Shown here: positions 1 to 64,000 of the stretch, piece after piece
Layout: every line of letters starts with the position of its first letter
Numbering within the stretch: position 1 is the first letter of the stretch
Origin: Bacteroidetes bacterium SB0662_bin_6
GTDB taxonomy: Bacteria > Bacteroidota > Rhodothermia > Rhodothermales > VXPQ01
DNA: 64,000 bases
Direction of reading: 5' to 3'
NCBI GenBank assembly: GCA_009839485.1
Contig: VXPQ01000046.1
Location: 1-64,000 of the forward strand
Made by a program: the position numbers and the translations under genes
The notes under the pieces: model-generated
Told to the model about the DNA's origin: nothing
Seen by the model: the letters and a program-made list of their open reading frames with translations, nothing else
Database searches by the model: none

Positions 1-255
1 TCTCTTGGACAGAACTATCCGAACCCGTTCAATCCGGGCACTTCCATTTCCTGGATGCAACCGGTTTCCGGTCAGGTCCGGTTGTCTGTATACAACCTGC
101 TGGGGCAAAACATGGCTACGCTGGTGGATGGCCTGCGCCCGGCGGGCGAACATGAAGTACGGCTGGATGCCTCCGGGTGGCCCGGCGGGATGTACGTCTA
201 TGTGCTTGAAACAGGGACACACACGCTGACCCGGCATATGGTGCTGCTGAAATAA
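1..255 (+). CDS. C-terminal end of a secreted protein with T9SS type A sorting domain (partial)
   Basis: This open frame enters from the left edge and ends at a TAA; only the last 84 residues are visible. They contain the QNYPNPFNP block, then short beta-strand stretches (VRLSVYNLLGQ, GEHEVRLDASG, GMYVYVLE) and a basic end (HTLTRHMVLLK). This is the layout of the Por secretion system (T9SS) type A C-terminal sorting domain, which resembles FlgD Ig-like folds and directs export across the outer membrane, after which it is cleaved. The function of the cargo cannot be told because it lies outside the window. The domain supports a Bacteroidota-type host. Confidence 0.85.
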   Translation, partial: SLGQNYPNPFNPGTSISWMQPVSGQVRLSVYNLLGQNMATLVDGLRPAGEHEVRLDASGWPGGMYVYVLETGTHTLTRHMVLLK

Positions 256-369
256 TCGCGGCAGGTAGAAAAAATTACACGCTCCGGAATCCGGAGGAAC
301 CTTGCAGTTCTGGAACCATCGGCTAATGCCGATTTACTGTCGCTTTACAGGGGCGGAGTTTCAGAGTCC
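256..369. terminator. Convergent intergenic region with two small hairpins
   Basis: The 114 bp between the T9SS cargo gene (+) and the permease gene (-) hold two short inverted repeats: CTCCG/CGGAG around 282-296, and ATCGGC-TAAT-GCCGAT at 318-333 followed by TTTA. Their position between convergent genes suggests transcription termination for one or both strands. U-tracts are poor, so this is a weak call. Confidence 0.3.
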
Positions 370-2124
370 CTAATCTATCCCCGCCCTCGGCTGTGCGGCG
401 TTCTCCACCCGTATCGACAGAATATCGATGTCGTGATACTGCTGGTGGCGTATGGATGAGGCATAGTGGCGCAGCAGCCTCAGCGGGGTTTCTTCTCCGA
501 TGCTCGGCGCTCCCTCGTTGAGCATCACCATCTGGTCCTCGAGGTTCGTCTCGTCGGTCGTTGCGATGAACTCCAGGTCGGCCGAGTCGCCGTCGCTGCC
601 GGCGATGAGGAGCAGGCGGCGTTCGGAACCGTCCGTCTCTTCCTCCCCGCGCATGAGAATGTGTACGGTTTCCTCACCCACGGCGCGCAAACGCAGTTCC
701 ATCTCTTCGCCCAGATTCTTGCGCGCGGCGAACTTCACCATGAAGTCGTCGATCTCCGACAGGATCCCGGGCGTCAGCCGGGTCTTCAGACGTAACCGGC
801 GCCCCCCCAATATTTCCTCGAACATCGCGAGCAGAATCACGGTGAAGCCCCCGACGGTCATGCCGTTTCCGAGGAGTTCGGCCCATATACCCTGAAAGGC
901 TTCCGGGTAGATCCAGTCGAACTGAAACGCGAGCCCGATCCAGAAGGCGACGCCGACCACCAGGCCCTTGCGGAAATCCAGGCCGTCCTGCACCAGGATC
1001 TTCATCCCGAAGATGAAGATGAGCGCCACGATCACGACGAAGTACGCCGCGACGACGGGTCCCGGTATCGAGATGAGGAGATAGATGAACTTCGGCAGAA
1101 ACGCGAGCGCCATGAAGACGATGCCCACGCAGACGCCGACGCGGCGCGCGGCGACTCCGGTAAGTTCCGCGACGCTGATGCTCATGCCGTAGGTGGTGTT
1201 TGGGACCGTCCCCGAGAGGCCGGCCAGTAGATTGCCCAGGCCGTCGGCGGAAAGCGCGCCCTGGATGGACCGGAAATCGATTGCGCGCGGCCTGCGCCAC
1301 GAAACCCGCTGAATCGCAATGGTGTCTCCGAGCGTGTCCAGCGCACCCACCAGCGTCACCATAATAAAGGACGGCAGGAGCGCCCAGAACGCCGGGGAAA
1401 AAGTCAGGTCCACCCCGGGGTAGGCCAGTTGCGGCAACCCGATCCATGCGGCTTCCGCCACCGCCGACATGTCAAAGAACCCGAAACCGAAGGCGGCGGT
1501 CAGGCAGCCCGCCAGGATGCCGATGGCCGGCGCCCAAAGCCGCAATGCTCCGGAGAAGCCAAGCGGGACGAGGAGCATGACCAGCAGCGTCACGCTCGCG
1601 ACGACCGGGCCTGCGGCCGGCGAGACATCCGCGGGCACATCGGCCAGTTTGTTCAGAATGAGCGGGGAGATCGTCACCGGGATGAGTATGAGTACGGTGC
1701 CCGCTACCGTGGGTGTGAAGATGCGCCTCAGGAGCGCCATCCTCGCGGCAAGCACGAACTGAACCAGGGATGATACGATGATCAGGGTCGCGAGCATGGC
1801 CGGCCCGCCCTGTTCGAGCGCCGTCACGCTCACGGCGAGAAATGCGCCGGTGCTCCCCATGACGAGGATGTAGCCGGCCCCGATGCGCCCCACCTTGCGC
1901 ACCTGGATCACCGTCGTCACCCCGCTGATCAGGAGCGCCGCGAAGACGGCCCATGACAGGTAAGCGTCCCCGGCGCCTGCCACGGTGATCATGACCGTGG
2001 GCGTCAGGACGACGCTCGCGATGCAGAGGATGGCGTACTGAATCCCGAGTCCGACGGTGATCGGGAGGGGAGGACGCTCGTCAGGTTCGTATCGGACGTC
2101 CTGGCGGTTGGTGGTCGAGGCCAT
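370..2124 (-). CDS. NCS2-family nucleobase permease with extra C-terminal domain
   Basis: 584 aa. Residues ~20-440 form a polytopic membrane protein with 12 or more hydrophobic segments and the NCS2 (xanthine/uracil permease) signature, seen as GTVPNTTYGMSISVAELTG. Family members import uracil, xanthine or urate with H+ or Na+; the substrate cannot be fixed from sequence. NCS2 proteins are usually 420-460 aa. Here about 140 cytoplasmic residues follow, including RLRAVGEETVHIL and later LRLLRHYASSIRHQQ. The order of these segments recalls the N-box helix and the C-terminal helix of RsbW-type (HATPase_c_2) kinases, but the glycine-rich ATP-lid motifs (DxGxG) are absent. I infer a degenerate, probably non-catalytic sensory or regulatory domain. 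The gene is divergent from the MscS gene at 2313. Confidence 0.85.
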   Translation of the reverse strand: MASTTNRQDVRYEPDERPPLPITVGLGIQYAILCIASVVLTPTVMITVAGAGDAYLSWAVFAALLISGVTTVIQVRKVGRIGAGYILVMGSTGAFLAVSVTALEQGGPAMLATLIIVSSLVQFVLAARMALLRRIFTPTVAGTVLILIPVTISPLILNKLADVPADVSPAAGPVVASVTLLVMLLVPLGFSGALRLWAPAIGILAGCLTAAFGFGFFDMSAVAEAAWIGLPQLAYPGVDLTFSPAFWALLPSFIMVTLVGALDTLGDTIAIQRVSWRRPRAIDFRSIQGALSADGLGNLLAGLSGTVPNTTYGMSISVAELTGVAARRVGVCVGIVFMALAFLPKFIYLLISIPGPVVAAYFVVIVALIFIFGMKILVQDGLDFRKGLVVGVAFWIGLAFQFDWIYPEAFQGIWAELLGNGMTVGGFTVILLAMFEEILGGRRLRLKTRLTPGILSEIDDFMVKFAARKNLGEEMELRLRAVGEETVHILMRGEEETDGSERRLLLIAGSDGDSADLEFIATTDETNLEDQMVMLNEGAPSIGEETPLRLLRHYASSIRHQQYHDIDILSIRVENAAQPRAGID

Positions 2125-2312
2125 TGGGTTTTCCCGAAACGTCGTATTTGCACCGCGTGAAAGTCGGCGGCATCAGAGATAATGGGCGGGGCGGATAACG
2201 ATTCCCTGAAAGTTGGAGTTCCCCGGGACGCGCACTATACTTTGATCTCTGCCGTGACACACCACGCGGGCGGCTGTGCCGCCGGCGCCAACCGGGTAAG
2301 ACCCGTCCTGTC

Positions 2313-3203
2313 ATGACTCTGAACGAAGTGTGGGAACACGTACAAGCGCTCTGGGGGTTTGTCCTGATTAGCCCGCCCGGGGGCCAGGCCATCACGGTCG
2401 GGCAGGTCGTTCTGACCCTGCTCTTGCTGGTCGTGGGTTACTTTGCCAGCCAACTGGTGGGGGTTCTCGTCGTGCGGCGGCTGTCGAAAACGGAACTTCG
2501 CCCCGATACCGTGCAGACCCTGAAGCGGGTCGCGTTTCTGACGGCACTGGTGATGCTCTTTCTCCTCGCGCTGAACATTCTTGGCATTCCGATCAGCGCC
2601 TTTGCCTTCGCCGTAGGCGCCATCGCGGTCGGCATCGGACTCGGCGCGCAAAACATCATCAACAATTACATCAGCGGCTGGATTCTCCTCTCCGAGCGCC
2701 CCATCCGAATCGACGATTTCATCGAGTTCGACAACTGGCAGGGCTTCGTTGAACACATCGGCCACCGTTCCACACGCATCCGCCGCACCGACGGCGTGCA
2801 TCTGGTGGTTCCCAACAGCCACCTGCTGGAACGCACGGTGATCAACTGGGCGCTCATCGATCAGGAAGTCCGCGGTATCGTGCGCGTGGGCGTGGTATAC
2901 GGCTCACCGATCCGCCGGGTGTCCGAGCTTGTCCTGCAGGCCGTGACCGAACATCCGAAGGTCAAGCGGGAGCCCGGTCCCAGCGTGGTGTTCGAGGACT
3001 TTGGCGACAGCGCGCTGATCTTCGATGCCTATTTCTGGTGCGTCGTCACCGGCGACAAGATGTTGCGCGAGATTCGCGGTGACATTCGCCTGCGTATTGC
3101 CGACTTGTTTGAGGAGGAAGGGATCGTGGTCGCGTTTCCGCAGCGCGACGTGCATCTGGACACTCCGGCGCCGTTGGAGGTTCGGGTGGTGCCTGAGCCG
3201 TGA
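2313..3203 (+). CDS. Small-conductance mechanosensitive channel, MscS family
   Basis: 296 aa inner-membrane channel that releases solutes on hypo-osmotic shock. Two hydrophobic helices (~28-50 and ~68-90) precede the Gly/Ala-rich pore helix (AFAVGAIAVGIGLGAQN, ~92-110). The MscS beta domain follows, with the hallmark pattern of a polar residue after LLSERPIRIDDFIEF and VVPNSHLLERTVINW (~165-180), then the mixed alpha/beta C-terminal domain. The length fits compact MscS members (~280-300 aa). The start ATG at 2313 is the first in frame. It is divergent from the NCS2 permease and convergent with the aldehyde dehydrogenase, with only 20 bp to the latter's end. Confidence 0.92.
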   Translation: MTLNEVWEHVQALWGFVLISPPGGQAITVGQVVLTLLLLVVGYFASQLVGVLVVRRLSKTELRPDTVQTLKRVAFLTALVMLFLLALNILGIPISAFAFAVGAIAVGIGLGAQNIINNYISGWILLSERPIRIDDFIEFDNWQGFVEHIGHRSTRIRRTDGVHLVVPNSHLLERTVINWALIDQEVRGIVRVGVVYGSPIRRVSELVLQAVTEHPKVKREPGPSVVFEDFGDSALIFDAYFWCVVTGDKMLREIRGDIRLRIADLFEEEGIVVAFPQRDVHLDTPAPLEVRVVPEP

Positions 3204-3223
3204 GACAGATGCAGCATTCGTTC

Positions 3224-4714
3224 CTACGAAGCCACGTTATCCATCTGCGCTTTTTGCAAACGTCCGCTGTAGTCCACGTAGACGGTTTTCGTTTCCGTGT
3301 AGAAGTCGAACACCTCCCAGCCGCCGTCGCGGTGGCCGTTGCCGGTGTGCTTCACCCCCCCGAAAGGCATGTGCGCCTCGGCGCCGATCGTCGGCCCGTT
3401 GATGTATGTAATGCCCGCCTCGATATCCTTCATGGCGCGGTATGCCAGGCGTACGTCCTGCGTGTAGATACTGGAGGATAGTCCGTAGCGCGTGGCATTC
3501 GCCATGGCTACCGCTTCTTCGTAGGACGCGACCTTGAGTACGGAAAGCACCGGGCCGAAGATTTCCTCGCGCGCAATGCGCATTTCCGGCGTGACCCCGG
3601 TGAACAGGGTGGGTTCGAAGAAGAAGCCGTCACCAAGCGCTCCCTGCGCAGCCTGTTTTCCTCCCATACGGAGGGTTGCGCCTTCGCTGCGCCCGATCTC
3701 GACGTAGCGGGTCACCTTCTCCAGGGCTTTTTCGTTGATGAGCGGTCCGATGTTTACCCCCTCGTCGTTGCCGTATCCCAGGACGAGTTTCTGCGCCTGC
3801 TCGATGAGGCGCTCGACCAGGATATCGTGAATGGCTTCGTGCAGAATAAGCCGGCTGGTTGCGGTGCAGCGCTGGCCGGTGGTTCCGAAGGCGCCCCACA
3901 ATACGCCTTCGAGCGCAAGGTCCAGGTCGGCGTCCGACATCACGATTTGCGCATTTTTGCCGCCCATCTCGAGGGAGAGACGTTTATTCAGCCTTCCGCA
4001 CGCCTCACCGATTTTCGAGCCGGCGTCGTTCGAGCCGGTGAACGAAACGGCGTCGATGCCCGGGTGGTTGACGAGCGCTTCGCCGGTGGCGGCGCCTCCC
4101 TGCACCAGATTGAACACGCCGGCAGGCACGCCGGCGTCGGTGAAAAGGCGCGTAAGCAGCATGCCGCTGTGCGGTGCGTCTTCACTGGGCTTGAAGACGA
4201 TCGTATTCCCGCAAGCCAGCGCCGGAAATATCTTCCAGGTCGGCACGGCGATCGGAAAATTCCAGGCCGTAATGATGCCGACGGCGCCCACGGGACGCCG
4301 GATGCTCATGTTGAATTTGTCCGGCAGTTCGCTGGGCACCGTGCGTCCGAAGAGGCGCCGCGTTTCCGAGGCCGCATAGTATGCGGTGTCTATGGCTTCC
4401 TGAACGTCCCCGCAGGTTTCGGCGAAGGGCTTGCCCATTTCGCGGGTTTCCTCGAAGGCGAGCTCCCGTTTCCGCTCGGTCAGCAGATCCCCGATGCGCC
4501 GGAGGATTTCTCCCCGCTGCGGCGCCGGCGTATCCGACCAGGCGGGAAGGGTCTGGTGCGCGGCGGCGACTGCGGCGTCGATATCGGCTTGCCCGGATTC
4601 GGGAAAATGTCCGATGAGTTCCTGGGTACGAGCCGGGTTGAGCTTTTCGAACGTTGCGCCGTCGGCGGCGTCAAGCCAGGAGCCGTTCACGAAATTTCGG
4701 AATGGAACAGACAT
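3224..4714 (-). CDS. NAD(P)-dependent aldehyde dehydrogenase
   Basis: 496 aa, full length for the ALDH superfamily. Visible motifs are the cofactor-binding ITAWNFPIA and KPSEDAPHS, the FTGSNDAG turn, the general base Glu in LEMGGKN, the nucleophilic Cys in TGQRCTA, and the C-terminal EEIFGPV and MPFGGVKHTGNG. It oxidises an aldehyde to the acid. The overall pattern is closest in memory to ketoglutarate-semialdehyde/ALDH7-like groups, but I cannot name the substrate. It is divergent from the aminotransferase at 4804 across 89 bp; the two could share a promoter region and act on one amino-acid pathway, which is inference from position only. Confidence 0.9.
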   Translation of the reverse strand: MSVPFRNFVNGSWLDAADGATFEKLNPARTQELIGHFPESGQADIDAAVAAAHQTLPAWSDTPAPQRGEILRRIGDLLTERKRELAFEETREMGKPFAETCGDVQEAIDTAYYAASETRRLFGRTVPSELPDKFNMSIRRPVGAVGIITAWNFPIAVPTWKIFPALACGNTIVFKPSEDAPHSGMLLTRLFTDAGVPAGVFNLVQGGAATGEALVNHPGIDAVSFTGSNDAGSKIGEACGRLNKRLSLEMGGKNAQIVMSDADLDLALEGVLWGAFGTTGQRCTATSRLILHEAIHDILVERLIEQAQKLVLGYGNDEGVNIGPLINEKALEKVTRYVEIGRSEGATLRMGGKQAAQGALGDGFFFEPTLFTGVTPEMRIAREEIFGPVLSVLKVASYEEAVAMANATRYGLSSSIYTQDVRLAYRAMKDIEAGITYINGPTIGAEAHMPFGGVKHTGNGHRDGGWEVFDFYTETKTVYVDYSGRLQKAQMDNVAS

Positions 4715-4803
4715 CGTCTTGTTCGTTTGTTCATGGATTTAATCTGCGTCAATTCCGTACTATCTTCCAATATGTGTGGATCCGGTTTCAATAGCCTTTC
4801 GCC

Positions 4804-6003
4804 ATGTCCGAACGTATTCCGACGCATACCGCCGGCTTTATCAGCACACGGGCCCATAACACGAAGCCCAGCGGCATTCGCCGGTTCTTCGAGATAGCCG
4901 CCACGATGCAGGACGTCATCTCCCTGGGCATCGGCGAACCGGATTTCGTGTCGCCGCAGCCGGTCATCGATGCGGCCATCGCCTCGCTGCACAAGGGGCG
5001 GACCGGTTATACGTCCAATGCGGGGCTGCTCCGCCTGCGCCGGTTGATTTCGGAAAACCTGGAGCGGCGCTATGGTATTTCCTATTCCCCGCAGAATCAG
5101 ATCATCGTCACGGTAGGGGGCAGCGAAGCCATGCTGGTCGCCATGCTGGCGACGATCGATCCCGGAGACGAGGTGCTTATTCCCGAGCCCTGCTTCGTGT
5201 CGTACGGCCCGCTTGCGGAATTCGCCGGCGCAAAGGTCGTGTACATACCTACGAGGGTGGAAACCGGGTTTCAGGTGACCGCGGAGGATATTGCTTCCCG
5301 GATCACGCCTCGTTCGAAGGTGCTTTTTATCGGGTATCCGAGCAATCCCACCGGGGCGGTGCTCCGGCGCGAAACGCTCGAGGACATTGCGAAAGTGGTG
5401 ATCGAAAACGATCTGGTCGTGCTGTCCGACGAGATATACGACCGGCTGGTGTATGGCCGGGCGGCCGAAGAGGGGCATGTGAGCCTGCCGTCGCTGGACG
5501 GGCTCTACGAGCGCACGATCCTGGCAGGAGGATTTTCCAAAAATCATGCGATGACCGGCTGGCGGGTGGGCTATGCCTGTGCTCCGGAGGGCCTCAGCGA
5601 CGCCATGTACAAGATGCACCAGTATGTGGTGATGTGCTCGTCCACGATGGGGCAGGTAGGCGCTGTGGCGGCGCTTGAAGCGTGCGATGAGGATGTGGAA
5701 CGCATGCGCCGGTCCTATGACGCGCGCCGCCGTTTCATCGTGGACGGCCTGCGGGCCGCCGGGCTGCCGACCTTCGAACCGGAAGGCGCCTTTTATTGCT
5801 TTCCCGATATTACCTCCACGGGCTTGTCGTCCGAGGATTTCGCAGAACAATTGCTGAAGGAGGAACAGGTGGCATGCGTTCCGGGGGACGCCTTCGGGCC
5901 GAGCGGCGCGGGGTATGTACGCTGTTCGTACGCCACGGCCATGGATAAGCTCGAAGAAGCGGTGCGGCGCATTACGCGGTTTGCCGACCGGTGCCGGGCG
6001 TAA
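4804..6003 (+). CDS. PLP-dependent class I/II aminotransferase (aspartate aminotransferase fold)
   Basis: 399 aa. The N-terminal part shows LGIGEPDF and the GYTSNAGLLRLR substrate-side segment; PLP-contacting residues follow in VGGSEAM, GYPSNPTG and LSDEIYDRLVYG. The Schiff-base lysine is K246 in GGFSKNHAMTGWR, and the C-terminal Arg that holds the carboxylate is in YVRCSYA. It catalyses transfer of an amino group to a 2-oxo acid; family members include aspartate, aromatic and LL-diaminopimelate-type enzymes and substrate cannot be assigned here. It stands alone on the + strand, opposite the ALDH gene. Confidence 0.9.
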   Translation: MSERIPTHTAGFISTRAHNTKPSGIRRFFEIAATMQDVISLGIGEPDFVSPQPVIDAAIASLHKGRTGYTSNAGLLRLRRLISENLERRYGISYSPQNQIIVTVGGSEAMLVAMLATIDPGDEVLIPEPCFVSYGPLAEFAGAKVVYIPTRVETGFQVTAEDIASRITPRSKVLFIGYPSNPTGAVLRRETLEDIAKVVIENDLVVLSDEIYDRLVYGRAAEEGHVSLPSLDGLYERTILAGGFSKNHAMTGWRVGYACAPEGLSDAMYKMHQYVVMCSSTMGQVGAVAALEACDEDVERMRRSYDARRRFIVDGLRAAGLPTFEPEGAFYCFPDITSTGLSSEDFAEQLLKEEQVACVPGDAFGPSGAGYVRCSYATAMDKLEEAVRRITRFADRCRA

Positions 6004-6165
6004 GGTTCCGGCGCTGCGGGGGTAACAGGCTGTCGGGAACGTCCGGGGCGCTTTGCCATGAAACGATGCGCGCGCGGCGTCGTACGAGCACCCGCCATAC
6101 GGAGATCGTTTCCGAGCGTTCGCCGACCTTTGTGCTACTGTATTTGTTACTGTTTTGTAACGGGC

Positions 6166-7282
6166 ATGTCATATTCCCAGGACCATATCCATTCCCTTCT
6201 GGAGCGCGTGCGGGTGCTCGGAGGCTATCTTTGACGTCGATCGCCGCAGGAGTACGATCGAGGCGTTGAACGAGAAGCGCATGGATCCGGATTTCTGGAG
6301 CCATGCGGACGAAGCGCGCAAGGTCGAAAAGCAATTGTCGGTCGAGCAGGCATGGCTCGACGAGTGGGAAGATCTTTCCGGGCAAGCGGAGGACATCGAA
6401 ACGCTGCTTCTGCTTGCCGAAGAGGAGAGCGCTGATCTTGCGGACGAGATTCAGGCGGAAACCGCCCGCATGGAAAAAGCGCTGGAGAAGCTCGAGTTCA
6501 AAAATATGCTGGGGGAGCCGGACGACGAGCGGCACGCCATTCTCACGATCCACCCCGGGGCCGGCGGTACGGAGAGCCAGGATTGGGCGGAAATGCTTTT
6601 GCGGATGTATACCCGCTGGGCCGAGGGCAACGGCTACCAGGCCGAGCTGGTCGAGCATCAGGTCGGAGACGTGGCGGGCATCAAGAGCGCCAGCCTGCGT
6701 CTGGTCGGGCCGTATGCCTATGGCTATCTGAAGTCCGAAACGGGGGTACATCGGCTGGTGCGGATATCGCCTTTCGATTCCAGCGGCAGGCGGCATACGT
6801 CTTTCGCCAGCGTGTTTGTGTACCCGGAGATCGACGACACCATAGATATTGTGCTGAATCCGGACGATGTCGAACTTCAGACCTTCCGCTCCGGGGGCAA
6901 GGGTGGCCAGAACGTGAATAAGGTGGAAACCGGCGTGCGGCTCATCTGGAGCGGGAAGTTATCGAACGGCGAAGCTGCGCGTGTCGTCGCGGAATGTACC
7001 GAGGAGCGCAGTCAGTTGCAGAATCGGGATCGCGCCGAGACGATGCTCAAAAGCCGTATTTATCAACTGGAGCAGGACATCAAGGAGGCGGAAAAGAACC
7101 GGCTCGAGGGTTCGAAGAAGAAGATCGAATGGGGCAGCCAGATCCGATCATACGTGTTTCAGCCCTACACGATGGTGAACGATCACCGCACGGATATGAA
7201 GGTGACGGATGTGCAGGCGGTCATGAACGGGGATATCGAACCGTTTGTGAAGGCGTTTCTGATGCAGCGGACAGACGCATAG
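6166..7282 (+). CDS. prfB: Peptide chain release factor 2 (needs +1 programmed frameshift)
   Basis: RF2 recognises UAA/UGA and hydrolyses peptidyl-tRNA on the ribosome. The start ATG at 6166 gives 22 codons ending at an in-frame UGA (6232-6234). A +1 shift at CTT-TGA continues into the long frame that ends at 7282, giving about 371 aa, the usual RF2 size. That long frame contains the stop-codon recognition motif SPF (VRISPFDSSG) and the catalytic GGQ (SGGKGGQNVNKVETG). Annotating only the downstream frame from a TTG near 6266 would lose the N-terminal 30-odd residues. It is followed 12 bp later by nadB, likely co-transcribed. Confidence 0.95.
6219..6235 (+). promoter_or_regulatory. RF2 programmed +1 frameshift signal
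   Basis: The site reads CGGAGGCTATCTTTGAC. It has an internal Shine-Dalgarno-like GGAGG (6220-6224), a short spacer, the slippery CTT codon (6229-6231), the UGA stop (6232-6234) and a following C that makes a weak stop context. This is the arrangement established for E. coli prfB, where low RF2 stalls the ribosome at UGA and promotes slippage, so RF2 autoregulates its own synthesis. Confidence 0.95.
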
Positions 7283-7294
7283 ACGGACAGCGCC

Positions 7295-8878
7295 ATGGTC
7301 AAGGTCGACTTTCTGGTAATTGGCAGCGGGGTGGCGGGGCTTTCGTATGCGCTGAAGGTGGCCGAGCACGGTTCCGTGGCCATCGTTACCAAGAAAGAGA
7401 CGGCCGAATCGAACACGAATTATGCGCAGGGCGGGATTGCCGCCGTCATGGCGCCGCCCGATTCGTACAATAGCCATATCGAGGATACCGTGGCGGCCGG
7501 AGGGGGGCTTTGCGATCCCGAGGTCGTGCGCTTCGTGGTGGAAGAGGGGCCCGAACGGGTGCGCGAGCTGATTGAAATGGGCGCCGATTTTACGCGCCGG
7601 GACGGGGAACTGCACCTTGGGCGCGAAGGAGGGCATTCCGCGGATCGCATTGTGCATGCGGCGGATACGACGGGCAGGGAGGTGGAGAGCGCGCTCCTTG
7701 CTTCGGTGCGCAGGCATCCGAATATCGTAACCTTCGAATACCACTTTGCCGTCGAACTCATTACGGAGCATCATCTGGGGCAGCATGTCACGAAACTGCG
7801 CCCGGATATTCGCTGCTTCGGCGCCTACGTATACGATTCGAAGAAAGATCGCGTGGAAGTTTTTCTCGCCCGATCGACCTTGCTGGCCAGCGGGGGCTCC
7901 GGGGAAATCTATCTCCACACCACCAACCCGGACGTGGCCACCGGAGACGGGGTGGCCATGGTATACCGGGCCAAGGGCCGGATCGCGAACATGGAGTTCG
8001 TGCAGTTCCATCCGACGTCCCTGTATCATCCGGAAGCGGATTCCTTTCTGATCTCGGAGGCTGTGCGCGGGGAGGGAGGCCGGTTGTACAATATGAAGGG
8101 CGAGCGTTTCATGCCTTCCTATGACGGGCGGGAAGAGCTGGCCCCCCGGGATATCGTGGCCCGCGCGATCGACGACCAGCTCAAGCAGCACGGCGAAAAG
8201 TATGTGCTGCTCGATATTTCCCACCGGCCTGCCGATATGATCAGGGAGCGGTTTCCGTACATACACGCCACATGCCTCGGCTTCGGGATCGATATCACCC
8301 GGCAGCCGATCCCGGTCGTTCCGGCGGCGCATTATCAATGCGGCGGCGTGCTCACCGATCATGTGGGGCGCACCTCGATTGCAGGGCTTTTCGCTTGCGG
8401 GGAGGTGGCCTGTACGGGGCTGCATGGCGCCAATCGCCTGGCGAGCAATTCGATGCTCGAGGCGCTGGTGTTCAGCCGCCGGGCGACGAGTGCGGCGATC
8501 GAGTATGTGCGCGGGCAGTCTTTCAGAGAGGATATCCCGGAATGGGATGCAAGCGGCACGGAAAGCCCGCACGAATGGGTGCTTGTATCGCACAACCGGG
8601 ACGAACTCAGGCGGGTGATGTGGGACTATGTGGGGGTGGTGCGTTCCTCGCCGCGGCTGGACCGTGCGTTCCGCCGCACCAGACTGTTGTATGAGGAGAC
8701 GGAGGATTTCTACCGCCGGACCCGTGTTTCCGTCGAGCTATGTGAATTGCGCAATATGATTGCCGTAGCCTATCTGATCATCCGGAGCGCGCAAATGCGC
8801 CGCGAGAGCCGGGGACTCCATTACATGCTCGACTATCCTGCCCCGGTGGAAGAAGAAAAACGCCTGACGCTCATGTGA
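7295..8878 (+). CDS. nadB: L-aspartate oxidase
   Basis: 527 aa flavoprotein that oxidises L-aspartate to iminoaspartate in the first step of de novo NAD synthesis. The FAD-binding Rossmann motif is at the N-terminus (DFLVIGSGVAGLSYA), followed by ESNTNYAQGGIAA, the succinate dehydrogenase-like HTTNPDVATGDGVAM, MEFVQFHPTSLY, the active-site segment SEAVRGEGGRL, and PVVPAAHYQCGGVLTD with GLHGANRLASNS. The C-terminal helical domain is complete. Length agrees with NadB (~530 aa). nadA and nadC are not in the window. It sits 12 bp after prfB. Confidence 0.95.
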   Translation: MVKVDFLVIGSGVAGLSYALKVAEHGSVAIVTKKETAESNTNYAQGGIAAVMAPPDSYNSHIEDTVAAGGGLCDPEVVRFVVEEGPERVRELIEMGADFTRRDGELHLGREGGHSADRIVHAADTTGREVESALLASVRRHPNIVTFEYHFAVELITEHHLGQHVTKLRPDIRCFGAYVYDSKKDRVEVFLARSTLLASGGSGEIYLHTTNPDVATGDGVAMVYRAKGRIANMEFVQFHPTSLYHPEADSFLISEAVRGEGGRLYNMKGERFMPSYDGREELAPRDIVARAIDDQLKQHGEKYVLLDISHRPADMIRERFPYIHATCLGFGIDITRQPIPVVPAAHYQCGGVLTDHVGRTSIAGLFACGEVACTGLHGANRLASNSMLEALVFSRRATSAAIEYVRGQSFREDIPEWDASGTESPHEWVLVSHNRDELRRVMWDYVGVVRSSPRLDRAFRRTRLLYEETEDFYRRTRVSVELCELRNMIAVAYLIIRSAQMRRESRGLHYMLDYPAPVEEEKRLTLM

Positions 8879-9053
8879 GCGGTTTCCGGGCGCCTGCTTC
8901 TCCAGAGAGATTTTGCGTCGGACGGCCCGCAGATCCATGCCGGAATATTCGGAACAACCCCCATCAAGTCGTGTTCTACGTCACTGCGGAGCAATGTCCG
9001 ACCAGGCATTCGGCCCGAATTGGGCTGTCTGCCTCTGGTTGACATGATACGTA

Positions 9054-9081
9054 GGAGGCTTCTTCGGAAGCCGCCTTTTTT
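9054..9081 (+). terminator. Rho-independent terminator after nadB
   Basis: The stem GGCTTC/GAAGCC with a TTCG tetraloop (9057-9072), extended by GG/CC at its base, is followed by six T residues (9076-9081). A UUCG loop gives an unusually stable hairpin. It lies 175 bp downstream of nadB and 80 bp upstream of rimP. Confidence 0.85.
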
Positions 9082-9103
9082 GTCGTTGGCGTAGTACGTT
9101 AGC

Positions 9104-9136
9104 GCCCGCCCCGGTAATCGGGTACGGGCTTTTTTT
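9104..9136 (+). terminator. Second terminator or attenuator just upstream of rimP
   Basis: The stem GCCCG/CGGGC (9104-9108 with 9125-9129), with an inner CCCG/CGGG stem, is followed by seven T residues. Two intrinsic terminators lie in tandem only 23 bp apart. The second ends 27 bp before the rimP ATG, so it could serve as an attenuator of the nusA operon rather than only a backup stop. No promoter between the two is clear to me. Confidence 0.75.
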
Positions 9137-9162
9137 ATAACACGGGAGACGCGAAGCGATCC

Positions 9163-9651
9163 ATGATCGGGCCGTCACAAGTGCAGGAAAACGACGATCT
9201 TTGCGCGCGCATTGCGGCGCTTGTCGAGGAAGTTATTGCCGATTCGGCAGTGTTTCTCGTCGAGGTCAAGGTGCGCGGCGCCAAAGGGTCCCGCGTGGTC
9301 GAGGCATTTGTGGACAGCGACGAGGCGTTTGGCGCCAACGATCTGACGCGAATCAGCCGCGAGGTGGGATTCCTGCTTGACATGGAGGATATCATTGCGG
9401 GGCGTTATACGCTGAATGTGTCTACGCCCGGCCTCGATCGTCCTCTCGTGTTGTTGCGGCAGTACCGCAAAAATGTGGGTCGGGACGTACGCGTTCGCTA
9501 CGCGGTCGAAAACGATCCCGGAGCTACGGAGGTGACCGGCAGGCTGCTGGCCGCCGCCGACGATGCGATCGAAGTGGCCGTATCGGGTTCGGATGTGCGC
9601 CGTATCCGCCTGGATGACGTGGTGCGGGCCCATGTGCAGCTTCCATGGTGA
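9163..9651 (+). CDS. rimP: Ribosome maturation factor RimP
   Basis: 162 aa, close to the usual 150-170 aa. RimP helps mature the 30S subunit. The N-terminal domain (~10-90) contains FLVEVKVRGAKGSRVVEAFVDSDE and the diagnostic YTLNVSTPGLDRPL segment; the C-terminal SH3-like part covers ~95-160. It is the first gene of the conserved rimP-nusA-infB cluster, which supports the call strongly. The start ATG at 9163 follows ACGGGAGACGCGAAGCG, which contains a GGGAG-type ribosome binding site. Confidence 0.92.
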   Translation: MIGPSQVQENDDLCARIAALVEEVIADSAVFLVEVKVRGAKGSRVVEAFVDSDEAFGANDLTRISREVGFLLDMEDIIAGRYTLNVSTPGLDRPLVLLRQYRKNVGRDVRVRYAVENDPGATEVTGRLLAAADDAIEVAVSGSDVRRIRLDDVVRAHVQLPW

Positions 9652-9711
9652 AACCGACCGGCAACCCTTCGCAGATATACACGAAAACCAACCGGCAAGA
9701 GATACCGAGAC

Positions 9712-11259
9712 ATGCAGAGCACGACACTTATATCGTCGTTTGCAGAGATTGCGCGCGAAAAGGATATCGATCGTGACTCCCTCACGCTGATCGTCGAGGA
9801 TGTTTTTCGAGCCATGATTCGCAAACGCTACGGCGCAGACGACAACTTCGACATTATTTTCAATCCGGATAACGGGGATATTCAGATCATCCACGTCCAG
9901 GATATCGTGGAGAACTGGGATCTGAAGGATCCGGTCACGGAAATCGAACTGGATGCCGCGAAGGAGGTGGATGAGGATTTCGAGGTGGGGGAAGAAGTAG
10001 CCAGCGAGATCAATATCGGGGGGTTTGGCCGCCGCGCGGTGATGGCGGCCCGCCAGGCTTTCAGCCAGCGTATCCGGGATATCGAAAAAGAGAAGATATA
10101 CCAGGATTACTCCGACCTGATCGGCGAAGTGGTGGTGGGCGAGATCTACCAGACGCGCCGGCGCGAGGTGCTTGTGATCCACAACAAGGTGGAACTGGTC
10201 CTTCCTCGTTCAGAGCAGATATTCAAGGACCGGTATCGCAAGGGAGACATGCTTCGGGCGGTTGTACAGGAGGTCAAACGGGATATCGGCAACAACCCGC
10301 AGGTCATCATCAGCCGGGCGGACCCCGTGTTTATGGAGCGGCTGTTCGAGCTGGAAGTCCCTGAGATATACGAGGGCATCGTGGAAATCAGGCGCATCGT
10401 TCGCGAGCCCGGCGAGCGGGCCAAGGTGGCTGTGCTGAGCAACGATGAGCGGATCGATCCGGTGGGCGCCTGCGTAGGCGTGAAGGGCGTTCGGATTCAC
10501 GCGGTCGTTCGCGAACTGGGTAACGAAAATATAGATGTGCTGGAATACTCCAGCGACCCCTACCGGCTGATCGAGCGGGCGCTTTCGCCCGCAAATCCCG
10601 TGAGCGTGACGATCAACGATGAGCTGGATCCGCCGCGCGCGAAAGTAGTGGTGAAGGCCGAAGAGGTCAGCCAGGCCATCGGACGGGGCGGTATCAATAT
10701 CCGGCTGGCTTCGCGCCTGACCGGGTACGAAATAGACGTATACCGGGAAATTGCAGAGGACGAGGAGGATGTGGAGATCGACGAGTTTGCGGACGCTTTC
10801 AGCCCCGATACGCTGGAGAAACTGCGCAATATCGGTTGCGACACCGCGAAGCAGGTGGTGGAGCTTTCCGTGGATGAATTGATGCGCCGGTCCGGCCTGG
10901 AACAGGAGACGGCGCAGCATGTCCTCGAGACGATTCGCCTCGAGTTTGAGGACGAGGACGAAGCGGCGCTCGCTCCCCGGCCTGCCCCCGCGACGGACGC
11001 AGCCCCGGTTTCGGAGGAAGTTCCGGCCCAGGAGGAAGCTCCAGTTTCGGAGGAGGCCCCGGTTGCAGAAACGGCCTCGGTTTCGGAGGAAGCCCCGGTT
11101 GCGGAAGCGGCCTCAGAGGCAGAACCGGCTCAGGAGGAAGCCCCGGTTGCGGAAGCGGCCTCGGAGGCAGAACCGGCTCAGGAGGAAGTTCCGGTTGCGG
11201 AAGCGACCTCGGAGGCAGAACCGGTTCCGGAGACAGAAAAGGAGGTTGAAGGAGCATAA
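9712..11259 (+). CDS. nusA: Transcription termination/antitermination factor NusA
   Basis: 515 aa. Domain order is the N-terminal RNA polymerase-binding domain (~1-125), S1 (~130-200; GEIYQTRRREVLVIHNKVELVLP), KH1 (~225-290; DPVGACVGVKGVRIHAVVRELG) and KH2 (~300-345; SQAIGRGGINIRLAS), followed by a helix-hairpin-helix-like stretch (~365-415) and a ~90-residue Ala/Glu/Pro tail. The tail contains three 16-residue repeats encoded by 48-bp tandem DNA repeats. NusA controls pausing, termination and antitermination. It is 60 bp after rimP and 91 bp before the infB start, in the classical order. Confidence 0.95.
   Translation: MQSTTLISSFAEIAREKDIDRDSLTLIVEDVFRAMIRKRYGADDNFDIIFNPDNGDIQIIHVQDIVENWDLKDPVTEIELDAAKEVDEDFEVGEEVASEINIGGFGRRAVMAARQAFSQRIRDIEKEKIYQDYSDLIGEVVVGEIYQTRRREVLVIHNKVELVLPRSEQIFKDRYRKGDMLRAVVQEVKRDIGNNPQVIISRADPVFMERLFELEVPEIYEGIVEIRRIVREPGERAKVAVLSNDERIDPVGACVGVKGVRIHAVVRELGNENIDVLEYSSDPYRLIERALSPANPVSVTINDELDPPRAKVVVKAEEVSQAIGRGGINIRLASRLTGYEIDVYREIAEDEEDVEIDEFADAFSPDTLEKLRNIGCDTAKQVVELSVDELMRRSGLEQETAQHVLETIRLEFEDEDEAALAPRPAPATDAAPVSEEVPAQEEAPVSEEAPVAETASVSEEAPVAEAASEAEPAQEEAPVAEAASEAEPAQEEVPVAEATSEAEPVPETEKEVEGA
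11086..11229 (+). repeat. Three tandem 48-bp repeats in the nusA 3' end
   Basis: Units begin at 11086, 11134 and 11182, each starting GAGGAAG and ending in or near GGCTCAG; they differ by only a few bases. Each encodes 16 residues of the type EEAPVAEAASEAEPAQ. A shorter related block lies just upstream (11020-11085). The copy number is likely to vary between strains. Confidence 0.9.
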
Positions 11260-11350
11260 TGCGGGAAAATGTCCCGGCGCCCCGGTTCGGGAATCGCCGG
11301 GAAGTTTCCCCGCCCCTGAATGATCGCATTTGGCTCGACGCCTGTTGCAG

Positions 11351-14230
11351 ATGACGACAACAAAGTTCAAGAAAGTACGGCTGTTCAAGTTGGTCAGGGA
11401 GCTCAACGTCTCTCTGGAAACCTTGAAGGAGCATCTTGAGGAGAACGGTTACGCAGACGCGTTGACCGGCTCGGGGATCAATGCGGCCATTCAGGACGAG
11501 GCAGCTTACAACGAGTTGCTGAGCGCCTTTGCGGATGACATGGAGACGGCGGCGCGCGTGCACAAGAAGCGGGCCCGCCAGACTGCTTCGGAAGAACCAC
11601 CTGCTGGTCCTGAGCCCGAGGTCGTGGAGCCTGCAGAAGAGCCGCAGGAAATAGTGGCAGCGGGCGATGGCGCCGCGGCGCCGGTTGCGGAAGTAGAACC
11701 CTTGCTTGCTGAATCAGCAAAGGTCGAACAGGAGAAGGCGCCGAAAGAAGACGTTGTAGCCGAGGGAGTTGTTGCTCCGGAAGCGGTGGTGGAACCGGAT
11801 GAGGACAGTGCGGAGGCTGTTGCGGAGGAAGCGCCTGTGGAGGCGGAAGCAGCCCCGGCCCCGCTGTCTCAGGAGACTGCCGCGGCGGAGCCGCCTGTTG
11901 CGGAAGAGGAGTTGGAAACGACGAAAGAAACCGCCGCGGAAGCGTCCGGGGAAGAAGTTTCCGTCGAGGAGGCGCCGGTGGAAGAGGTGGCGGCGGAAGG
12001 TGAAGCGTTGGAGTTTTTGCCGGAAGGCACGGAAGAGCCGGCTGCCGACATCGCCCCATTCGATGAGGAAGAATCGGAAGAAGAAGGCGCCGAGACGCTT
12101 TCGGCGAAGCGTTATCAACTTGCCGGAACCACGGTGCTCGGCAAGATGGATCTTTCCGAGGTGGAGGAAGAGGCTCCCGCCAAGCGCAAGCGAAAAAGAA
12201 AGCGCAAGCGGAAAGCGCCCATTCCCGGTGAAGATGAGGAAACCATTGTACAGGAAGGAGAGGGTCGCCAGCCGGCTAAGCGCAAGCGCCGCCGCAAAGG
12301 GGCGGTTACCGACGAAGAGGACATTGAAGAAACGCTTCAGAAGACCCTTCGCGAGATCGAGCAGGGAACGGGTGGCGGCGCCCGCCGTCAGCGGCGCCGG
12401 CGCCGGCGGGAACGTCATGCAGAGCAGCGGGAGCAGGAAATCGAAGAGCAGCGCGAACAGGAGAAGATTCTTCGCGTGCCCGAATTCGTTTCGACAGGCG
12501 ACCTCGCCGGCCTGATGAACATTGCCGTGAATGAGGTGATTCAGAAACTCTTCGAGTCAGGCATGATCGTGTCGATCAATCAGCGCCTCGATGCCGACAC
12601 CATTTCTTTTGTGGCCGACGAGTACGAATACGATGTCGAGTTCATCACGGAATTCGGCACGGAAGATATCATCCTGGAGGAAGACGATCCCGCCCTTCTG
12701 AAAATACGGGCGCCCATTGTAACGGTCATGGGGCATGTGGATCATGGCAAAACCTCTTTGCTGGACTACATTCGCAGTGCGAACGTGGTGGCAGGCGAAG
12801 CCGGGGGCATTACGCAGCATATCGGCGCCCATAAGGTGAACCTTCCGGATGGCCGGGATATCACATTTCTCGATACGCCGGGCCACGAAGCCTTTACCGC
12901 AATGCGCGCCCGGGGCGCCAAGGTTACGGACGTGGTGGTGCTTGTGGTGGCTGCCGACGATTCGGTGATGCCTCAGACCCTTGAAGCCATCAACCATGCC
13001 CGGGCTGCCGAAGTGCCGGTGGTGGTTGCGATCAACAAGATTGACAAGGAGGAGGCGAATGCGGACAAGGTGATGCAGCAGCTCGCCGACCATAATGTGC
13101 TGGTCGAACAATACGGCGGCAAAGTGCAGTGCGCCCCGGTTTCCGCCCACACGGGGGAAGGGGTGAGCGATCTGATGGAGAAGATTCTGCTCGAGTCGGA
13201 AGTCATGGAACTCAAGGCCAACCCGGATCGGAATGCGGACGGGGTAGTGATTGAATCGCGCCTTGAGAAGGGGCGGGGGAATGTGGCTACGGTGCTCGTT
13301 CGCAACGGCACGCTGCAGGTAGGCGACTACTTTATCGCCGGGCTGTACAACGGGCGCGTACGGGCCATGTTCGATGAGCGGGACCGCCGGGTAGAGGAAG
13401 CAGGCCCGTCGCAGCCTGCCCTCGTGCTGGGGCTAAGCGGTTCGCCGGAGGCGGGAGACCAGCTTGTCGGGCTGGACGAAGAGAAGGAAGCCCGGGATAT
13501 TTCGCAGCGCCGCCAGCAGATTCACAGGGAGCAGTCCTTGCGTCAGAAGAAGCACATTACGCTGGATGAGATAGGTCGCCGTCTGGCGCTCGGCGATTTC
13601 AAGGAGCTCAACATGATTATCAAGGCCGACGTGGGCGGCTCCGTCGAAGCGCTGGAGGATTCGCTGCTCAAACTGAGCACGGAAGAGGTGGCGCTCAATG
13701 TGATTCATAGCGGCGTCGGGGCGATTACCGAAAGCGATGTGATGCTGGCTTCTGCGTCCGATGCGGTGATTATCGGATTTCAGGTGCGTCCGTCGCCCGG
13801 CGCCCGCGCGCTGGCCGAGCGGGAGGAAATCGATATCCGTACATATTCGGTCATCTACGATGCGATCGAGGATATTCGTGACGCGCTTGAAGGGCTGTTG
13901 TCCCCCGAAGAGAAGGAGGTTACGAGAGGCACCGTGGAGGTGCGGGAATTGTTCAAGGTGCCCAAAGCCGGCACGGTGGCCGGCTGCTATGTGATCGAGG
14001 GCAAAATTCGCCGTAATGATCGCATGCGGGTAATTCGCGAAGGAGTCGTGATCTACGAAGGGGAAATCGATTCGCTCAAGCGCTTCAAGGATGATGTGCG
14101 TGAGGTGCAAAGCGGGTACGAATGCGGGATCTCCATCAAGGGGTACAACGATATCAAGGTGGGAGATCAGGTCGAAGGGTACGAGATCATCGAAGAAAAA
14201 CGTACGCTTCAGGTGGGATCGCCGGTCTGA
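11351..14230 (+). CDS. infB: Translation initiation factor IF-2
   Basis: 959 aa from ATG 11351, which gives [19 protein letters not shown], a good IF2_N start; an in-frame TTG at 11330 is the alternative. IF2 is the GTPase that loads fMet-tRNA on the 30S subunit. A first IF2_N domain (~1-60) is followed by a ~330-residue low-complexity linker, Glu/Ala/Val-rich and then Lys/Arg-rich ([11 protein letters not shown] near 283). After a second IF2_N domain (~375-445) come the G domain ([24 protein letters not shown]) and domains II-IV to the end. The linker is longer than in E. coli IF2. Confidence 0.96.
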
Positions 14231-14290
14231 CGCCGGCCCGGTACGCGTTGAAAGGCCAGGACGTGCTCTTCATTCATTTCTTGCTCCGCC

Positions 14291-14668
14291 ATGAGTATCC
14301 GCACCGAACGTGTAGCCCGGTTATTGCAGCGGGAGATTGCAGGGGTTCTGCAAACGGCATTTTCGGAGCGTATCCCGTGTATGTACACCGTAACCAATGT
14401 GCGCGTAACCAGGGATCTGGGCATTGCGTATGTGGATGTGAGCATCTACGAACAGGATATCGAGGAGCGCCGCGCCGCTTTCCGGCATTTTACCGATCTG
14501 ACCGCGGAAATCCGATCGGCGCTGGCGCGGCGCATTCGTCATCAGTTGCGGGCGGTTCCGGACATTCGGTTTTTTCTCGACGAGGCTATGCACGAATCGA
14601 AACGCATGGACGAGATTTTTGAGAAGATCCGGGCCGAACGGGAACACCGGGAAGCCGGTTTGCAATGA
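14291..14668 (+). CDS. rbfA: 30S ribosome-binding factor A
   Basis: 125 aa. RbfA binds the 30S subunit and helps 16S rRNA 5'-end maturation, especially in the cold. It starts MSIRTERVARLLQREIAGVLQ and contains VTNVRVTRDLGIAYVDVSIY and IRHQLRAVPDIRFFLDEAMHESKRMDEIF, the KH-like fold pattern of the family. It lies 60 bp after infB; its stop overlaps the truB start by 4 bp (ATGA), showing translational coupling. Confidence 0.93.
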   Translation: MSIRTERVARLLQREIAGVLQTAFSERIPCMYTVTNVRVTRDLGIAYVDVSIYEQDIEERRAAFRHFTDLTAEIRSALARRIRHQLRAVPDIRFFLDEAMHESKRMDEIFEKIRAEREHREAGLQ

Positions 14669-15399
14669 CACAGCCCTTTATTCGGGATGTAGATATCAGG
14701 GAGGTCTATTATCCGGCCCCGACGTTGCCGGAGACCTTTGACAGGACCGTACTGCCTGTGGACAAGCCGGAAGGGTGTTCATCGTTCGATGTGATTCGCA
14801 GGCTGAGAACTTTTCTCGATGTGCGCAAAATGGGGCATGCCGGCACGCTCGATCCGCTGGCTACCGGGTTACTGATTATACTGATGGGGCAGGCGACCCG
14901 GCTCATGGAGCGGTTTATGCATCTGCCCAAAACCTACGAAGCCACGCTGCGCCTTGGCGAGGCCACCGACACCTACGATGCCGACGGCAAAGTGACCGAG
15001 CGCCGCGATCCCTCCGGAATCGGGCATGAAGACCTCCTGCGGGCGCGCGATCGCTTCGTGGGCGTCATCGAGCAGATCACGCCTGCCTGGTCTGCGGTCA
15101 AGAGGGGAGGCGAGCGCCTCTATCGCAAGATGCGCCGGGGCGAGGAGGTGGTTCCCCCGAAGCGCATCGTGACCATCCGGTCTTTTGAGATACTGGAACG
15201 AAAGCATGCGGATGTTTCTTTCGCAGTCGAGTGTTCCAGCGGCACGTACATTCGCAGTCTTGCCCATGAATTCGGGCAGGTACTGGGAGTAGGCGCGCAT
15301 ATCGTTCAACTCCGGCGTACGCATATCGGCGACTTCTCCGTGAATGAAGCCTGGACGGTGGAGGGTCTTCAGAAGGCCATCCGGGGGCGCGGCGCATGA
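14665..15399 (+). CDS. truB: tRNA pseudouridine(55) synthase
   Basis: 244 aa. TruB makes pseudouridine 55 in the T-loop of tRNAs. The catalytic Asp is D63 in HAGTLDPLATG; the preceding LPVDKPEGCSSFDV and the later TPAWSAVKRGGERLY are family landmarks, as is SSGTYIRSLAHEFG. The C-terminal PUA-like extension found in E. coli TruB is short. The gene overlaps rbfA and ribF by 4 bp each (ATGA at both joints), so the three are probably translated as a coupled block. Confidence 0.94.
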   Translation: MTQPFIRDVDIREVYYPAPTLPETFDRTVLPVDKPEGCSSFDVIRRLRTFLDVRKMGHAGTLDPLATGLLIILMGQATRLMERFMHLPKTYEATLRLGEATDTYDADGKVTERRDPSGIGHEDLLRARDRFVGVIEQITPAWSAVKRGGERLYRKMRRGEEVVPPKRIVTIRSFEILERKHADVSFAVECSSGTYIRSLAHEFGQVLGVGAHIVQLRRTHIGDFSVNEAWTVEGLQKAIRGRGA

Positions 15400-16352
15400 A
15401 ACGATTGCATGGGCTCGATCAGGTGCAAAGGGATACGGCCTCGGTGCTTACCGTGGGGACGTTCGACGGGGTGCATTTGGGGCACCAGTCCATTCTGCGC
15501 TATTTGCTGGAGCGCGCCGGGGCGCTCGGCGGGATCAGTACCGTACTCAGCTTCCACCCGCATCCGCGCGAAATCGTGGAAGGGACGCCCTTGCCCCTGC
15601 TGACGACGATCGGGGAGCGGGCGGATATTATGGAAGCGTTCGGCCTGGACCGGCTTGTCATCCTTCCTTTTACGAAGGAATTTTCCCGGCTTTCCGCCGA
15701 AGCATTCGTTGAAGACATTCTGGTTCGGGGGATCGGGCTGCGGGAAATCGTCATTGGCTACGACCATGCCTTTGGACGCGACCGGCGGGGCAATGCGGAT
15801 CTGTTACGCACGCTGGGGAAGAAGCATGGCTTCACGGTGGATATCGTACCCGCCCGGATTATAAAGGAACAAACCGTTTCCTCCCGCAAGATCAGGCAGG
15901 CGCTGGAAGACCGCGGGGACGTTGAGGCCGCCTCCGGCATGCTGGGGCACTCCTATAGTCTTACGGGCCGGGTCGTTCGCGGCGAGGGGCGCGGGCGCGA
16001 AATGGGGTTCCCGACCGCAAATATCGAGGTGGAGCATCCCGGCAAGGTGATACCCGCCGATGGCGTGTACGCCGTGCGGGTGGACAGATTATCCGCACAT
16101 CGGGATGGAACTCCGGACAATCGTTCGCTGCCCGGCATGATGAATATCGGAATGCGTCCTACGTTTGGAGGCGCCCGGCGCATGATAGAGGTGCATCTCC
16201 TGGACATCGAAGAAGACATGTATGGAGAGCTTCTTCGCGTGGAATTCGTTTCCAGAACACGCAATGAGCGCCGTTTCGCGTCCAAAAAAGACCTGATGAG
16301 GCAACTTTCGCAAGATCGGGTGCGTAGCAGGGAGATACTCGGCGGGTGCTAA
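15396..16352 (+). CDS. ribF: Bifunctional riboflavin kinase / FAD synthetase
   Basis: 318 aa. RibF phosphorylates riboflavin to FMN and adenylylates FMN to FAD. The N-terminal nucleotidyltransferase-like domain (~1-185) shows [16 protein letters not shown] and [12 protein letters not shown], then [19 protein letters not shown]. The C-terminal riboflavin kinase domain (~185-318) has [21 protein letters not shown] and [12 protein letters not shown]. It overlaps truB by 4 bp. This truB-ribF-rpsO order is common in bacteria. Confidence 0.95.
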
Positions 16353-16450
16353 GGCTGTGCCTGCCGCTTGTACGCCTTATTCATTATGGACTCATTTTGG
16401 GTGGGCGTTCTTCTTTACGATGGCATAATCTAAAGAGGAGAGAATACGCC

Positions 16451-16717
16451 ATGATTACTACAGAGCAGACAAAAACGTTGGTCGAGACCTATGGAAAATC
16501 GGCTGACGATACCGGCGCCCCGGAAGTTCAGATTGCGATCTTTACGCATCGTATCAACGAACTGAACGGACACCTTAAGCGCCATCCGGGAGACCACTCC
16601 ACGCGGCGCGGATTGCTTAAACTCGTAGGGAAACGGCGCCGTTTGCTCAATTATCTGATGGACCGGGATATCGAACGTTATCGTTCTATCATCAAGGAAT
16701 TGGGTATTCGCAAGTAA
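16451..16717 (+). CDS. rpsO: 30S ribosomal protein S15
   Basis: 88 aa, the usual S15 length. S15 binds the central domain of 16S rRNA early in assembly. It contains [49 protein letters not shown] and ends in [12 protein letters not shown] 16451 is chosen over an earlier in-frame start at 16346 because it matches the family N-terminus and has an AAAGAGGAGAG ribosome binding site 9 bp upstream. It lies 98 bp after ribF and is followed by pnp. Confidence 0.96.
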
Positions 16718-16765
16718 CATTTACCCCGGTCAACTGCATTTCTCCAAAGGGCATGAGCCATATAT

Positions 16766-16794
16766 GCCGCGTGCGTTGTTCGTACGTATGCGGC
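16766..16794 (+). promoter_or_regulatory. Hairpin between rpsO and pnp
   Basis: A 10-bp stem (16766-16775 with 16785-16794, two G-U pairs) closes a 9-nt loop and is followed by CTGTTTGC, a poor U-tract. It could be the rpsO terminator. In E. coli the rpsO-pnp spacer carries an RNase III hairpin through which PNPase represses itself; an equivalent role here is only inferred from position. Confidence 0.5.
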
Positions 16795-16904
16795 CTGTTT
16801 GCACCGGAGGTTAGAGAGGCTGAGTACGTAAAGAACCGAATCCCTGCACAGGCGAACGAAACGCAGGACATTGCAATAAAACGAAGATGGAGACAGGTAG
16901 AAAA

Positions 16905-19190
16905 ATGAACGCATGTACACGTAAAGAAATAGAGATTGCTCCAGGTAAGGTAGTCTCGTTAGAGACAGGCCGCCTTGCAAAACAGGCAGGCGGCGCAGTG
17001 GTTGTCCGGTTGGGAGATACCATGGTGTTGTGCACCGCGGTGCTCTCGCAAGAGGTGCGCGCCGGACAGAGTTTTTTCCCGCTCACGGTCGAGTATCGTG
17101 AAAAATTTTCCGCAGGCGGAAAAATTCCGGGCGGGTTCATAAAGCGGGAAGGGCGCCCGACGGACAAGGAAGTATTGTCGTCGCGTTTGGTGGACCGGGC
17201 GCTTCGCCCCCTTTTCCCGGACGGATTTCTGCACGAGACGCAGATTATCGCCTACGTAATTTCCGCCGACGACCAGTACAATGCGGATGTCCTTGCAGGT
17301 GCGGGCGCGTCCGCCGCGCTGATGCTTGCAGGGGCCCCGTTCGATGGTCCGATCGCGGAGGTCCGCGTTGCGCGGGTAGACGGGGCCTTTGTCGTCAACC
17401 CGACGATTGAGGAGACGGCGGAAAGCGACATGGATCTTGTGGTTGCGGGCAAGGAGGATGCGATTGTGATGGTCGAAGGCGAGATGCAGGAAGTGGGTGA
17501 GGAAGATCTGCTTGAGGCGCTGGATGTGGCGCACGAAGCGATCCGGAAGTTGTGCGCGGCCCAGCATGAGTTGGTGGCCGATTCTGTCGGGGAGGTCGAG
17601 CCGTTTCAGCCGAACCTGGTGACGCTGCCCGACGGCATTCTGGAGAAGGCCACTGAGGCGGCTGGTAGCCAGATCGAGGAACATCTCCATAAACCTTATG
17701 AAAAGGGCGCCTTCTACGGGGGATTGCGGGAAATCAGGGATGAGGCGGTGGCCGAACTCCTTGGAGAAGACGGGGCGGAGACCACGGAGGAAGGATATAC
17801 CGGGGCGCAGTTGAAAGAGGCGGTCCGTGCCGTCGAGCGTCAGGCTATGCGGGCAATGATTCTGAACGAAGGCCGCCGTATCGACGGGCGTGCGCTCGAC
17901 GAAGTGCGCGACATATGGACGGAAACGGGCTACCTGCCGCGCGTACACGGCTCCGCGATCTTTACGCGAGGGGAAACCCAGGTGCTTGCCTCCATCACGC
18001 TGGGGACAGGCCGGGACGTACAGGCGGTGGATCAGATATTTTCCTCGGAGGACAAGCGGTTTTATCTCCATTACAACTTTCCCCCGTTTTGTACGGGTGA
18101 AGCGAAATTTATTCGCGGCACCAGCCGACGGGAAATAGGCCATGGGATGCTTGCCGAGCGGGCATTGCAATACATGCTTCCTTCGGAGGAAGAGTTTCCC
18201 TACACGATTCGCGTCAATGCCGATGTGCTCGAGTCCAACGGCTCGTCTTCCATGGCGTCCGTATGTTCGGGCTCCATGGCGCTGATGGATGCGGGCGTTC
18301 CGGTTCGCAAGCCGGTCGCCGGCATCGCGATGGGGCTTATCAGTGAGAATGGTCACACGGCGGTGCTGACCGATATCCTCGGTACGGAAGATCATCTTGG
18401 GGATATGGACTTCAAACTGACGGGTACGCGTGACGGCGTCACGGCCTGTCAGATGGATATCAAGATTGCAGGGCTGTCCAGGGATGTGCTCCGGCAGGCG
18501 CTGGAGCAGGCGCGGGATGCGCGGCATCACATTCTCGATGTCATGGATGAAACGATCACCGAAGCAAGAGGCGACCTGTCGCCCCATGCGCCCCGGCTCA
18601 CGCAGATCGCCGTCGATGGGGAATTTATCGGCGCGATTATCGGCCCGGGCGGGAAGGTCATCCAGGGGATGCAGCGGGATACGAACACATCCATCGAGAT
18701 CGAGGACAAGGACGGGAAGGGTGTCGTAACGATCTCCGCCACCAACCAGGAAGACGCCCAGGCGGCCATTGACCTGATCAAGGGTATTGTGGCGGTGCCG
18801 GAAGCGGGGGATGTGTATGAGGGAACGGTAAAGAGCATCCTTGCCTTTGGAGCCATCATCGAGATTCTCCCCGGAAAGGAGGGGCTGCTTCATATCTCCG
18901 AACTCGATCATGGATATGTCGAAAACGTGGAGGACTATTTCCAGGTTGGCGACAAGGTCAAGGTAGAGCTCATCGAGATTCGCGATGACGGGAAACTCCG
19001 CCTCAGCCGGAAACCGTTCCTGCCGCCGAGAGAAGACGGTCAGGAAGAACGGCCCCGGCGGCCCCAGGGCCAGCATGCAGGGGGTTCCCGCCGGGATGGT
19101 CGGGGAGGAGGAGGTTCCTATCGGGAGCGCGGGGGTCGTAACGGCTCCGGCCGAAGCGGGGGAGGACACCGCAGCCGCAGACCTCGTTAA
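16905..19190 (+). CDS. pnp: Polyribonucleotide nucleotidyltransferase (PNPase)
   Basis: 761 aa from ATG 16905. PNPase degrades RNA 3'-5' by phosphorolysis and is part of RNA turnover complexes. Two RNase PH domains are visible (first: GRLAKQAGGAVVVRLGDTMVL; second: TQVLASITLGTGRD through the catalytic region with DILGTEDHLGDMDFK). These are followed by KH (IGAIIGPGGKVIQGMQ) and S1 (GTVKSILAFGAIIEILPGKEGLLHISEL) domains and an Arg/Gly-rich tail of ~55 residues. The upstream ATG at 16887 is in frame, but 16905 gives the family N-terminus MNACTRKEIEIAPGK and has an AGG 8-10 bp ahead. Confidence 0.95.
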   Translation: MNACTRKEIEIAPGKVVSLETGRLAKQAGGAVVVRLGDTMVLCTAVLSQEVRAGQSFFPLTVEYREKFSAGGKIPGGFIKREGRPTDKEVLSSRLVDRALRPLFPDGFLHETQIIAYVISADDQYNADVLAGAGASAALMLAGAPFDGPIAEVRVARVDGAFVVNPTIEETAESDMDLVVAGKEDAIVMVEGEMQEVGEEDLLEALDVAHEAIRKLCAAQHELVADSVGEVEPFQPNLVTLPDGILEKATEAAGSQIEEHLHKPYEKGAFYGGLREIRDEAVAELLGEDGAETTEEGYTGAQLKEAVRAVERQAMRAMILNEGRRIDGRALDEVRDIWTETGYLPRVHGSAIFTRGETQVLASITLGTGRDVQAVDQIFSSEDKRFYLHYNFPPFCTGEAKFIRGTSRREIGHGMLAERALQYMLPSEEEFPYTIRVNADVLESNGSSSMASVCSGSMALMDAGVPVRKPVAGIAMGLISENGHTAVLTDILGTEDHLGDMDFKLTGTRDGVTACQMDIKIAGLSRDVLRQALEQARDARHHILDVMDETITEARGDLSPHAPRLTQIAVDGEFIGAIIGPGGKVIQGMQRDTNTSIEIEDKDGKGVVTISATNQEDAQAAIDLIKGIVAVPEAGDVYEGTVKSILAFGAIIEILPGKEGLLHISELDHGYVENVEDYFQVGDKVKVELIEIRDDGKLRLSRKPFLPPREDGQEERPRRPQGQHAGGSRRDGRGGGGSYRERGGRNGSGRSGGGHRSRRPR

Positions 19191-19343
19191 GGAACCCCGG
19201 GGCGCGCATTCGAACAAAACATCGGGCCCGGGATATCCTGCAAACTTGCGGCCAACCGCACGTTTATGTTTTGAGAGAAGGCGCCTCCCAAGGTCCTCGC
19301 CCATGCGGATTTAATCAACGATTCTTAAGAATTCCGCTACGTT

Positions 19344-20600
19344 ATGCAGCGCGCGGGAAACGGCATATCCCCGTGTTTCCGGAAAACAACCCTGAAGAAC
19401 GGCGTTCGGGTTCTTTCGGAGCGCATTCCGTCGGTTCGATCCGTTTCTGTCGGGGCGTGGGTCGCCGCGGGCAGCCGGGACGAACGCGCTGAGGAGCGCG
19501 GCATCAGTCATTTCATTGAACACATGGTGTTCAAGGGTACGCGCAAGCGGCGCATGCATCATATTGCCCGCCGCATGGAGTCCGTGGGCGGGTATCTGAA
19601 TGCGTTTACGGCCAAGGAGTATACCTGCTACTATGCCCGCGCACTGGACGAACATCTTGCCCGGGCCATAGATACGGTGTGTGATCTCATTCTCTTTCCG
19701 ACCTTGCCCGAGAAAGAGATCGAGAAGGAGAAGGGCGTGATCCTCGAAGAGATGAAAATGTACGAGGATAACCCGGAAGAGCTCGTATTCGACCGGTTCG
19801 AATCCGTCGTCTACGATGGCCATGCGCTCGGCGCTCCCGTGATCGGGTATCCTCAGACGGTGCAGTCGTTCGACCGGGAGATGCTATGCGATTATATGCG
19901 CAGCCACTACGTACCCGATCGCGTGGTGCTTGTCGTGGCCGGGAACGCGGATCACGACGATATCGTGCGTATGGCCGGAGATATGCTGGGGGGGATGCCG
20001 ATAGCCGAGCGCCCGATCCGGCGCGCGCCCGTGAACGGCTATGTCCCCCACGATTTCGTGGAATCCCGACCCATTCAGCAGGCCCATTTCGTGATGGGTG
20101 CGCGCGGGCTGAGCGTGCGCAACGAGGACCGGGTGGCGTTCAGCGTGTTGAATACGTTACTGGGGGGTGGAATGTCGAGCCGGCTCAACCAGAATGTGCG
20201 GGAGAAATACGGTTTTTGCTATAACATCGGATCCTTCGCGAATATGCACTCGGATTCGGGCGATTTCGGGGTATATGCCGCCTCGGATGTACGCAAGATG
20301 GAGCGCGTGAAGAAATTGATTCGAAAGGAGTTGCGGTATTTTGTCGAGGTTCCGATCGGAAGCCGTACGCTCAACGAGGCGAAAAACCAGTTGCGGGGCG
20401 CTATGATGCTCGGCCTTGAAGGCATGAGTAACCGCATGATGGGCATCGGGCGGCAGGAACTTTATTTCGGGCGCTATCTGACGCTTGACGAGATCAGCGA
20501 TGCAATCGGGAAAGTTACGGTCGAAGATGTGCAGCGGGTGGCGTCCATGCTGTTCAAGGGAGATCAGCTTTCGACCGCGGCGCTTGTACCGGAGGGGTAG
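19344..20600 (+). CDS. M16 family zinc peptidase (processing-protease type)
   Basis: 418 aa, single M16 unit plus the inactive C-terminal M16 half, as in mitochondrial-processing-peptidase-like bacterial enzymes. The inverted zinc motif HxxEH is H56-F-I-E59-H60 in ISHFIEHMVFKGT; the distal Glu lies in the EKEKGVILEEMKMYEDNPEE segment. No signal peptide is evident, so it is probably cytoplasmic. In many bacteria this gene sits after pnp, as here (153 bp gap). The epimerase gene starts 2 bp after its stop, so the two are likely co-transcribed. Confidence 0.92.
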   Translation: MQRAGNGISPCFRKTTLKNGVRVLSERIPSVRSVSVGAWVAAGSRDERAEERGISHFIEHMVFKGTRKRRMHHIARRMESVGGYLNAFTAKEYTCYYARALDEHLARAIDTVCDLILFPTLPEKEIEKEKGVILEEMKMYEDNPEELVFDRFESVVYDGHALGAPVIGYPQTVQSFDREMLCDYMRSHYVPDRVVLVVAGNADHDDIVRMAGDMLGGMPIAERPIRRAPVNGYVPHDFVESRPIQQAHFVMGARGLSVRNEDRVAFSVLNTLLGGGMSSRLNQNVREKYGFCYNIGSFANMHSDSGDFGVYAASDVRKMERVKKLIRKELRYFVEVPIGSRTLNEAKNQLRGAMMLGLEGMSNRMMGIGRQELYFGRYLTLDEISDAIGKVTVEDVQRVASMLFKGDQLSTAALVPEG

Positions 20601-20602
20601 CC

Positions 20603-21529
20603 ATGAAGATACTGGTTTCCGGCGGCGCCGGCTTCATAGCTTCTCATGTATCCGAGGCCCTGCTCGAAGCGGGCCATGAAGTGCATATTCTCGATGACCT
20701 GTCCGGAGGGCGGCGGGAAAACATCCCGGAAGGGGCTGTTTTTCATGAGTTGGACATCCGGTCCGCGGAAGCCTCGGAATGTATGCAGGCGCATGGTTTC
20801 GAGGTATTCGTGCATCATGCGGCCCAGATGGATGTGCGCAAATCCGTGGCTGACCCCCGATTCGACGCTACGGTCAATGTGCTCGGCTTGCTGAATCTCA
20901 TGGAAGCAGGCCGGCGGGCGGGATTGAAGAAAGTCGTTTTCGCCTCGACAGGAGGGGCTATCTATGGGGAGCCGGAATATGCCCCGCAGGACGAAAATCA
21001 TGTTACCAGGCCCCTTTCTCCCTATGGCGTCACCAAACTGTGCACGGAACGGTACCTTGATTATTATCGGAATCAGTATGGCATATCCTTTGTCGCGCTC
21101 CGCTACGGGAACGTATACGGGCCGAGACAGAACCCTCACGGGGAGGCCGGGGTCGTAGCGATCTTTGCGCAGCGGATGCTGCGAGGCGAACAGCCCGTTA
21201 TTTTCGGGGACGGTTTGCAAACGCGGGATTACGTGTATGTGAGGGATGTGGTGCGGGCGAATCTGAGCGCGTTGGCGTACCACGGGTCGGGTACGTTCAA
21301 CATCGGAACGGCGGTAGAAACCAGTGTGAACGATCTTTTCGATATCTTGCGGGACCGGATTGCTCCGGACATGGAGCGGCGTCATGAGGCAGGGCGGCCG
21401 GGTGAACAGCGCAGGAGCGTACTGGCTTTTGATCTCGCCCGGCGCGAACTGGGATGGGTACCCGGCACAGACATTGCACAGGGCCTGGAAGAGACCGTGG
21501 AGTGGTTTATAAAAAACTTTAATGATTGA
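20603..21529 (+). CDS. NAD-dependent sugar epimerase/dehydratase (UDP-glucose 4-epimerase-like)
   Basis: 308 aa extended short-chain dehydrogenase. The NAD-binding glycine motif is at the start (ILVSGGAGFIASHV), followed by LDDLSGG, HHAAQMDVRKS, FASTGGAIYGE and the catalytic YGVTK (Tyr and Lys). RYGNVYGPRQNPHGEAGVVAIF is typical of UDP-glucose/UDP-GlcNAc 4-epimerases. It probably supplies a UDP-sugar for envelope polysaccharide; exact substrate cannot be read. It follows the M16 gene by 2 bp. Confidence 0.9.
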   Translation: MKILVSGGAGFIASHVSEALLEAGHEVHILDDLSGGRRENIPEGAVFHELDIRSAEASECMQAHGFEVFVHHAAQMDVRKSVADPRFDATVNVLGLLNLMEAGRRAGLKKVVFASTGGAIYGEPEYAPQDENHVTRPLSPYGVTKLCTERYLDYYRNQYGISFVALRYGNVYGPRQNPHGEAGVVAIFAQRMLRGEQPVIFGDGLQTRDYVYVRDVVRANLSALAYHGSGTFNIGTAVETSVNDLFDILRDRIAPDMERRHEAGRPGEQRRSVLAFDLARRELGWVPGTDIAQGLEETVEWFIKNFND

Positions 21530-21657
21530 CTCTTTTTCATTGAAAGACAAAGAGTTAAGGATGCCATGACCAATTTCACTTTGATCAGCGCTCCGCGTTC
21601 GCATGTACAGAATTTCATGATTGCATCCTTAAAATGTATCAGATAAATCTTAAGGAT
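21529..21657 (+). promoter_or_regulatory. scpA leader with competing inverted repeats
   Basis: Three related elements occur: A, TTAAGGATGC at 21555-21564; B, GCATCCTTAA at 21623-21632, directly before the scpA ATG at 21634; C, TTAAGGAT at 21650-21657 inside scpA. B can pair perfectly with A (10 bp, extended by ATGA/TCAT) or with C (8 bp), but not both. A further ACTCTTT/AAAGAGT hairpin (21529-21555) abuts A. No Shine-Dalgarno site is evident near the ATG. This looks like a possible translational switch. Confidence 0.45.
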
Positions 21658-22389
21658 TTCGAGGGACCGCTGGACTTGCTCCTCTTTTTTATCAGGAGGG
21701 ACGAGTTGGATATTTTCGACATTCCTGTGGCCCGCATTGCTGACGAGTACCTTGAGCATGTGCGCCTGCTCGAAGAAATCGATCTCGACAGTGCAGGGGA
21801 GTTTTTGTACATGGCGGCGGTCCTGATCGGGATAAAGGCCCGCATGCTTCTGCCGGGCCAGGAGGTCGACGAAGATGGAGAGCCGGTCGATCCTCGCCGG
21901 GAACTGGTGGAACGCCTTCTGGAATATGTCCGGTACAAGGAGGCGTCCGAACATTTACTGGCGCTCGAAAGCGAGCGGGCGGAACGCTTTACGCGCGATC
22001 ATGTCGTTTCCGAACGGGCCGCATGGGAAGAGAAACCGGATCTGGATGCGTCCGTTTTCGATCTGGTATCGGCGCTCAAACGAATCCTTGCAGAGGCGCC
22101 GGAAGAAGCGCTGCACGGTGTGACGCGCGAAGAATATTCGATCGAGGAACAGCGCGCGTTTCTCCTGGACCGCCTTGCCCGGGACAAGAATCTTTCTTTC
22201 TCCGCGCTTGTGGAGAATCGGTCCCGGTCGTTTATCGTTGCGACCTTTCTGGGCGTGCTTGAACTTGTGCAGGCGCGACAGGTGCATGTACATATTGCTG
22301 AAGGGAACCCGATCGATTTTTATCTTGAACTGCGGATCCGGCAGGACGAGACGGATTCTGAAGACCCGACCGTGCAGACGATCGGATAG
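21634..22389 (+). CDS. scpA: Segregation and condensation protein A
   Basis: 251 aa kleisin of the SMC-ScpAB condensin that compacts and segregates chromosomes. The N-terminal SMC-neck-binding domain begins MYQINLKDFEGPLDLLLFFIRRDELDIFDIPVA and continues EYLEHVRLLEEIDLDSAGEFLYMAAVLIGIKARMLLP; both are strong family marks. The C-terminal winged-helix part (VATFLGVLELVQARQVHVH) binds the SMC head. scpB follows after 27 bp. Confidence 0.95.
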   Translation: MYQINLKDFEGPLDLLLFFIRRDELDIFDIPVARIADEYLEHVRLLEEIDLDSAGEFLYMAAVLIGIKARMLLPGQEVDEDGEPVDPRRELVERLLEYVRYKEASEHLLALESERAERFTRDHVVSERAAWEEKPDLDASVFDLVSALKRILAEAPEEALHGVTREEYSIEEQRAFLLDRLARDKNLSFSALVENRSRSFIVATFLGVLELVQARQVHVHIAEGNPIDFYLELRIRQDETDSEDPTVQTIG

Positions 22390-22416
22390 AAAAGATTTCG
22401 GGCGAACGAAACGGTA

Positions 22417-23124
22417 ATGGAAAATAGACCACCGAGCGGTATGGCGTCCATACACGAACTGGGAGATCGGGCGCTTATGCATGTCGCCGAAGCGCTTGTT
22501 TTCGCGGCGGATCGCCCTGTCACCGCCCGCGAGATCGCCAGTGTGTATAGCGACGTCACAGGGAACGATGCGCCCTCGGACGGGGATGTGCTGGAGGCGG
22601 TGACGAGTCTGAACAAGGCCTATGAGGCGAGCGGACGCGTTTTTCGCATCGAGCGGTGGGCGGCAGGCTTTCGGATGGCTACCATTTCCCCGGTTGCTCC
22701 CTATCTCAAATCTTTTTTCAATAAGGAGCAAAACCGGAAATTGTCGCACTCGCTCATGGAGACTCTCGCTATCGTAGCGTACCGGCAGCCTGTCACCAAA
22801 CCCGAGGTCGATTTTGTACGCGGCGTCGATTCCGGCTATGCGCTGGGCAAGCTCATGGAAAGAGGGGTCATCGACGTAGTGGGCCGGGGTGATTCTCTGG
22901 GGCGCCCCCTGATCTACGGAACCACGGATTCGTTTCTGGAACAGTTCGGGCTGGGAGATATCGACGATCTTCCCAACCTGCGCGAAATCGAGGAAATTCT
23001 TGGAGATCCTTCCTTCAGCAAGGAGCGCGTTGAGTTGTTGCAGTTGCAACAGGAGGAAAATGCGATCCGGGATGGGGCGGCGGACCAGGCGGGGCCGCAA
23101 GCGGAGCGGGAGGCCGGGGAATAG
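22417..23124 (+). CDS. scpB: Segregation and condensation protein B
   Basis: 235 aa. ScpB dimers bind the central part of the ScpA kleisin. Two winged-helix domains are visible: ALMHVAEALVFAADRPVTAREIAS in the first, and SLMETLAIVAYRQPVTKPEVDFVRGVDS with GRPLIYGTTDSFLEQFGL in the second. The Glu/Gln-rich C-terminus is typical. ATG 22417 is used; ATG 22441 is a possible alternative start. It lies in the scpA-scpB-rluB order seen in many bacteria. Confidence 0.94.
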   Translation: MENRPPSGMASIHELGDRALMHVAEALVFAADRPVTAREIASVYSDVTGNDAPSDGDVLEAVTSLNKAYEASGRVFRIERWAAGFRMATISPVAPYLKSFFNKEQNRKLSHSLMETLAIVAYRQPVTKPEVDFVRGVDSGYALGKLMERGVIDVVGRGDSLGRPLIYGTTDSFLEQFGLGDIDDLPNLREIEEILGDPSFSKERVELLQLQQEENAIRDGAADQAGPQAEREAGE

Positions 23125-23232
23125 CCCGGCGCAGCCGGAAAATTCTTTGGACAAGAACAGATCGCGCGCTGGTTCGTTCATGGAGGCTTATATACGTTAC
23201 GCGCTTTCTATTCAGGATCGATATCCGCTAAA

Positions 23233-24087
23233 ATGTCCGCCGGATTACCTGCCAAAAGGGGACAAAGAGGGCGGAAGAGTACCGCCGGTACTGCCACTGC
23301 CGGGCCGCCGGGGCGATCGGAGCCCACCGGTTCGTCCCGGAACGGAGAGGGTGCGGCAGGCAAGGGGATGCGGCTCAACCGGTATATTGCCCGTGCAGGC
23401 GTGTGTTCGCGCCGCGAGGCGGATAGCCTGATCAAACGGGGACTCGTCAAGGTGAACGGGGAGCGTGTCCGGGAATTTCATATCTCGGTGATGCCGACCG
23501 ATACGGTGGAGGTCAACGGGAAACGCATCTCCGCTTCCCCCCATGAGTACATCCTTCTCAATAAGCCGAAGGATACGATTACCACGAAGCACGACCCGAA
23601 GAACCGGCGCACCGTGATGGACCTTCTGGCCCTTCCGGATGCGGACAAGGGCAGTCTCTTTCCCGTGGGCCGCCTGGACCGGGATACGTCGGGCGTATTG
23701 CTTGTCACCAACGACGGGGAACTGGCGCACCGGTTGATGCATCCCCGGTACGAGGTGGATAAACTGTATCGGGTATGCACCCGGAAGGCCGTGAAACCTC
23801 ATGAGCTCGACCTGCTCAGGAAAGGCATCGAACTGGAGGACGGCTCGGCGAAGGCCGATGAGGTGGCGTACGTGGCGCTGCCCAGCCGCCATGAGGTGGG
23901 ATTGCGCATGCACGAAGGCCGCAACCGGCAGATTCGCAGGATGTTCGAAGCGCTTGGCCACGAGATCACAACGCTCGAGCGCGTGAATTACGCAGGGCTT
24001 ACCGCCAAAGGCGTTCGACTCGGAAAATGGAGGCGCCTGCAGCCCTTTGAGATCCGGCGGCTCAAGCGCCGGGTACACATGCAATGA
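23233..24087 (+). CDS. Large-subunit rRNA pseudouridine synthase (RluB/RsuA family)
   Basis: 284 aa. A basic, Gly/Ser-rich leader of ~45 residues precedes the S4 RNA-binding domain (MRLNRYIARAGVCSRREADSLI) and the catalytic domain with the family signature GRLDRDTSGVLLVTNDG (catalytic Asp D149) and GRNRQIRRMFEALGHE. RluB modifies 23S rRNA U2605; RluB, RluE, RluF and RsuA are close and I assign RluB on context with scpB. The leader is unlike E. coli RluB and may mean the true start is downstream near the MRLNRYI methionine (23368). Confidence 0.9.
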   Translation: MSAGLPAKRGQRGRKSTAGTATAGPPGRSEPTGSSRNGEGAAGKGMRLNRYIARAGVCSRREADSLIKRGLVKVNGERVREFHISVMPTDTVEVNGKRISASPHEYILLNKPKDTITTKHDPKNRRTVMDLLALPDADKGSLFPVGRLDRDTSGVLLVTNDGELAHRLMHPRYEVDKLYRVCTRKAVKPHELDLLRKGIELEDGSAKADEVAYVALPSRHEVGLRMHEGRNRQIRRMFEALGHEITTLERVNYAGLTAKGVRLGKWRRLQPFEIRRLKRRVHMQ

Positions 24088-24096
24088 ATATATATC

Positions 24097-25587
24097 ATGA
24101 CGACCGACGACAAGCTGCTTCTTGAACGGCTCCGCAAGGAGGGGCTTACTTACGACGATGTGCTGCTTATGCCCCGGCATTCGTCCATCATGCCCCGGGA
24201 CGTTTCCATTGAAACGATCCTGACGCCGCGTATTGCGCTGAATATTCCGCTGTTGTCTGCCGCCATGGACACGGTTACCGAGTCCGAAATGGCGATCGCG
24301 ATCGCCCGGGAAGGCGGGGCCGGGGTGCTGCACAAAAACATGTCTATCGAGCGGCAGGCGGATGAGGTGCGCCGCGTGAAGCGCTCCGAAAGCGGTATGA
24401 TCCTCGATCCGATCACCTTGCATCCGGAGGGTACGGTGGCGGATGCCTGCGCCATGATGGAGCGGTACCATATCGGGGGCATCCCCGTAGTCGATGCCGA
24501 GAACCGCCTGGTGGGGATTGTTACGAACCGCGATCTGCGCTTCGCGCATGACGGGCGTACCCCGCTGAGCGAGATGATGACCCGGGAGAATCTTGTGACG
24601 GCGCCTGTGGGAACGACGCTGGACCAGGCGGAGGCCCTGCTGCAAAGGCACAAGATCGAGAAGCTTCCGGTGGTGGATGACGACGGGAATCTGAAAGGGC
24701 TGATCACCTTCAAGGACCTCGATAAAAAGCGCAAATATCCCAATGCCTGCAAGGATGCGCATGGGCGCTTGCGCGTAGGGGCGGCGATCGGCGTTACGCC
24801 GGATGTGGCGGACAGGACAGCGGCTCTTGCAGAGAGCGACGTCGATTTTCTTGTGGTGGACACGGCGCACGGACACTCCAAAGGCGTTCTGAAGACGGTA
24901 GAGCAGGTCAAGGCCCTTTCGGGGGATCGGGACGTGATTGCCGGCAACATCGGCACGGTGGAGGCGGCCGAAGCGATTATCGGGGCGGGAGCCGACGCCG
25001 TCAAGGTCGGCATCGGGCCCGGCTCTATCTGTACGACCCGTATCGTGGCCGGCATTGGCGTGCCGCAACTTACAGCGATCATGGATTGCGCTGCGGTGGC
25101 GCACAAACACGGCGTACCGGTGATTGCCGACGGGGGGATCAAACAGACCGGGGATGTTCCGAAAGCGTTGGCCGCCGGGGCCGATTCCGTGATGATCGGC
25201 GGGCTTTTTGCGCGGGTGGAAGAGAGTCCCGGCGAAACCATTCTGTACGAAGGCCGCAAGTTCAAAAGCTACCGGGGAATGGGCTCCGTGGGAGCCATGG
25301 AATCGGGGTCTAAGGACCGGTATTTCCAGGATGCCGAGGATGATCTTGCCAAACTCGTTCCGGAGGGAATCGAAGGGCGCGTTCCATACAGCGGGAATCT
25401 TGCGGAAGTCGTGCACCAGATGCTTGGGGGCTTGCGGGCTGCGATGGGGTACTGCGGGGCTGCTTCCATTCGGGAGTTGCAGGAAACGGCGCAGTTTATT
25501 CGTGTGACGGGCGCCGGGCAACGGGAAAGCCACCCGCACGATGTATTCATCACGAAGGAAGCGCCCAATTACAGCACCCGGCTCTGA
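24097..25587 (+). CDS. guaB: Inosine-5'-monophosphate dehydrogenase
   Basis: 496 aa. GuaB oxidises IMP to XMP, the committed step to GMP. The TIM barrel is split by two CBS domains (~100-215: [26 protein letters not shown] and [28 protein letters not shown]). The catalytic Cys is C312 in [15 protein letters not shown], and [21 protein letters not shown] and [10 protein letters not shown] are conserved IMP-binding and flap segments. It begins 9 bp after the pseudouridine synthase stop with no clear Shine-Dalgarno site. Confidence 0.96.
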
Positions 25588-25637
25588 GTATCCGCGCGCC
25601 GGAACCCTTCGTTTGGGGCCCTCGCGGTGCCTGGCCT

Positions 25638-25690
25638 GGCGGGAAAACAGGCTCCGCAGAGCGCCGCTAAATAGTGGTAGCAGACCCTAA
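25638..25690 (+). repeat. Dispersed intergenic repeat, copy 1
   Basis: A 53-bp element, core CCGCAGAGCGCCGCT followed by AATAGTGGTAGCAGACCCTAA, shared with 37913-37965 (opposite strand), 51017-51067 and, in part, 43893-43917. Here it lies between guaB and the Xaa-Pro peptidase gene, ending 22 bp before the peptidase start. Confidence 0.85.
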
Positions 25691-25711
25691 CTATTTGCCG
25701 GAGTCTTTTCC

Positions 25712-26785
25712 GTGGACCGCATCTCTTCTCTCCGCGCCCTGCTCCGCACGTTGTCCGCGGATGCATTGTACCTGACCCATTATGCCCATGTGCGCTGGGC
25801 GTGCGGTTTTAAGGGATCGTATGGCGTACTGATCGTTCGCGCGGATGCGGCGCATTTCGTGACGGATGGGCGGTACCGTACGCAGGCGGGGGAGGAAGTC
25901 AGGGATGTGTCCGTCCATGTGATACGACCCACGCAGCGCGACGCCCTCGAGTACATGGAGGCGGAGGGGTTACTGAAGGGCGTACCCCGGGTTGCGTATG
26001 TGTCGGATCGTCTTACGGTTTCTTCCCTGGAGATGCTGCAAAAGCGTTTCCCCGGCGTGGAATGGATCGGAACGCCCGGACTGCTCAATGAACTTGTGGC
26101 CCGCAAAAGCCCGGATGAACTGAAGCGTATCCGCGCCGCCCAGGCCTTGACGGGAGAAGTGTTCGAAAGTCTGAAGCAATGGATCCGGCCGGGACGCACG
26201 GAGAAGGAAATTGCCGCCGAAATTGTGGCAGGGCACCTGCGTCGGGGCGCCGACAGGATGTCTTTCGATCCCATCGTGGCTTCCGGTTTGCACAGTGCGC
26301 TTCCCCATGCGCAGCCTACGGGCCGCCCGGTGCAGGCCGGCGACGTACTCCTGCTCGATTTCGGATGTTTTCTGGATGGATATGCCTCGGACATGACGCG
26401 TACGGTGGCTGTGGGGCCGCCGGATCCGCTGGTTCCGGAGATATACGATCTGGTGCGCTCCGCGCAGGAATGCGCGCTGTGGCATGCGCGCGCGGGCATG
26501 CCGGCCAGGGAAGTCGATGCGTTGGCTCGTGACGTGATTCGGGAAGGGGGATACGAAGAGGCGTTTTCTCATAGCCTCGGGCACGGCATCGGGCTGGAAA
26601 TTCACGAATGGCCCCGCCTGTCTCGTCTGGTGGATGATGTGCTGCCGGACGGGTGTGTCGTGTCGATCGAGCCGGGCGTCTATCTGCCGGGCCGGTTCGG
26701 CATTCGTATCGAAGATGTGGTGTGCCTGCGCGAAGACGGGGTATCAAATCTTACCGATGCGTCGAAAGAATGGACAGTGCTGTAA
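25712..26785 (+). CDS. M24 family Xaa-Pro peptidase
   Basis: 357 aa. An N-terminal creatinase-like domain (~1-130) precedes the pita-bread catalytic domain. The five dinuclear-metal ligands are visible: the two Asp in LLLDFGCFLDGYASDMTRT, His in HSLGHGIGLEIHE, Glu in SIEPGVY and Glu in RIEDVV. It cleaves the residue before proline at the N-terminus of peptides; it is intracellular, with no signal peptide. The start is GTG 25712, preceded by CCGGAG, a good ribosome binding site. A second M24 gene begins at 63447. Confidence 0.92.
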   Translation: MDRISSLRALLRTLSADALYLTHYAHVRWACGFKGSYGVLIVRADAAHFVTDGRYRTQAGEEVRDVSVHVIRPTQRDALEYMEAEGLLKGVPRVAYVSDRLTVSSLEMLQKRFPGVEWIGTPGLLNELVARKSPDELKRIRAAQALTGEVFESLKQWIRPGRTEKEIAAEIVAGHLRRGADRMSFDPIVASGLHSALPHAQPTGRPVQAGDVLLLDFGCFLDGYASDMTRTVAVGPPDPLVPEIYDLVRSAQECALWHARAGMPAREVDALARDVIREGGYEEAFSHSLGHGIGLEIHEWPRLSRLVDDVLPDGCVVSIEPGVYLPGRFGIRIEDVVCLREDGVSNLTDASKEWTVL

Positions 26786-26950
26786 TGAAGCGGGCTGCGA
26801 TCCACGCCGTGCAACAGACACAACAATTGCATATCATGCTTTTCCTTACAGGGTATTGCGGACGGTTGTTCGAAGCCCCCCCTGTTTTTTTGCCGGGCTC
26901 ATTCCCTTTTTTCCTTCCACTGCCTGCCGCATTTCATTGTGCGTGACCTC

Positions 26951-29452
26951 ATGAATCGTTTCAAGATACCTTCGTTTTTGACGCTTCTTTCTCTGGCTGT
27001 TTTGCTTGGAGGCTGTTCTATGGCGCTGCAGACTGCGGTTACGGCGGACTCTGCGTCCACGGACACGCAAGCGGCTGCCGGGCCGGACGACGAAACGAAG
27101 ATGAAGAAATACTCCGAAGTCGTCAAGGAAAGCATGACCACGGACGAGGGGTTGTTTGCCGTACACCGCGATACGGAGAAAACCCTCTTTGAAATCCCGG
27201 ATTCGTTGCTGGACCGGGAGATGCTGCTGGTAACCCGTATGGCGCGTACGCACGCCGGCATGGGATACGGGGGGCAGAAAGCCAACACGCAGGTGCTGCG
27301 GTGGCAGCGGCAGGGGGATAAGGTGCTCCTGCGAATCGTATCCTACGAGAGCGTGGCGAGCGAGGATCATCCGATTTACCAGGCGGTCCGGAACGCAAAC
27401 CTCGAACCGGTGGTGGCCGCATTCGACATTCTGGCCAGAAACGACGATTCCACCCGGTCCGTGGTGGACGTGACCGAGCTCTTTACGACAGATGTTCGCT
27501 TTCTGGGCCTGAGTTCGTCCAACCGGGAGCGGTACGAGGTCAGGAGCCTGGACAAGGATCGTTCCTATGTGAATGGGGCGCAAAGCTTCCCCCGCAATAT
27601 CGAAGTGCGCCATACGCTTACGTACGCGGCGGACGAGCCCCCCGACAATCCCTCGACCGGAACCATCTCTGTGGAGATGAACCAGTCCATGGTGCTTTTG
27701 CCGGATCAGCTCATGACGCCGCGGCCCTGCGATGCGCGCGTGGGATATTTCAATGTGGAGACGATCGATTACGGGGCGGATACGCAGCGGGCGGAGGAGA
27801 AATGCTTCATCACGAAATGGCGGCTCGAACCCAGCGATCCCGAAGCCTTTGCGCGCGGTGAACTGGTGGAGCCGGTGCGCCCCATTGTGTACTACATCGA
27901 TCCGGCCACCCCGATGAAATGGCGCCCGTACATCAAGCAGGGGGTGGACGACTGGAACGTGGCATTCGAGGAAGCCGGTTTCCGGAACGCCATTATCGGC
28001 AAAGATCCTCCTTCTGTGGAGGAAGATCCGGAATTCAGCCCGGAGGATGTACGCTATTCAGTCATCCGCTATTTCCCGTCGGATATCGAGAACGCCTACG
28101 GTCCGCATGTTCACGACCCGCGTTCGGGAGAGATTCTCGAGAGCGATATCGGGTGGTACCACAATGTGATGAATCTTTTGCGGAACTGGTATTTCGTCCA
28201 GACGGCCGCCTCGAACCCGGATGCGCGCGCCGTGAAGTTTGACGACGAGGTAATGGGAGAGTTGATCCGCTTCGTGTCCGCCCACGAGGTAGGCCATACG
28301 ATCGGCTTGCCGCACAACTGGGGATCAAGCTACGCGTTCTCCGTCGATTCGCTGCGGTCGCCGACGTTTACCAGTGCGTACGGCACGACGCCGTCCATCA
28401 TGGATTACGCCCGCTTCAATTATATCGCGCAGCCGGAAGACGGGGTGACCCATTTCATACCCATGATCGGCGAATACGACAAATGGAGCGTTCGCTGGGG
28501 CTACCGGCCCATTCCCGGAGCAGACAACGAAGAAGAAATCAAAGCCGTGCTGAACGGCTGGGTCAAGGAACGCGCCGGCGATCCGTTGTACTTCTACGGG
28601 CGCCAGACGGGCAACCCGCTGGATCCCCGGTCGCAGCGGGAGGATCTCGGCGACGATGCGGTGGAAGCGAGCCGGCTGGGTGTTGCAAACCTGCAGCGCA
28701 TCGTTCCGAACCTGATCGACTGGACCCGAGAGGAGGGCGAAAACTACGCCCAACTCGAGGAAATATACGGGGAGATAGCGATCCAGTGGAGGCGCTATCT
28801 CGGCCATGTGGCGCGCGAAATCGGAGGGGTGTACGAGACCCCGAAGACGTACGATCAGGATGGGCCTGTGTACGAAATGGTTTCGAAGGATGCGCAAACG
28901 AGGGCGATGGCTTTTCTGCACGAATTCGGATTCGATACGCCCCTATGGTTTGTCGATGAGGATATTCTTCGCCGGATCGAACATGCGGGCGCTGTAGAAC
29001 GCATTCGAAGCATTCAGGCCGGTCAGTTGGACCTGCTGCTCGATCCGCAGCGGCTGGCTCGTCTTATCGAGGCGGAAGCCCGCCTTGGCGATGCGGCGTA
29101 TGCCCCCCTGGATATGCTGGAAGATTTGCGAAAAGGCCTCTGGCGCGAACTGGACGCCAACGAAGCGATCGATCCGTGGCGGCGCAACCTGCAACGCGCC
29201 TATCTGGAGGACATGGAGCGGTTAATGACCCAGGAGGTCACCGCTCCGTCCGCCGCTGCGCGCCGGTTCCTCGGCTTTACGCCGGTCGACGTGAGTCAGA
29301 GCGATATCCGGGCGTACGTACGCGGCGAACTGGAAACGTTGCGTGGAGATGTACGGCGGGCCGCCCGCAGAATGCGGGACCGGCCTACGGCATTGCACCT
29401 CGAAGACGTGCTGGTTCGCATCGAGAACATACTGGACCCGCAAGAAGAATAG
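26951..29452 (+). CDS. Zinc-dependent metalloprotease lipoprotein (DUF5117/DUF4953 type)
   Basis: 833 aa from ATG 26951; an in-frame GTG at 26939 is less likely. The N-terminus is a lipoprotein signal (FLTLLSLAVLLGGC lipobox), so it is exported and lipid-anchored. The zinc motif HEVGHTIGLPHNW starts near H445 and has the metzincin form HExxHxxGxxH; the later TPSIMDYARFNY contains the Met-turn. Upstream, YYIDPATPMKWRPYIKQGVDDWNVAFEEAGF is typical of the DUF4953 catalytic family that is common in Bacteroidota and Gemmatimonadota. The biological substrate is unknown. It is a single gene between the M24 peptidase and copA. Confidence 0.9.
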   Translation: MNRFKIPSFLTLLSLAVLLGGCSMALQTAVTADSASTDTQAAAGPDDETKMKKYSEVVKESMTTDEGLFAVHRDTEKTLFEIPDSLLDREMLLVTRMARTHAGMGYGGQKANTQVLRWQRQGDKVLLRIVSYESVASEDHPIYQAVRNANLEPVVAAFDILARNDDSTRSVVDVTELFTTDVRFLGLSSSNRERYEVRSLDKDRSYVNGAQSFPRNIEVRHTLTYAADEPPDNPSTGTISVEMNQSMVLLPDQLMTPRPCDARVGYFNVETIDYGADTQRAEEKCFITKWRLEPSDPEAFARGELVEPVRPIVYYIDPATPMKWRPYIKQGVDDWNVAFEEAGFRNAIIGKDPPSVEEDPEFSPEDVRYSVIRYFPSDIENAYGPHVHDPRSGEILESDIGWYHNVMNLLRNWYFVQTAASNPDARAVKFDDEVMGELIRFVSAHEVGHTIGLPHNWGSSYAFSVDSLRSPTFTSAYGTTPSIMDYARFNYIAQPEDGVTHFIPMIGEYDKWSVRWGYRPIPGADNEEEIKAVLNGWVKERAGDPLYFYGRQTGNPLDPRSQREDLGDDAVEASRLGVANLQRIVPNLIDWTREEGENYAQLEEIYGEIAIQWRRYLGHVAREIGGVYETPKTYDQDGPVYEMVSKDAQTRAMAFLHEFGFDTPLWFVDEDILRRIEHAGAVERIRSIQAGQLDLLLDPQRLARLIEAEARLGDAAYAPLDMLEDLRKGLWRELDANEAIDPWRRNLQRAYLEDMERLMTQEVTAPSAAARRFLGFTPVDVSQSDIRAYVRGELETLRGDVRRAARRMRDRPTALHLEDVLVRIENILDPQEE

Positions 29453-29482
29453 GGCAGCCTGCGCTCCGCTTTCCGCCGCAAA

Positions 29483-31801
29483 ATGGCCACAGACCACTCC
29501 ATCGACATTTCTTCGCAGCGTACGCCGGAGCAGGAAGTACAGCTTGGAATACGCGGCATGACGTGCGCCGGATGCGTCCTTCGCGTTGAAGAAGCGTTGA
29601 CCGGTGTGGATGGGGTGGAGACGGTGGACGTAAATCTGGCTACCGAACGCGCCCGCGTACGCTACCGGGGCGGCTCCGAGCTTGTGGAGGCCATGTATGT
29701 GGCGGTCCGGGCAAGCGGATACGAGGCGATAGAGGCGGCTTCCGGCGCAAAGGCGCGTGAGGAGGCCGAGGAAACGGCTCGCGAAGCCGAGTTGGAGGCC
29801 CTGCGCCGGCGGGCGGTATTCGCGGGAGTTCCCACCGCGGTGATCCTCGCTTTGCAGATGTTTCCGATGCTATGGCCTCCGGCCGCGTCGTGGCTGCACA
29901 TACTGATCGGGGAGGCGCTCCTTCTGTATATCCTGTTCGCGCTGGCCGGTATCGTGCAATTCGGGCCGGGTCTCTGGTTCTACCGGCTGGGCTGGAAAGC
30001 AGCGCGGACCGGACATCCGGACATGCATACGCTGGTCATGCTTGGTTCCAGCGCCGCCTACGGGTATTCCGTCGTGGCCATGTTTCTTCCCGGCGTGATG
30101 CCCTCAGGCGCCGACCATGTCTACTTCGAGGCGTCCTCGGCCATCATTGCGCTGATTCTGCTGGGCAAATACCTCGAAGTGCGCGTCAGGGGCCGCGCCG
30201 GCGCCGCGATGCGGTTGCTGCTCGGTTTGCAACCGGCGCTTGCTCGTGTGGTGCGCGCAGATCGCGAGACGGATATTCCCATCGAGGAAGTCGTGGCCGG
30301 CGATATCATCCTCGTGCGTCCGGGAGAGCGATTGCCCGTGGACGGGATCGTGGAAGAAGGGGAATCCTGGATAGACGAGTCCATGCTTACCGGGGAGCCG
30401 GTACCGGTCGAGAAAAAGGCGGGGGACGAGGTGGTGGGCGGCACGATCAACGGACGCGGCGGTTTTCGTTTTCGGGCTACGCGGGTAGGGGGGGATACGG
30501 TGCTGGCCCGTATTGTTCGTATGGTCGAGGAAGCCCAGCAATCGAAACCGCACATCCAGCGGTTGGCGGATCGTGTCGTAGCGTGGTTCGTGCCCGCGGT
30601 GCTCGTTGTGGCGTTTCTTGCTTTTGTCCTGTGGATGGTCATGGGGCCGGCGCCGGCGTTGCCCTTTGCCCTTGTAGCCGCTGTATCCGTACTGATTATT
30701 GCCTGTCCCTGCGCGATGGGGCTGGCTACTCCTGTATCCGTCATGGTCGGTTCCGGCAAGGCCGCCGAATTAGGGATTCTGTTTCGGGGCGCGGACGCCA
30801 TAGAATCGTTGGCCGGGGTCGATACGGTCGCCTTCGACAAAACCGGCACGCTTACCGAGGGGCGCCCGCGCCTGACGGACATGATCCCTTGCGACGCATG
30901 GTCGGATGAGGAGGTACTGCGTCTTGCCGCTGCCGTGGAAAGGCGCTCGGAACATCCTGTGGGCTATGCCATCGTGGAGGCTGCGGAGGAACGGGGGATA
31001 TCCGTTTCCGCAGCGACCCGGGTTCAGGCGCATTCCGGACTGGGTATCTCGGGCACGGTGGAGAAAAAAGCGGTGTACATCGGCTCCGAACGCTTTCTGG
31101 CCGCGGAAAAGGTCGATATGTCGCCGCTTGGAGGAGATATATTCCGATCCGATGCGGTGCGTACACTCCCGGAAGAGGGTAAAACCATTCTTTTTATGGC
31201 CGCGGATGGCGTGCTTGCGGCGATTTTCGGGGTTTCGGATCCTCTGAAGGAACATGCAGCGGAAAGTGTCGAGGCACTGCAGGAACTCGGGTGCCGGGTG
31301 GTGATGATTACCGGCGATGCGCCTCGCGCCGCCGAAGTTGTTGCCGGTCGACTGGGGATCGATGAGGTATCCGCAGATATTCTCCCGGATAAGAAAGCCG
31401 ACGCGGTGCAGCACTACCGGCTGGAAGGGCGCCGCGTGGCGTTCACGGGGGACGGCATCAACGATGCGCCGGCGCTGGCCCGGGCTGATGTAGGCGTGGC
31501 GATGGGGACGGGTTCGGACATCGCGATCGAATCCGGAGACGTGATTCTCATGTCGGGCGATCCAAGGGGGCTGGTTAACGCCCGTGCGCTTGCGCATAGC
31601 ACGCTCCGCAATATCAAACAAAATCTTTTCTGGGCATTCGCCTACAATGTGGCGCTTATTCCGGTAGCCGCCGGGGTGTTGTATCCGCTCACCGGCCATC
31701 TTTTGTCTCCGGTGTTTGCCGCCGCCGCAATGAGTTTGTCCAGTGTGTTTGTTTTGTCGAATGCCTTGCGCCTGAAGCGTTTTCAGGCGATTCTGGGGTG
31801 A
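29483..31801 (+). CDS. copA: Copper-exporting P1B-type ATPase
   Basis: 772 aa inner-membrane pump. One N-terminal heavy-metal-associated domain carries CxxC (C28, C31 in GMTCAGC). Eight membrane helices are implied. Catalytic motifs are [11 protein letters not shown], the metal-binding CPC in [12 protein letters not shown], phosphorylation site DKTGTLTEG (D452), SEHPVGYAI and [18 protein letters not shown] in helix 7 and MSLSS in helix 8 match the Cu+ (P1B-1) subgroup. It exports Cu+ (or Ag+) from the cytoplasm. No copper regulator or chaperone gene is adjacent. It starts 30 bp after the metalloprotease gene. Confidence 0.94.
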
Positions 31802-31847
31802 GGGATGATACGTTCTATCCGGAGAGCCGGATAACAGGACCGGGACC

Positions 31848-33848
31848 ATGATATCAGGAAGAGAGCAAACGAATCCGGTGCGCCAGGTTATCATCGTGGT
31901 TGCCATGGCAGTTGCCGTGCTCTGCGGGGCAAACCGTGCGCACGCCCAGCAGGGAGATTTGGACGCAGGCGAACCCCGCACGGTACGGATGATCTACTTT
32001 CTGCCGAATGATCGCCCTTTCCGTGCAGATGTAGTAGAGAAGATGAAAGATGAGATTCGCAACGCACAGGCTTTTTATGCCGACCAGATGCGCGCGCACG
32101 GATACGGAGGCAGAACATTTCGCTTTGAAACGGATGCCCACGGTGAGCCACTGGTCCACTGCGTGGCCGGGCAACATTCCGATAGCCACTATCTTCGTAA
32201 TACGGATGGCAGGGCAATCCGTGAGGTTAAAGAGATATTCGATCTTAATGCAAATGTTTACGTCATCGTCGTGGACCATAGTATAAATGCTCTCGCGAAG
32301 GCCCATGGACCTGGGAGGGAAAGCGGGGTGCGGACGGCAAGGGGCAGCGGAGTGCAGACGGGGAAAAACAGTGGCTATGGGTTGATCGTCCGCGGATTTA
32401 ATCTCGATTTGCTGGCCCATGAGCTTGGGCATGCTTTTGGGCTGTGGCATGATTTTCGCGATCAGGCGTACATCATGTCGTATGGCGCAGCGCGTGATAG
32501 TTTATCCGCGTGCAATGCCGGTTTTTTGGCTGTGCATCCCCACTTCAATACAGCCATTCCCATGGACGCGGAGTCGTTGCCGAGCATCGAATTTGTTTCT
32601 TCGTCCGCCTATCCGGCAGGTTCAAGGAGCGTTTCCGTTCAAGCCGAACTCAGCGATTCGGGAGGTCTTTATCAGGCGATCCTGCTGGTCAGAACCCTAA
32701 AACCGCACTTTGCTTCAGGATTACTTGAAGTAAAGGCATGTCGTCGATTAGCAGGCATACAAAATGATGCAGTCGAATTCGATTATGACGGCGCCATTCC
32801 TTCTGCTCACGGTACAAATCTTTCCCGGTCATCCAGGCATTCGATAGTAGCAGACGTTGTCGATACGGATGGAAATGTGGGGAGGACCTCCATGGTTCTT
32901 TTGGAAATATCGCCGAATCATATTGCCCGTCTTGACGGGCATACGAGTATTGTTCGCAGTGTCTCTTTTTCACCGGATGGGGCGATTCTTGCTTCCGCCT
33001 CATCGGACAGAACGATCAGGCTCTGGGACGTGATGAAACGCGAACAGATAGCTGCCCTCGAGGACACGAATCGGGTGCATTCTGTGTCGTTTTCGCCCGA
33101 TGGGGCCCTACTCGCTTCCGCCTCCGGAAATGTCGATTTATGGGATGTGAAAAAACCGTCGCGTATCCCGGTTGGTCCACTCGAACATGCTTTGCCTGTA
33201 TCCGTATCGTTTTCGCCTGATAATGCGCTCCTTGCTTCCGGGTCGTTGAGTGATCACACGGTCAAGTTGTGGAGCGTAGCACAACAAGCACACATCGCCA
33301 CCCTTGCAGGACATGAGAGCCAGATCCATTCCGTGTCTTTTTCCCGTGACGGTGCGCTTCTTGCTTCCGCCTCCCGGGATAAGACGATCAGGCTCTGGGA
33401 CGTAGCGACAGAGAAAAATATTGCCATCCTGCGGGGACACACGAGTGGGGTCAGTTCTTTGTCGTTTTCCCCCGATGAAAGGACGCTGGCCTCCGGATCA
33501 TGGGATAAAACAATCAGGCTTTGGGATATTGTGACGGAAAGCCATATCGCTACGCTTGAGGGGCATGCATCCCTGGTTCATAGCGTGTCGTTTTCGCCCG
33601 ATGGGACCATACTTGCTTCCGGGTCGGAGGATGGAACGGTCAAGCTTTGGGATGTGGAGACAAACGAAAACATTGCCACCCTTACAGGCCATACGGCCAA
33701 TGTCTCAACGGTGGCTTTTTCGCCCGATGGGACTGTTTTAGCCTCCGGATCCTGGGATGACACGGTCAATTTGTGGGATGTGTTCGCGTGGACTTCGGCA
33801 GCGACGGACACTGCGAGCACCGGGAGCGAGGAGCCGCCCGTACGATGA
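31848..33848 (+). CDS. Secreted metzincin-like protease fused to a seven-repeat WD40 propeller
   Basis: 666 aa. A signal peptide is likely (hydrophobic VIIVVAMAVAVLCGA ending in AHAQ, ~14-34). Residues ~35-240 form a protease-like domain with HELGHAFGLWHD (H191, H195, H201) and a following YIMSYG Met-turn, so it is a metzincin. Residues ~240-360 look like beta-rich linker with an Ig-like feel. Residues ~362-650 hold seven WD40 repeats with the SVSFSPDGxxLASxSxDxTIxLWD pattern, enough for one closed propeller. The start may be later than 31848. The protease and the WD40 part are each recognisable; their combination in one exported protein is unusual. Substrate is unknown. Confidence 0.85.
   Translation: MISGREQTNPVRQVIIVVAMAVAVLCGANRAHAQQGDLDAGEPRTVRMIYFLPNDRPFRADVVEKMKDEIRNAQAFYADQMRAHGYGGRTFRFETDAHGEPLVHCVAGQHSDSHYLRNTDGRAIREVKEIFDLNANVYVIVVDHSINALAKAHGPGRESGVRTARGSGVQTGKNSGYGLIVRGFNLDLLAHELGHAFGLWHDFRDQAYIMSYGAARDSLSACNAGFLAVHPHFNTAIPMDAESLPSIEFVSSSAYPAGSRSVSVQAELSDSGGLYQAILLVRTLKPHFASGLLEVKACRRLAGIQNDAVEFDYDGAIPSAHGTNLSRSSRHSIVADVVDTDGNVGRTSMVLLEISPNHIARLDGHTSIVRSVSFSPDGAILASASSDRTIRLWDVMKREQIAALEDTNRVHSVSFSPDGALLASASGNVDLWDVKKPSRIPVGPLEHALPVSVSFSPDNALLASGSLSDHTVKLWSVAQQAHIATLAGHESQIHSVSFSRDGALLASASRDKTIRLWDVATEKNIAILRGHTSGVSSLSFSPDERTLASGSWDKTIRLWDIVTESHIATLEGHASLVHSVSFSPDGTILASGSEDGTVKLWDVETNENIATLTGHTANVSTVAFSPDGTVLASGSWDDTVNLWDVFAWTSAATDTASTGSEEPPVR
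32940..33795 (+). repeat. WD40 repeat-coding block
   Basis: Seven degenerate ~123-bp repeats encode the beta-propeller of the fusion protein. Repeats 4-7 are most alike (for example TIRLWD at repeats 4 and 5, and SWDKTIRLWD), suggesting internal duplication; repeat 2 has lost the usual GH and part of blade strand d. Confidence 0.85.
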
Positions 33849-34184
33849 TGCTTGTCAAGTGAGTTTGGGAAGGGGAGGGGAAGGTAATGGCGCCATGGTT
33901 CTGTCACGGCCCCAACGCGCCGATGGGTAATGACTGAACGGCATAAATGACGAAAGTACGACGGCAGAAAAAACGTATTCTCAACGGGTGAAATGGCGGG
34001 TTTTCAACGGGTGAAATGACGAACCGATATTACGGTGCTTCAGCGGAAAGTGCCAACAGGAGCACTGTAATGAGTTTTTTCGGTATCGTTTTGCCGTTGA
34101 ACGCCTTACGGTTATTGACACGAACCACTTTAGTAATTACTTTGTACCCACTTTACACATGACTTCAACCAGCGAGGGCTAAAA
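33849..34184. other. Intergenic region upstream of mazEF with short direct repeats
   Basis: No gene is seen in these 336 bp. TCAACGGGTGAAATG occurs twice, at 33981 and 34004 (23-bp period), with a looser relative (AACGGCATAAATGACG) 40 bp upstream. Such repeats can mark the end of a decayed insertion sequence, but no transposase fragment is visible. The right part carries the probable mazEF promoter. Confidence 0.4.
34115..34143 (+). promoter_or_regulatory. Possible mazEF promoter and operator palindrome
   Basis: TTGACA at 34115-34120 is followed 17 bp later by TACTTT (34138-34143), a weak -10. The perfect palindrome GTAATTAC (34133-34140) overlaps the -10 and could be where MazE binds for autoregulation, as known for AbrB-fold antitoxins. 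This rests on pattern only. Confidence 0.35.
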
Positions 34185-34436
34185 GTGAAGGTTAAGATTA
34201 TCCCGATCGGAAACTCACAGGGAATTCGCATTCCTAAACCGCTTATCGAAGCGGCAGAGCTTCAAGGGCCCCTTGAGATGCGTGTTGTGGAGGAGGGGCT
34301 TCTTATTGAGCGTGTCTCGACACCGCGCACCGGATGGGTTGATGCGGCAAAAAAGATGCGTTCAAGGGGAGAGGATGACCTTCTTGACGCCCCGGTCCTT
34401 TCTGAGTTTGACAAATCCGAGTGGGAATGGGAATGA
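34185..34436 (+). CDS. mazE: MazE-like antitoxin (AbrB/SpoVT fold)
   Basis: 83 aa. The N-terminal swapped-hairpin DNA-binding domain is clear (KVKIIPIGNSQGIRIPKPLIEAA), followed by a charged tail ending EFDKSEWEWE that likely wraps the toxin. It neutralises the MazF-type RNase encoded next and represses the operon. The start is GTG 34185, with GCGAGGGC as ribosome binding site. Its stop overlaps the toxin start (ATGA). Confidence 0.88.
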   Translation: MKVKIIPIGNSQGIRIPKPLIEAAELQGPLEMRVVEEGLLIERVSTPRTGWVDAAKKMRSRGEDDLLDAPVLSEFDKSEWEWE

Positions 34437-34759
34437 GCAGTCCGAGACGGGGAGATGTGTATCTGGTATCGCTGGATCCCACACAAGGCCAGGAAATAAA
34501 GAAGACGCGACCATGCGTGGTTGTGTCTCCCGATGAACTCAATTTTCATCTCCGAACGTTTCTCGTAGCGCCGATGACCACAGGCGGTCATCCGTATCCG
34601 TTCCGAATCCCTTGCAGGTTCCAGAACAAGGGGGGCTTCGTTGTGGTGGACCAGTTACGGACTATAGACCAAAGTCGGATGATTCGATGTATCGGAAAAA
34701 TGTCTGCTCCCACGATGTCCAAGGTGCTTAATGTGCTGCAGGAAATGTTTGCACCGTAA
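34433..34759 (+). CDS. mazF: MazF-family endoribonuclease toxin
   Basis: 108 aa, normal for the family. It begins SSPRRGDVYLVSLDPTQGQEIKKTRPCVVVSPDELN, with the PTxGxEixKtRP motif that contains the active-site Arg; VVVDQLRTIDQSRMIR is the conserved second motif (D-Q-R-T/S-D). MazF toxins cut mRNA at short motifs. The ATG at 34433 overlaps the antitoxin stop by 4 bp, so it is the likely start; in-frame GTG 34421 and ATG 34427 are inside mazE. Confidence 0.9.
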   Translation: MSSPRRGDVYLVSLDPTQGQEIKKTRPCVVVSPDELNFHLRTFLVAPMTTGGHPYPFRIPCRFQNKGGFVVVDQLRTIDQSRMIRCIGKMSAPTMSKVLNVLQEMFAP

Positions 34760-34781
34760 CATTTCCGGGCGATTTTTCACC

Positions 34782-35486
34782 ATGACCCTTGCAGAAATAC
34801 AGGCCCGGCTCGAGGCAGCGGGCAATGCCGACATTGCGGCCCACTCGGCGCGCTTTTTTCGCACCGGCCCGGGCGAATACGGGGAGGGCGACCGGTTCCG
34901 GGGCATCCGCGTACCGGTTCTTCGCAAAATGGCCCGCACCTGCGATGCGGCGGATATGTCCGTGGTGGAGCAATTGCTTATGTCTCCATGGCATGAAGAC
35001 CGGCTATGCGCGCTCCTGATGCTCGTCCGGCGGTACGAACGGGGCGACGACGCGCAAAAGGAAGCGGTATTCGCTTTGTATCTGAAGCGGGTCGAGTACG
35101 TCAACAACTGGGACCTGGTCGATTCTTCTGCTCCGAAGATCGTCGGGGCCCATCTCGAGTCACGGGAGAAGCGCCTGCTTTTCGACTGGGTCCGCGATGA
35201 GAGCCTCTGGAAACGCAGAATAGCCGTCCTTGCCACCTATTGGTACATCAAACGGGGCAGGTTCGACGAAATTCTGGCCATGGCCGAACAACTTCTTGAC
35301 GACGACCAGGACCTGATGCACAAAGCGGTCGGGTGGATGCTGCGCGAAGTGGGGAAGAAGGACCTTGCGATGGAGGAAGCCTTTCTGAACCGGCACTACC
35401 AGGACATGCCCCGGACCATGCTGCGCTACGCTATCGAGCGATTCGAAGAGAAAACGCGCAAGGATTACCTGGAGGGGCGGATCTGA
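34782..35486 (+). CDS. AlkD-like DNA alkylation repair protein
   Basis: 234 aa, all-helical HEAT-like protein of the AlkD family. ATG 34782 gives MTLAEIQARLEAAG; recognisable parts are FRGIRVPVLRKMAR, WHEDRLCALLMLVRRYERGD, NNWDLVDSSAPKIVGAHL and LWKRRIAVLATYWYIKRG. Family enzymes excise N3- and N7-alkylpurines without base flipping. It begins 22 bp after mazF and may share its transcript. The next gene (sulfatase) starts directly after its stop, with no gap. Confidence 0.88.
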   Translation: MTLAEIQARLEAAGNADIAAHSARFFRTGPGEYGEGDRFRGIRVPVLRKMARTCDAADMSVVEQLLMSPWHEDRLCALLMLVRRYERGDDAQKEAVFALYLKRVEYVNNWDLVDSSAPKIVGAHLESREKRLLFDWVRDESLWKRRIAVLATYWYIKRGRFDEILAMAEQLLDDDQDLMHKAVGWMLREVGKKDLAMEEAFLNRHYQDMPRTMLRYAIERFEEKTRKDYLEGRI

Positions 35487-36965
35487 ATGTTCGATATACT
35501 ATACGAGGTTCGAGGGGGTCGCCCCGGGCCTTTTCCCTGGCCTCTTTTCGCCCTTATGCTCCTTGCCGCATGGGCGTCGGGGTGCAGGGGGGCTGAGCGT
35601 CCGGAGACGCCCATGCCCCCACCCAACATCGTCTTTATCTATGTAGACGATCTCGGGTGGCGCGATGTGGGTTTCAACGGGAGCACCTGGTACGAAACCC
35701 CGAATATCGACCGGCTCGCTGCCGGGGGTATGATTTTCACCGATGCCTATGCCAATGGACCGAACTGCGCCCCGAGCCGCGCCTCGCTAATGTCGGGGCA
35801 ATACAGCCCCCGGCACGGCATTTACACAGTGAATTCTCCTGAAAGAGGCCAGTCCCGAAATCGCAAACTCATCCCGACGCCCAACACGACAGTGCTCGAC
35901 AGCACGGTCTTTACCTTAACCGAGGCCCTGCAGGCCGCCGGGTATACGAGCATCAGTCTTGGAAAATGGCATATGGGCCAGGGGTCGGCGACGGGGCCCG
36001 TGGGGCAAGGCTTTACCTACAACGTCGGCGGGAATCAGCGAGGGCATCCTCCCACTTATTTCAGCCCGTATCGCAACGAAGATATTGCCGATGGCCCCGA
36101 GGGTGAATATCTGACGGATCGGCTCACGGAGGAAGCCGTTCGATTCATAGAGCAGCACAAAGCGGGGCCGTTTTTTGTCTATCTCCCGTACTATGCTGTG
36201 CATACCCCCATTCAGGGCAAACCTGCCCTGGTGGAAAAGTATGCCGCCAAGTCGAACGAGGGTCCACAGAACAACCCGATGTATGCAGCCATGGTGGAAA
36301 CCGTGGACCAGGGGGTAGGGCGTATCCTGGCAACGCTGGACGACCTGGCGATCAGCGAGCAGACCCTGGTCGTGTTTTATGCCGATAATGGCGGGGTTCA
36401 TGGGATCACGTCTATGGCGCCGCTACGCGACGGCAAAGGAACCTTGTATGAGGGGGGCATCCGCGTGCCGCTTGCCATGCGTTGGCCGTCGGTCATCGCG
36501 CCCGGTACGCAAAGCCGCGTGCCCGTTATCGGCATCGATTTCTTTCCGACGTTTCTGGAGATCACGGGGCAGCCCGGACCGCCTTCCCAAATACTGGACG
36601 GCGAAAGCCTGATACCGTTGCTGAAGCAGACCGGAACACTAACGCGCGACGCCCTCTTTTGGCATTTCCCGGCCTATCTGGAAGCTAACCCCCAATGGTA
36701 TCCAAACGGTCGTACGTGGCGAACCACGCCGGCAGGCGCCATTCGCCAGGGCTCCTGGAAGCTCATTGAATACTTCGAGGATGGCCGCCTGGAACTGTAT
36801 GATCTGGGAAGCGACCCGGGAGAAACCAGGAATGTCGCTGCGCAAAACCCGCAAACGGTTGAAGCCCTTCATCGCCGGCTTCAATTATGGCGGGAATCGG
36901 TGCACGCCCCGGTTCCGACCACATTGAATCCCGACTATGTGACTCCTGGAAACCCGGCGCTATGA
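35487..36965 (+). CDS. Exported sulfatase (formylglycine-dependent, lipoprotein-like)
   Basis: 492 aa. The N-terminal hydrophobic segment ends ASGC, which fits a lipobox. The sulfatase signature CAPSRASLMSGQYSPRHG carries the Cys converted to formylglycine (C-x-P-S-R). Metal ligands are the Asp pair in YVDDLGW and DN in FYADNGG; the Lys of SLGKWHMG is also typical. It hydrolyses sulfate esters, probably on a polysaccharide or glycan in the periplasm; substrate is not predictable. No maturase gene is in the window. The sequence before residue ~20 is odd, so the start may be downstream. Confidence 0.9.
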   Translation: MFDILYEVRGGRPGPFPWPLFALMLLAAWASGCRGAERPETPMPPPNIVFIYVDDLGWRDVGFNGSTWYETPNIDRLAAGGMIFTDAYANGPNCAPSRASLMSGQYSPRHGIYTVNSPERGQSRNRKLIPTPNTTVLDSTVFTLTEALQAAGYTSISLGKWHMGQGSATGPVGQGFTYNVGGNQRGHPPTYFSPYRNEDIADGPEGEYLTDRLTEEAVRFIEQHKAGPFFVYLPYYAVHTPIQGKPALVEKYAAKSNEGPQNNPMYAAMVETVDQGVGRILATLDDLAISEQTLVVFYADNGGVHGITSMAPLRDGKGTLYEGGIRVPLAMRWPSVIAPGTQSRVPVIGIDFFPTFLEITGQPGPPSQILDGESLIPLLKQTGTLTRDALFWHFPAYLEANPQWYPNGRTWRTTPAGAIRQGSWKLIEYFEDGRLELYDLGSDPGETRNVAAQNPQTVEALHRRLQLWRESVHAPVPTTLNPDYVTPGNPAL

Positions 36966-36986
36966 GCCTATGAAAGCTGTCTGACG

Positions 36987-37184
36987 TTACTCGCCGGAAG
37001 CAGCGTAACCGCCGAACAAGTGTCCTTCAATGTGCGCCAAGCGGATATCCATGCCTTCGACCTTGTTTTCCAGCTTTTCGATCCGATCCGGAAGGCTCCA
37101 GAAACGGACGATTGCAATGGCGCATCCTGAGATCGCCACGATCAACCCTGCAATTGCGGCGGCGAATTCCATGTGTTCAAGCAC
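36987..37184 (-). CDS. Small membrane protein with coiled-coil tail
   Basis: 65 aa. One membrane helix (AAAIAGLIVAISGCAIAIVRFW, written here in part; ~8-30) is followed by a heptad-like charged stretch (LPDRIEKLENKVEGMDIRLAHIE) and ends HLFGGYAASGE. The last part, IEGHLF, is shared with the small protein at 38103-38312. I do not recognise a family. It is convergent with the sulfatase gene. Confidence 0.5.
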   Translation of the reverse strand: MLEHMEFAAAIAGLIVAISGCAIAIVRFWSLPDRIEKLENKVEGMDIRLAHIEGHLFGGYAASGE

Positions 37185-37339
37185 GGCTTTCGGGGATGGG
37201 GTGAAAAATGTATACCGGAAACGTCGTTTGGTTTCACTCCTGCCCGTAAATGGGGTGTTTTCCTGCGACGTTGCTCTTTAGACACATTCGCCGGCACATA
37301 TTTCATTGAAGGTTTTATGAATAACTCCGGATACCCTTC

Positions 37340-37759
37340 TCAGCCTGAACTTTCGGACTCCTCCGGATCCTTGTCCGCCACGGCCGCTTTATGCAGGAAT
37401 ACGTAACTCCACACGAGGAGCGCCAATAACACGGCTGCATACAGCGCTATAAGGGGAGGGGGGATGGATTCGAGGGTGCCGTGTTCTAGTTCCAGCCAGC
37501 TTCTCACATCCGGAAATCCTCCAAACGCCATCACGGCTACGACGATGATCGCGAGGCCGCACAAGACCACATATACCCTTGCCGCCTTGTGCCATAACGG
37601 GTGCGCATAAAACAACCCGATTCCGATCAGCAACACAAGCAGGTTCGCATCGAAACCGACGCGTCCTTCGAACAATGCGAGCACCCATTCCGTAACGGTT
37701 TCGGCACTGAGTACGATTAGGAGGAGGCCCAAGGCCTTGAGCATGAACCGTTCTTTCAT
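37340..37759 (-). CDS. Hypothetical four-helix membrane protein
   Basis: 139 aa. Four hydrophobic segments are visible at ~8-27, ~39-52, ~60-80 and ~100-122, with an acidic C-terminus (ADKDPEESESSG). No motif or family is recognised. A start at MLKALGLLLIV (37744), five codons later, is equally possible. It lies between the two small coiled-coil membrane proteins; the relation is unknown. Confidence 0.55.
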   Translation of the reverse strand: MKERFMLKALGLLLIVLSAETVTEWVLALFEGRVGFDANLLVLLIGIGLFYAHPLWHKAARVYVVLCGLAIIVVAVMAFGGFPDVRSWLELEHGTLESIPPPLIALYAAVLLALLVWSYVFLHKAAVADKDPEESESSG

Positions 37760-38102
37760 CTTTTTCGAGGAGATCCGGGACCGTGGGCGTGGTGGGTATC
37801 GTGCAAGGGGTTGATGCGTAACCCCTCGCCCACAATGGTTTTACGATCCTGCAAAACTGCAAATGTTACGACAATGAGAATGACAGATAATACGGTTTTC
37901 CCCGGAAACCTTTTAGGGCCTGTTAATACTATGCAGCGGCGCTCTGCGGGGTCTGTTTTCCTGCCAGACCAGACGCCCGCCATGTTCCGGGGAAAAATAT
38001 ACGGCGCTTCCGGGATCAGGATAGCGCCTTGCACGGTATAGCCTCTTGCGTACGTTTTGCCCGGTGCATCGCTAATCGTATTCCTTGTTTTATCGAACGG
38101 CA
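37760..38102. other. Intergenic region holding dispersed repeat copy 2
   Basis: No convincing gene is seen in these 343 bp. The dispersed 53-bp repeat occupies 37913-37965; CCCCGGAAAC and GTTCCGGGG flank it on either side (37901-37910 and 37984-37992) as a loose inverted repeat. Confidence 0.4.
37913..37965 (-). repeat. Dispersed intergenic repeat, copy 2
   Basis: Reverse-strand copy of the element at 25638-25690, same length (53 bp), with the core GCAGCGGCGCTCTGCGGGG and the end TTAGGGCCTGTTAATACTAT. Only about eight bases differ from copy 1. Confidence 0.85.
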
Positions 38103-38312
38103 ATGAACCTGACAGAAACCATTCAAGTTGCGATCGTATCCGTTGCATCTCTTTCGATGCCGGTGATTCTGGGGTATGTTCTGTACGCAATCCGAGACCT
38201 CCGCCGGGACTTCCATCGGGACTTTTCCGCCATTCATTCCTGCCTGGGGCGGATCGAGGGACATTTGTTCAGGCAAGCCGCAGGAGCGCCCAAACCCGGA
38301 TCGGGCGGATAA
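38103..38312 (+). CDS. Small membrane protein with RIEGHLF tail
   Basis: 69 aa from ATG 38103 (a TTG at 38085 is in frame). One membrane helix (VAIVSVASLSMPVILGYVLYA) is followed by a charged helix (RDLRRDFHRDFSAIHSCLG) and RIEGHLF, then a short basic/Gly end. The architecture and the IEGHLF end match the 65-aa protein at 36987-37184, so the two are probably distant paralogues. Function is unknown. Confidence 0.5.
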   Translation: MNLTETIQVAIVSVASLSMPVILGYVLYAIRDLRRDFHRDFSAIHSCLGRIEGHLFRQAAGAPKPGSGG

Positions 38313-38412
38313 CATCCGGTATTTCGCCTCGAATCGAAAAGGCAAAGACTTGCAGGCGCACGCTCCGTACAGGAGGGAGGCCCCGCATCTCCCGAAAAAG
38401 AACAAAAACCCC

Positions 38413-38442
38413 TTGACAAACCCATACCAGAGGCCTTATACT
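38413..38442 (+). promoter_or_regulatory. Near-consensus sigma-70 promoter
   Basis: TTGACA at 38413-38418 and TATACT at 38437-38442 are separated by 18 bp. This is one of the best promoter matches in the window. The predicted start of transcription (~38449) falls inside the left arm of the inverted repeat at 38446-38479. Confidence 0.75.
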
Positions 38443-38445
38443 GTC

Positions 38446-38479
38446 TCTACTTCCGATAACAGTTCTTATCGGAAGTAGA
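38446..38479. promoter_or_regulatory. Perfect 14-bp inverted repeat at the predicted transcription start
   Basis: TCTACTTCCGATAA and TTATCGGAAGTAGA are exact inverses around the 6-bp centre CAGTTC. Placed over +1 of the strong promoter, it is well positioned as a repressor operator; it would also form a very stable 5'-end hairpin in the RNA. A recombination-site role for the nearby integrase is a third possibility. Confidence 0.8.
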
Positions 38480-38631
38480 ATAAGGGTGTTTCGCTGGGTT
38501 AGCGGAAGAATAATGCGGGGATTTTCGAGGGGCTATCGGTACTCCCCTAATGCATTCGCAGCGTTTTCGGGCGTGATATAGCGTCCTTTCACCCTTCCAT
38601 GCACATACTACACAGGGAACTATAAAGGAAA

Positions 38632-39615
38632 ATGAGCTACTCGGGTTCGGAATTTTCCCCTACCGCCTTGATGGATGTCGCCACGGGCATCATCCGTCCG
38701 GATGCGAACCTCATCGAGGCATTTCTGGATCGTTACGACCGTCCCCAGACGCGCAAGGCCTATGGAGACGACTTGTCTTCTTTCTTCGGGTCCGACTTTG
38801 TGGACACCGTTACGGTACGCGACCTGTCCTTTACGGATATCAACCGGCACATCGCGGAAATGGAGAAAAATGGCTATAAGCCGGCCACTATCAAGCGGCG
38901 AATTGCAGCCATTCGGGGGTTTTGCGAATGGCTTGTGGCCCTTGGCATATTGTCCAGAAACCCGGCAAGCCGGCATGTACTGCGCCGTATCCGCAAATCG
39001 GGCGGCCGCGACCGCACCCATGTGGTTTTGACTGCCGAGCAGGCCCAGCGGCTCATCCAGGCGGCAACGCATCCTGGTCCGGACGGCAAGCAGGCTCATA
39101 CGGCTCCGCGGGATCGGGCGCTCCTGCTTACTCTCCTCCACTGCGTGCTGCGCCGCTCGGAAGCCGCCGCCATGGACATACAGCATATCCGATCGCTCGG
39201 AAACTACTGGGTGCTCGATCTCCCCGATACGAAGGGCGGCGCCGACCAGTACGTCAAAATCCCCGAACATGTCGTGGAAGAGATCGAACGCATGAAAACC
39301 TACTATGGGATTACGGATGGTCCTCTCTGGCGCTCCCTGAGCAACAACAGTTACGGCCGGCGCCTTTCAGAGCGTTCCATTTATGGCATTGTGGATCGTA
39401 CGGCGCAGCGAGCCGGGCTCCCGCAGGAGATCGGGGCGCATTCGCTGAGACACACCGGCTGTACGCTGGCCATCGAGGCCGGCGCTTCCATCCAGCAGGT
39501 GCAGTCGCATGCCCGCCACAAGAAAATCGAAACGACCATGGTCTACGTACACCAGCGCGACCGCCTGCGCGACAGCGCGGCAGATTACATTCATATTGAG
39601 AAGGAAGGTGATTGA
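38632..39615 (+). CDS. Tyrosine recombinase/integrase
   Basis: 327 aa. A SAM-like N-terminal DNA-binding domain (~25-115; RPQTRKAYGDDLSSFF) precedes the catalytic domain. The active-site set is present: Arg in LRRSEA, Lys in TKGGADQ, HSLRH (H270, R273), the His in HARHKK and the nucleophile Y305 in TTMVYVH. Family members resolve dimers (Xer) or integrate mobile DNA. No phage or plasmid genes flank it, and miaA follows, so it may be a Xer-like housekeeping or orphan recombinase. The start ATG 38632 follows TATAAAGGAAA, a good ribosome binding site. Confidence 0.9.
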   Translation: MSYSGSEFSPTALMDVATGIIRPDANLIEAFLDRYDRPQTRKAYGDDLSSFFGSDFVDTVTVRDLSFTDINRHIAEMEKNGYKPATIKRRIAAIRGFCEWLVALGILSRNPASRHVLRRIRKSGGRDRTHVVLTAEQAQRLIQAATHPGPDGKQAHTAPRDRALLLTLLHCVLRRSEAAAMDIQHIRSLGNYWVLDLPDTKGGADQYVKIPEHVVEEIERMKTYYGITDGPLWRSLSNNSYGRRLSERSIYGIVDRTAQRAGLPQEIGAHSLRHTGCTLAIEAGASIQQVQSHARHKKIETTMVYVHQRDRLRDSAADYIHIEKEGD

Positions 39616-39754
39616 GCGCTTATGCACAGGTATGAATGACCCCGCCTGGTTTCGGGCGGCCTGTATACTCCCGGCGGTTTTTGATTTGAATTGCCTATAA
39701 CTTTCCCCTACCCCGCCGTCTACGGCAAAACAGGTTTATTGACTCGTAAATATA

Positions 39755-40666
39755 ATGGATGTTATACCTGTTATAACCGGTCCTACTTCAGTGGGCAAGA
39801 CAGAGTTATGCATAAATCTTTCAGTATTACTTGAATCGGAAATCATTTCTGCGGACAGCCGGCAGCTATACCGGGAGCTTACCATCGGGGTTGCCAAGCC
39901 CGACAAGGATATACTGGAGCGAATCCCGCATCATTTCATCAACGAGCGGTCCCTTGAAGAGCCCTTTTCGGCGGGTATGTTTATGTCCGAAGCGCTCGAC
40001 CGTATTGCAGAGATTCTCGACCGGGGCCGGATCCCCCTCGTTACGGGCGGCTCCACCTTGTATCTGCGAGCCCTCCGGTACGGCCTTGCCAATATCCCCG
40101 ACATCCCTCCTTCGGTACGCGCGCATATCCGGAGGCGCCTCGACCAGGAAGGCCCGGAGGCGATGTATGAGGTCTTGCGGCAGGTCGATCCACGCGCCGC
40201 TGCTACCATGGACGCCACCAAAACGCAGCGTCTTGCCCGCGCCCTCGAGGTATACGAGGCGACCGGCATCCCTCTCAGCCGGTTTCACGAGACGCAGGCG
40301 CCTCCTCCCTATGCGTTCCGTACGGTCGTTTTACAGCGAAATCGAGAGGAACTCTATGCCCGCATCGAGCGCCGAGTGGACGAGATGCTGGTTACCGGTC
40401 TTGTCGACGAAGTACGCGGCCTCCTCGAGGCAGGATACGATCCCGGACTCAATCCGCTGCGCACGATCGGCTACCAGGAGCCTATCGCTTTTCTGAAGGG
40501 GGAAATCACGGAAGACGAAATGGTGCGTTTGATCAAGCAAAACACGCGCCGCTACGCAAAACGGCAGGAAACATGGTTTCGGGGCGACCCCGAGGCGATT
40601 TTCGTGGATGCGGCCCAGGATGCGCAGGCGCTTCTGGCTGCGGTACGGGAGGCGCTGGGCCTCTGA
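39755..40666 (+). CDS. miaA: tRNA dimethylallyltransferase
   Basis: 303 aa. MiaA transfers a dimethylallyl group to N6 of A37 in tRNAs reading UNN codons. The P-loop is near the start (ITGPTSVGKTELCI), followed by the substrate-binding SADSRQLYRELTIGVAKP and VTGGSTLYLRAL; TKTQRLARALEVYEATG and KQNTRRYAKRQETWFR are further family motifs. Length matches MiaA. It lies 139 bp after the recombinase gene. Confidence 0.95.
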   Translation: MDVIPVITGPTSVGKTELCINLSVLLESEIISADSRQLYRELTIGVAKPDKDILERIPHHFINERSLEEPFSAGMFMSEALDRIAEILDRGRIPLVTGGSTLYLRALRYGLANIPDIPPSVRAHIRRRLDQEGPEAMYEVLRQVDPRAAATMDATKTQRLARALEVYEATGIPLSRFHETQAPPPYAFRTVVLQRNREELYARIERRVDEMLVTGLVDEVRGLLEAGYDPGLNPLRTIGYQEPIAFLKGEITEDEMVRLIKQNTRRYAKRQETWFRGDPEAIFVDAAQDAQALLAAVREALGL

Positions 40667-41144
40667 GGCAACTATGCTCGTCTTATCCGGTCTCGCCCGC
40701 TCACTTTTGATTGAAACGGCGCCTCTCTCGTTCGATTCGTAAGACGTAATCTGTGTTACAGGGCGTGTAGAGCGCCTGAGAGCGTCCCCGTCACTATACA
40801 GCACCCCGGGATACGTCGCCCGAAGCGAAGCTCCCTTGGCAACCCCGACCGCCCCGGTACGCCTTTCTTCCTTGTAACTAACGAGGGTGCGTCGGGCTGT
40901 CTGGCGCGCTCTACCGCCCTTCGTCACACTGCGCCTCCTGGGACACTCCACCTGAATCAAGCCTTGGTATACCGGCCTGTATACCAGCATTCCCGGGCAG
41001 GTATACCCGGCGGTATACCGCGAACGGATTCGTGGTATACCGATTAGTATACCAGGGGAACTGTAAGTAGACCGATCAGTATACTTACAAAGCCTATAAG
41101 TAGACCGACCGGTCTACTCTCGAGGGATCCAAGGGGAAATTGGG
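40667..41144. other. Intergenic region; left 300 bp without visible features
   Basis: Between miaA and the TetR gene. From 40667 to about 40960 I see no gene, repeat or clear terminator. From 40966 the operator array begins and runs nearly to the TetR start. Confidence 0.5.
40966..41118. promoter_or_regulatory. Array of five 20-bp TetR-type operator palindromes
   Basis: Five paired half-sites, each pair 12 bp centre to centre: 40966-40985 (GGTATACC, TGTATACC), 41000-41019 (GGTATACC twice), 41034-41053 (GGTATACC, AGTATACC), 41066-41085 (AGTAGACC, AGTATACT), 41099-41118 (AGTAGACC, GGTCTACT). Pair starts are 34, 34, 32 and 33 bp apart. The last pair contains TAGACC-N4-GGTCTA, the box reported for the TetR-family regulator NemR. 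It ends 26 bp before the TetR ATG, so autoregulation is likely. Confidence 0.8.
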
Positions 41145-41930
41145 ATGAAACGATCTCAAATGGACAATATGATAGTCGATGCGCAAGGAGAACAACTGCG
41201 TGCGGATATTCTGAACGCGGCGGCGACACTGTTCGGAGAATACGGGTACAGGGCGGTCGGCGTGGATGCGATTGCCGGGGAAGCAGAGGTGGCGAAGCGA
41301 ACGCTGTACCGGTATTTCACGTCCAAAGACGAGCTGGTGCTCGAATACCTCGGGATAGAAGCAGCCCATATCCTGACATGGCTTGAGAAGAGCACGGAAA
41401 ATGCGAGAACCCCGCTGGAGAAATTAAAGGCCTTCTTTTTTGCACTCGCTGAACGAACCGGCTCGCCCCATTGCCGGGGATGTCCTTTTCAGATGGCCCT
41501 GGGCGAATATCCTGACAAGGATCATGCGATAAACAGGCTGGCCCGCAGGCATAAGGAGGCGATACGGACCGAACTGGAGAAGTGGTGTACTGCGGCGGGC
41601 TTCCGGGATATTGTCGGAACCGCACATCGCCTGTATTTGCTTATGGAAGGCGCCTGGGCGTATGCCCGTTTGCACGGAGCATCCCCTGTACAGGTCCCTG
41701 TCGAGCACAGGGTCGCGGCGCTGAATCATGCGGTCATTCTTCTGCTCAGCGGCGGCCTCTATGCGGAAACGCTGATCGCCACAGCAAGGCCCGGCGCACG
41801 CTATCGTTCTTATCGGCCGGAGGACGCTGAAGAAGAGCCGGTCGAACCCGAGACCCTTTCCTTGTTTGGGAGCGCTCCTCCGCTTTCAGGCGCTGATTTC
41901 TCCCCCCCTTCCACTACAAAAAGCGATTGA
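41145..41930 (+). CDS. TetR/AcrR-family transcriptional regulator
   Basis: 261 aa. The N-terminal helix-turn-helix is clear (ADILNAAATLFGEYGYRAVGV and VAKRTLYRYFTSKDELV, ~20-66). The ligand domain contains the pair C110 and C113 in SPHCRGCPFQMALGEYP, placed like the redox-reactive Cys of NemR, so electrophile or oxidant sensing is plausible but inferred. The tail after ~225 is low-complexity. ATG 41145 has AAGGGGAAATTGGG upstream. The gene overlaps the convergent glycosyltransferase-methyltransferase gene by 121 bp at their 3' ends. Its likely targets include its own upstream operator array; no efflux or reductase gene is adjacent. Confidence 0.88.
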   Translation: MKRSQMDNMIVDAQGEQLRADILNAAATLFGEYGYRAVGVDAIAGEAEVAKRTLYRYFTSKDELVLEYLGIEAAHILTWLEKSTENARTPLEKLKAFFFALAERTGSPHCRGCPFQMALGEYPDKDHAINRLARRHKEAIRTELEKWCTAAGFRDIVGTAHRLYLLMEGAWAYARLHGASPVQVPVEHRVAALNHAVILLLSGGLYAETLIATARPGARYRSYRPEDAEEEPVEPETLSLFGSAPPLSGADFSPPSTTKSD

Positions 41931-43909
41931 CGGTCCACGCATCGCCGGGTACGCTGCGCATGGACTACGTGCGCGCCGGCCTCCTGGAAACAGGCCAGCC
42001 ATTCGGCGTGTGTCCGGAAACGCAGCGGTCCCTCCTGCATAGGCGCGGCCTTTTCCGAGCGCAGACGGTTCGCCAGGCGATCCAGCCTGTGAAGCAGCGC
42101 CAACTCCCATTTCCACACATAGGTCGACTCGAGGATTACTGTGCGGCGGCTGACACGCAGCGTTTCACGGAGCAGTTCGTCCGCATGTCCGGCGTGATGC
42201 AGGACGAAAACCAGCAGGGAAGCATCAAAGGCTCCGGAAGCGTAGGGCAGGCGTCTCCCTTCGTACACGTCCAGTGGAAGCGAGGTCCTGTTTTGATTGA
42301 GGATATCCACCAGTTGTATTTGTCCGCCAAGGCGTTTGCCTAATTTTTCTCCCACATAACCCTCCCCTGCCCCCACATCGAGCACCGACTGCCCCTTCTC
42401 CAGAAAACGCGCCATGAGGGCTGCTTTTCGGGCGGCGCGAGCCCGCAGCAAGAGGTCTGTGAGGGCGCGGCGATAGCGGCAGGCGGCCAGGACGGACCAT
42501 CCCCCCCACCCTGTCCAGACCCATATCCAGTAGGGTCCGCCGGTATAGAGCAGATAGGTGCCGAGCGCGCACACCGAAAGCCAGTACCAATGCCAGGAGG
42601 GCCGTTCCGCCGGAGCTGCAAGTACCAGCACGCCAAGCAGGTACCAGGGATGTACGGTGGTGGCGAATACGAGGAAACCGCCTGCCGCCCAGACAAACAG
42701 GGGCCGCAGGCCCCGGTTCTCCTGCAGGAAGTATCGCCGGGTCAGCCATGTTTGACAGCCGGTTCCGGCTGATCGGGGCCATGTTTGCCAGCCGTTTCCG
42801 GTTGAGTTGGGCCGTGTTTGCCAGCCGGTTCCGGCTGATCGGGGCCATGTTTTCCAGCCGTTTCCGGCTGATTTGGCCCATGTTTTCGAGTTGGCGCCAG
42901 CCGATTTCGGACGCTGTGCGTACAGCATCGCCAGTCCGGCAAGATATAGCGCAGCCAGGGCCGGACCGAGCAGCTTGCTCAGATCCATTCCGGTCAGCAG
43001 GGCCAGGAAATGCTTTATGCCGTAGTACAGGCCGGCATTGAATTCGAAAAGGCGCACATAGAGATTCAGCGACGAAAGTATTTTTCCTATCCCCTCCGGA
43101 TGAAAGAAGGGCAGTGCGGGAAGAAACGCTATCCCAAGGCCCGCAGCGATGCTTTTCCAGCCGAAGCGGCGCCAAAGAAAGGGAAACAAAAGAAACGGGT
43201 AGAGTTTGACGCCGCCGGCGCAGGCCAGCCAGACGGAAGCCCATACCCCCCGCTTGTTCTTCAGCGCGAACAGCATAAGCGCCAGAAACAGCACCATGGC
43301 CGCTTCGCCGTGCCCCTGACCGGCTCCGGCAAGCACGACCGCCGGATTCCATGCGTACAGCAATAACTGCCGGGGGCGGAGCATTCGGCTCAGTACAAGG
43401 ACTGCTCCGAATTCGAAGAGCGCCAGGAGCCCTTTGATGACGAACCAGGATACTTCCCAGCCCCGGTCGTAGAAAACGGCCCCGATCCGGAAAATGAGCT
43501 GGGATACCGGGGGATATACCGTGTAGACGCCGGGCGAATTGAGTTCGTCGTATACGGGCTCCTCGCGCAGCGCCTCCAGTTCCGGGCTGTCGGGCGTATG
43601 CAGATAGGGGTTATATCCCTCCGCCTGCACGAGACCGTCCCACACGTACCGGTAGGCGTCGTCGGAAAGGCCCGGCGGCAGCCAGAATACGGCCAGCCGC
43701 AAGACGAGCGCAAAGACGATCACGAGGTGCATCGGCACATCCCCCCGTTTCCAGAGCAATGCGCAGATTGCGCCCGCGGCAAGTGCAGCCACGACGAATC
43801 CCCCGCGGGTTCCCGGGGCGGCGGCCCACCATGCCATGCCGCCCATAGCCGCGGCAAGCAGCAGGAGAAGGAGCCAGGTGAGGCCTGAGGGCTTAGGGTC
43901 TGTTAGCAC
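41810..43909 (-). CDS. Polytopic glycosyltransferase (GT-C type) fused to a SAM-dependent methyltransferase
   Basis: About 699 aa from GTG 43909, preferred because AGGG lies 8 bp upstream; the frame also has an ATG at 43930. Residues ~10-470 hold ten or more membrane helices, an early DDAYRYVWDG (acidic loop as in GT-C mannosyltransferases) and the YNPYLHTPDSPELE loop, which suggest a lipid-phosphate-sugar-using enzyme of the MptA/GT87-like kind. Residues ~500-665 form a class I methyltransferase with SVLDVGAGEGYVGEKLG (SAM motif I) and LLVFVLHHAGHADELLRE. A Trp-rich 11-residue repeat (five units) lies between helices (~340-395). The two activities in one chain are unusual. Confidence 0.8.
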   Translation of the reverse strand: MLTDPKPSGLTWLLLLLLAAAMGGMAWWAAAPGTRGGFVVAALAAGAICALLWKRGDVPMHLVIVFALVLRLAVFWLPPGLSDDAYRYVWDGLVQAEGYNPYLHTPDSPELEALREEPVYDELNSPGVYTVYPPVSQLIFRIGAVFYDRGWEVSWFVIKGLLALFEFGAVLVLSRMLRPRQLLLYAWNPAVVLAGAGQGHGEAAMVLFLALMLFALKNKRGVWASVWLACAGGVKLYPFLLFPFLWRRFGWKSIAAGLGIAFLPALPFFHPEGIGKILSSLNLYVRLFEFNAGLYYGIKHFLALLTGMDLSKLLGPALAALYLAGLAMLYAQRPKSAGANSKTWAKSAGNGWKTWPRSAGTGWQTRPNSTGNGWQTWPRSAGTGCQTWLTRRYFLQENRGLRPLFVWAAGGFLVFATTVHPWYLLGVLVLAAPAERPSWHWYWLSVCALGTYLLYTGGPYWIWVWTGWGGWSVLAACRYRRALTDLLLRARAARKAALMARFLEKGQSVLDVGAGEGYVGEKLGKRLGGQIQLVDILNQNRTSLPLDVYEGRRLPYASGAFDASLLVFVLHHAGHADELLRETLRVSRRTVILESTYVWKWELALLHRLDRLANRLRSEKAAPMQEGPLRFRTHAEWLACFQEAGAHVVHAQRTRRCVDRQSLFVVEGGEKSAPESGGALPNKERVSGSTGSSSASSGR
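42748..42912 (-). repeat. Five tandem 33-bp repeats (in-frame minisatellite)
   Basis: Units start at 42748, 42781, 42814, 42847 and 42880, exactly 33 bp apart, each beginning CCATG or CCGTG on the + strand. The first four contain AGCCG(G/T)TTCCGG(C/T)T, which in its full form AGCCGG-TT-CCGGCT is a perfect palindrome. On the minus strand they encode 11-residue units such as GWQTWPRSAGT. The last unit is more diverged. Confidence 0.92.
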
Positions 43910-43917
43910 TATACAGG
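43893..43917 (-). repeat. Dispersed intergenic repeat, partial copy
   Basis: TTAGGGTCTGTTAGCACTATACAGG matches the end of the dispersed 53-bp element (compare TTAGGGCCTGTTAATACTATGCAG at 37913). The palindromic GC-rich half is missing. It overlaps the 5' end of the glycosyltransferase fusion and supplies its probable GTG start. Confidence 0.7.
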
Positions 43918-43919
43918 CC

Positions 43920-44342
43920 CTAGCCGGCATGGAAGATCAAGCGCACCTTCCTGCCGTCGTTCTCGAACAGGACCTCGTCGGCCATGGATTGCATGAAGAG
44001 CAGGCCGCGGCCTCCCTCCTGCAGGAGGTTTTCGCAGGCCCGCGGATCGGCAGACGTGGTGGGATTAAAACCTTCTCCCTCATCCTCTACAGCGACTTCG
44101 ATGCGCTGATCCACCGCTTCCATTCGGAAATGGACCTGCTTCGCCGCATCGAACCGGTTTCCGTGCTCGATCGCATTGGTAACGGCCTCCACGGTCAAAA
44201 GAACGATATTATAGGCAAGCTCTTCATCGCGCACGCGTTCCTGGAGAAAGGCTTCCGTTTCGGAGACAATCCGTTCGATGCTCTCCCGGTCGCTGGTGAG
44301 CACCCGTTCCATTACTCCTGGATTCAACGGCTTGTCATGCAT
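43920..44342 (-). CDS. RsbW-like anti-sigma factor / serine kinase (HATPase_c_2)
   Basis: 140 aa. The GHKL ATPase fold is complete: N-box LTVEAVTNAIEHGNRFD (Glu and Asn), G1 box VEDEGEGFNP and G2 box EGGRGLLFMQSMAD. Such proteins bind a sigma factor or phosphorylate an anti-anti-sigma (STAS) partner in the partner-switching stress pathway. No STAS protein or sigma factor lies nearby, so its partner is elsewhere. It is 38 bp downstream of the glycosyltransferase 4 gene on the same strand and likely in one transcript. Confidence 0.9.
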   Translation of the reverse strand: MHDKPLNPGVMERVLTSDRESIERIVSETEAFLQERVRDEELAYNIVLLTVEAVTNAIEHGNRFDAAKQVHFRMEAVDQRIEVAVEDEGEGFNPTTSADPRACENLLQEGGRGLLFMQSMADEVLFENDGRKVRLIFHAG

Positions 44343-44380
44343 GGGATACTCTGATTAAGTCCACGAAGCTCAGAGGCTGT

Positions 44381-45721
44381 TCATTCCCTTTCCTGCACAA
44401 TATCGTTAAAAATACCGGCCAGTGCACCTGCAAGACGCTCCCGGTCGAACTTGGCTATCCATGCCGGGTCGGGACGCGGGAGGCGTCCCCCGCTCCACTG
44501 TTCGTACAACTGTCCGATCGCATCCGCAATCGCATCCGGCGAGGCGTCCGGCTCCACGATGGTCGAGGCGCCGTACTCCTTGAGCGCCTTGCGGGCCACA
44601 CCCTCCGGCACCAGGCCCAGTACCGGTTTTCCGGAGCCGAAGTACTCGTACAGCTTTCCGGTCCATATTCTTGCCGATCCATCGGCTCGTCCGATCGTCA
44701 TCCAGAGCACATCCGCTGCGAGCAGGCCGGATACCGCTTCCTCGTGCGGGAGATAGCCCGTATGGTGCACCATGTCCTCGATATGCAGTTGCGCGGCAAG
44801 GGTTTTGGCGAATGCCGGCAGCAAACCCATGAAGACGGCGCGCAGGCGGTTGCGAAGCGCCGGTTCTCTCTCCACAAGCGCCGCCAGCCCTCGCAGAAAA
44901 GGTTCCGGAGATTGCGCATCGTAAAACACGCCGCTGTAGAGCAGCGTGAAAACCTCCGGGTCCATGGTCAGCCCGGGAATGCGGGGCTCGGCATCGAAAT
45001 CGGCAGGATCGAATCCTTGCGGGATGACCCGTACGTTTTCCGGGGTAAGGATGTCCGGATGGCGTGTGGCAAGGCTTTTCCGGATGGCGTCACCGATGAC
45101 GACAACGCGGTCCGCAGCCTTCAGGGCGCTGCCCTCGAGCCGGGTCGAGCGCGCCCGGTGAAATGGCGTCGGGTAGATATGGCGGGGATTGCCCACCCAG
45201 TCGTCCCGAAAATCGAGGACCAGCGGCAGGCCCGTTTTCCGGGCCAGCCGGGCGGCGGCAAGGTGCGAGGTGTACGGCGGGGCCGAAGAATAGATCAGGT
45301 CGTATGGCTTGTCCCTGAGTATACCCAGGGCCTGTCCGAGGGCAGGACGCATCCATCCCACCTTGTTATCGGGTATGAAAACCCATTGGCTCAGCGCGGA
45401 CAACCCCCGCCGTACGGATTCCCGGGGCATATCCACGGTGGTGCGCCTGCCGAAAAGACGGGTAGGATCCCACGAGGCGGTGCGATGAATCGTGATGCCG
45501 GCCTCCTCGATCTCGCGCAGCAGGCTGTCGTCGTAGGCGAAATAGCCATGCGGGCGGCAGGTAACGACCGTCGACTCCCAGCCGTGACGGGGCAGGTATT
45601 TCAGGAACTTGGCGGTCCGCTGGACGCCGCTCAGGCCCATCGGCGGAAAATAATATGCGAAGACGAGCACCCGCCGCGTTTTTTGCCGGATCACAGGAGA
45701 TGTCTTGCTCGATACGTTCAT
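44381..45721 (-). CDS. Glycosyltransferase family 4-like protein
   Basis: 446 aa, GT-B fold. The N-terminal acceptor domain shows RVLVFAYYFPPMGLSGVQRTAKF and a long loop; VVIGDAIRKSL and VRVIPQGFDPADF mark the domain junction. The C-terminal donor site contains YLPHEEAVSGLLAADVLW and KLYEYFGSGKPVLGLVPEG, where the Glu contacts the sugar nucleotide. It adds a sugar to a glycan or lipid, likely in exopolysaccharide or lipopolysaccharide synthesis; specificity is unknown. It is divergent from glnS. Confidence 0.88.
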   Translation of the reverse strand: MNVSSKTSPVIRQKTRRVLVFAYYFPPMGLSGVQRTAKFLKYLPRHGWESTVVTCRPHGYFAYDDSLLREIEEAGITIHRTASWDPTRLFGRRTTVDMPRESVRRGLSALSQWVFIPDNKVGWMRPALGQALGILRDKPYDLIYSSAPPYTSHLAAARLARKTGLPLVLDFRDDWVGNPRHIYPTPFHRARSTRLEGSALKAADRVVVIGDAIRKSLATRHPDILTPENVRVIPQGFDPADFDAEPRIPGLTMDPEVFTLLYSGVFYDAQSPEPFLRGLAALVEREPALRNRLRAVFMGLLPAFAKTLAAQLHIEDMVHHTGYLPHEEAVSGLLAADVLWMTIGRADGSARIWTGKLYEYFGSGKPVLGLVPEGVARKALKEYGASTIVEPDASPDAIADAIGQLYEQWSGGRLPRPDPAWIAKFDRERLAGALAGIFNDIVQERE

Positions 45722-45837
45722 GCGAAGTGTAACGCCTGCAAAGCGCTATGAACGCAAGAGGGACTTTTCGGGTTCGGCGGCGTTTGAATCCGCTCCGAAA
45801 TCGGCGTAATAAATCCGACGGTATTTGCCGACACAGT

Positions 45838-48228
45838 ATGATGGAAACCGGACCCCCGGCCTCCTCTCCACCACCCGATGACGCCCCTGAGTCGGGCTCG
45901 CATTTTATACGCGAGATCGTGGAGAACGACATACGGAACGATACCTACGGCGGGCGGGTCGCCACACGGTTTCCTCCTGAGCCGAACGGGTATCTGCATA
46001 TCGGGCATGCCAAGTCCATCTGCCTGAATTTCGGGATGGCGGAGGATTTTGGGGGGGCATGCAATCTCCGGTTCGACGATACCAACCCTGAAACGGAGGA
46101 GGTCGAGTATGTCGAGTCCATCAAGGAAGATGTACGCTGGCTTGGTTTCGACTGGGAAGACCGGGAGTATTACGCGTCGGATTATTTCGACCGGCTGTAT
46201 GCCTTTGCGGAGCACCTGATCAGAAACGGCCACGCCTATGTGGACAGTCAGGACGAGGCCGAAATACGCGCGACGCGGGGCACGGTCACCGAACCGGGAC
46301 AGGAGAGCCCGTACCGGAACCGGTCCGTGGAAGAAAATCTCGATCTCTTTCGCCGCATGAAGCGCGGCGAATACAAGGACGGCGAGCATGTGCTGCGCGC
46401 CCGGGGGGATATGGCGTCTTCCAATATGAAGATGCGCGACCCCCTGCTCTATCGGATCCGGCATGCGCATCATTACCGTTCCGGCGATGCCTGGTGCATC
46501 TACCCGATGTATGACTTCGCCCATCCTCTCTCGGACGCCATCGAGGAGATCACCCATTCCTTGTGCACGCTCGAGTTCGACAACAACCGGGAATTGTATG
46601 ACTGGATTGTCGACCGATGCGTGGAGGAACCCCGCCCCCGCCAGTATGAATTCGCCCGCTTGAACCTCGACTACACGATTATGAGCAAGCGCAAGCTGCT
46701 GCGCCTTGTTCAGGAAGGGCATGTGGCCGGCTGGGACGATCCCCGGATGCCGACGCTTGCGGGGCTGAGGCGGCGGGGGGTTACGCCGCGGGCTATCCGG
46801 GATTTTTGCGCCGAAATCGGAGTGGCCAAGGCGGATAACCGTATCGGGATGGACCTGCTGGATTACACCATTCGGAACGATCTCAATTTCGAAGCGCCGC
46901 GCGTGATGTGCGTGCTGCGGCCGCTGAAGGTCACCCTGATAAACTATCCCGATACGGCCGATGAGGAACTGGAGGCCTCTTTCTGGCCGCACGACGTGCC
47001 CCGTGAGGGAGTAAGGGCGGTGCCTTTCGGCAGGGAACTCTACATTGACCGGAACGACTTCAGGGAGGATCCGCCGAAGAACTATTACAGGCTGGCGCCG
47101 GGTCGCGAAGTACGCCTGCGGTATGCCTATCTGATCCGGTGCGAGGAGGTGGTGCGCAACGAGGCCGGCGATGTGATCGAGTTGCGATGCACCTACGACC
47201 CGGAAACGCGCAGCGGCAATGCGCCCGACGGACGCAAGGTGCGCGGCACCATCCACTGGGTATCCGCGGCGCGGTTCATTCCCGTCGAGGTGCGCTTGTA
47301 TGATCGCCTCTTTCGCACGCCTGATCCGGAAGCGGGCGAAGACGATTTCATGACCCATCTCAACCCCGATTCGCTGGTGACGCTACGGGATGCCATGATC
47401 GAGCCGAGTATCACTGGAGATAATGATACGCGGCGCTACCAGTTCGAACGGGAAGGATATTTCTGGAGGGATCCGGAGGATTCGACGCCCGAACGCCTGA
47501 TTTTCAACCGGATCGTGCCGCTGCGGGACACCTGGGCGAAGATAGAGGATAAAGTCAGGAGCGCAGACCGGGAGCCAGTGACCAGACCGGCGGCAACCCC
47601 GGACGCACCGAAGGAACGGGCTTCTTCTCCCCCCTCGCCCACGCTTACCGAACGGATTGCAGGGCTTTCGGAAGAGGAGCGTACGCGTTTTTCGGCCAAC
47701 GTCGAAGTTGGCGTGTCCGATGATGTGGCCGTTGGCCTGGCGCAGAAACCCGAAGCCCACGAGTATTTCCATGAAGCGCGGGCCAGCTACACGCAAGCGC
47801 TGGACGATGCTACTCGCGCGAACGCCCTGGCCAACTGGGTCCTCAACGAATTGCCATGGGAAGATATAGAAAAGAAAGAAGGTCGTTTTACCTTGCCTCC
47901 CAATGAATTATCCCGCCTTGTGAAGCTTGTGGATGAAGAGGTTGTTTCCGCACGTACGAGCAAGGAAGTGTTGATAGAGATGGTGGCTTCGGGGGACAGC
48001 CCCGATACGATCATTGAGAAAAAAGGATGGAAACAGGTGGCGGATCCGGATGCGCTGGCGCCCGCTGTAGAAGAAACGCTGGATGCATTCCCCGACAAGG
48101 TTGCGGCCTACAGGGCAGGTAAGAAAGGGCTCATGGGGTTCTTTATGGGCCAGGTGATGCAGCGCACCGGAGGTACGGCCAAGCCCGAACTGGCCCGGAA
48201 ACTGCTCGAGGAAAGGCTCGAGGGATAA
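45838..48228 (+). CDS. glnS: Glutaminyl-tRNA synthetase with C-terminal GatB/YqeY-like domain
   Basis: 796 aa from ATG 45838; an upstream in-frame ATG at 45748 lies in non-conserved sequence. The class I HIGH motif is in [14 protein letters not shown] and the KMSKS equivalent is [11 protein letters not shown]. The catalytic core and anticodon-binding beta barrels end near residue ~575, after which a Pro/Ser linker leads to a ~200-residue domain ([20 protein letters not shown] to the end) of the GatB/YqeY tRNA-binding type. E. coli GlnRS is ~554 aa and lacks it; Deinococcus GlnRS and relatives have a similar tail. It presumably aids tRNA-Gln binding. Confidence 0.93.
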
Positions 48229-48232
48229 AAGA

Positions 48233-48634
48233 TCAGGAGTCGTCAGACGCGCCCGGACAAAAAAGCGCTGCCGCGGCGCCGGCCGGATCGCGAATCACGC
48301 AATAGCTGCCCATGGCTCCCATGGATACGGGTCCTTTGATCACGGAGCCGCCCCGCTCGCGGCACACGGCCATACTTGCTTCGAGATCCTCGACCAGGAT
48401 GTAGATGAGCCACTGGGGAGGCAGGTCCGCATTGGGGCCTCGTGCATGGCACACCCCGGCCACCGGTTCCGTGTCGTCGCCCGGGGGCGACATACTGAAA
48501 TCGTCGTACTCTCCCATGTTTACAGGAGAGGCCTTCCAGCCGGTCACCGCCTCGTAGAAATCCCGGACGGTTTCGGCGTCGGGAACGGTGAGGTCCATCC
48601 AGCCGACGGTTCCGAAGGCAGGCGGCTTACTCAT
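48233..48634 (-). CDS. VOC-superfamily (glyoxalase-like) protein
   Basis: 133 aa from ATG 48634, which gives MSKPPAFGTVGWMDLTVPDAE; a longer upstream frame is not conserved in character. Two beta-alpha-beta-beta-beta units of the vicinal-oxygen-chelate fold are visible (VGWMDLTVPDAETVRDFYEAVTG and YILVEDLEASMAVCRERGG), ending with DPAGAAAALF. Members include dioxygenases, lyases and resistance proteins; the reaction is unknown here. Its ATG overlaps the asparaginase stop by 8 bp (ATGAGTAA), so it is translationally coupled. Confidence 0.82.
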   Translation of the reverse strand: MSKPPAFGTVGWMDLTVPDAETVRDFYEAVTGWKASPVNMGEYDDFSMSPPGDDTEPVAGVCHARGPNADLPPQWLIYILVEDLEASMAVCRERGGSVIKGPVSMGAMGSYCVIRDPAGAAAALFCPGASDDS

Positions 48635-49646
48635 TGGAATACAGAAAGGCCATGGGTTCGTGGCGCACGCCGTCCGCCGAGGCGACGGCAAACTGCGGCC
48701 CTTCGTACATGGTAGCGGCCCCGTATCGCCCGTCCTTGTGGACGGCATAGAAGCTGAGCCCGAAACGCGGGCGGCTCCGTGCGTCCAGCAGGCGGTCTTC
48801 GGTCATGGCCACGACACGCCGCAGTACCTCGAGACAGGCATCTTCCGGAGCATACCCCTGGCGCATGAACTCGACGGCAAGAAACGATCCACAGGTCTGA
48901 ATAGCGGCTTCGCCCCGGCCGGTTGCCCCGGCGGAGCCCACCGTGTTGTCGCAGTACTGTCCGGCGCCGACGATGGGGCTGTCCCCTATTCGACCGGGAA
49001 TTTTCCAGGCCAGCCCGCTTGTGGTCGTGACCGAGGCGATATCCCCGCCTCCTGTAACGGCGCTCATGTGAATGGTGCCGTCCGTGTGTTTTGCCGCTGC
49101 TTCCGGCCATTCCAGCCAATTATCCCCGGCGTTCAGGCTTGTTTTCCAAGCCAGCCAGTCGTTACGGCTCTGTTCCGTAAGCAGATTCTGCGGCTTGAAT
49201 CCCATCCGAATGGCGAAATCCCGGGCGCCCTTCCCTACAAGAATCACATGATCCGTGTAATCCATCACCGCCTTGGCCACAAGAGAAGGCGTAGCGATGT
49301 CTTCCAGAGCGGCAACGGCTCCGGCGCGGCGGGTAGGACCATGCATAAGCGAGGCGTCCAGCGTAACGATGCCCCGCTCGTCGGGTAAACCGCCGAGGCC
49401 CACGCTCTGGTCGGTCGGGTCCAATTCCTGGATTTTGACGCCGGCAATGGCTGCGTCAAGCGGGTCCGCGTCTTCCTCCGTCATCATCCGGTATGCCCTT
49501 TCGACACCCCGGATGCCATTCCCTGAAGCAATCGCAATGGGCATGGCCCGGCGCGGATGAGCTTGCGGCGGGTGAGGTATGCTTGCCGTCGAAAGGGCAG
49601 CCGCCGCACCGGACAAGTGCAGAAACGTTCTTCGCGATATGCTCAT
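48627..49646 (-). CDS. Exported N4-glycosylasparaginase / isoaspartyl-type Ntn hydrolase
   Basis: 339 aa. The N-terminus is a Tat signal (SRRTFLHLSGAAAALS). The mature part follows the glycosylasparaginase pattern: a long alpha chain with DASLMHG, then the autocleavage site and nucleophilic Thr in DGTIHMSAV, and the binding loops PGRIGDSPIVGAGQYCDN and TGRGEAAI. These enzymes self-cleave before the Thr and hydrolyse GlcNAc-Asn or isoaspartyl bonds. It overlaps the DinB-like gene upstream and the VOC gene downstream. A truncated second copy of its 5' end lies at 50191-50346. Confidence 0.9.
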   Translation of the reverse strand: MSISRRTFLHLSGAAAALSTASIPHPPQAHPRRAMPIAIASGNGIRGVERAYRMMTEEDADPLDAAIAGVKIQELDPTDQSVGLGGLPDERGIVTLDASLMHGPTRRAGAVAALEDIATPSLVAKAVMDYTDHVILVGKGARDFAIRMGFKPQNLLTEQSRNDWLAWKTSLNAGDNWLEWPEAAAKHTDGTIHMSAVTGGGDIASVTTTSGLAWKIPGRIGDSPIVGAGQYCDNTVGSAGATGRGEAAIQTCGSFLAVEFMRQGYAPEDACLEVLRRVVAMTEDRLLDARSRPRFGLSFYAVHKDGRYGAATMYEGPQFAVASADGVRHEPMAFLYSNE

Positions 49647-50173
49647 TGACTCCAGGGCGGTACGATGTCCTGCATGCGTGCGTAGGAAATCAACTGCCCG
49701 AGATGCTCGGAATTATGCCGCAGATAAGCGAGCAGGGCAGCGCGCACGGTCCGTTCCGGGTCGCCGTACAAACTCACCATGGAGTTCATCGTCTCGTCGG
49801 ACATCCCGCGAATACTGGAAACCGCGAATTCATGCGTGTGCTTGAGGAACGCTATCACGTCTTCTTTTTCCACCACATTCTCGAGCGCGTATCCCACATT
49901 GACTCCTTCGGGCGCTTCTGCTGCCGCCAACCCTAAAATAAAATAGGACGCCTGCGAAACATGCACGAGGTGTCGCCGGAACGGGAACACGGTCTCGGTA
50001 GGCGCCCATTCGTATTTGTCGGCGGGAAAAACTTCAGCAAGGGCTACCATGTTTGTCAGCACGGCGTCCACCTCTGAGGCGATCTCTTCCTGGCTTGACT
50101 GCGCCTGAACCGTCATGGAGGCAAATCCGGCGATAACCAGCGCAATGGTTACGATAAGGAGTTTCCTGAGCAT
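49643..50173 (-). CDS. Exported DinB-like four-helix protein, copy 1
   Basis: 176 aa. A signal peptide is evident (MLRKLLIVTIALVIAGFASM to VQA). The mature domain has the DinB/YfiT-like metal-binding His pattern: RRHLVHVSQASYF, then KHTHEFA and RHNSEHLGQLISYAR. Cytoplasmic relatives bind divalent metal and include thiol-transferases; an exported one has no clear role. The stop overlaps the asparaginase start (ATGA). It is ~84% identical by eye to copy 2. Confidence 0.82.
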   Translation of the reverse strand: MLRKLLIVTIALVIAGFASMTVQAQSSQEEIASEVDAVLTNMVALAEVFPADKYEWAPTETVFPFRRHLVHVSQASYFILGLAAAEAPEGVNVGYALENVVEKEDVIAFLKHTHEFAVSSIRGMSDETMNSMVSLYGDPERTVRAALLAYLRHNSEHLGQLISYARMQDIVPPWSQ

Positions 50174-50190
50174 ACTTATTTGAGATTTAT

Positions 50191-50346
50191 TTAGAGATGG
50201 TGATGAAGGAATACGCGTACGTTCCGTGCGATTGCAATGGGCACGGTCCGGTGCGGGTGAGCTTGCGGCGGGTGAGGCATGCCCGCCGCAGAAACGGCAG
50301 CCGCCGCACCGGACAAGTGCAGAAACGTTCTTCGCGATATGCTCAT
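50191..50346 (-). pseudogene. Truncated second copy of the asparaginase 5' end
   Basis: From ATG 50346 the frame reads MSISRRTFLHLSGAAAA, then VSAAGMPHPPQAHP, RTVPIAIAR, matching the first ~41 residues of the full asparaginase at 49646. It then runs out of homology and stops at TAA 50191 (51 codons). The ATG still overlaps the stop of DinB-like copy 2. It is the remnant left by a tandem duplication. Confidence 0.88.
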
Positions 50347-50873
50347 TCGCTCCAGGGCGGTACGATGTCCTGCATGCGTGCGTAGGAAATCAACTGCCCG
50401 AGATGCTCGGAATTATGCCGCAGATAAATGAGCAGAGAGGCGCGCACGGTCCGTGTCGAACCGTCGTACAAATCCACCATGGAGTCCATCGTTTCGTCCG
50501 ACATCCCCCGAATGCTGGAAACCGCAAATTCCTGGGTTTGCTTCAGGAAGTCCACCACATCTTCTTTTTCCATCACATTCTCGAGCGCCCCTTGCACATC
50601 GACTCCCTCAGGCGCTTCTACTCCACCAAGCCCTACAAAGAAATAAGACGCTTGCGAAGCATGCACGAGGTGCCGCCGGAACGGGAACACGACTTCGGTG
50701 GGCGCCCATTCGTATTTATCGGCGGGAAAGACTTCGGCAAGGGCTACCATGTTTGTCAGCACGGCGTCTACCTCTGAGGCGATCTCTTCCTGGCTTGACT
50801 GCGCCTGAACCGTCATAGCCGCAAATCCGGTGACAACCAGCGCAATGGTTACGGTAAGGAGTTTCCTGAGCAT
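50343..50873 (-). CDS. Exported DinB-like four-helix protein, copy 2
   Basis: 176 aa from ATG 50873, with the same signal peptide, His motifs and C-terminal RMQDIVPPWS as copy 1. About 28 residues differ, clustered at ~79-113 and ~132-150, while the first 60 and last 25 residues are almost identical. This mosaic could reflect gene conversion between copies or selection on the variable parts. A longer upstream frame is not part of the gene. Confidence 0.82.
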   Translation of the reverse strand: MLRKLLTVTIALVVTGFAAMTVQAQSSQEEIASEVDAVLTNMVALAEVFPADKYEWAPTEVVFPFRRHLVHASQASYFFVGLGGVEAPEGVDVQGALENVMEKEDVVDFLKQTQEFAVSSIRGMSDETMDSMVDLYDGSTRTVRASLLIYLRHNSEHLGQLISYARMQDIVPPWSE

Positions 50874-51016
50874 ATTATTTAGAGATGGTGATGAAGGAAT
50901 GCGTGCGCAATCCATGCAATACATTGTGTTGCGCGAAGCGCCGCACGTGTACGGTATGGATTTATGGCATGGAATATGTAAAGCGAGTATGAAGATATTG
51001 CGTACGCCGGTCAATT

Positions 51017-51067
51017 GCAGAAAAAAATGCCCCGCAGAGCGCCGCTGCATAGTGGTAACAGGCCCCA
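51017..51067 (+). repeat. Dispersed intergenic repeat, copy 3
   Basis: Copy of the ~53-bp element with CCCCGCAGAGCGCCGCTGC followed by ATAGTGGTAACAGGCCCCA. It lies between the DinB-like gene and the ABC ATPase gene, 24 bp from the end of the latter. Confidence 0.82.
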
Positions 51068-51090
51068 GGCTGCTCCGGCGACTGTTCATC

Positions 51091-52200
51091 TCACAAGGCG
51101 CGCTCCGTTGCCCGGTCGAAGAAATACAGTTTTCTGAGGTCCAGCGCCAGTCGGACGGAGCGGCCCGCTTTGGGGAGTGTCCGGGACGCAATCCGGGCGC
51201 GAATGTCCTGTTTCCCTACCCTGGCGCAAAGCAATGCTTCATGCCCCATGGGCTCCACGACATCCAGCAGAAAATCGGCCTCGTACGCAGCGTGTGCGGG
51301 CAGGGTATCCGATAAGGACATCCGGATATCTTCCGGACGGATGCCGAGGGTCACGGCCTGCCCGACGCATGACCCGATGGGTGCATGGTCGGGGTCCCGG
51401 AGGGGAATCAGCAATGTTTCTCCTTCTGCCTCAAAGGCGGGCCCTCCTCCCTTCTCGATGATACGACCCTCGACGAAGTTCATCGCCGGATTTCCGATAA
51501 ATCCGGCTACGAACCGGTTTGCAGGATGCCTGTAGAGTGCAAGCGGCGTATCGATCTGCTGGATTCGTCCCCTGTCGAGCACGACAATCCGGTCCCCCAT
51601 GGTCATGGCCTCGACCTGATCATGGGTAACATAGATCATGGTCGTTCCCAGCCGGCTGTGGAGCCTCGATATTTCCGCCCGCATTTTTCCCCGCAGCCCT
51701 GCGTCGAGGTTGGAAAGCGGTTCATCGAATAGAAACATGCGCGGTTTGCGGACAATGGCCCTCCCCAGAGCGACCCGCTGCCGCTGACCTCCGGACAATT
51801 GCTCCGGTTTCCGGTCCAGAATCGTTTCAATACCGAGTAATTCGGCGGCCTCCCGGACCCGGCGGGTCATTTCTTTCTTGCTGTATCCGCGCAGTTTGAG
51901 TCCGAAGGCCATGTTGTCAAACACCGACATGTGCGGGTACAGGACATAATTCTGAAAGACCATCGCCGCGTCCCGGTCCCGCGCAGGTACGCCGTTTACT
52001 ATCCGATCATCTATATACAAGGCGCCCTGCGTGATCGACTCGAGCCCGGCAATCATGCGGAGCACGGTGCTTTTCCCACATCCCGACGGTCCGACCAGCA
52101 CCACGAACTCTCCCTCCTCGACTTCGAATGTCAGGTCCCGGACCGCTGTGACGTTCCTGTCGTAGACCTTACGGATATTTTCGAGCCGAATACGCGCCAT
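51091..52200 (-). CDS. ABC transporter ATP-binding protein, MalK/UgpC type
   Basis: 369 aa. Walker [11 protein letters not shown]-loop [10 protein letters not shown], signature [12 protein letters not shown], Walker B MFLFDEP and H-loop VTHDQ are all present, then a C-terminal TOBE/OB region (~240-369) with [11 protein letters not shown]. This matches the ATPases of carbohydrate uptake systems (maltose, glycerol-3-phosphate, trehalose). No permease or binding protein is adjacent, so it is an orphan that may serve a system elsewhere. It is divergent from a LacI-family gene, which may control it. Confidence 0.92.
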
Positions 52201-52337
52201 GCGGGTAATTAAAAAAGATGATGAAAAAACGAACCTGACCGGTAGACGCCGGGGACCTTTTGCGGGAATCGGGATTAACCGTACTTTTGCGCAATATACC
52301 CCCTACGGGGACAGATCGAACAGTTCGAATTTGTACG

Positions 52338-53357
52338 ATGCAGAAAAAATCACGAATCACCATCTATGATGTGGCGGAGAGGGCGGGCGTTTCGATATCC
52401 ACCGTATCGCGCGTGATGAACAGCTCCAACCTGGTGACCGAGCCGACCCGGGTGCGTGTGCTGAAGGCCATCGAAGCCTTGCGATTCCGTCCGGATCGTA
52501 CGGCTAAATCGCTGGCCCGCAAGGCGGCAAGGTCTTTTGCCGTGGCTATTCCCACCTTCACGATGCCCTTTCACAACGAATTGCTCAAAGGCGTCCGGTT
52601 CCGTCTCCGCCAACTGGATATTGACCTGCTGCTTTGTGATCTGGGCACGAAATCGCCGAACGCCACGCTGATGAACTTTCTGGATCGGGGCTCCGTGCAA
52701 GGTCTCCTTCTTGTCGGCGTGGCCCTCGACGAGCATATTGTGGAAGAGCTGGAGACCTTACATTCTCCGGTGGTTCTTGTGGGCACGCAACATCCTGCCT
52801 TCGATTCGTTTTCCTGGGACGACCGGGCGGGTGCGGCCGCGGCCATCGAACACCTGATCGGCCTCGGGCACACCCGGATCGCCATGATCGTATCGCACAC
52901 GAGCGGTTCCATGCAGCAGGAGCGCCTTGAGGGGGCCCAGGAAGCCATGGGCAAAGCCGGCGGGTCTTTCTCGCGGGAAGATATTTTCTGCGGGAGCACC
53001 GAGAAGCACGCAGGTTTCAGTGAGGAAGCGGGCTATGAGGCCATGCAACGGATTCTTTCGGAACGTCCGGATGTCACGGCGGTCTTTGCGCTGAGTGATG
53101 TGCAGGCCATTGGAGCCTGGAAGGCCATACGCGACGCCGGACGGGAAATACCCGGAGATATTGCGCTGGTAGGCTACGACGATATCAAGACCAGCCAGTA
53201 CATGGGTCTTTCCAGTGTGGACCAGCGTATGCATGAAGTGGGCGAACAGGCCACTGAGTTAATCCTGCAGCGCATGACCGGAGAAGAGAAGGCTTCGCCG
53301 GTACATCGCCTGATCGTACCCGCATTGGTGGCGCGCAGGTCTTCCCGGCCCGGATAA
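52338..53357 (+). CDS. LacI-family transcriptional regulator
   Basis: 339 aa from ATG 52338; the in-frame ATG at 52260 lies in non-conserved sequence. The N-terminal helix-turn-helix ITIYDVAERAGVSISTVSRVMNSS is followed by the hinge helix and a periplasmic-binding-like domain with VVLVGTQHPAFDSFSWDDRAGA, GLGHTRIAMI, FALSDVQAIGAW and LVGYDDI. It normally represses sugar genes until an effector binds. It is divergent from the sugar ABC ATPase (137 bp apart), the probable target. Confidence 0.92.
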   Translation: MQKKSRITIYDVAERAGVSISTVSRVMNSSNLVTEPTRVRVLKAIEALRFRPDRTAKSLARKAARSFAVAIPTFTMPFHNELLKGVRFRLRQLDIDLLLCDLGTKSPNATLMNFLDRGSVQGLLLVGVALDEHIVEELETLHSPVVLVGTQHPAFDSFSWDDRAGAAAAIEHLIGLGHTRIAMIVSHTSGSMQQERLEGAQEAMGKAGGSFSREDIFCGSTEKHAGFSEEAGYEAMQRILSERPDVTAVFALSDVQAIGAWKAIRDAGREIPGDIALVGYDDIKTSQYMGLSSVDQRMHEVGEQATELILQRMTGEEKASPVHRLIVPALVARRSSRPG

Positions 53358-53399
53358 GCCTGATTTCTTCTTCCTGACCTTTTATTCCGTTTCCTCGCT

Positions 53400-54404
53400 A
53401 TGACATCAGAAAGCACCTTGCACAGGTCGCTCGAGGAGGCGATCCGGCAACAACTCGATCGTACGATCGGTGAGACGCATTTCACGGAGGCGGGCGAGCT
53501 GTACCGGGGCAAAGTCCGTGATGTCTACCGGGCTTCCCCTGTTTCCGGCGATGCGCTCTGCCTGATCACGACCGACCGCATTTCGGCGTTCGATCATATT
53601 CTGCGGCAGCAGATTCCCTTCAAGGGGCAGGTATTGAATCAAACGGCCGCTTTTTTCTTCGAACGGACACAGGATATCGCGCCCAATCACCTTGTAGCGG
53701 TTCCGGACCCGAATGTCACGATGGCGGTGCCTTGTACGCCTGTTCCCGTCGAGTTTGTGGTCCGTGGGCATCTTGCCGGGCATGCCTGGCGGGAATACCG
53801 CGCCGGGAGGCGCAGCGTTTCGGGTGCGGCGCTGCCGGACGGCCTGCAGGAAAGCAGTCGTCTTCCCCGGCCCGTGCTCACGCCCGCCACCAAAGCGGAA
53901 ACGGGGCACGACGAAGATATCTCCCGTGAGGAAATTATAGCACGCGGCCTGCTGACGCCCGACGAATTCGACGAACTGGAGGCTGTTGCGCTTGCCTTGT
54001 TTGCCCGCGGCACGGACATGTCCGCAGCGAGAGGCTTGCTGCTCGTGGATACCAAATACGAATTCGGCCGCGCCCCGAACGGCGCTTTCCTGCTTATAGA
54101 CGAGGTGCATACCCCCGATTCATCCCGGTACTACTATGCGGATGGATATGAGGAACGGCTTCGAGCAGGCGCGCCTCAAAAGCAGCTTTCCAAGGAATTC
54201 GTCCGGGAATGGCTGATGGAGCAGGATTTCCAGGGAAAACCGGGGCAGGAACTGCCCGACCTGCCGGACGATTTCCGCGTACAGGTGGCGGCCCGTTACG
54301 TTGAGTTGTATGAGGCGGTGACCGGGCTGGTTTTCGAGCCGGACACTCATCCCGATCCGGTCGGACGCATACGCCAGGCAGTCACATCGTATCTGGCGAA
54401 CTGA
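53400..54404 (+). CDS. purC: Phosphoribosylaminoimidazole-succinocarboxamide synthase (SAICAR synthetase)
   Basis: 334 aa, the longer form typical of Bacteroidota and eukaryote-like PurC. It ligates CAIR with aspartate using ATP in purine synthesis. Motifs: GKVRDVYR, ITTDRISAFDHIL, FVVRGHLAGHAWREY, TPATKAETGHDEDIS and LLLVDTKYEFGRA with LIDEVHTPDSSRY and LSKEFVREWL. The 3' end overlaps the convergent moaE by 23 bp. Confidence 0.95.
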   Translation: MTSESTLHRSLEEAIRQQLDRTIGETHFTEAGELYRGKVRDVYRASPVSGDALCLITTDRISAFDHILRQQIPFKGQVLNQTAAFFFERTQDIAPNHLVAVPDPNVTMAVPCTPVPVEFVVRGHLAGHAWREYRAGRRSVSGAALPDGLQESSRLPRPVLTPATKAETGHDEDISREEIIARGLLTPDEFDELEAVALALFARGTDMSAARGLLLVDTKYEFGRAPNGAFLLIDEVHTPDSSRYYYADGYEERLRAGAPQKQLSKEFVREWLMEQDFQGKPGQELPDLPDDFRVQVAARYVELYEAVTGLVFEPDTHPDPVGRIRQAVTSYLAN

Positions 54405-54888
54405 GGGGTTCAGGGGCGGAATCCCCTTCGACCCACCTGGCGTTCCCGTCCACGAAGTGTTCCTTCTTCCAGATTGGCACCCGGATTTTCAGCGTGTCGA
54501 TCAGATACCGGCATGCTGCGAAGGCATCCGCGCGGTGGGGCGCCGCAACGCCCGCAATGACGCTTATTTCCCGCAGCGGTACCTCGCCGATGCGGTGCAG
54601 CAGGCAGGCGCGGCGAACCGGCCAACGAGCAAGGGATTCCTCCACAAGCCTGTGCATTTCCTTGAGGGCCATAGGTTTGTAGCATTCGTATTCAAGGAGT
54701 ATCGTTTCCCGCCGGTCTGTTTCTTCTCCGGTTGTTTTTTCTTCGGCCTCGGTCCACCGGCGCGTCGTTCCCAGGAAGATATCTATCCCGCCGGCCTCCT
54801 CTACCCGGAGAAATTCCAAAACCTCTTCAAGCGAGAGGGGCGTTTCTTGGATGTTTATCCAGGCCGAATCGTTCGATATCCCGGTCAT
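54382..54888 (-). CDS. moaE: Molybdopterin synthase catalytic subunit
   Basis: 168 aa from ATG 54888, beginning MTGISNDSAWINIQETPLS; the open frame extends upstream, but only through moaD in another frame. MoaE adds dithiolene sulfur to cPMP with MoaD as donor. Motifs: GGIDIFLGTTR, LEYECYKPMALKEMHRLVEE, HRIGEVPLREISVIAGVAAPHR and the catalytic lysine region PIWKKEHFVDG. It starts 1 bp after the moaD stop (TGA-G-ATG). Confidence 0.93.
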   Translation of the reverse strand: MTGISNDSAWINIQETPLSLEEVLEFLRVEEAGGIDIFLGTTRRWTEAEEKTTGEETDRRETILLEYECYKPMALKEMHRLVEESLARWPVRRACLLHRIGEVPLREISVIAGVAAPHRADAFAACRYLIDTLKIRVPIWKKEHFVDGNARWVEGDSAPEPLSSPDTM

Positions 54889-54889
54889 C

Positions 54890-55159
54890 TCATCCTCCAC
54901 TGACGGGGGTAATGAGGGCCACCTCGTCTCCTGCCTGTACCATATGTTTTTTGGGCACGTACTCCTGATTGACCGCAATGCGTACAAGCGGAAGCATAGG
55001 ACGAATGGAAGGATATGTCGTAGCCAGCCTTTCGAGAAGCACACCGGCGGATACGGCTTCTCCGGGATCGAGATACAAGGTGGTCGCATCGACCCCTGCC
55101 CGTTCACGGATCACACTGAAAAGCAGCACCTGTACGCCCTGTGGTTTTGTGTCGCCCAT
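54890..55159 (-). CDS. moaD: Molybdopterin synthase sulfur carrier subunit
   Basis: 89 aa ubiquitin-like protein ending in the required Gly-Gly (ALITPVSGG), whose C-terminus is thiocarboxylated. The N-terminal strand QVLLFSVIRERAGVDA and VRIAVNQEYVPKKHMVQAGDEVAL are typical. It is 35 bp downstream of the LolC/E-type permease gene on the same strand and coupled to moaE. Other Moa genes are not in the window. Confidence 0.92.
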   Translation of the reverse strand: MGDTKPQGVQVLLFSVIRERAGVDATTLYLDPGEAVSAGVLLERLATTYPSIRPMLPLVRIAVNQEYVPKKHMVQAGDEVALITPVSGG

Positions 55160-55194
55160 GTTTTGTCATACGTGTTTTGTCATGTTATGGGCGC

Positions 55195-56451
55195 TCACCG
55201 GAACCGGATGGCGCGGATCGCTTCGATGCCGGCGGCTACCCGGGCAGGCACATACGCCGCCAGTACGCACAGCGCCATCGCAAGCGCACCGGTGAGGAGG
55301 AAGTCGAAAGCATGTAACTCGACCGGCGCCGTGGTCAGATAGTACGCCTCTTCCGGTAAGGAAATGAGGCCGTACTTGTCCTGCAAAAGCACCAGCGCCA
55401 GGGCAAGGCTTTCTCCAAGAGCCACCCCTACTCCACCGATCAGCAAGCCGGACCATACGAATTGTTTTCGGATCGATTTCATGGAGGCGCCCATGCTTTT
55501 CAAAATGCCGATTTCCCGGGTTTTTTCGAGCGTGGTCATCAGAAGCGTGCCGATGATGTTGAATGCAGCCACAATGACAATAATGCTGATCACGACAGGA
55601 ATTATGCTTTTCTGCAGGTTGATCCAGGCAAACAGCCCCCCGTATACGTCATATATGCTCCGCGCCATGAGGGGAAATCCCAGCCTGCTTTCTATGACCT
55701 CTGCTGCTTCCCGCGCCGTGTCTACCTCTGCAAGGGTCACATCGAACCGGGTGGCCTGATCCGGACCGTAGGCCAGCACTTCGCGTGCCGCGGAAAGGGA
55801 GGTAAAGACATACACGGCATCGAAATTGGCAAGAGACGTTTCATAGATGCCGGCAATGCGGAATGCCTTTGTGCGGGGCGCCGTCAGGCCCGCTATGAAG
55901 GGCGTTTCTCCTGCGGATGCCGAACGCATGGAAAAAGAGGTGACGATTTGTCCCGGATGCACCTGGAGCAGATCGGCCAGTTCCTTTCCGATGACCAGGC
56001 CGGCATGCCCGCTGCTGTCGGGTTGCGTATCGAAAGAGCCGTCCACGATCTGTTCCTGGAAATATGCGGGCGGCCGCTCCATGCCCCGTATGGCTACGCC
56101 CTCTATATGCTCCCGGGAACGCCGAAGGAGGGCAAACTCCTGTACCACGACCGCCGCATCGACAACGCCGGGTGTGGAAGCAAGCGTATCCCGGATGGAT
56201 GCGGCCTGATCAATGGGGGCATCCCGAAAGGTTTCCACTTGTACATGCGCCCCGAATCCGGTGATCTTGGCTTCGATTTCACTGCCGAATCCCCGTACGA
56301 CCGAAAGCGCGAGGAGCAGGGCTGCGGTTCCCAGGGCGACGCCCGCCGTAGCTATCCAGGCAATAAACCGTACAAAGCGGCTTCCCTCCTCCTGTCCGCG
56401 CACAGACCGGAGATAGCGCATCGCCATGAAGCGTTCGAAGCGGGAAGGCAT
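55195..56451 (-). CDS. Lipoprotein-releasing ABC transporter permease (LolC/E family)
   Basis: 418 aa. The N-terminus RFERFMAMRYLRS is characteristic of LolC/LolE, followed by TM1 (~28-52), a ~200-residue periplasmic MacB-like domain, and three C-terminal helices (~270-310, ~320-350, ~375-405) of the FtsX fold with LEKTREIGILKSMGAS. The Lol system moves lipoproteins from the inner membrane to LolA. Bacteroidota often have one such permease. No LolD ATPase is adjacent. Confidence 0.9.
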   Translation of the reverse strand: MPSRFERFMAMRYLRSVRGQEEGSRFVRFIAWIATAGVALGTAALLLALSVVRGFGSEIEAKITGFGAHVQVETFRDAPIDQAASIRDTLASTPGVVDAAVVVQEFALLRRSREHIEGVAIRGMERPPAYFQEQIVDGSFDTQPDSSGHAGLVIGKELADLLQVHPGQIVTSFSMRSASAGETPFIAGLTAPRTKAFRIAGIYETSLANFDAVYVFTSLSAAREVLAYGPDQATRFDVTLAEVDTAREAAEVIESRLGFPLMARSIYDVYGGLFAWINLQKSIIPVVISIIVIVAAFNIIGTLLMTTLEKTREIGILKSMGASMKSIRKQFVWSGLLIGGVGVALGESLALALVLLQDKYGLISLPEEAYYLTTAPVELHAFDFLLTGALAMALCVLAAYVPARVAAGIEAIRAIRFR

Positions 56452-56636
56452 GGACTCAGGTACGGTGCGACGGCATGACGGAGGGCTTTTTGATACTTGT
56501 CGGGGTATGCGGCGGTTCTCGAATCAGCGATACCGCGTTTTTGGGTTCGGCATCAAAACCTCCGGGTAATCTGCGGGTATGCTACTCCAGATACCTGTTC
56601 CCTGTGCCGCACTTGCTTCATCCTGGAGAGGATACC

Positions 56637-58277
56637 ATGAACCACGTGCATTCTTCCGTTGCCATCCCGGAGATTCCCTTGCCGAAAAACGAGCCCGTGC
56701 TCGATTATGCCCCCGATTCCGAGGAGCGCAGCCGTCTTCAGCAAAAACTCAAAATGCTCCGCAGTGAAACGGTCGAAATCCCGGCCCTTATCGGCGGGCG
56801 CGAGGTGCGCACGGGAAAAACCGTGGAAATCAGGGCGCCTCACGACCATGGCTGTGTTCTTGGCGTGGCGCATCTTTGCGGCCCCGAGGAAACGACGGAG
56901 GCGATACGCTGTGCGCTGGAGGCCCGGGAGGAGTGGATGCGCCTGCCCTGGTCGGATCGTCTCGGGGTTTTCAGGAAGGCGGCCGACCTGCTTTCCGGTC
57001 CCTGGCGGGATACGTTGAACGCGGCCACGATGCTGGGCCAGAGCAAGAATGCTTTTCAGGCGGAAATTGATGCGGCCTGCGAAACAATTGATTTCTGGCG
57101 GTTCAATGCGGCCTATGCAGAGCGGATCATAGCAGATCAACCCCTTTCTTCCGAGGGAATCCTCAATCGCATGGAGTACCGGGCGCTCGAGGGATTTGTG
57201 AGCGCCATAACCCCCTTCAACTTTACGGCGATCCAGGCCAATTTGCCCACGGCCCCTGTATTGATGGGCAATGTGGCGCTATGGAAACCGGCCACCACCG
57301 CCCTCCTGTCGGCCTGGTATACGTATCGACTGCTCGAAGAGGCGGGTTTGCCGCCGGGTGTGATCAACATGCTTCCCGGCCACGGCCCGGATATAGGCAC
57401 CCCCATACTGGCCTCGGAACACCTTGCCGGTCTGCATTTTACCGGCTCTACGGGTACGTTTCAGTATATGTGGCGCACGATCGGGGCAAATATCGACAGA
57501 TACCGATCCTACCCGCGCATCGTCGGGGAAACCGGGGGCAAGGATTTTATCGTGGCGCATCCTTCGGCGCACGCAGCCGCGGTAGCCACCGCGATCGTGC
57601 GGGGCGGCTTCGAGTACCAGGGCCAGAAGTGTTCGGCTGCTTCGCGCGTGTACCTGCCGGCCTCTCTTTGGCCGGAAATAGAGCAAGCGTTGACGCAACA
57701 ACTCGACGATGTGAAAACGGGGCCGGTCGAGGATTTTTCGAACTTCGTCAACGCGGTGATCGACCGGCCTTCCTTCGATCGCATCACCGGATATATCGAC
57801 CGGGCGCATGCCGATCCGGATGTAGACACCGTACATGGAGGCACGTACTCCGACGAGAAAGGGTATTTTATCGCTCCTTCTGTGTTTCGGGTGCGCGACC
57901 CCATGCACGAAACGATGCGGGAAGAGATATTCGGACCGGTCGTCCCGGTGTTTGTGTATGAGGATGCTCGTTATGAGGATATGCTTGACGTATTGGACAA
58001 AACTTCGTCGTATGCCTTGACCGGAGCTGTTTTTGCCGCCGATCAGGATGCAATCCGGCAGACCTCCGATCGACTGATCGATAACGCCGGTAATTTCTAT
58101 ATCAACGATAAGCCCACAGGGGCCGTGGTCGGCCAGCAGCCGTTTGGGGGCGCCCGCAAGTCGGGTACCAACGACAAGGCAGGGTCGCAGTTGAATCTGA
58201 CACGCTGGATTTCTCCCCGGGTTGTAAAAGAGAATTTTGCTCCTGCACAGCACTTTGCCTATCCCTTTATGGATTAG
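56637..58277 (+). CDS. pruA: L-glutamate gamma-semialdehyde (1-pyrroline-5-carboxylate) dehydrogenase
   Basis: 546 aa from ATG 56637, which has a CTGGAGAGGA ribosome binding site; the open frame extends to 56475 but without conserved sequence. It completes proline breakdown by oxidising P5C to glutamate. Motifs: YRALEGFVSAITPFNFTAI, LHFTGSTGTFQYMW, the base Glu in IVGETGGKDFIV, the nucleophile Cys in EYQGQKCSAASRVYLP, and EEIFGPVVPVFVY. This matches the ~540-aa PruA group. A proline dehydrogenase gene is not adjacent. Confidence 0.94.
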   Translation: MNHVHSSVAIPEIPLPKNEPVLDYAPDSEERSRLQQKLKMLRSETVEIPALIGGREVRTGKTVEIRAPHDHGCVLGVAHLCGPEETTEAIRCALEAREEWMRLPWSDRLGVFRKAADLLSGPWRDTLNAATMLGQSKNAFQAEIDAACETIDFWRFNAAYAERIIADQPLSSEGILNRMEYRALEGFVSAITPFNFTAIQANLPTAPVLMGNVALWKPATTALLSAWYTYRLLEEAGLPPGVINMLPGHGPDIGTPILASEHLAGLHFTGSTGTFQYMWRTIGANIDRYRSYPRIVGETGGKDFIVAHPSAHAAAVATAIVRGGFEYQGQKCSAASRVYLPASLWPEIEQALTQQLDDVKTGPVEDFSNFVNAVIDRPSFDRITGYIDRAHADPDVDTVHGGTYSDEKGYFIAPSVFRVRDPMHETMREEIFGPVVPVFVYEDARYEDMLDVLDKTSSYALTGAVFAADQDAIRQTSDRLIDNAGNFYINDKPTGAVVGQQPFGGARKSGTNDKAGSQLNLTRWISPRVVKENFAPAQHFAYPFMD

Positions 58278-58331
58278 AGGAAAAGGTATTGGTATTCAAC
58301 GAATTAGCCTGTTCCATAATACGCTTAAAGA

Positions 58332-58350
58332 CGCCACGATGATTGTGGCG
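58332..58350 (+). terminator. Hairpin after pruA
   Basis: CGCCAC-GATGATT-GTGGCG forms a 6-bp stem 55 bp after pruA. There is no U-tract, so it may be only a 3'-end stabiliser. Confidence 0.35.
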
Positions 58351-58388
58351 CCTCCTCGTCCGTAGTTCATAAAACAATCTGTACACTT

Positions 58389-59420
58389 ATGTCGTCTCCT
58401 GTACGTGTTCTTCAGTATGGTGTCGGTCCGATCGGGTTGGCATGCATCCGTTCGATTCTTACCAAACAGGAAACGGGTCAACTTGTCCTCGCAGGCGCTG
58501 TGGATATAGCCCCGGAGAAAACGGGCCGGGATGTGGCGGAGTTGCTGGGGGGTGATCTCCTTCCTACCGGGATCGTCGTCCGCGAGGATGCCGTCGCCGC
58601 GCTCGCAGAGACCACCCCCGATGTGGTGTTGCATACGACTTCTTCTTTTCTGGACCATGTGCATGGACAGATCGAGGAATGCATTCATTCCGGCGTTCCT
58701 GTGGTTTCTTCCACGGAGGAACTGGCTTTTTCGTACGATCGGCACCCTGAACGCAGTGCCGCCTTGCACAAGGAAGCGGTGAAACACGGCGTGGCCGTTG
58801 TGGGCACGGGCGTGAATCCCGGCTATGCTATGGATACGCTGGCGCTCATGGCGACCGGTGTGTGCTGCGACGTATCGGAGGTACATGCCGTGCGTGTGGT
58901 GGATGCAGGAAAGCGCCGGATGCCGCTCCAGGTCAAGGTGGGGGCCGGTCTTTCGGTCAAGGCGTTCGAGGAGAAAAAAGCGACGGGTGCATTCGGACAT
59001 ATCGGCCTGAGGGAATCGCTTTTTTTTGTGGCGAAAGGCCTCGGCTGGCCGCTCGACCGGGTGGACGAACAACTGCACCCTGTATTGGCGGAGGCGGAGG
59101 TATCCACTCCGTTTCTGACGGTGGCGCCGGGGAGCGTAGCCGGTATTCATCATTCCATCACGGGCTATGTGGGCGGCAAACCCTTGCTTTCTCTGGACCT
59201 GAAGATGTTCGTGGGCGCCGAAGAGCCCCGTGATGCCGTACGTGTAGTGGGCGATCCACCGGTTGATCTCGTGGTTCGCGGCGGTATATTCGGAGATACG
59301 GCCACGGTCGCTGCGCTGATCAATGCCATTCCCCTTGTAATGCATGCCTCGCCGGGTTTGAAAACCATGATGGACCTGCCTGTGCCGCGGGCCTTTGCCT
59401 GCAGCCCGAACTCGGGCTGA
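58389..59420 (+). CDS. DapB-like NAD(P)-dependent dehydrogenase (2,4-diaminopentanoate dehydrogenase-like)
   Basis: 343 aa. An N-terminal Rossmann domain (VRVLQYGVGPIGLACIRSIL) resembles dihydrodipicolinate reductase, with VVLHTTSSFLDHV and GVPVVSSTEEL; then GTGVNPGYAMDTL, which is found in 2,4-diaminopentanoate dehydrogenase (Ord) of the ornithine-fermentation pathway. Its C-terminal half is unlike DapB. The Ord assignment is from remembered family pattern; another oxidoreductase role is possible. It lies 111 bp after pruA, so an amino-acid catabolic role fits the neighbourhood. Confidence 0.75.
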   Translation: MSSPVRVLQYGVGPIGLACIRSILTKQETGQLVLAGAVDIAPEKTGRDVAELLGGDLLPTGIVVREDAVAALAETTPDVVLHTTSSFLDHVHGQIEECIHSGVPVVSSTEELAFSYDRHPERSAALHKEAVKHGVAVVGTGVNPGYAMDTLALMATGVCCDVSEVHAVRVVDAGKRRMPLQVKVGAGLSVKAFEEKKATGAFGHIGLRESLFFVAKGLGWPLDRVDEQLHPVLAEAEVSTPFLTVAPGSVAGIHHSITGYVGGKPLLSLDLKMFVGAEEPRDAVRVVGDPPVDLVVRGGIFGDTATVAALINAIPLVMHASPGLKTMMDLPVPRAFACSPNSG

Positions 59421-59463
59421 TCATCCGGGAGCGCATGGGCTGTCCTGCCATGCAATTTGTGTC

Positions 59464-60108
59464 ATGAACAAGCGTGTCGGACGATTTCATGTGTTGACGG
59501 ACCTTCGCTTCCAGCAACGGTTCAGTCATGCGGAGCTTGCCCGTTTTGCCTCAGAGGGCGGCGCCGATACGATTCAGTTCAGACAAAAATCGGGCCTCGT
59601 ACGAGATATGCTGGTGGAGGCGAGGCAGGCCGCGTCCGTTTGCCGGGAGCAGGGTGTGCCGTTTCTTGTCAACGACCGCCTTGACGTTGCGCTGGCTTGC
59701 CGGGCCGATGGCATACATCTTGGACAACAGGATTTTCCTGTCCGGGACGCACGGCGTATTCTGGGCCCGGAAGCAATCATAGGGGGTACGGCCACTACCG
59801 TCGAAGAGGCGCTGGCGATGCAGGAAGCAGGCGTCGATTATGTAGGATTCGGCCCTGTATTTCCTACAACCAGCAAGGACAACCCGGCCCCGGTGAAGGG
59901 GTTGGCGAATCTGGCGCAGGTCTGTGCGGCGGTGCGTATTCCCGTCCTTGCAATCGCAGGGATTTCCGTGGAACGCATTGGACCCGTGATTCGGGCCGGA
60001 GCCCACGGCGTGGCTGTCATGACGGCAGTGACGACAGCGGAGAACCCCGCCAGGGCCGCCCGGGCATTTCGTGAGGAGTTGGATGCGGTGATTGCGGTAT
60101 CTCCATAG
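59464..60108 (+). CDS. thiE: Thiamine-phosphate synthase
   Basis: 214 aa from ATG 59464; upstream in-frame sequence is not conserved. ThiE joins HMP-pyrophosphate and thiazole phosphate. Motifs: ADTIQFRQKSG, FLVNDRLDVALACRADGIHLGQQDFPV, IIGGTATTVEEA, VGFGPVFPTTSKDNPAP and VLAIAGIS. No TPP riboswitch was seen upstream. It converges with hemD 20 bp later. Confidence 0.93.
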   Translation: MNKRVGRFHVLTDLRFQQRFSHAELARFASEGGADTIQFRQKSGLVRDMLVEARQAASVCREQGVPFLVNDRLDVALACRADGIHLGQQDFPVRDARRILGPEAIIGGTATTVEEALAMQEAGVDYVGFGPVFPTTSKDNPAPVKGLANLAQVCAAVRIPVLAIAGISVERIGPVIRAGAHGVAVMTAVTTAENPARAARAFREELDAVIAVSP

Positions 60109-60128
60109 GAGATGCTCTTCAACAGGCC

Positions 60129-60872
60129 CTACGCTCCCTGAAGGGCCAACGCAAGCGCTTCGGGGGTGGGTTCGTGCGCGGTGGCGCGTACCCGGAAGCC
60201 GTGGGCGCGCACAGCCTCTGCCGTGACGGATCCGATGGCGGCGATGGAGATACTTTCCATAGATATCTCCGGGGATTCCAGAATTGCTTCCAGGCTGGAG
60301 GGGCTGAAAAACACCACCCAGTCTGGTTTTTTATCGCCGGGCCATACGTGCAGCGTACACAAGCGGGTTCGGTAGGCAACGATTTCTTCCGTGCGGATGC
60401 CGGCCTCATGCAAGAGAGAGGGCAACGCATCCCGTCTTCGGTCCCCGCATAGAAAAAGCAATGTGCCCTCTGTGTGTCGCTTCAGGATATATGCTGCTAG
60501 CTGTTCCGCAGACCCGGTGCGCTCCCCTTCCGGTTCGTAACCGAGGGAACGTATGGCGGCAGCGGTGCGTGGTCCAACCGCAAACAGGACCTTGTTTTCC
60601 CAGCCCGTATCGCCGGTTCCGGGAAACGCCCTGCTGAATGCCTCCACCGCTCGCGGACTGGTGAAAATCAGTCCTGTATACCGGTCCGGATGTTTCAGAA
60701 ATTTGTACAGTTCATCCTGCTTTGCATACTCGAACCTGAGTACCGGCAGGGTATGCGTATCGAAACCGGCGTCACAGAGGGCCTTTTCCCAGGCGCAGGA
60801 TGTCTCCCGGCCGGGAATATCTTCGGAGGGTTCGTCGCCGGAGCGCAGCAAGAGCACCGTATTTCTCATCAC
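60129..60872 (-). CDS. hemD: Uroporphyrinogen-III synthase
   Basis: 247 aa. HemD closes hydroxymethylbilane with inversion of ring D. The family is poorly conserved; recognisable parts are the two-lobed fold with LIFTSPRAVEAFSRAF, FAVGPRTAAAIRSLGYEPE, LFLCGDRRRDALPSLLHEAG and DWVVFFSPSSLEAIL, and AAIGSVTAEAVRAHGFR. Its ATG overlaps the hemC stop (ATGA), which settles the assignment. Confidence 0.92.
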   Translation of the reverse strand: MMRNTVLLLRSGDEPSEDIPGRETSCAWEKALCDAGFDTHTLPVLRFEYAKQDELYKFLKHPDRYTGLIFTSPRAVEAFSRAFPGTGDTGWENKVLFAVGPRTAAAIRSLGYEPEGERTGSAEQLAAYILKRHTEGTLLFLCGDRRRDALPSLLHEAGIRTEEIVAYRTRLCTLHVWPGDKKPDWVVFFSPSSLEAILESPEISMESISIAAIGSVTAEAVRAHGFRVRATAHEPTPEALALALQGA

Positions 60873-61837
60873 GCACCCGGATTACGAAGTTCCTTCAGGA
60901 TGCGTCTGCCCCCCTGCCCCAGCAGCTCGTTTGCGAGTTCGGCGCCGATGGTTTCGCCTTCGGAGGCGGGACCCGTCCGCTGCCCGCGGCAGATTTGTCT
61001 GCCGTCCGGCGATGCCACGCATCCCTCGAGGATAAGCCGGTCGCCACGCACGCGGCCCCATGCGCCGGCGGGGATGGAACACCCCCCCCGAAGCGTGTGA
61101 AGGAAGGCCCTTTCCGCGAGCACTTCGCACGACGTGTGCGCATCGTGTACGGTTTCCTGGAGCAGTGCCCGGATGTTCTCGTCCCGGTCTCTGCAAACGA
61201 CAGCCAATGCTCCCTGTCCCACTGCGGGAAGCATGATATCCGGAGGGATACGCTCCGTGATGTGTTCCTCCATATCGAGCCGTTTCAGTCCGGCTGCCGC
61301 CAGCACGAGGCCGGTCCACGCACCCTCCGCCAATTTGCGAAGGCGCGTGCCGACATTGCCGCGAACCGGCTCCATGTGCAAATCGGAACGCCAGGCCAGT
61401 AATTGCGCTTGTCTTCTGGGAGAGGAAGTTGCCAGTACAGCTCCTTCAGGCAGGTCTGCGAGTCCTCCGGAATATCCCGGACGGCCAACGAACACATCCG
61501 CCGGGTCTTCCCGTTTGCTTACCGCGCCGATGACCAGGCCGGCAGGCATCTCCGTGGGCCAGTCTTTCAGGGAGTGTACGGCAAGATCAATGGAGCCGTC
61601 CAGCAGGGCCTCATCCAGTTCCTTCGTAAAAAGCGCCTGACTGCCTATGCCGGCAAGCGGTATGTCGAGGATACGATCGCCCGTCGTTTTGATCTCGCGC
61701 AGTTCAACGGGATATCCTTGCGTTCTGAGCCTGTTACGAACGATGGCTGCCTGCCGCCGTGCAAGGGGGCTTCCCCTTGTTCCAACCACCAATGGAGTAG
61801 TATGACGAACAGAGGGAGACAGGCTGTTACGACTCAT
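60869..61837 (-). CDS. hemC: Porphobilinogen deaminase (hydroxymethylbilane synthase)
   Basis: 322 aa from ATG 61837. HemC links four porphobilinogens into hydroxymethylbilane. Motifs: VVGTRGSPLARRQ, LFTKELDEALLDGSIDLAVHSLKDWPTEMP, ATSSPRRQAQL, RGNVGTRLRKL and GQGALAVVCR; the dipyrromethane-binding Cys is in LRGGCSIPAGAW. It overlaps the hemA stop by 11 bp and hemD by 4 bp. Confidence 0.95.
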   Translation of the reverse strand: MSRNSLSPSVRHTTPLVVGTRGSPLARRQAAIVRNRLRTQGYPVELREIKTTGDRILDIPLAGIGSQALFTKELDEALLDGSIDLAVHSLKDWPTEMPAGLVIGAVSKREDPADVFVGRPGYSGGLADLPEGAVLATSSPRRQAQLLAWRSDLHMEPVRGNVGTRLRKLAEGAWTGLVLAAAGLKRLDMEEHITERIPPDIMLPAVGQGALAVVCRDRDENIRALLQETVHDAHTSCEVLAERAFLHTLRGGCSIPAGAWGRVRGDRLILEGCVASPDGRQICRGQRTGPASEGETIGAELANELLGQGGRRILKELRNPGA

Positions 61838-63293
61838 GGCGGATGGTATCCGGATCCCGGGAAGAAATCCGTAACGCATCGCTGAGTGTACGCTCCACAT
61901 CCTGAAGAAGCTGGTCGGAATGCGGAGCGTCTACGGGGCAGTTTTCGCGGGATACTTCCTGCTCAACTGCGCCAGATAAGGAGATGTTCGATGCAGCGGC
62001 TACCTCCTCGTCGTCGCAATCCTGCCGCAGGAAAAGATGCTGGAGCAGACGTACTCCATGGGCAAAATCGATGCGTTCGGGGTCGACACTTTTAAGGCGC
62101 ACGACAGGTACGGCAAGCAGTTTCTGCACAATCGAGCGGGTAAGACGATCTAGTTGATCCCGGTCCTTTTCCGAAAACTGCTGACTGTATTTGCCCACTT
62201 CCTGCATCCGGATTGTTTCGAACGTCTCCGCGATCGTCTGAATGGCCGGTTGCAACGATTGATGAAGGAACACCCAGGAAACGAACTCGCTGATCATCTC
62301 GTCGACGATCCCGCCCGAGTTCTCCAGAGAGGATTGAAGCATTTCCCGGGTTCTTTTCTCGGCTTTTCCTAACTGGTCTATAGTAATGAGTTCCATACCG
62401 GGCAGTGCGCCGATTTGCTCTTCCACGCCACGCGGTACGGAAATATCGATAATCAGGGTCGGTGTATTTCCCGCTTCCGGGGAAAACTCCGCACAATGCA
62501 ACACCGGCACCGGAGCCGATGTCGCTACAATGACCGTGTCCGCCCGGGCCGCTGCAATATGGCGATCTTCCCAGGGGACGTAGTGGGCCCGATAGCGATC
62601 GGCTGCTTCACGGGCCCGCTCCTCCGATCGGTTTGTAAACGAAACATGCTGTATGCCCAGCATCCGGAGCGCTTCCCCTGCTTCTTTTCCTATGCGCCCG
62701 GCGCCGACGATCAACACGGTCGGGGCGTTGGGGCCCTCTCTTCGGGCCTCCCCGCTTTTTGAGGCACGGCCGCGAATGTAACGCGACTTGATGACTTCTG
62801 CGGCCCGAACAGGTATGGAGGCATTGTTTTGCGAGAGATCGGTCTCGTTGATAACCCGCTTTGCGGTTCGGAATGCAGTGTGCAGCAGGCGGTGCATGGT
62901 GGTGTTTACACAATCCTGTCCCACCGCTACGCCATATGCTTCCTTCAACTGGAAATAGATATGCAGATCGCCCGGTATCAGCGATTTCATGCCGGCGGCT
63001 ACCTCGAAAATATGCCGGATCGCCTGTTCGTCCCGGTAGAGAAACGACAGGTCTTCCGGCCATGTACGGCCGGCATGCTTCTCAAACGCTTCCCGGACGC
63101 TTCGCACGTCTTCTTCCGTGCCATACAGGTAGGCTTCCGTACGATTGCAGGTGGAGAGCAGGACGAGTTCGGAATCCGGATTCAGGGAGATATTCCGGTA
63201 TAATCCATGCCCCTCTTCCCAGCCTGATGCGAAGGATTCGCGGACCTCTATCGGCGCACGCAGATAATTGATGCCAAGTGCGTAAAATGTCAT
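61827..63293 (-). CDS. hemA: Glutamyl-tRNA reductase
   Basis: 488 aa. HemA reduces Glu-tRNA to glutamate-1-semialdehyde, the first step of the C5 route to haem. The catalytic Cys is C49 in LLSTCNRTEAY; the NADPH domain has VLIVGAGRIGKEAGEALRMLG, and the C-terminal dimerisation helix is present. The normally strongly conserved G-E-x-Q-I segment near residue 108 reads SLIPGDLHIYFQLKEAY here, with Asp for Glu and His for Gln. It is the first gene of hemA-hemC-hemD, and the whole pathway in this window runs on the minus strand. Confidence 0.95.
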   Translation of the reverse strand: MTFYALGINYLRAPIEVRESFASGWEEGHGLYRNISLNPDSELVLLSTCNRTEAYLYGTEEDVRSVREAFEKHAGRTWPEDLSFLYRDEQAIRHIFEVAAGMKSLIPGDLHIYFQLKEAYGVAVGQDCVNTTMHRLLHTAFRTAKRVINETDLSQNNASIPVRAAEVIKSRYIRGRASKSGEARREGPNAPTVLIVGAGRIGKEAGEALRMLGIQHVSFTNRSEERAREAADRYRAHYVPWEDRHIAAARADTVIVATSAPVPVLHCAEFSPEAGNTPTLIIDISVPRGVEEQIGALPGMELITIDQLGKAEKRTREMLQSSLENSGGIVDEMISEFVSWVFLHQSLQPAIQTIAETFETIRMQEVGKYSQQFSEKDRDQLDRLTRSIVQKLLAVPVVRLKSVDPERIDFAHGVRLLQHLFLRQDCDDEEVAAASNISLSGAVEQEVSRENCPVDAPHSDQLLQDVERTLSDALRISSRDPDTIRHES

Positions 63294-63446
63294 GGGGGAA
63301 GGTATTGCCTTATGTGGCTTTTAACACAGCAAGCACGAAAATAATGGTGGCGTCAAAACCCCTATCTTATTAAAGTAGGTACCACCTCCCTTTTTCGCAA
63401 AGCCGCAGAGGCGCTTCACCGGAATTCCCTATTTCAGGAAGACGCG

Positions 63447-64000
63447 ATGTCCGAATCTCCCTTCCCGGCTCGTCAATGCGCCCTTGCGCGCGAACTGGCG
63501 CGTCTCGATTTGCATGCTCTTGCCGTCGTTCCCGGCGCCTCACTCATGTATCTCACCGGGCTGGATTTTCACTTGAGCGAGCGTCCGACCGTCGCGTTTT
63601 TCCGGCAGCACGGCGCTCCGGTATTTGTTATTCCGGAGCTCGAGGAAGGCAAACTGGGCGGATTTCCTATGGATATATGTGTTTGCACCTATGGGGAGGA
63701 TCCTTCCATTTGGCCGGAGGCGTTTCGGGAGGCCTCCCGTGCGGGCGGACTGGATGGGCAACGGATCGGAATCGAACCCGGGAGCATGCGTGTGCTCGAA
63801 CTCCGTATGCTCCGGGAAACGATGCCGGAATCCGCGTATCCGGATGGGCACGAAGCCCTTGCCGCCTTGCGCATATGCAAGGATGCGCACGAGATCGAAA
63901 AGATGCGGAGCGCTGTGCAGGTGGCCGAAGACGCCATGCGGCGCCTGCTTTCCACCATAGCGCCGGGCATCACCGAGCGGGAAGCGGCCTCCCGTCTGAC
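63447..64000 (+). CDS. M24 family Xaa-Pro peptidase, N-terminal part
   Basis: The frame from ATG 63447 remains open to the window end (184 residues seen). The creatinase-like N-terminal domain is visible: RLDLHALAVVPGASLMYLTGLDFHLSERP, PVFVIPELEEGKL and IGIEPGSMRVLELRML. It then enters the catalytic domain linker ALRICKDAHEIEKMRSAVQVAEDAM and TIAPGITEREAAS. The metal ligands lie beyond the edge. It is divergent from hemA (153 bp) and is distinct from the M24 gene at 25712. Confidence 0.88.
   Translation, partial: MSESPFPARQCALARELARLDLHALAVVPGASLMYLTGLDFHLSERPTVAFFRQHGAPVFVIPELEEGKLGGFPMDICVCTYGEDPSIWPEAFREASRAGGLDGQRIGIEPGSMRVLELRMLRETMPESAYPDGHEALAALRICKDAHEIEKMRSAVQVAEDAMRRLLSTIAPGITEREAASRL

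Follow-up and report, generated by a model that had tools for sequence, protein, structure and literature searches.

TetR-family genes usually have one or two operators. The stretch of 64,000 nucleotides analyzed here (the window) carries five operator-like dyads in a row in front of a single gene of this family. This raises the questions of whether the repeated layout is more than a local accident, which protein reads it, and what a five-fold array could do for its gene.

The array and the gene behind it

The array spans positions 40966-41118 and consists of 20-bp dyads with the consensus RGTAKACYnnnnRGTMTACY. From the distal end, these are site 1 (40966-40985, GGTATACCggccTGTATACC), which is found in 6/6 genomes of the genus, site 2 (41000-41019, GGTATACCcggcGGTATACC), site 3 (41034-41053, GGTATACCgattAGTATACC), site 4 (41066-41085, AGTAGACCgatcAGTATACT), which combines one G-type with one T-type half in each of the six genomes, and the gene-proximal site 5 (41099-41118, AGTAGACCgaccGGTCTACT), which is G-type. 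The dyad starts lie 34, 34, 32, and 33 bp apart, with spacers of 14, 14, 12, and 13 bp and a distance of 133 bp between the first and the last site start, and the two half-sites of each pair start 12 bp apart. Direct reading of the sequence bears out the five half-site pairs of the initial annotation in position, half-site offset, and repeat interval. Such an array is far beyond chance. With up to two mismatches allowed, 0.25 hits of the consensus pattern are expected in the window and 13 strand-hits are observed, of which the array supplies 10, and all of 100 dinucleotide shuffles stay below 13; mononucleotide shuffling of the intergenic region gives 0 sites in 3000 trials against the 5 observed.

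The array sits 3' of the end of miaA (39755..40666, + strand), which is its upstream neighbor and does not lie downstream of it, and directly upstream of the gene at 41145..41930 (+ strand). From this position, the latter is the only adjacent gene that the array could control from upstream. A sigma-70 scan found no usable promoter, its sole match being weak and inside the gene. The neighboring genes encode a xer-type recombinase, MiaA, a glycosyltransferase/methyltransferase, a small ATPase-like protein, and a glycosyltransferase; no motor or cytomotive gene was recognized among them. The glycosyltransferase/methyltransferase gene (- strand) converges on the regulator gene, and the 3' ends of the two overlap by 121 bp (41810-41930). 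Its 706-residue frame (41810-43930) appears to be a fusion of a GT87-like membrane part with a C-terminal methyltransferase, and a repeated SAGTGWQTWPRS-like segment lies between the two parts. Genomes of the genus also carry a dispersed repeat that is about 40-63 bp long and palindromic at its ends (GGATACTCTGAT...ATCAGAGTATCC), of which the window holds a copy at 44344-44379 and of which each of the four genus genomes searched has at least 40 matches. This repeat is REP- or MITE-like in appearance and is unrelated to the array.

The assignment of the downstream gene to the TetR family stands, as residues 22-67 of its product match Pfam TetR_N (PF00440) above the cut-off (E = 1.3e-17). The match of the C-terminal domain to TetR_C_13 is weak and falls below the cut-off (20.9 vs 27 bits), and an AlphaFold model made from two sequences has a pLDDT of 41, too low for use. 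Translation probably starts at ATG 41169 rather than at ATG 41145, because the former is the sole ATG position common to the four closest orthologues. In five of the six orthologues, the otherwise diverged acidic C-terminal tail (encoded at 41830-41930) contains a TLSLF motif, which we take to resemble a sliding-clamp binding motif. In genome G004, the tail is ended by a stop codon beside an apparent fragment of the dispersed palindromic repeat.

The protein had been compared with NemR, a cysteine-based electrophile sensor, with regard to a box in the last dyad and to two cysteines. Both features are present. Site 5 contains TAGACC-N4-GGTCTA, which resembles what we presume to be the NemR box, and the cysteines are at positions 110 and 113, counting from ATG 41145, within an invariant CRGCPF motif (residues 110-115), both being present in all six orthologues. 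Membership of the NemR group itself found no backing: the literature searches brought up no paper that gives TAGACC as a NemR box, the 19 NCBIfam TetR models that match the protein all do so far below their cut-offs and include none for NemR, there is no NemR entry among the 60 solved-structure matches listed, and no detoxification or reductase gene of the nemA/gloA type adjoins tetR. Among the matches listed, the closest solved relatives are 3g7r (E = 9.5e-20) and 3jsj (E = 6.6e-13), both uncharacterized TetR regulators. The former shares an RGC...F motif and an EYPD segment with the protein studied here, although overall identity to both structures is weak and the residue of 3g7r that aligns with Cys110 is not a cysteine. 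The RGC motif containing Cys113 is not peculiar to redox sensors, since it also occurs in 3g7r, and at least one of the two cysteines may be structural.

Conservation of the array within the genus

Our conservation sample comprises six genomes of the genus, including that of the window, which fall into two clades. All six contain the TetR orthologue, the other five proteins being 74-94% identical to that of the window, and all six have exactly five sites upstream of tetR over a span of 133-134 bp. The intervals are 34/34/32/33 in three genomes, 34/33/32/34 in one, and 34/33/33/34 in two, such that any single interval varies by at most 1 bp among the six loci within an overall range of 32-34 bp. 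In G004, site 1 (GGCATACCagtcTGTATACC) departs from the pattern twice and site 2 once. The distance from the array to the conserved portion of TetR is greater by about 130-195 bp in two genomes. The order miaA-array-tetR is found in five genomes, with the examined stretch of the sixth not covering miaA, and the convergent glycosyltransferase/methyltransferase gene stands beside tetR in all six.

Between the clades, sites of the same order are 0.74-0.81 identical, whereas the spacers, with an identity of 0.40-0.46, are at the background level of shuffled spacers (0.41-0.51). It is therefore the sequence of the sites and the length of the spacers that are kept, and not the sequence of the spacers, and the combination of five sites, fixed spacing, and drifted spacers suggests that the arrangement of the repeats is important in its own right. 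All five pairs are thus retained in related genomes, which is the opposite of a locus where only the gene-proximal pair is kept and the rest is random. With six genomes from one genus, the number and order of the sites could in part reflect common descent and not continuous selection; the divergence of the spacers argues against this. The order of the sites also seems to be kept between the clades (agreement of site identities is 58/80, a value reached by 8/120 reorderings of the sites), which is suggestive, and shared ancestry may contribute to it.

The grade from GTATAC to GTAGAC/GTCTAC towards the gene proposed in the initial annotation is genus-wide, as a trend: across the six genomes, sites 1 to 5 have 10, 10, 5, 6, and 1 T-type halves out of 12, and in almost every genome sites 1 and 2 are T-type and site 5 is G-type. 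The variable T/G position changes independently in the two halves, leaving position 5/16 unpaired in 14 of 26 distinct dyads, and covariation between half-sites in these 26 dyads is not clearly above the shuffle control. Independent variation fits a symmetric dimer that tolerates either base at this position and reads each half separately, and the lack of clear covariation favors dyads bound by protein over RNA hairpins.

Both the TetR orthologue and the tandem array are limited to the same 6 of the 114 genomes of the order, and both are absent from the other 108. No TetR orthologue outside the genus came up in a profile search that covered a sample of 394 genomes from across the phylum.

Candidate single sites elsewhere in the genomes

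A covariance model trained on the array sites only was applied to all six genomes. Outside the arrays it yields a few strong matches in each, at about five loci, most with E values of about 1e-4 to 1e-2 per genome; about half of a genome's good sites are in the array. Several of the dispersed matches occupy equivalent positions in more than one genome. In all six, a multihaem cytochrome c gene and a sulfatase gene (Pfam assignments) flank twin sites, with weaker E values of about 0.003-0.3; a site that lies between a second sulfatase gene and a putative PhoD-like gene, which is identified by its sequence and whose partial product has no Pfam match, occurs in four; an aroK-truA site in three; a site at the gene for a DUF4381 (Bat-like) protein in five; and a site in the coding sequence of gpmI also in five, weakly in the genome of the window. 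The cytochrome/sulfatase sites are T-type, whereas the gpmI, truA, PhoD, and DUF4381 sites are G-type. In the two single-contig genomes, the few dispersed sites are scattered relative to dnaA.

Several of these sites lie inside coding sequence and not at promoters. One of them is in gpmI, where a near-perfect palindrome is located about 150 nt past the start codon (loci L062-L066). It is written with the codons AGA (4/5 genomes; 3.5% of Arg codons) and CTA (5/5; 1.7% of Leu codons) and encodes an Arg-Pro pair, these residues being specific to the genus; none of the aligned gpmI genes from related genera has this combination of rare codons and Arg-Pro. Taken together, the dispersed sites fit a small candidate regulon of the TetR protein, and some of the matches in coding sequence may be incidental.

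Function of the array

We consider it probable that the array is a cooperative autoregulatory operator region of the downstream TetR gene, and that the protein would also bind a few dispersed sites. That the dyads belong to this gene is supported by the preservation of their number, spacing, and sequence at 6/6 loci and by the perfect co-occurrence of array and gene in 114 genomes. From these patterns we infer binding by the TetR protein, cooperativity, repression rather than activation, and an effector ligand. Five dimers would bind, one per 20-bp dyad, with adjacent dimers assisting each other through the fixed 32-34 bp repeat, and the protein would thereby shut off its own promoter steeply, at a point set by the amount of free repressor. 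If it also binds the few single and mostly more symmetric chromosomal sites, the array would in addition hold a large share of the repressor. The geometry of the DNA complicates the cooperative part. The regular period had been expected to place the sites on nearly one face, but at 10.5 bp per turn the angles from site 1 to sites 2-5 are 86, 171, 189, and 240 degrees, the span of 133 bp corresponding to 12.67 turns. The resulting rotation of 17-86 degrees between neighboring sites does not favor a flat cooperative stack, and a one-face arrangement, unsupported at 10.5 bp per turn, becomes nearly possible only at about 11 bp per turn. The failure of the sigma-70 scan to locate a promoter and the greater distance between array and protein in two genomes also speak against this reading.

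Several other explanations deserve consideration. In one that we regard as rather unlikely, the proximal site alone controls the promoter and the distal four act mainly as a sink for repressor, which would set a threshold that must be exceeded before the dispersed targets respond. The array does account for about half of each genome's good sites, the T-type sites 1 and 2 and the G-type site 5 are compatible with different affinities, and a sink needs copies of the site and tolerates some drift in sequence; however, a pure sink needs neither intervals fixed to 1 bp nor a constant total of 133-134 bp, and a sink is in any case compatible with cooperative autoregulation. The contrast between the T-type cytochrome/sulfatase locus and the G-type sites elsewhere could instead reflect two regulators preferring GTATAC and GTAGAC, or some other protein, with tetR being a mere target. 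Such an arrangement seems improbable given that array and TetR orthologue have the same phylogenetic distribution, that mixed dyads such as site 4 in 6/6 genomes are more simply read by one tolerant dimer, and that TetR-family repressors commonly bind promoter-overlapping palindromes, including their own (PMC6790063; AltR, PMC13178969).

By analogy with RefZ and SlmA, the array might also be a platform that works like a centromere or anchors the nucleoid, in which case the dispersed sites within genes could serve as additional anchors. Plasmid partition loci typically have regular arrays in front of the gene for a DNA-binding protein, and several dispersed sites do lie within coding sequence, one of them with rare codons. 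Nevertheless, a chromosome-organizing role of this kind would be quite surprising for a protein confined to one genus, with no motor protein gene beside its own and only about five dispersed loci per genome, scattered relative to dnaA where two single-contig genomes allow a view. Finally, the repeats could be transcribed RNA hairpins, each unit being able to fold into a stem of 8 bp and a loop of 4 nt, or copies of a mobile palindromic element, of which the genus does carry an unrelated example. We reject both and give them a very low probability: the stem positions lack covariation clearly above shuffles and are often unpaired at position 5/16, and the tandem array occurs solely at tetR and nowhere else in the 114 genomes.

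Among known systems, RefZ and SlmA belong to the TetR family and bind chromosomal palindromes at a limited number of places, and we know of no five-fold array at their own genes. The RefZ model matches the protein studied here weakly and below the cut-off, as do many other TetR models; RefZ itself is from Bacillus subtilis (PMC6657595). Multi-site control by a TetR-family regulator is also seen for AmtR of Corynebacterium glutamicum, where an amtB promoter fragment contains three sites and cooperative binding has been raised (PMC2723105). However, the three sites of AmtR are at a target gene and not, like the five here, at the regulator's own gene, and the operator sequence differs; amtR has a single upstream site that deviates from the core motif and is not autoregulated (PMC2723105). 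AltR, an autorepressing TetR protein with a critical cysteine, binds a palindrome in its own promoter (PMC13178969). Regulators of the NemR/AltR type have one main inverted repeat at their own promoter, in contrast to the five dyads found here. No published five-site TetR array matching this one was found in a search that reached few subscription journals.

A more far-reaching possibility, which we judge doubtful, is that the protein is mainly a genus-specific architectural regulator, rather than a ligand-responsive repressor, that nucleates on the array and exerts its effect at single intragenic sites, for example in gpmI. If this were true, a glycolytic enzyme and the sulfatase/cytochrome genes would be coupled to repressor dose, and the host would have kept rare codons and changed residues in gpmI for the sake of binding. 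Under the preferred reading as an autoregulatory operator region, the locus would provide a natural five-operator array with fixed number and spacing and drifted spacers, and hence a comparative system for studying autoregulation with regard to its steepness, noise, and titration. The dispersed sites, among them one retained within a metabolic gene despite the rare codons it requires, would make up a small and testable candidate regulon.
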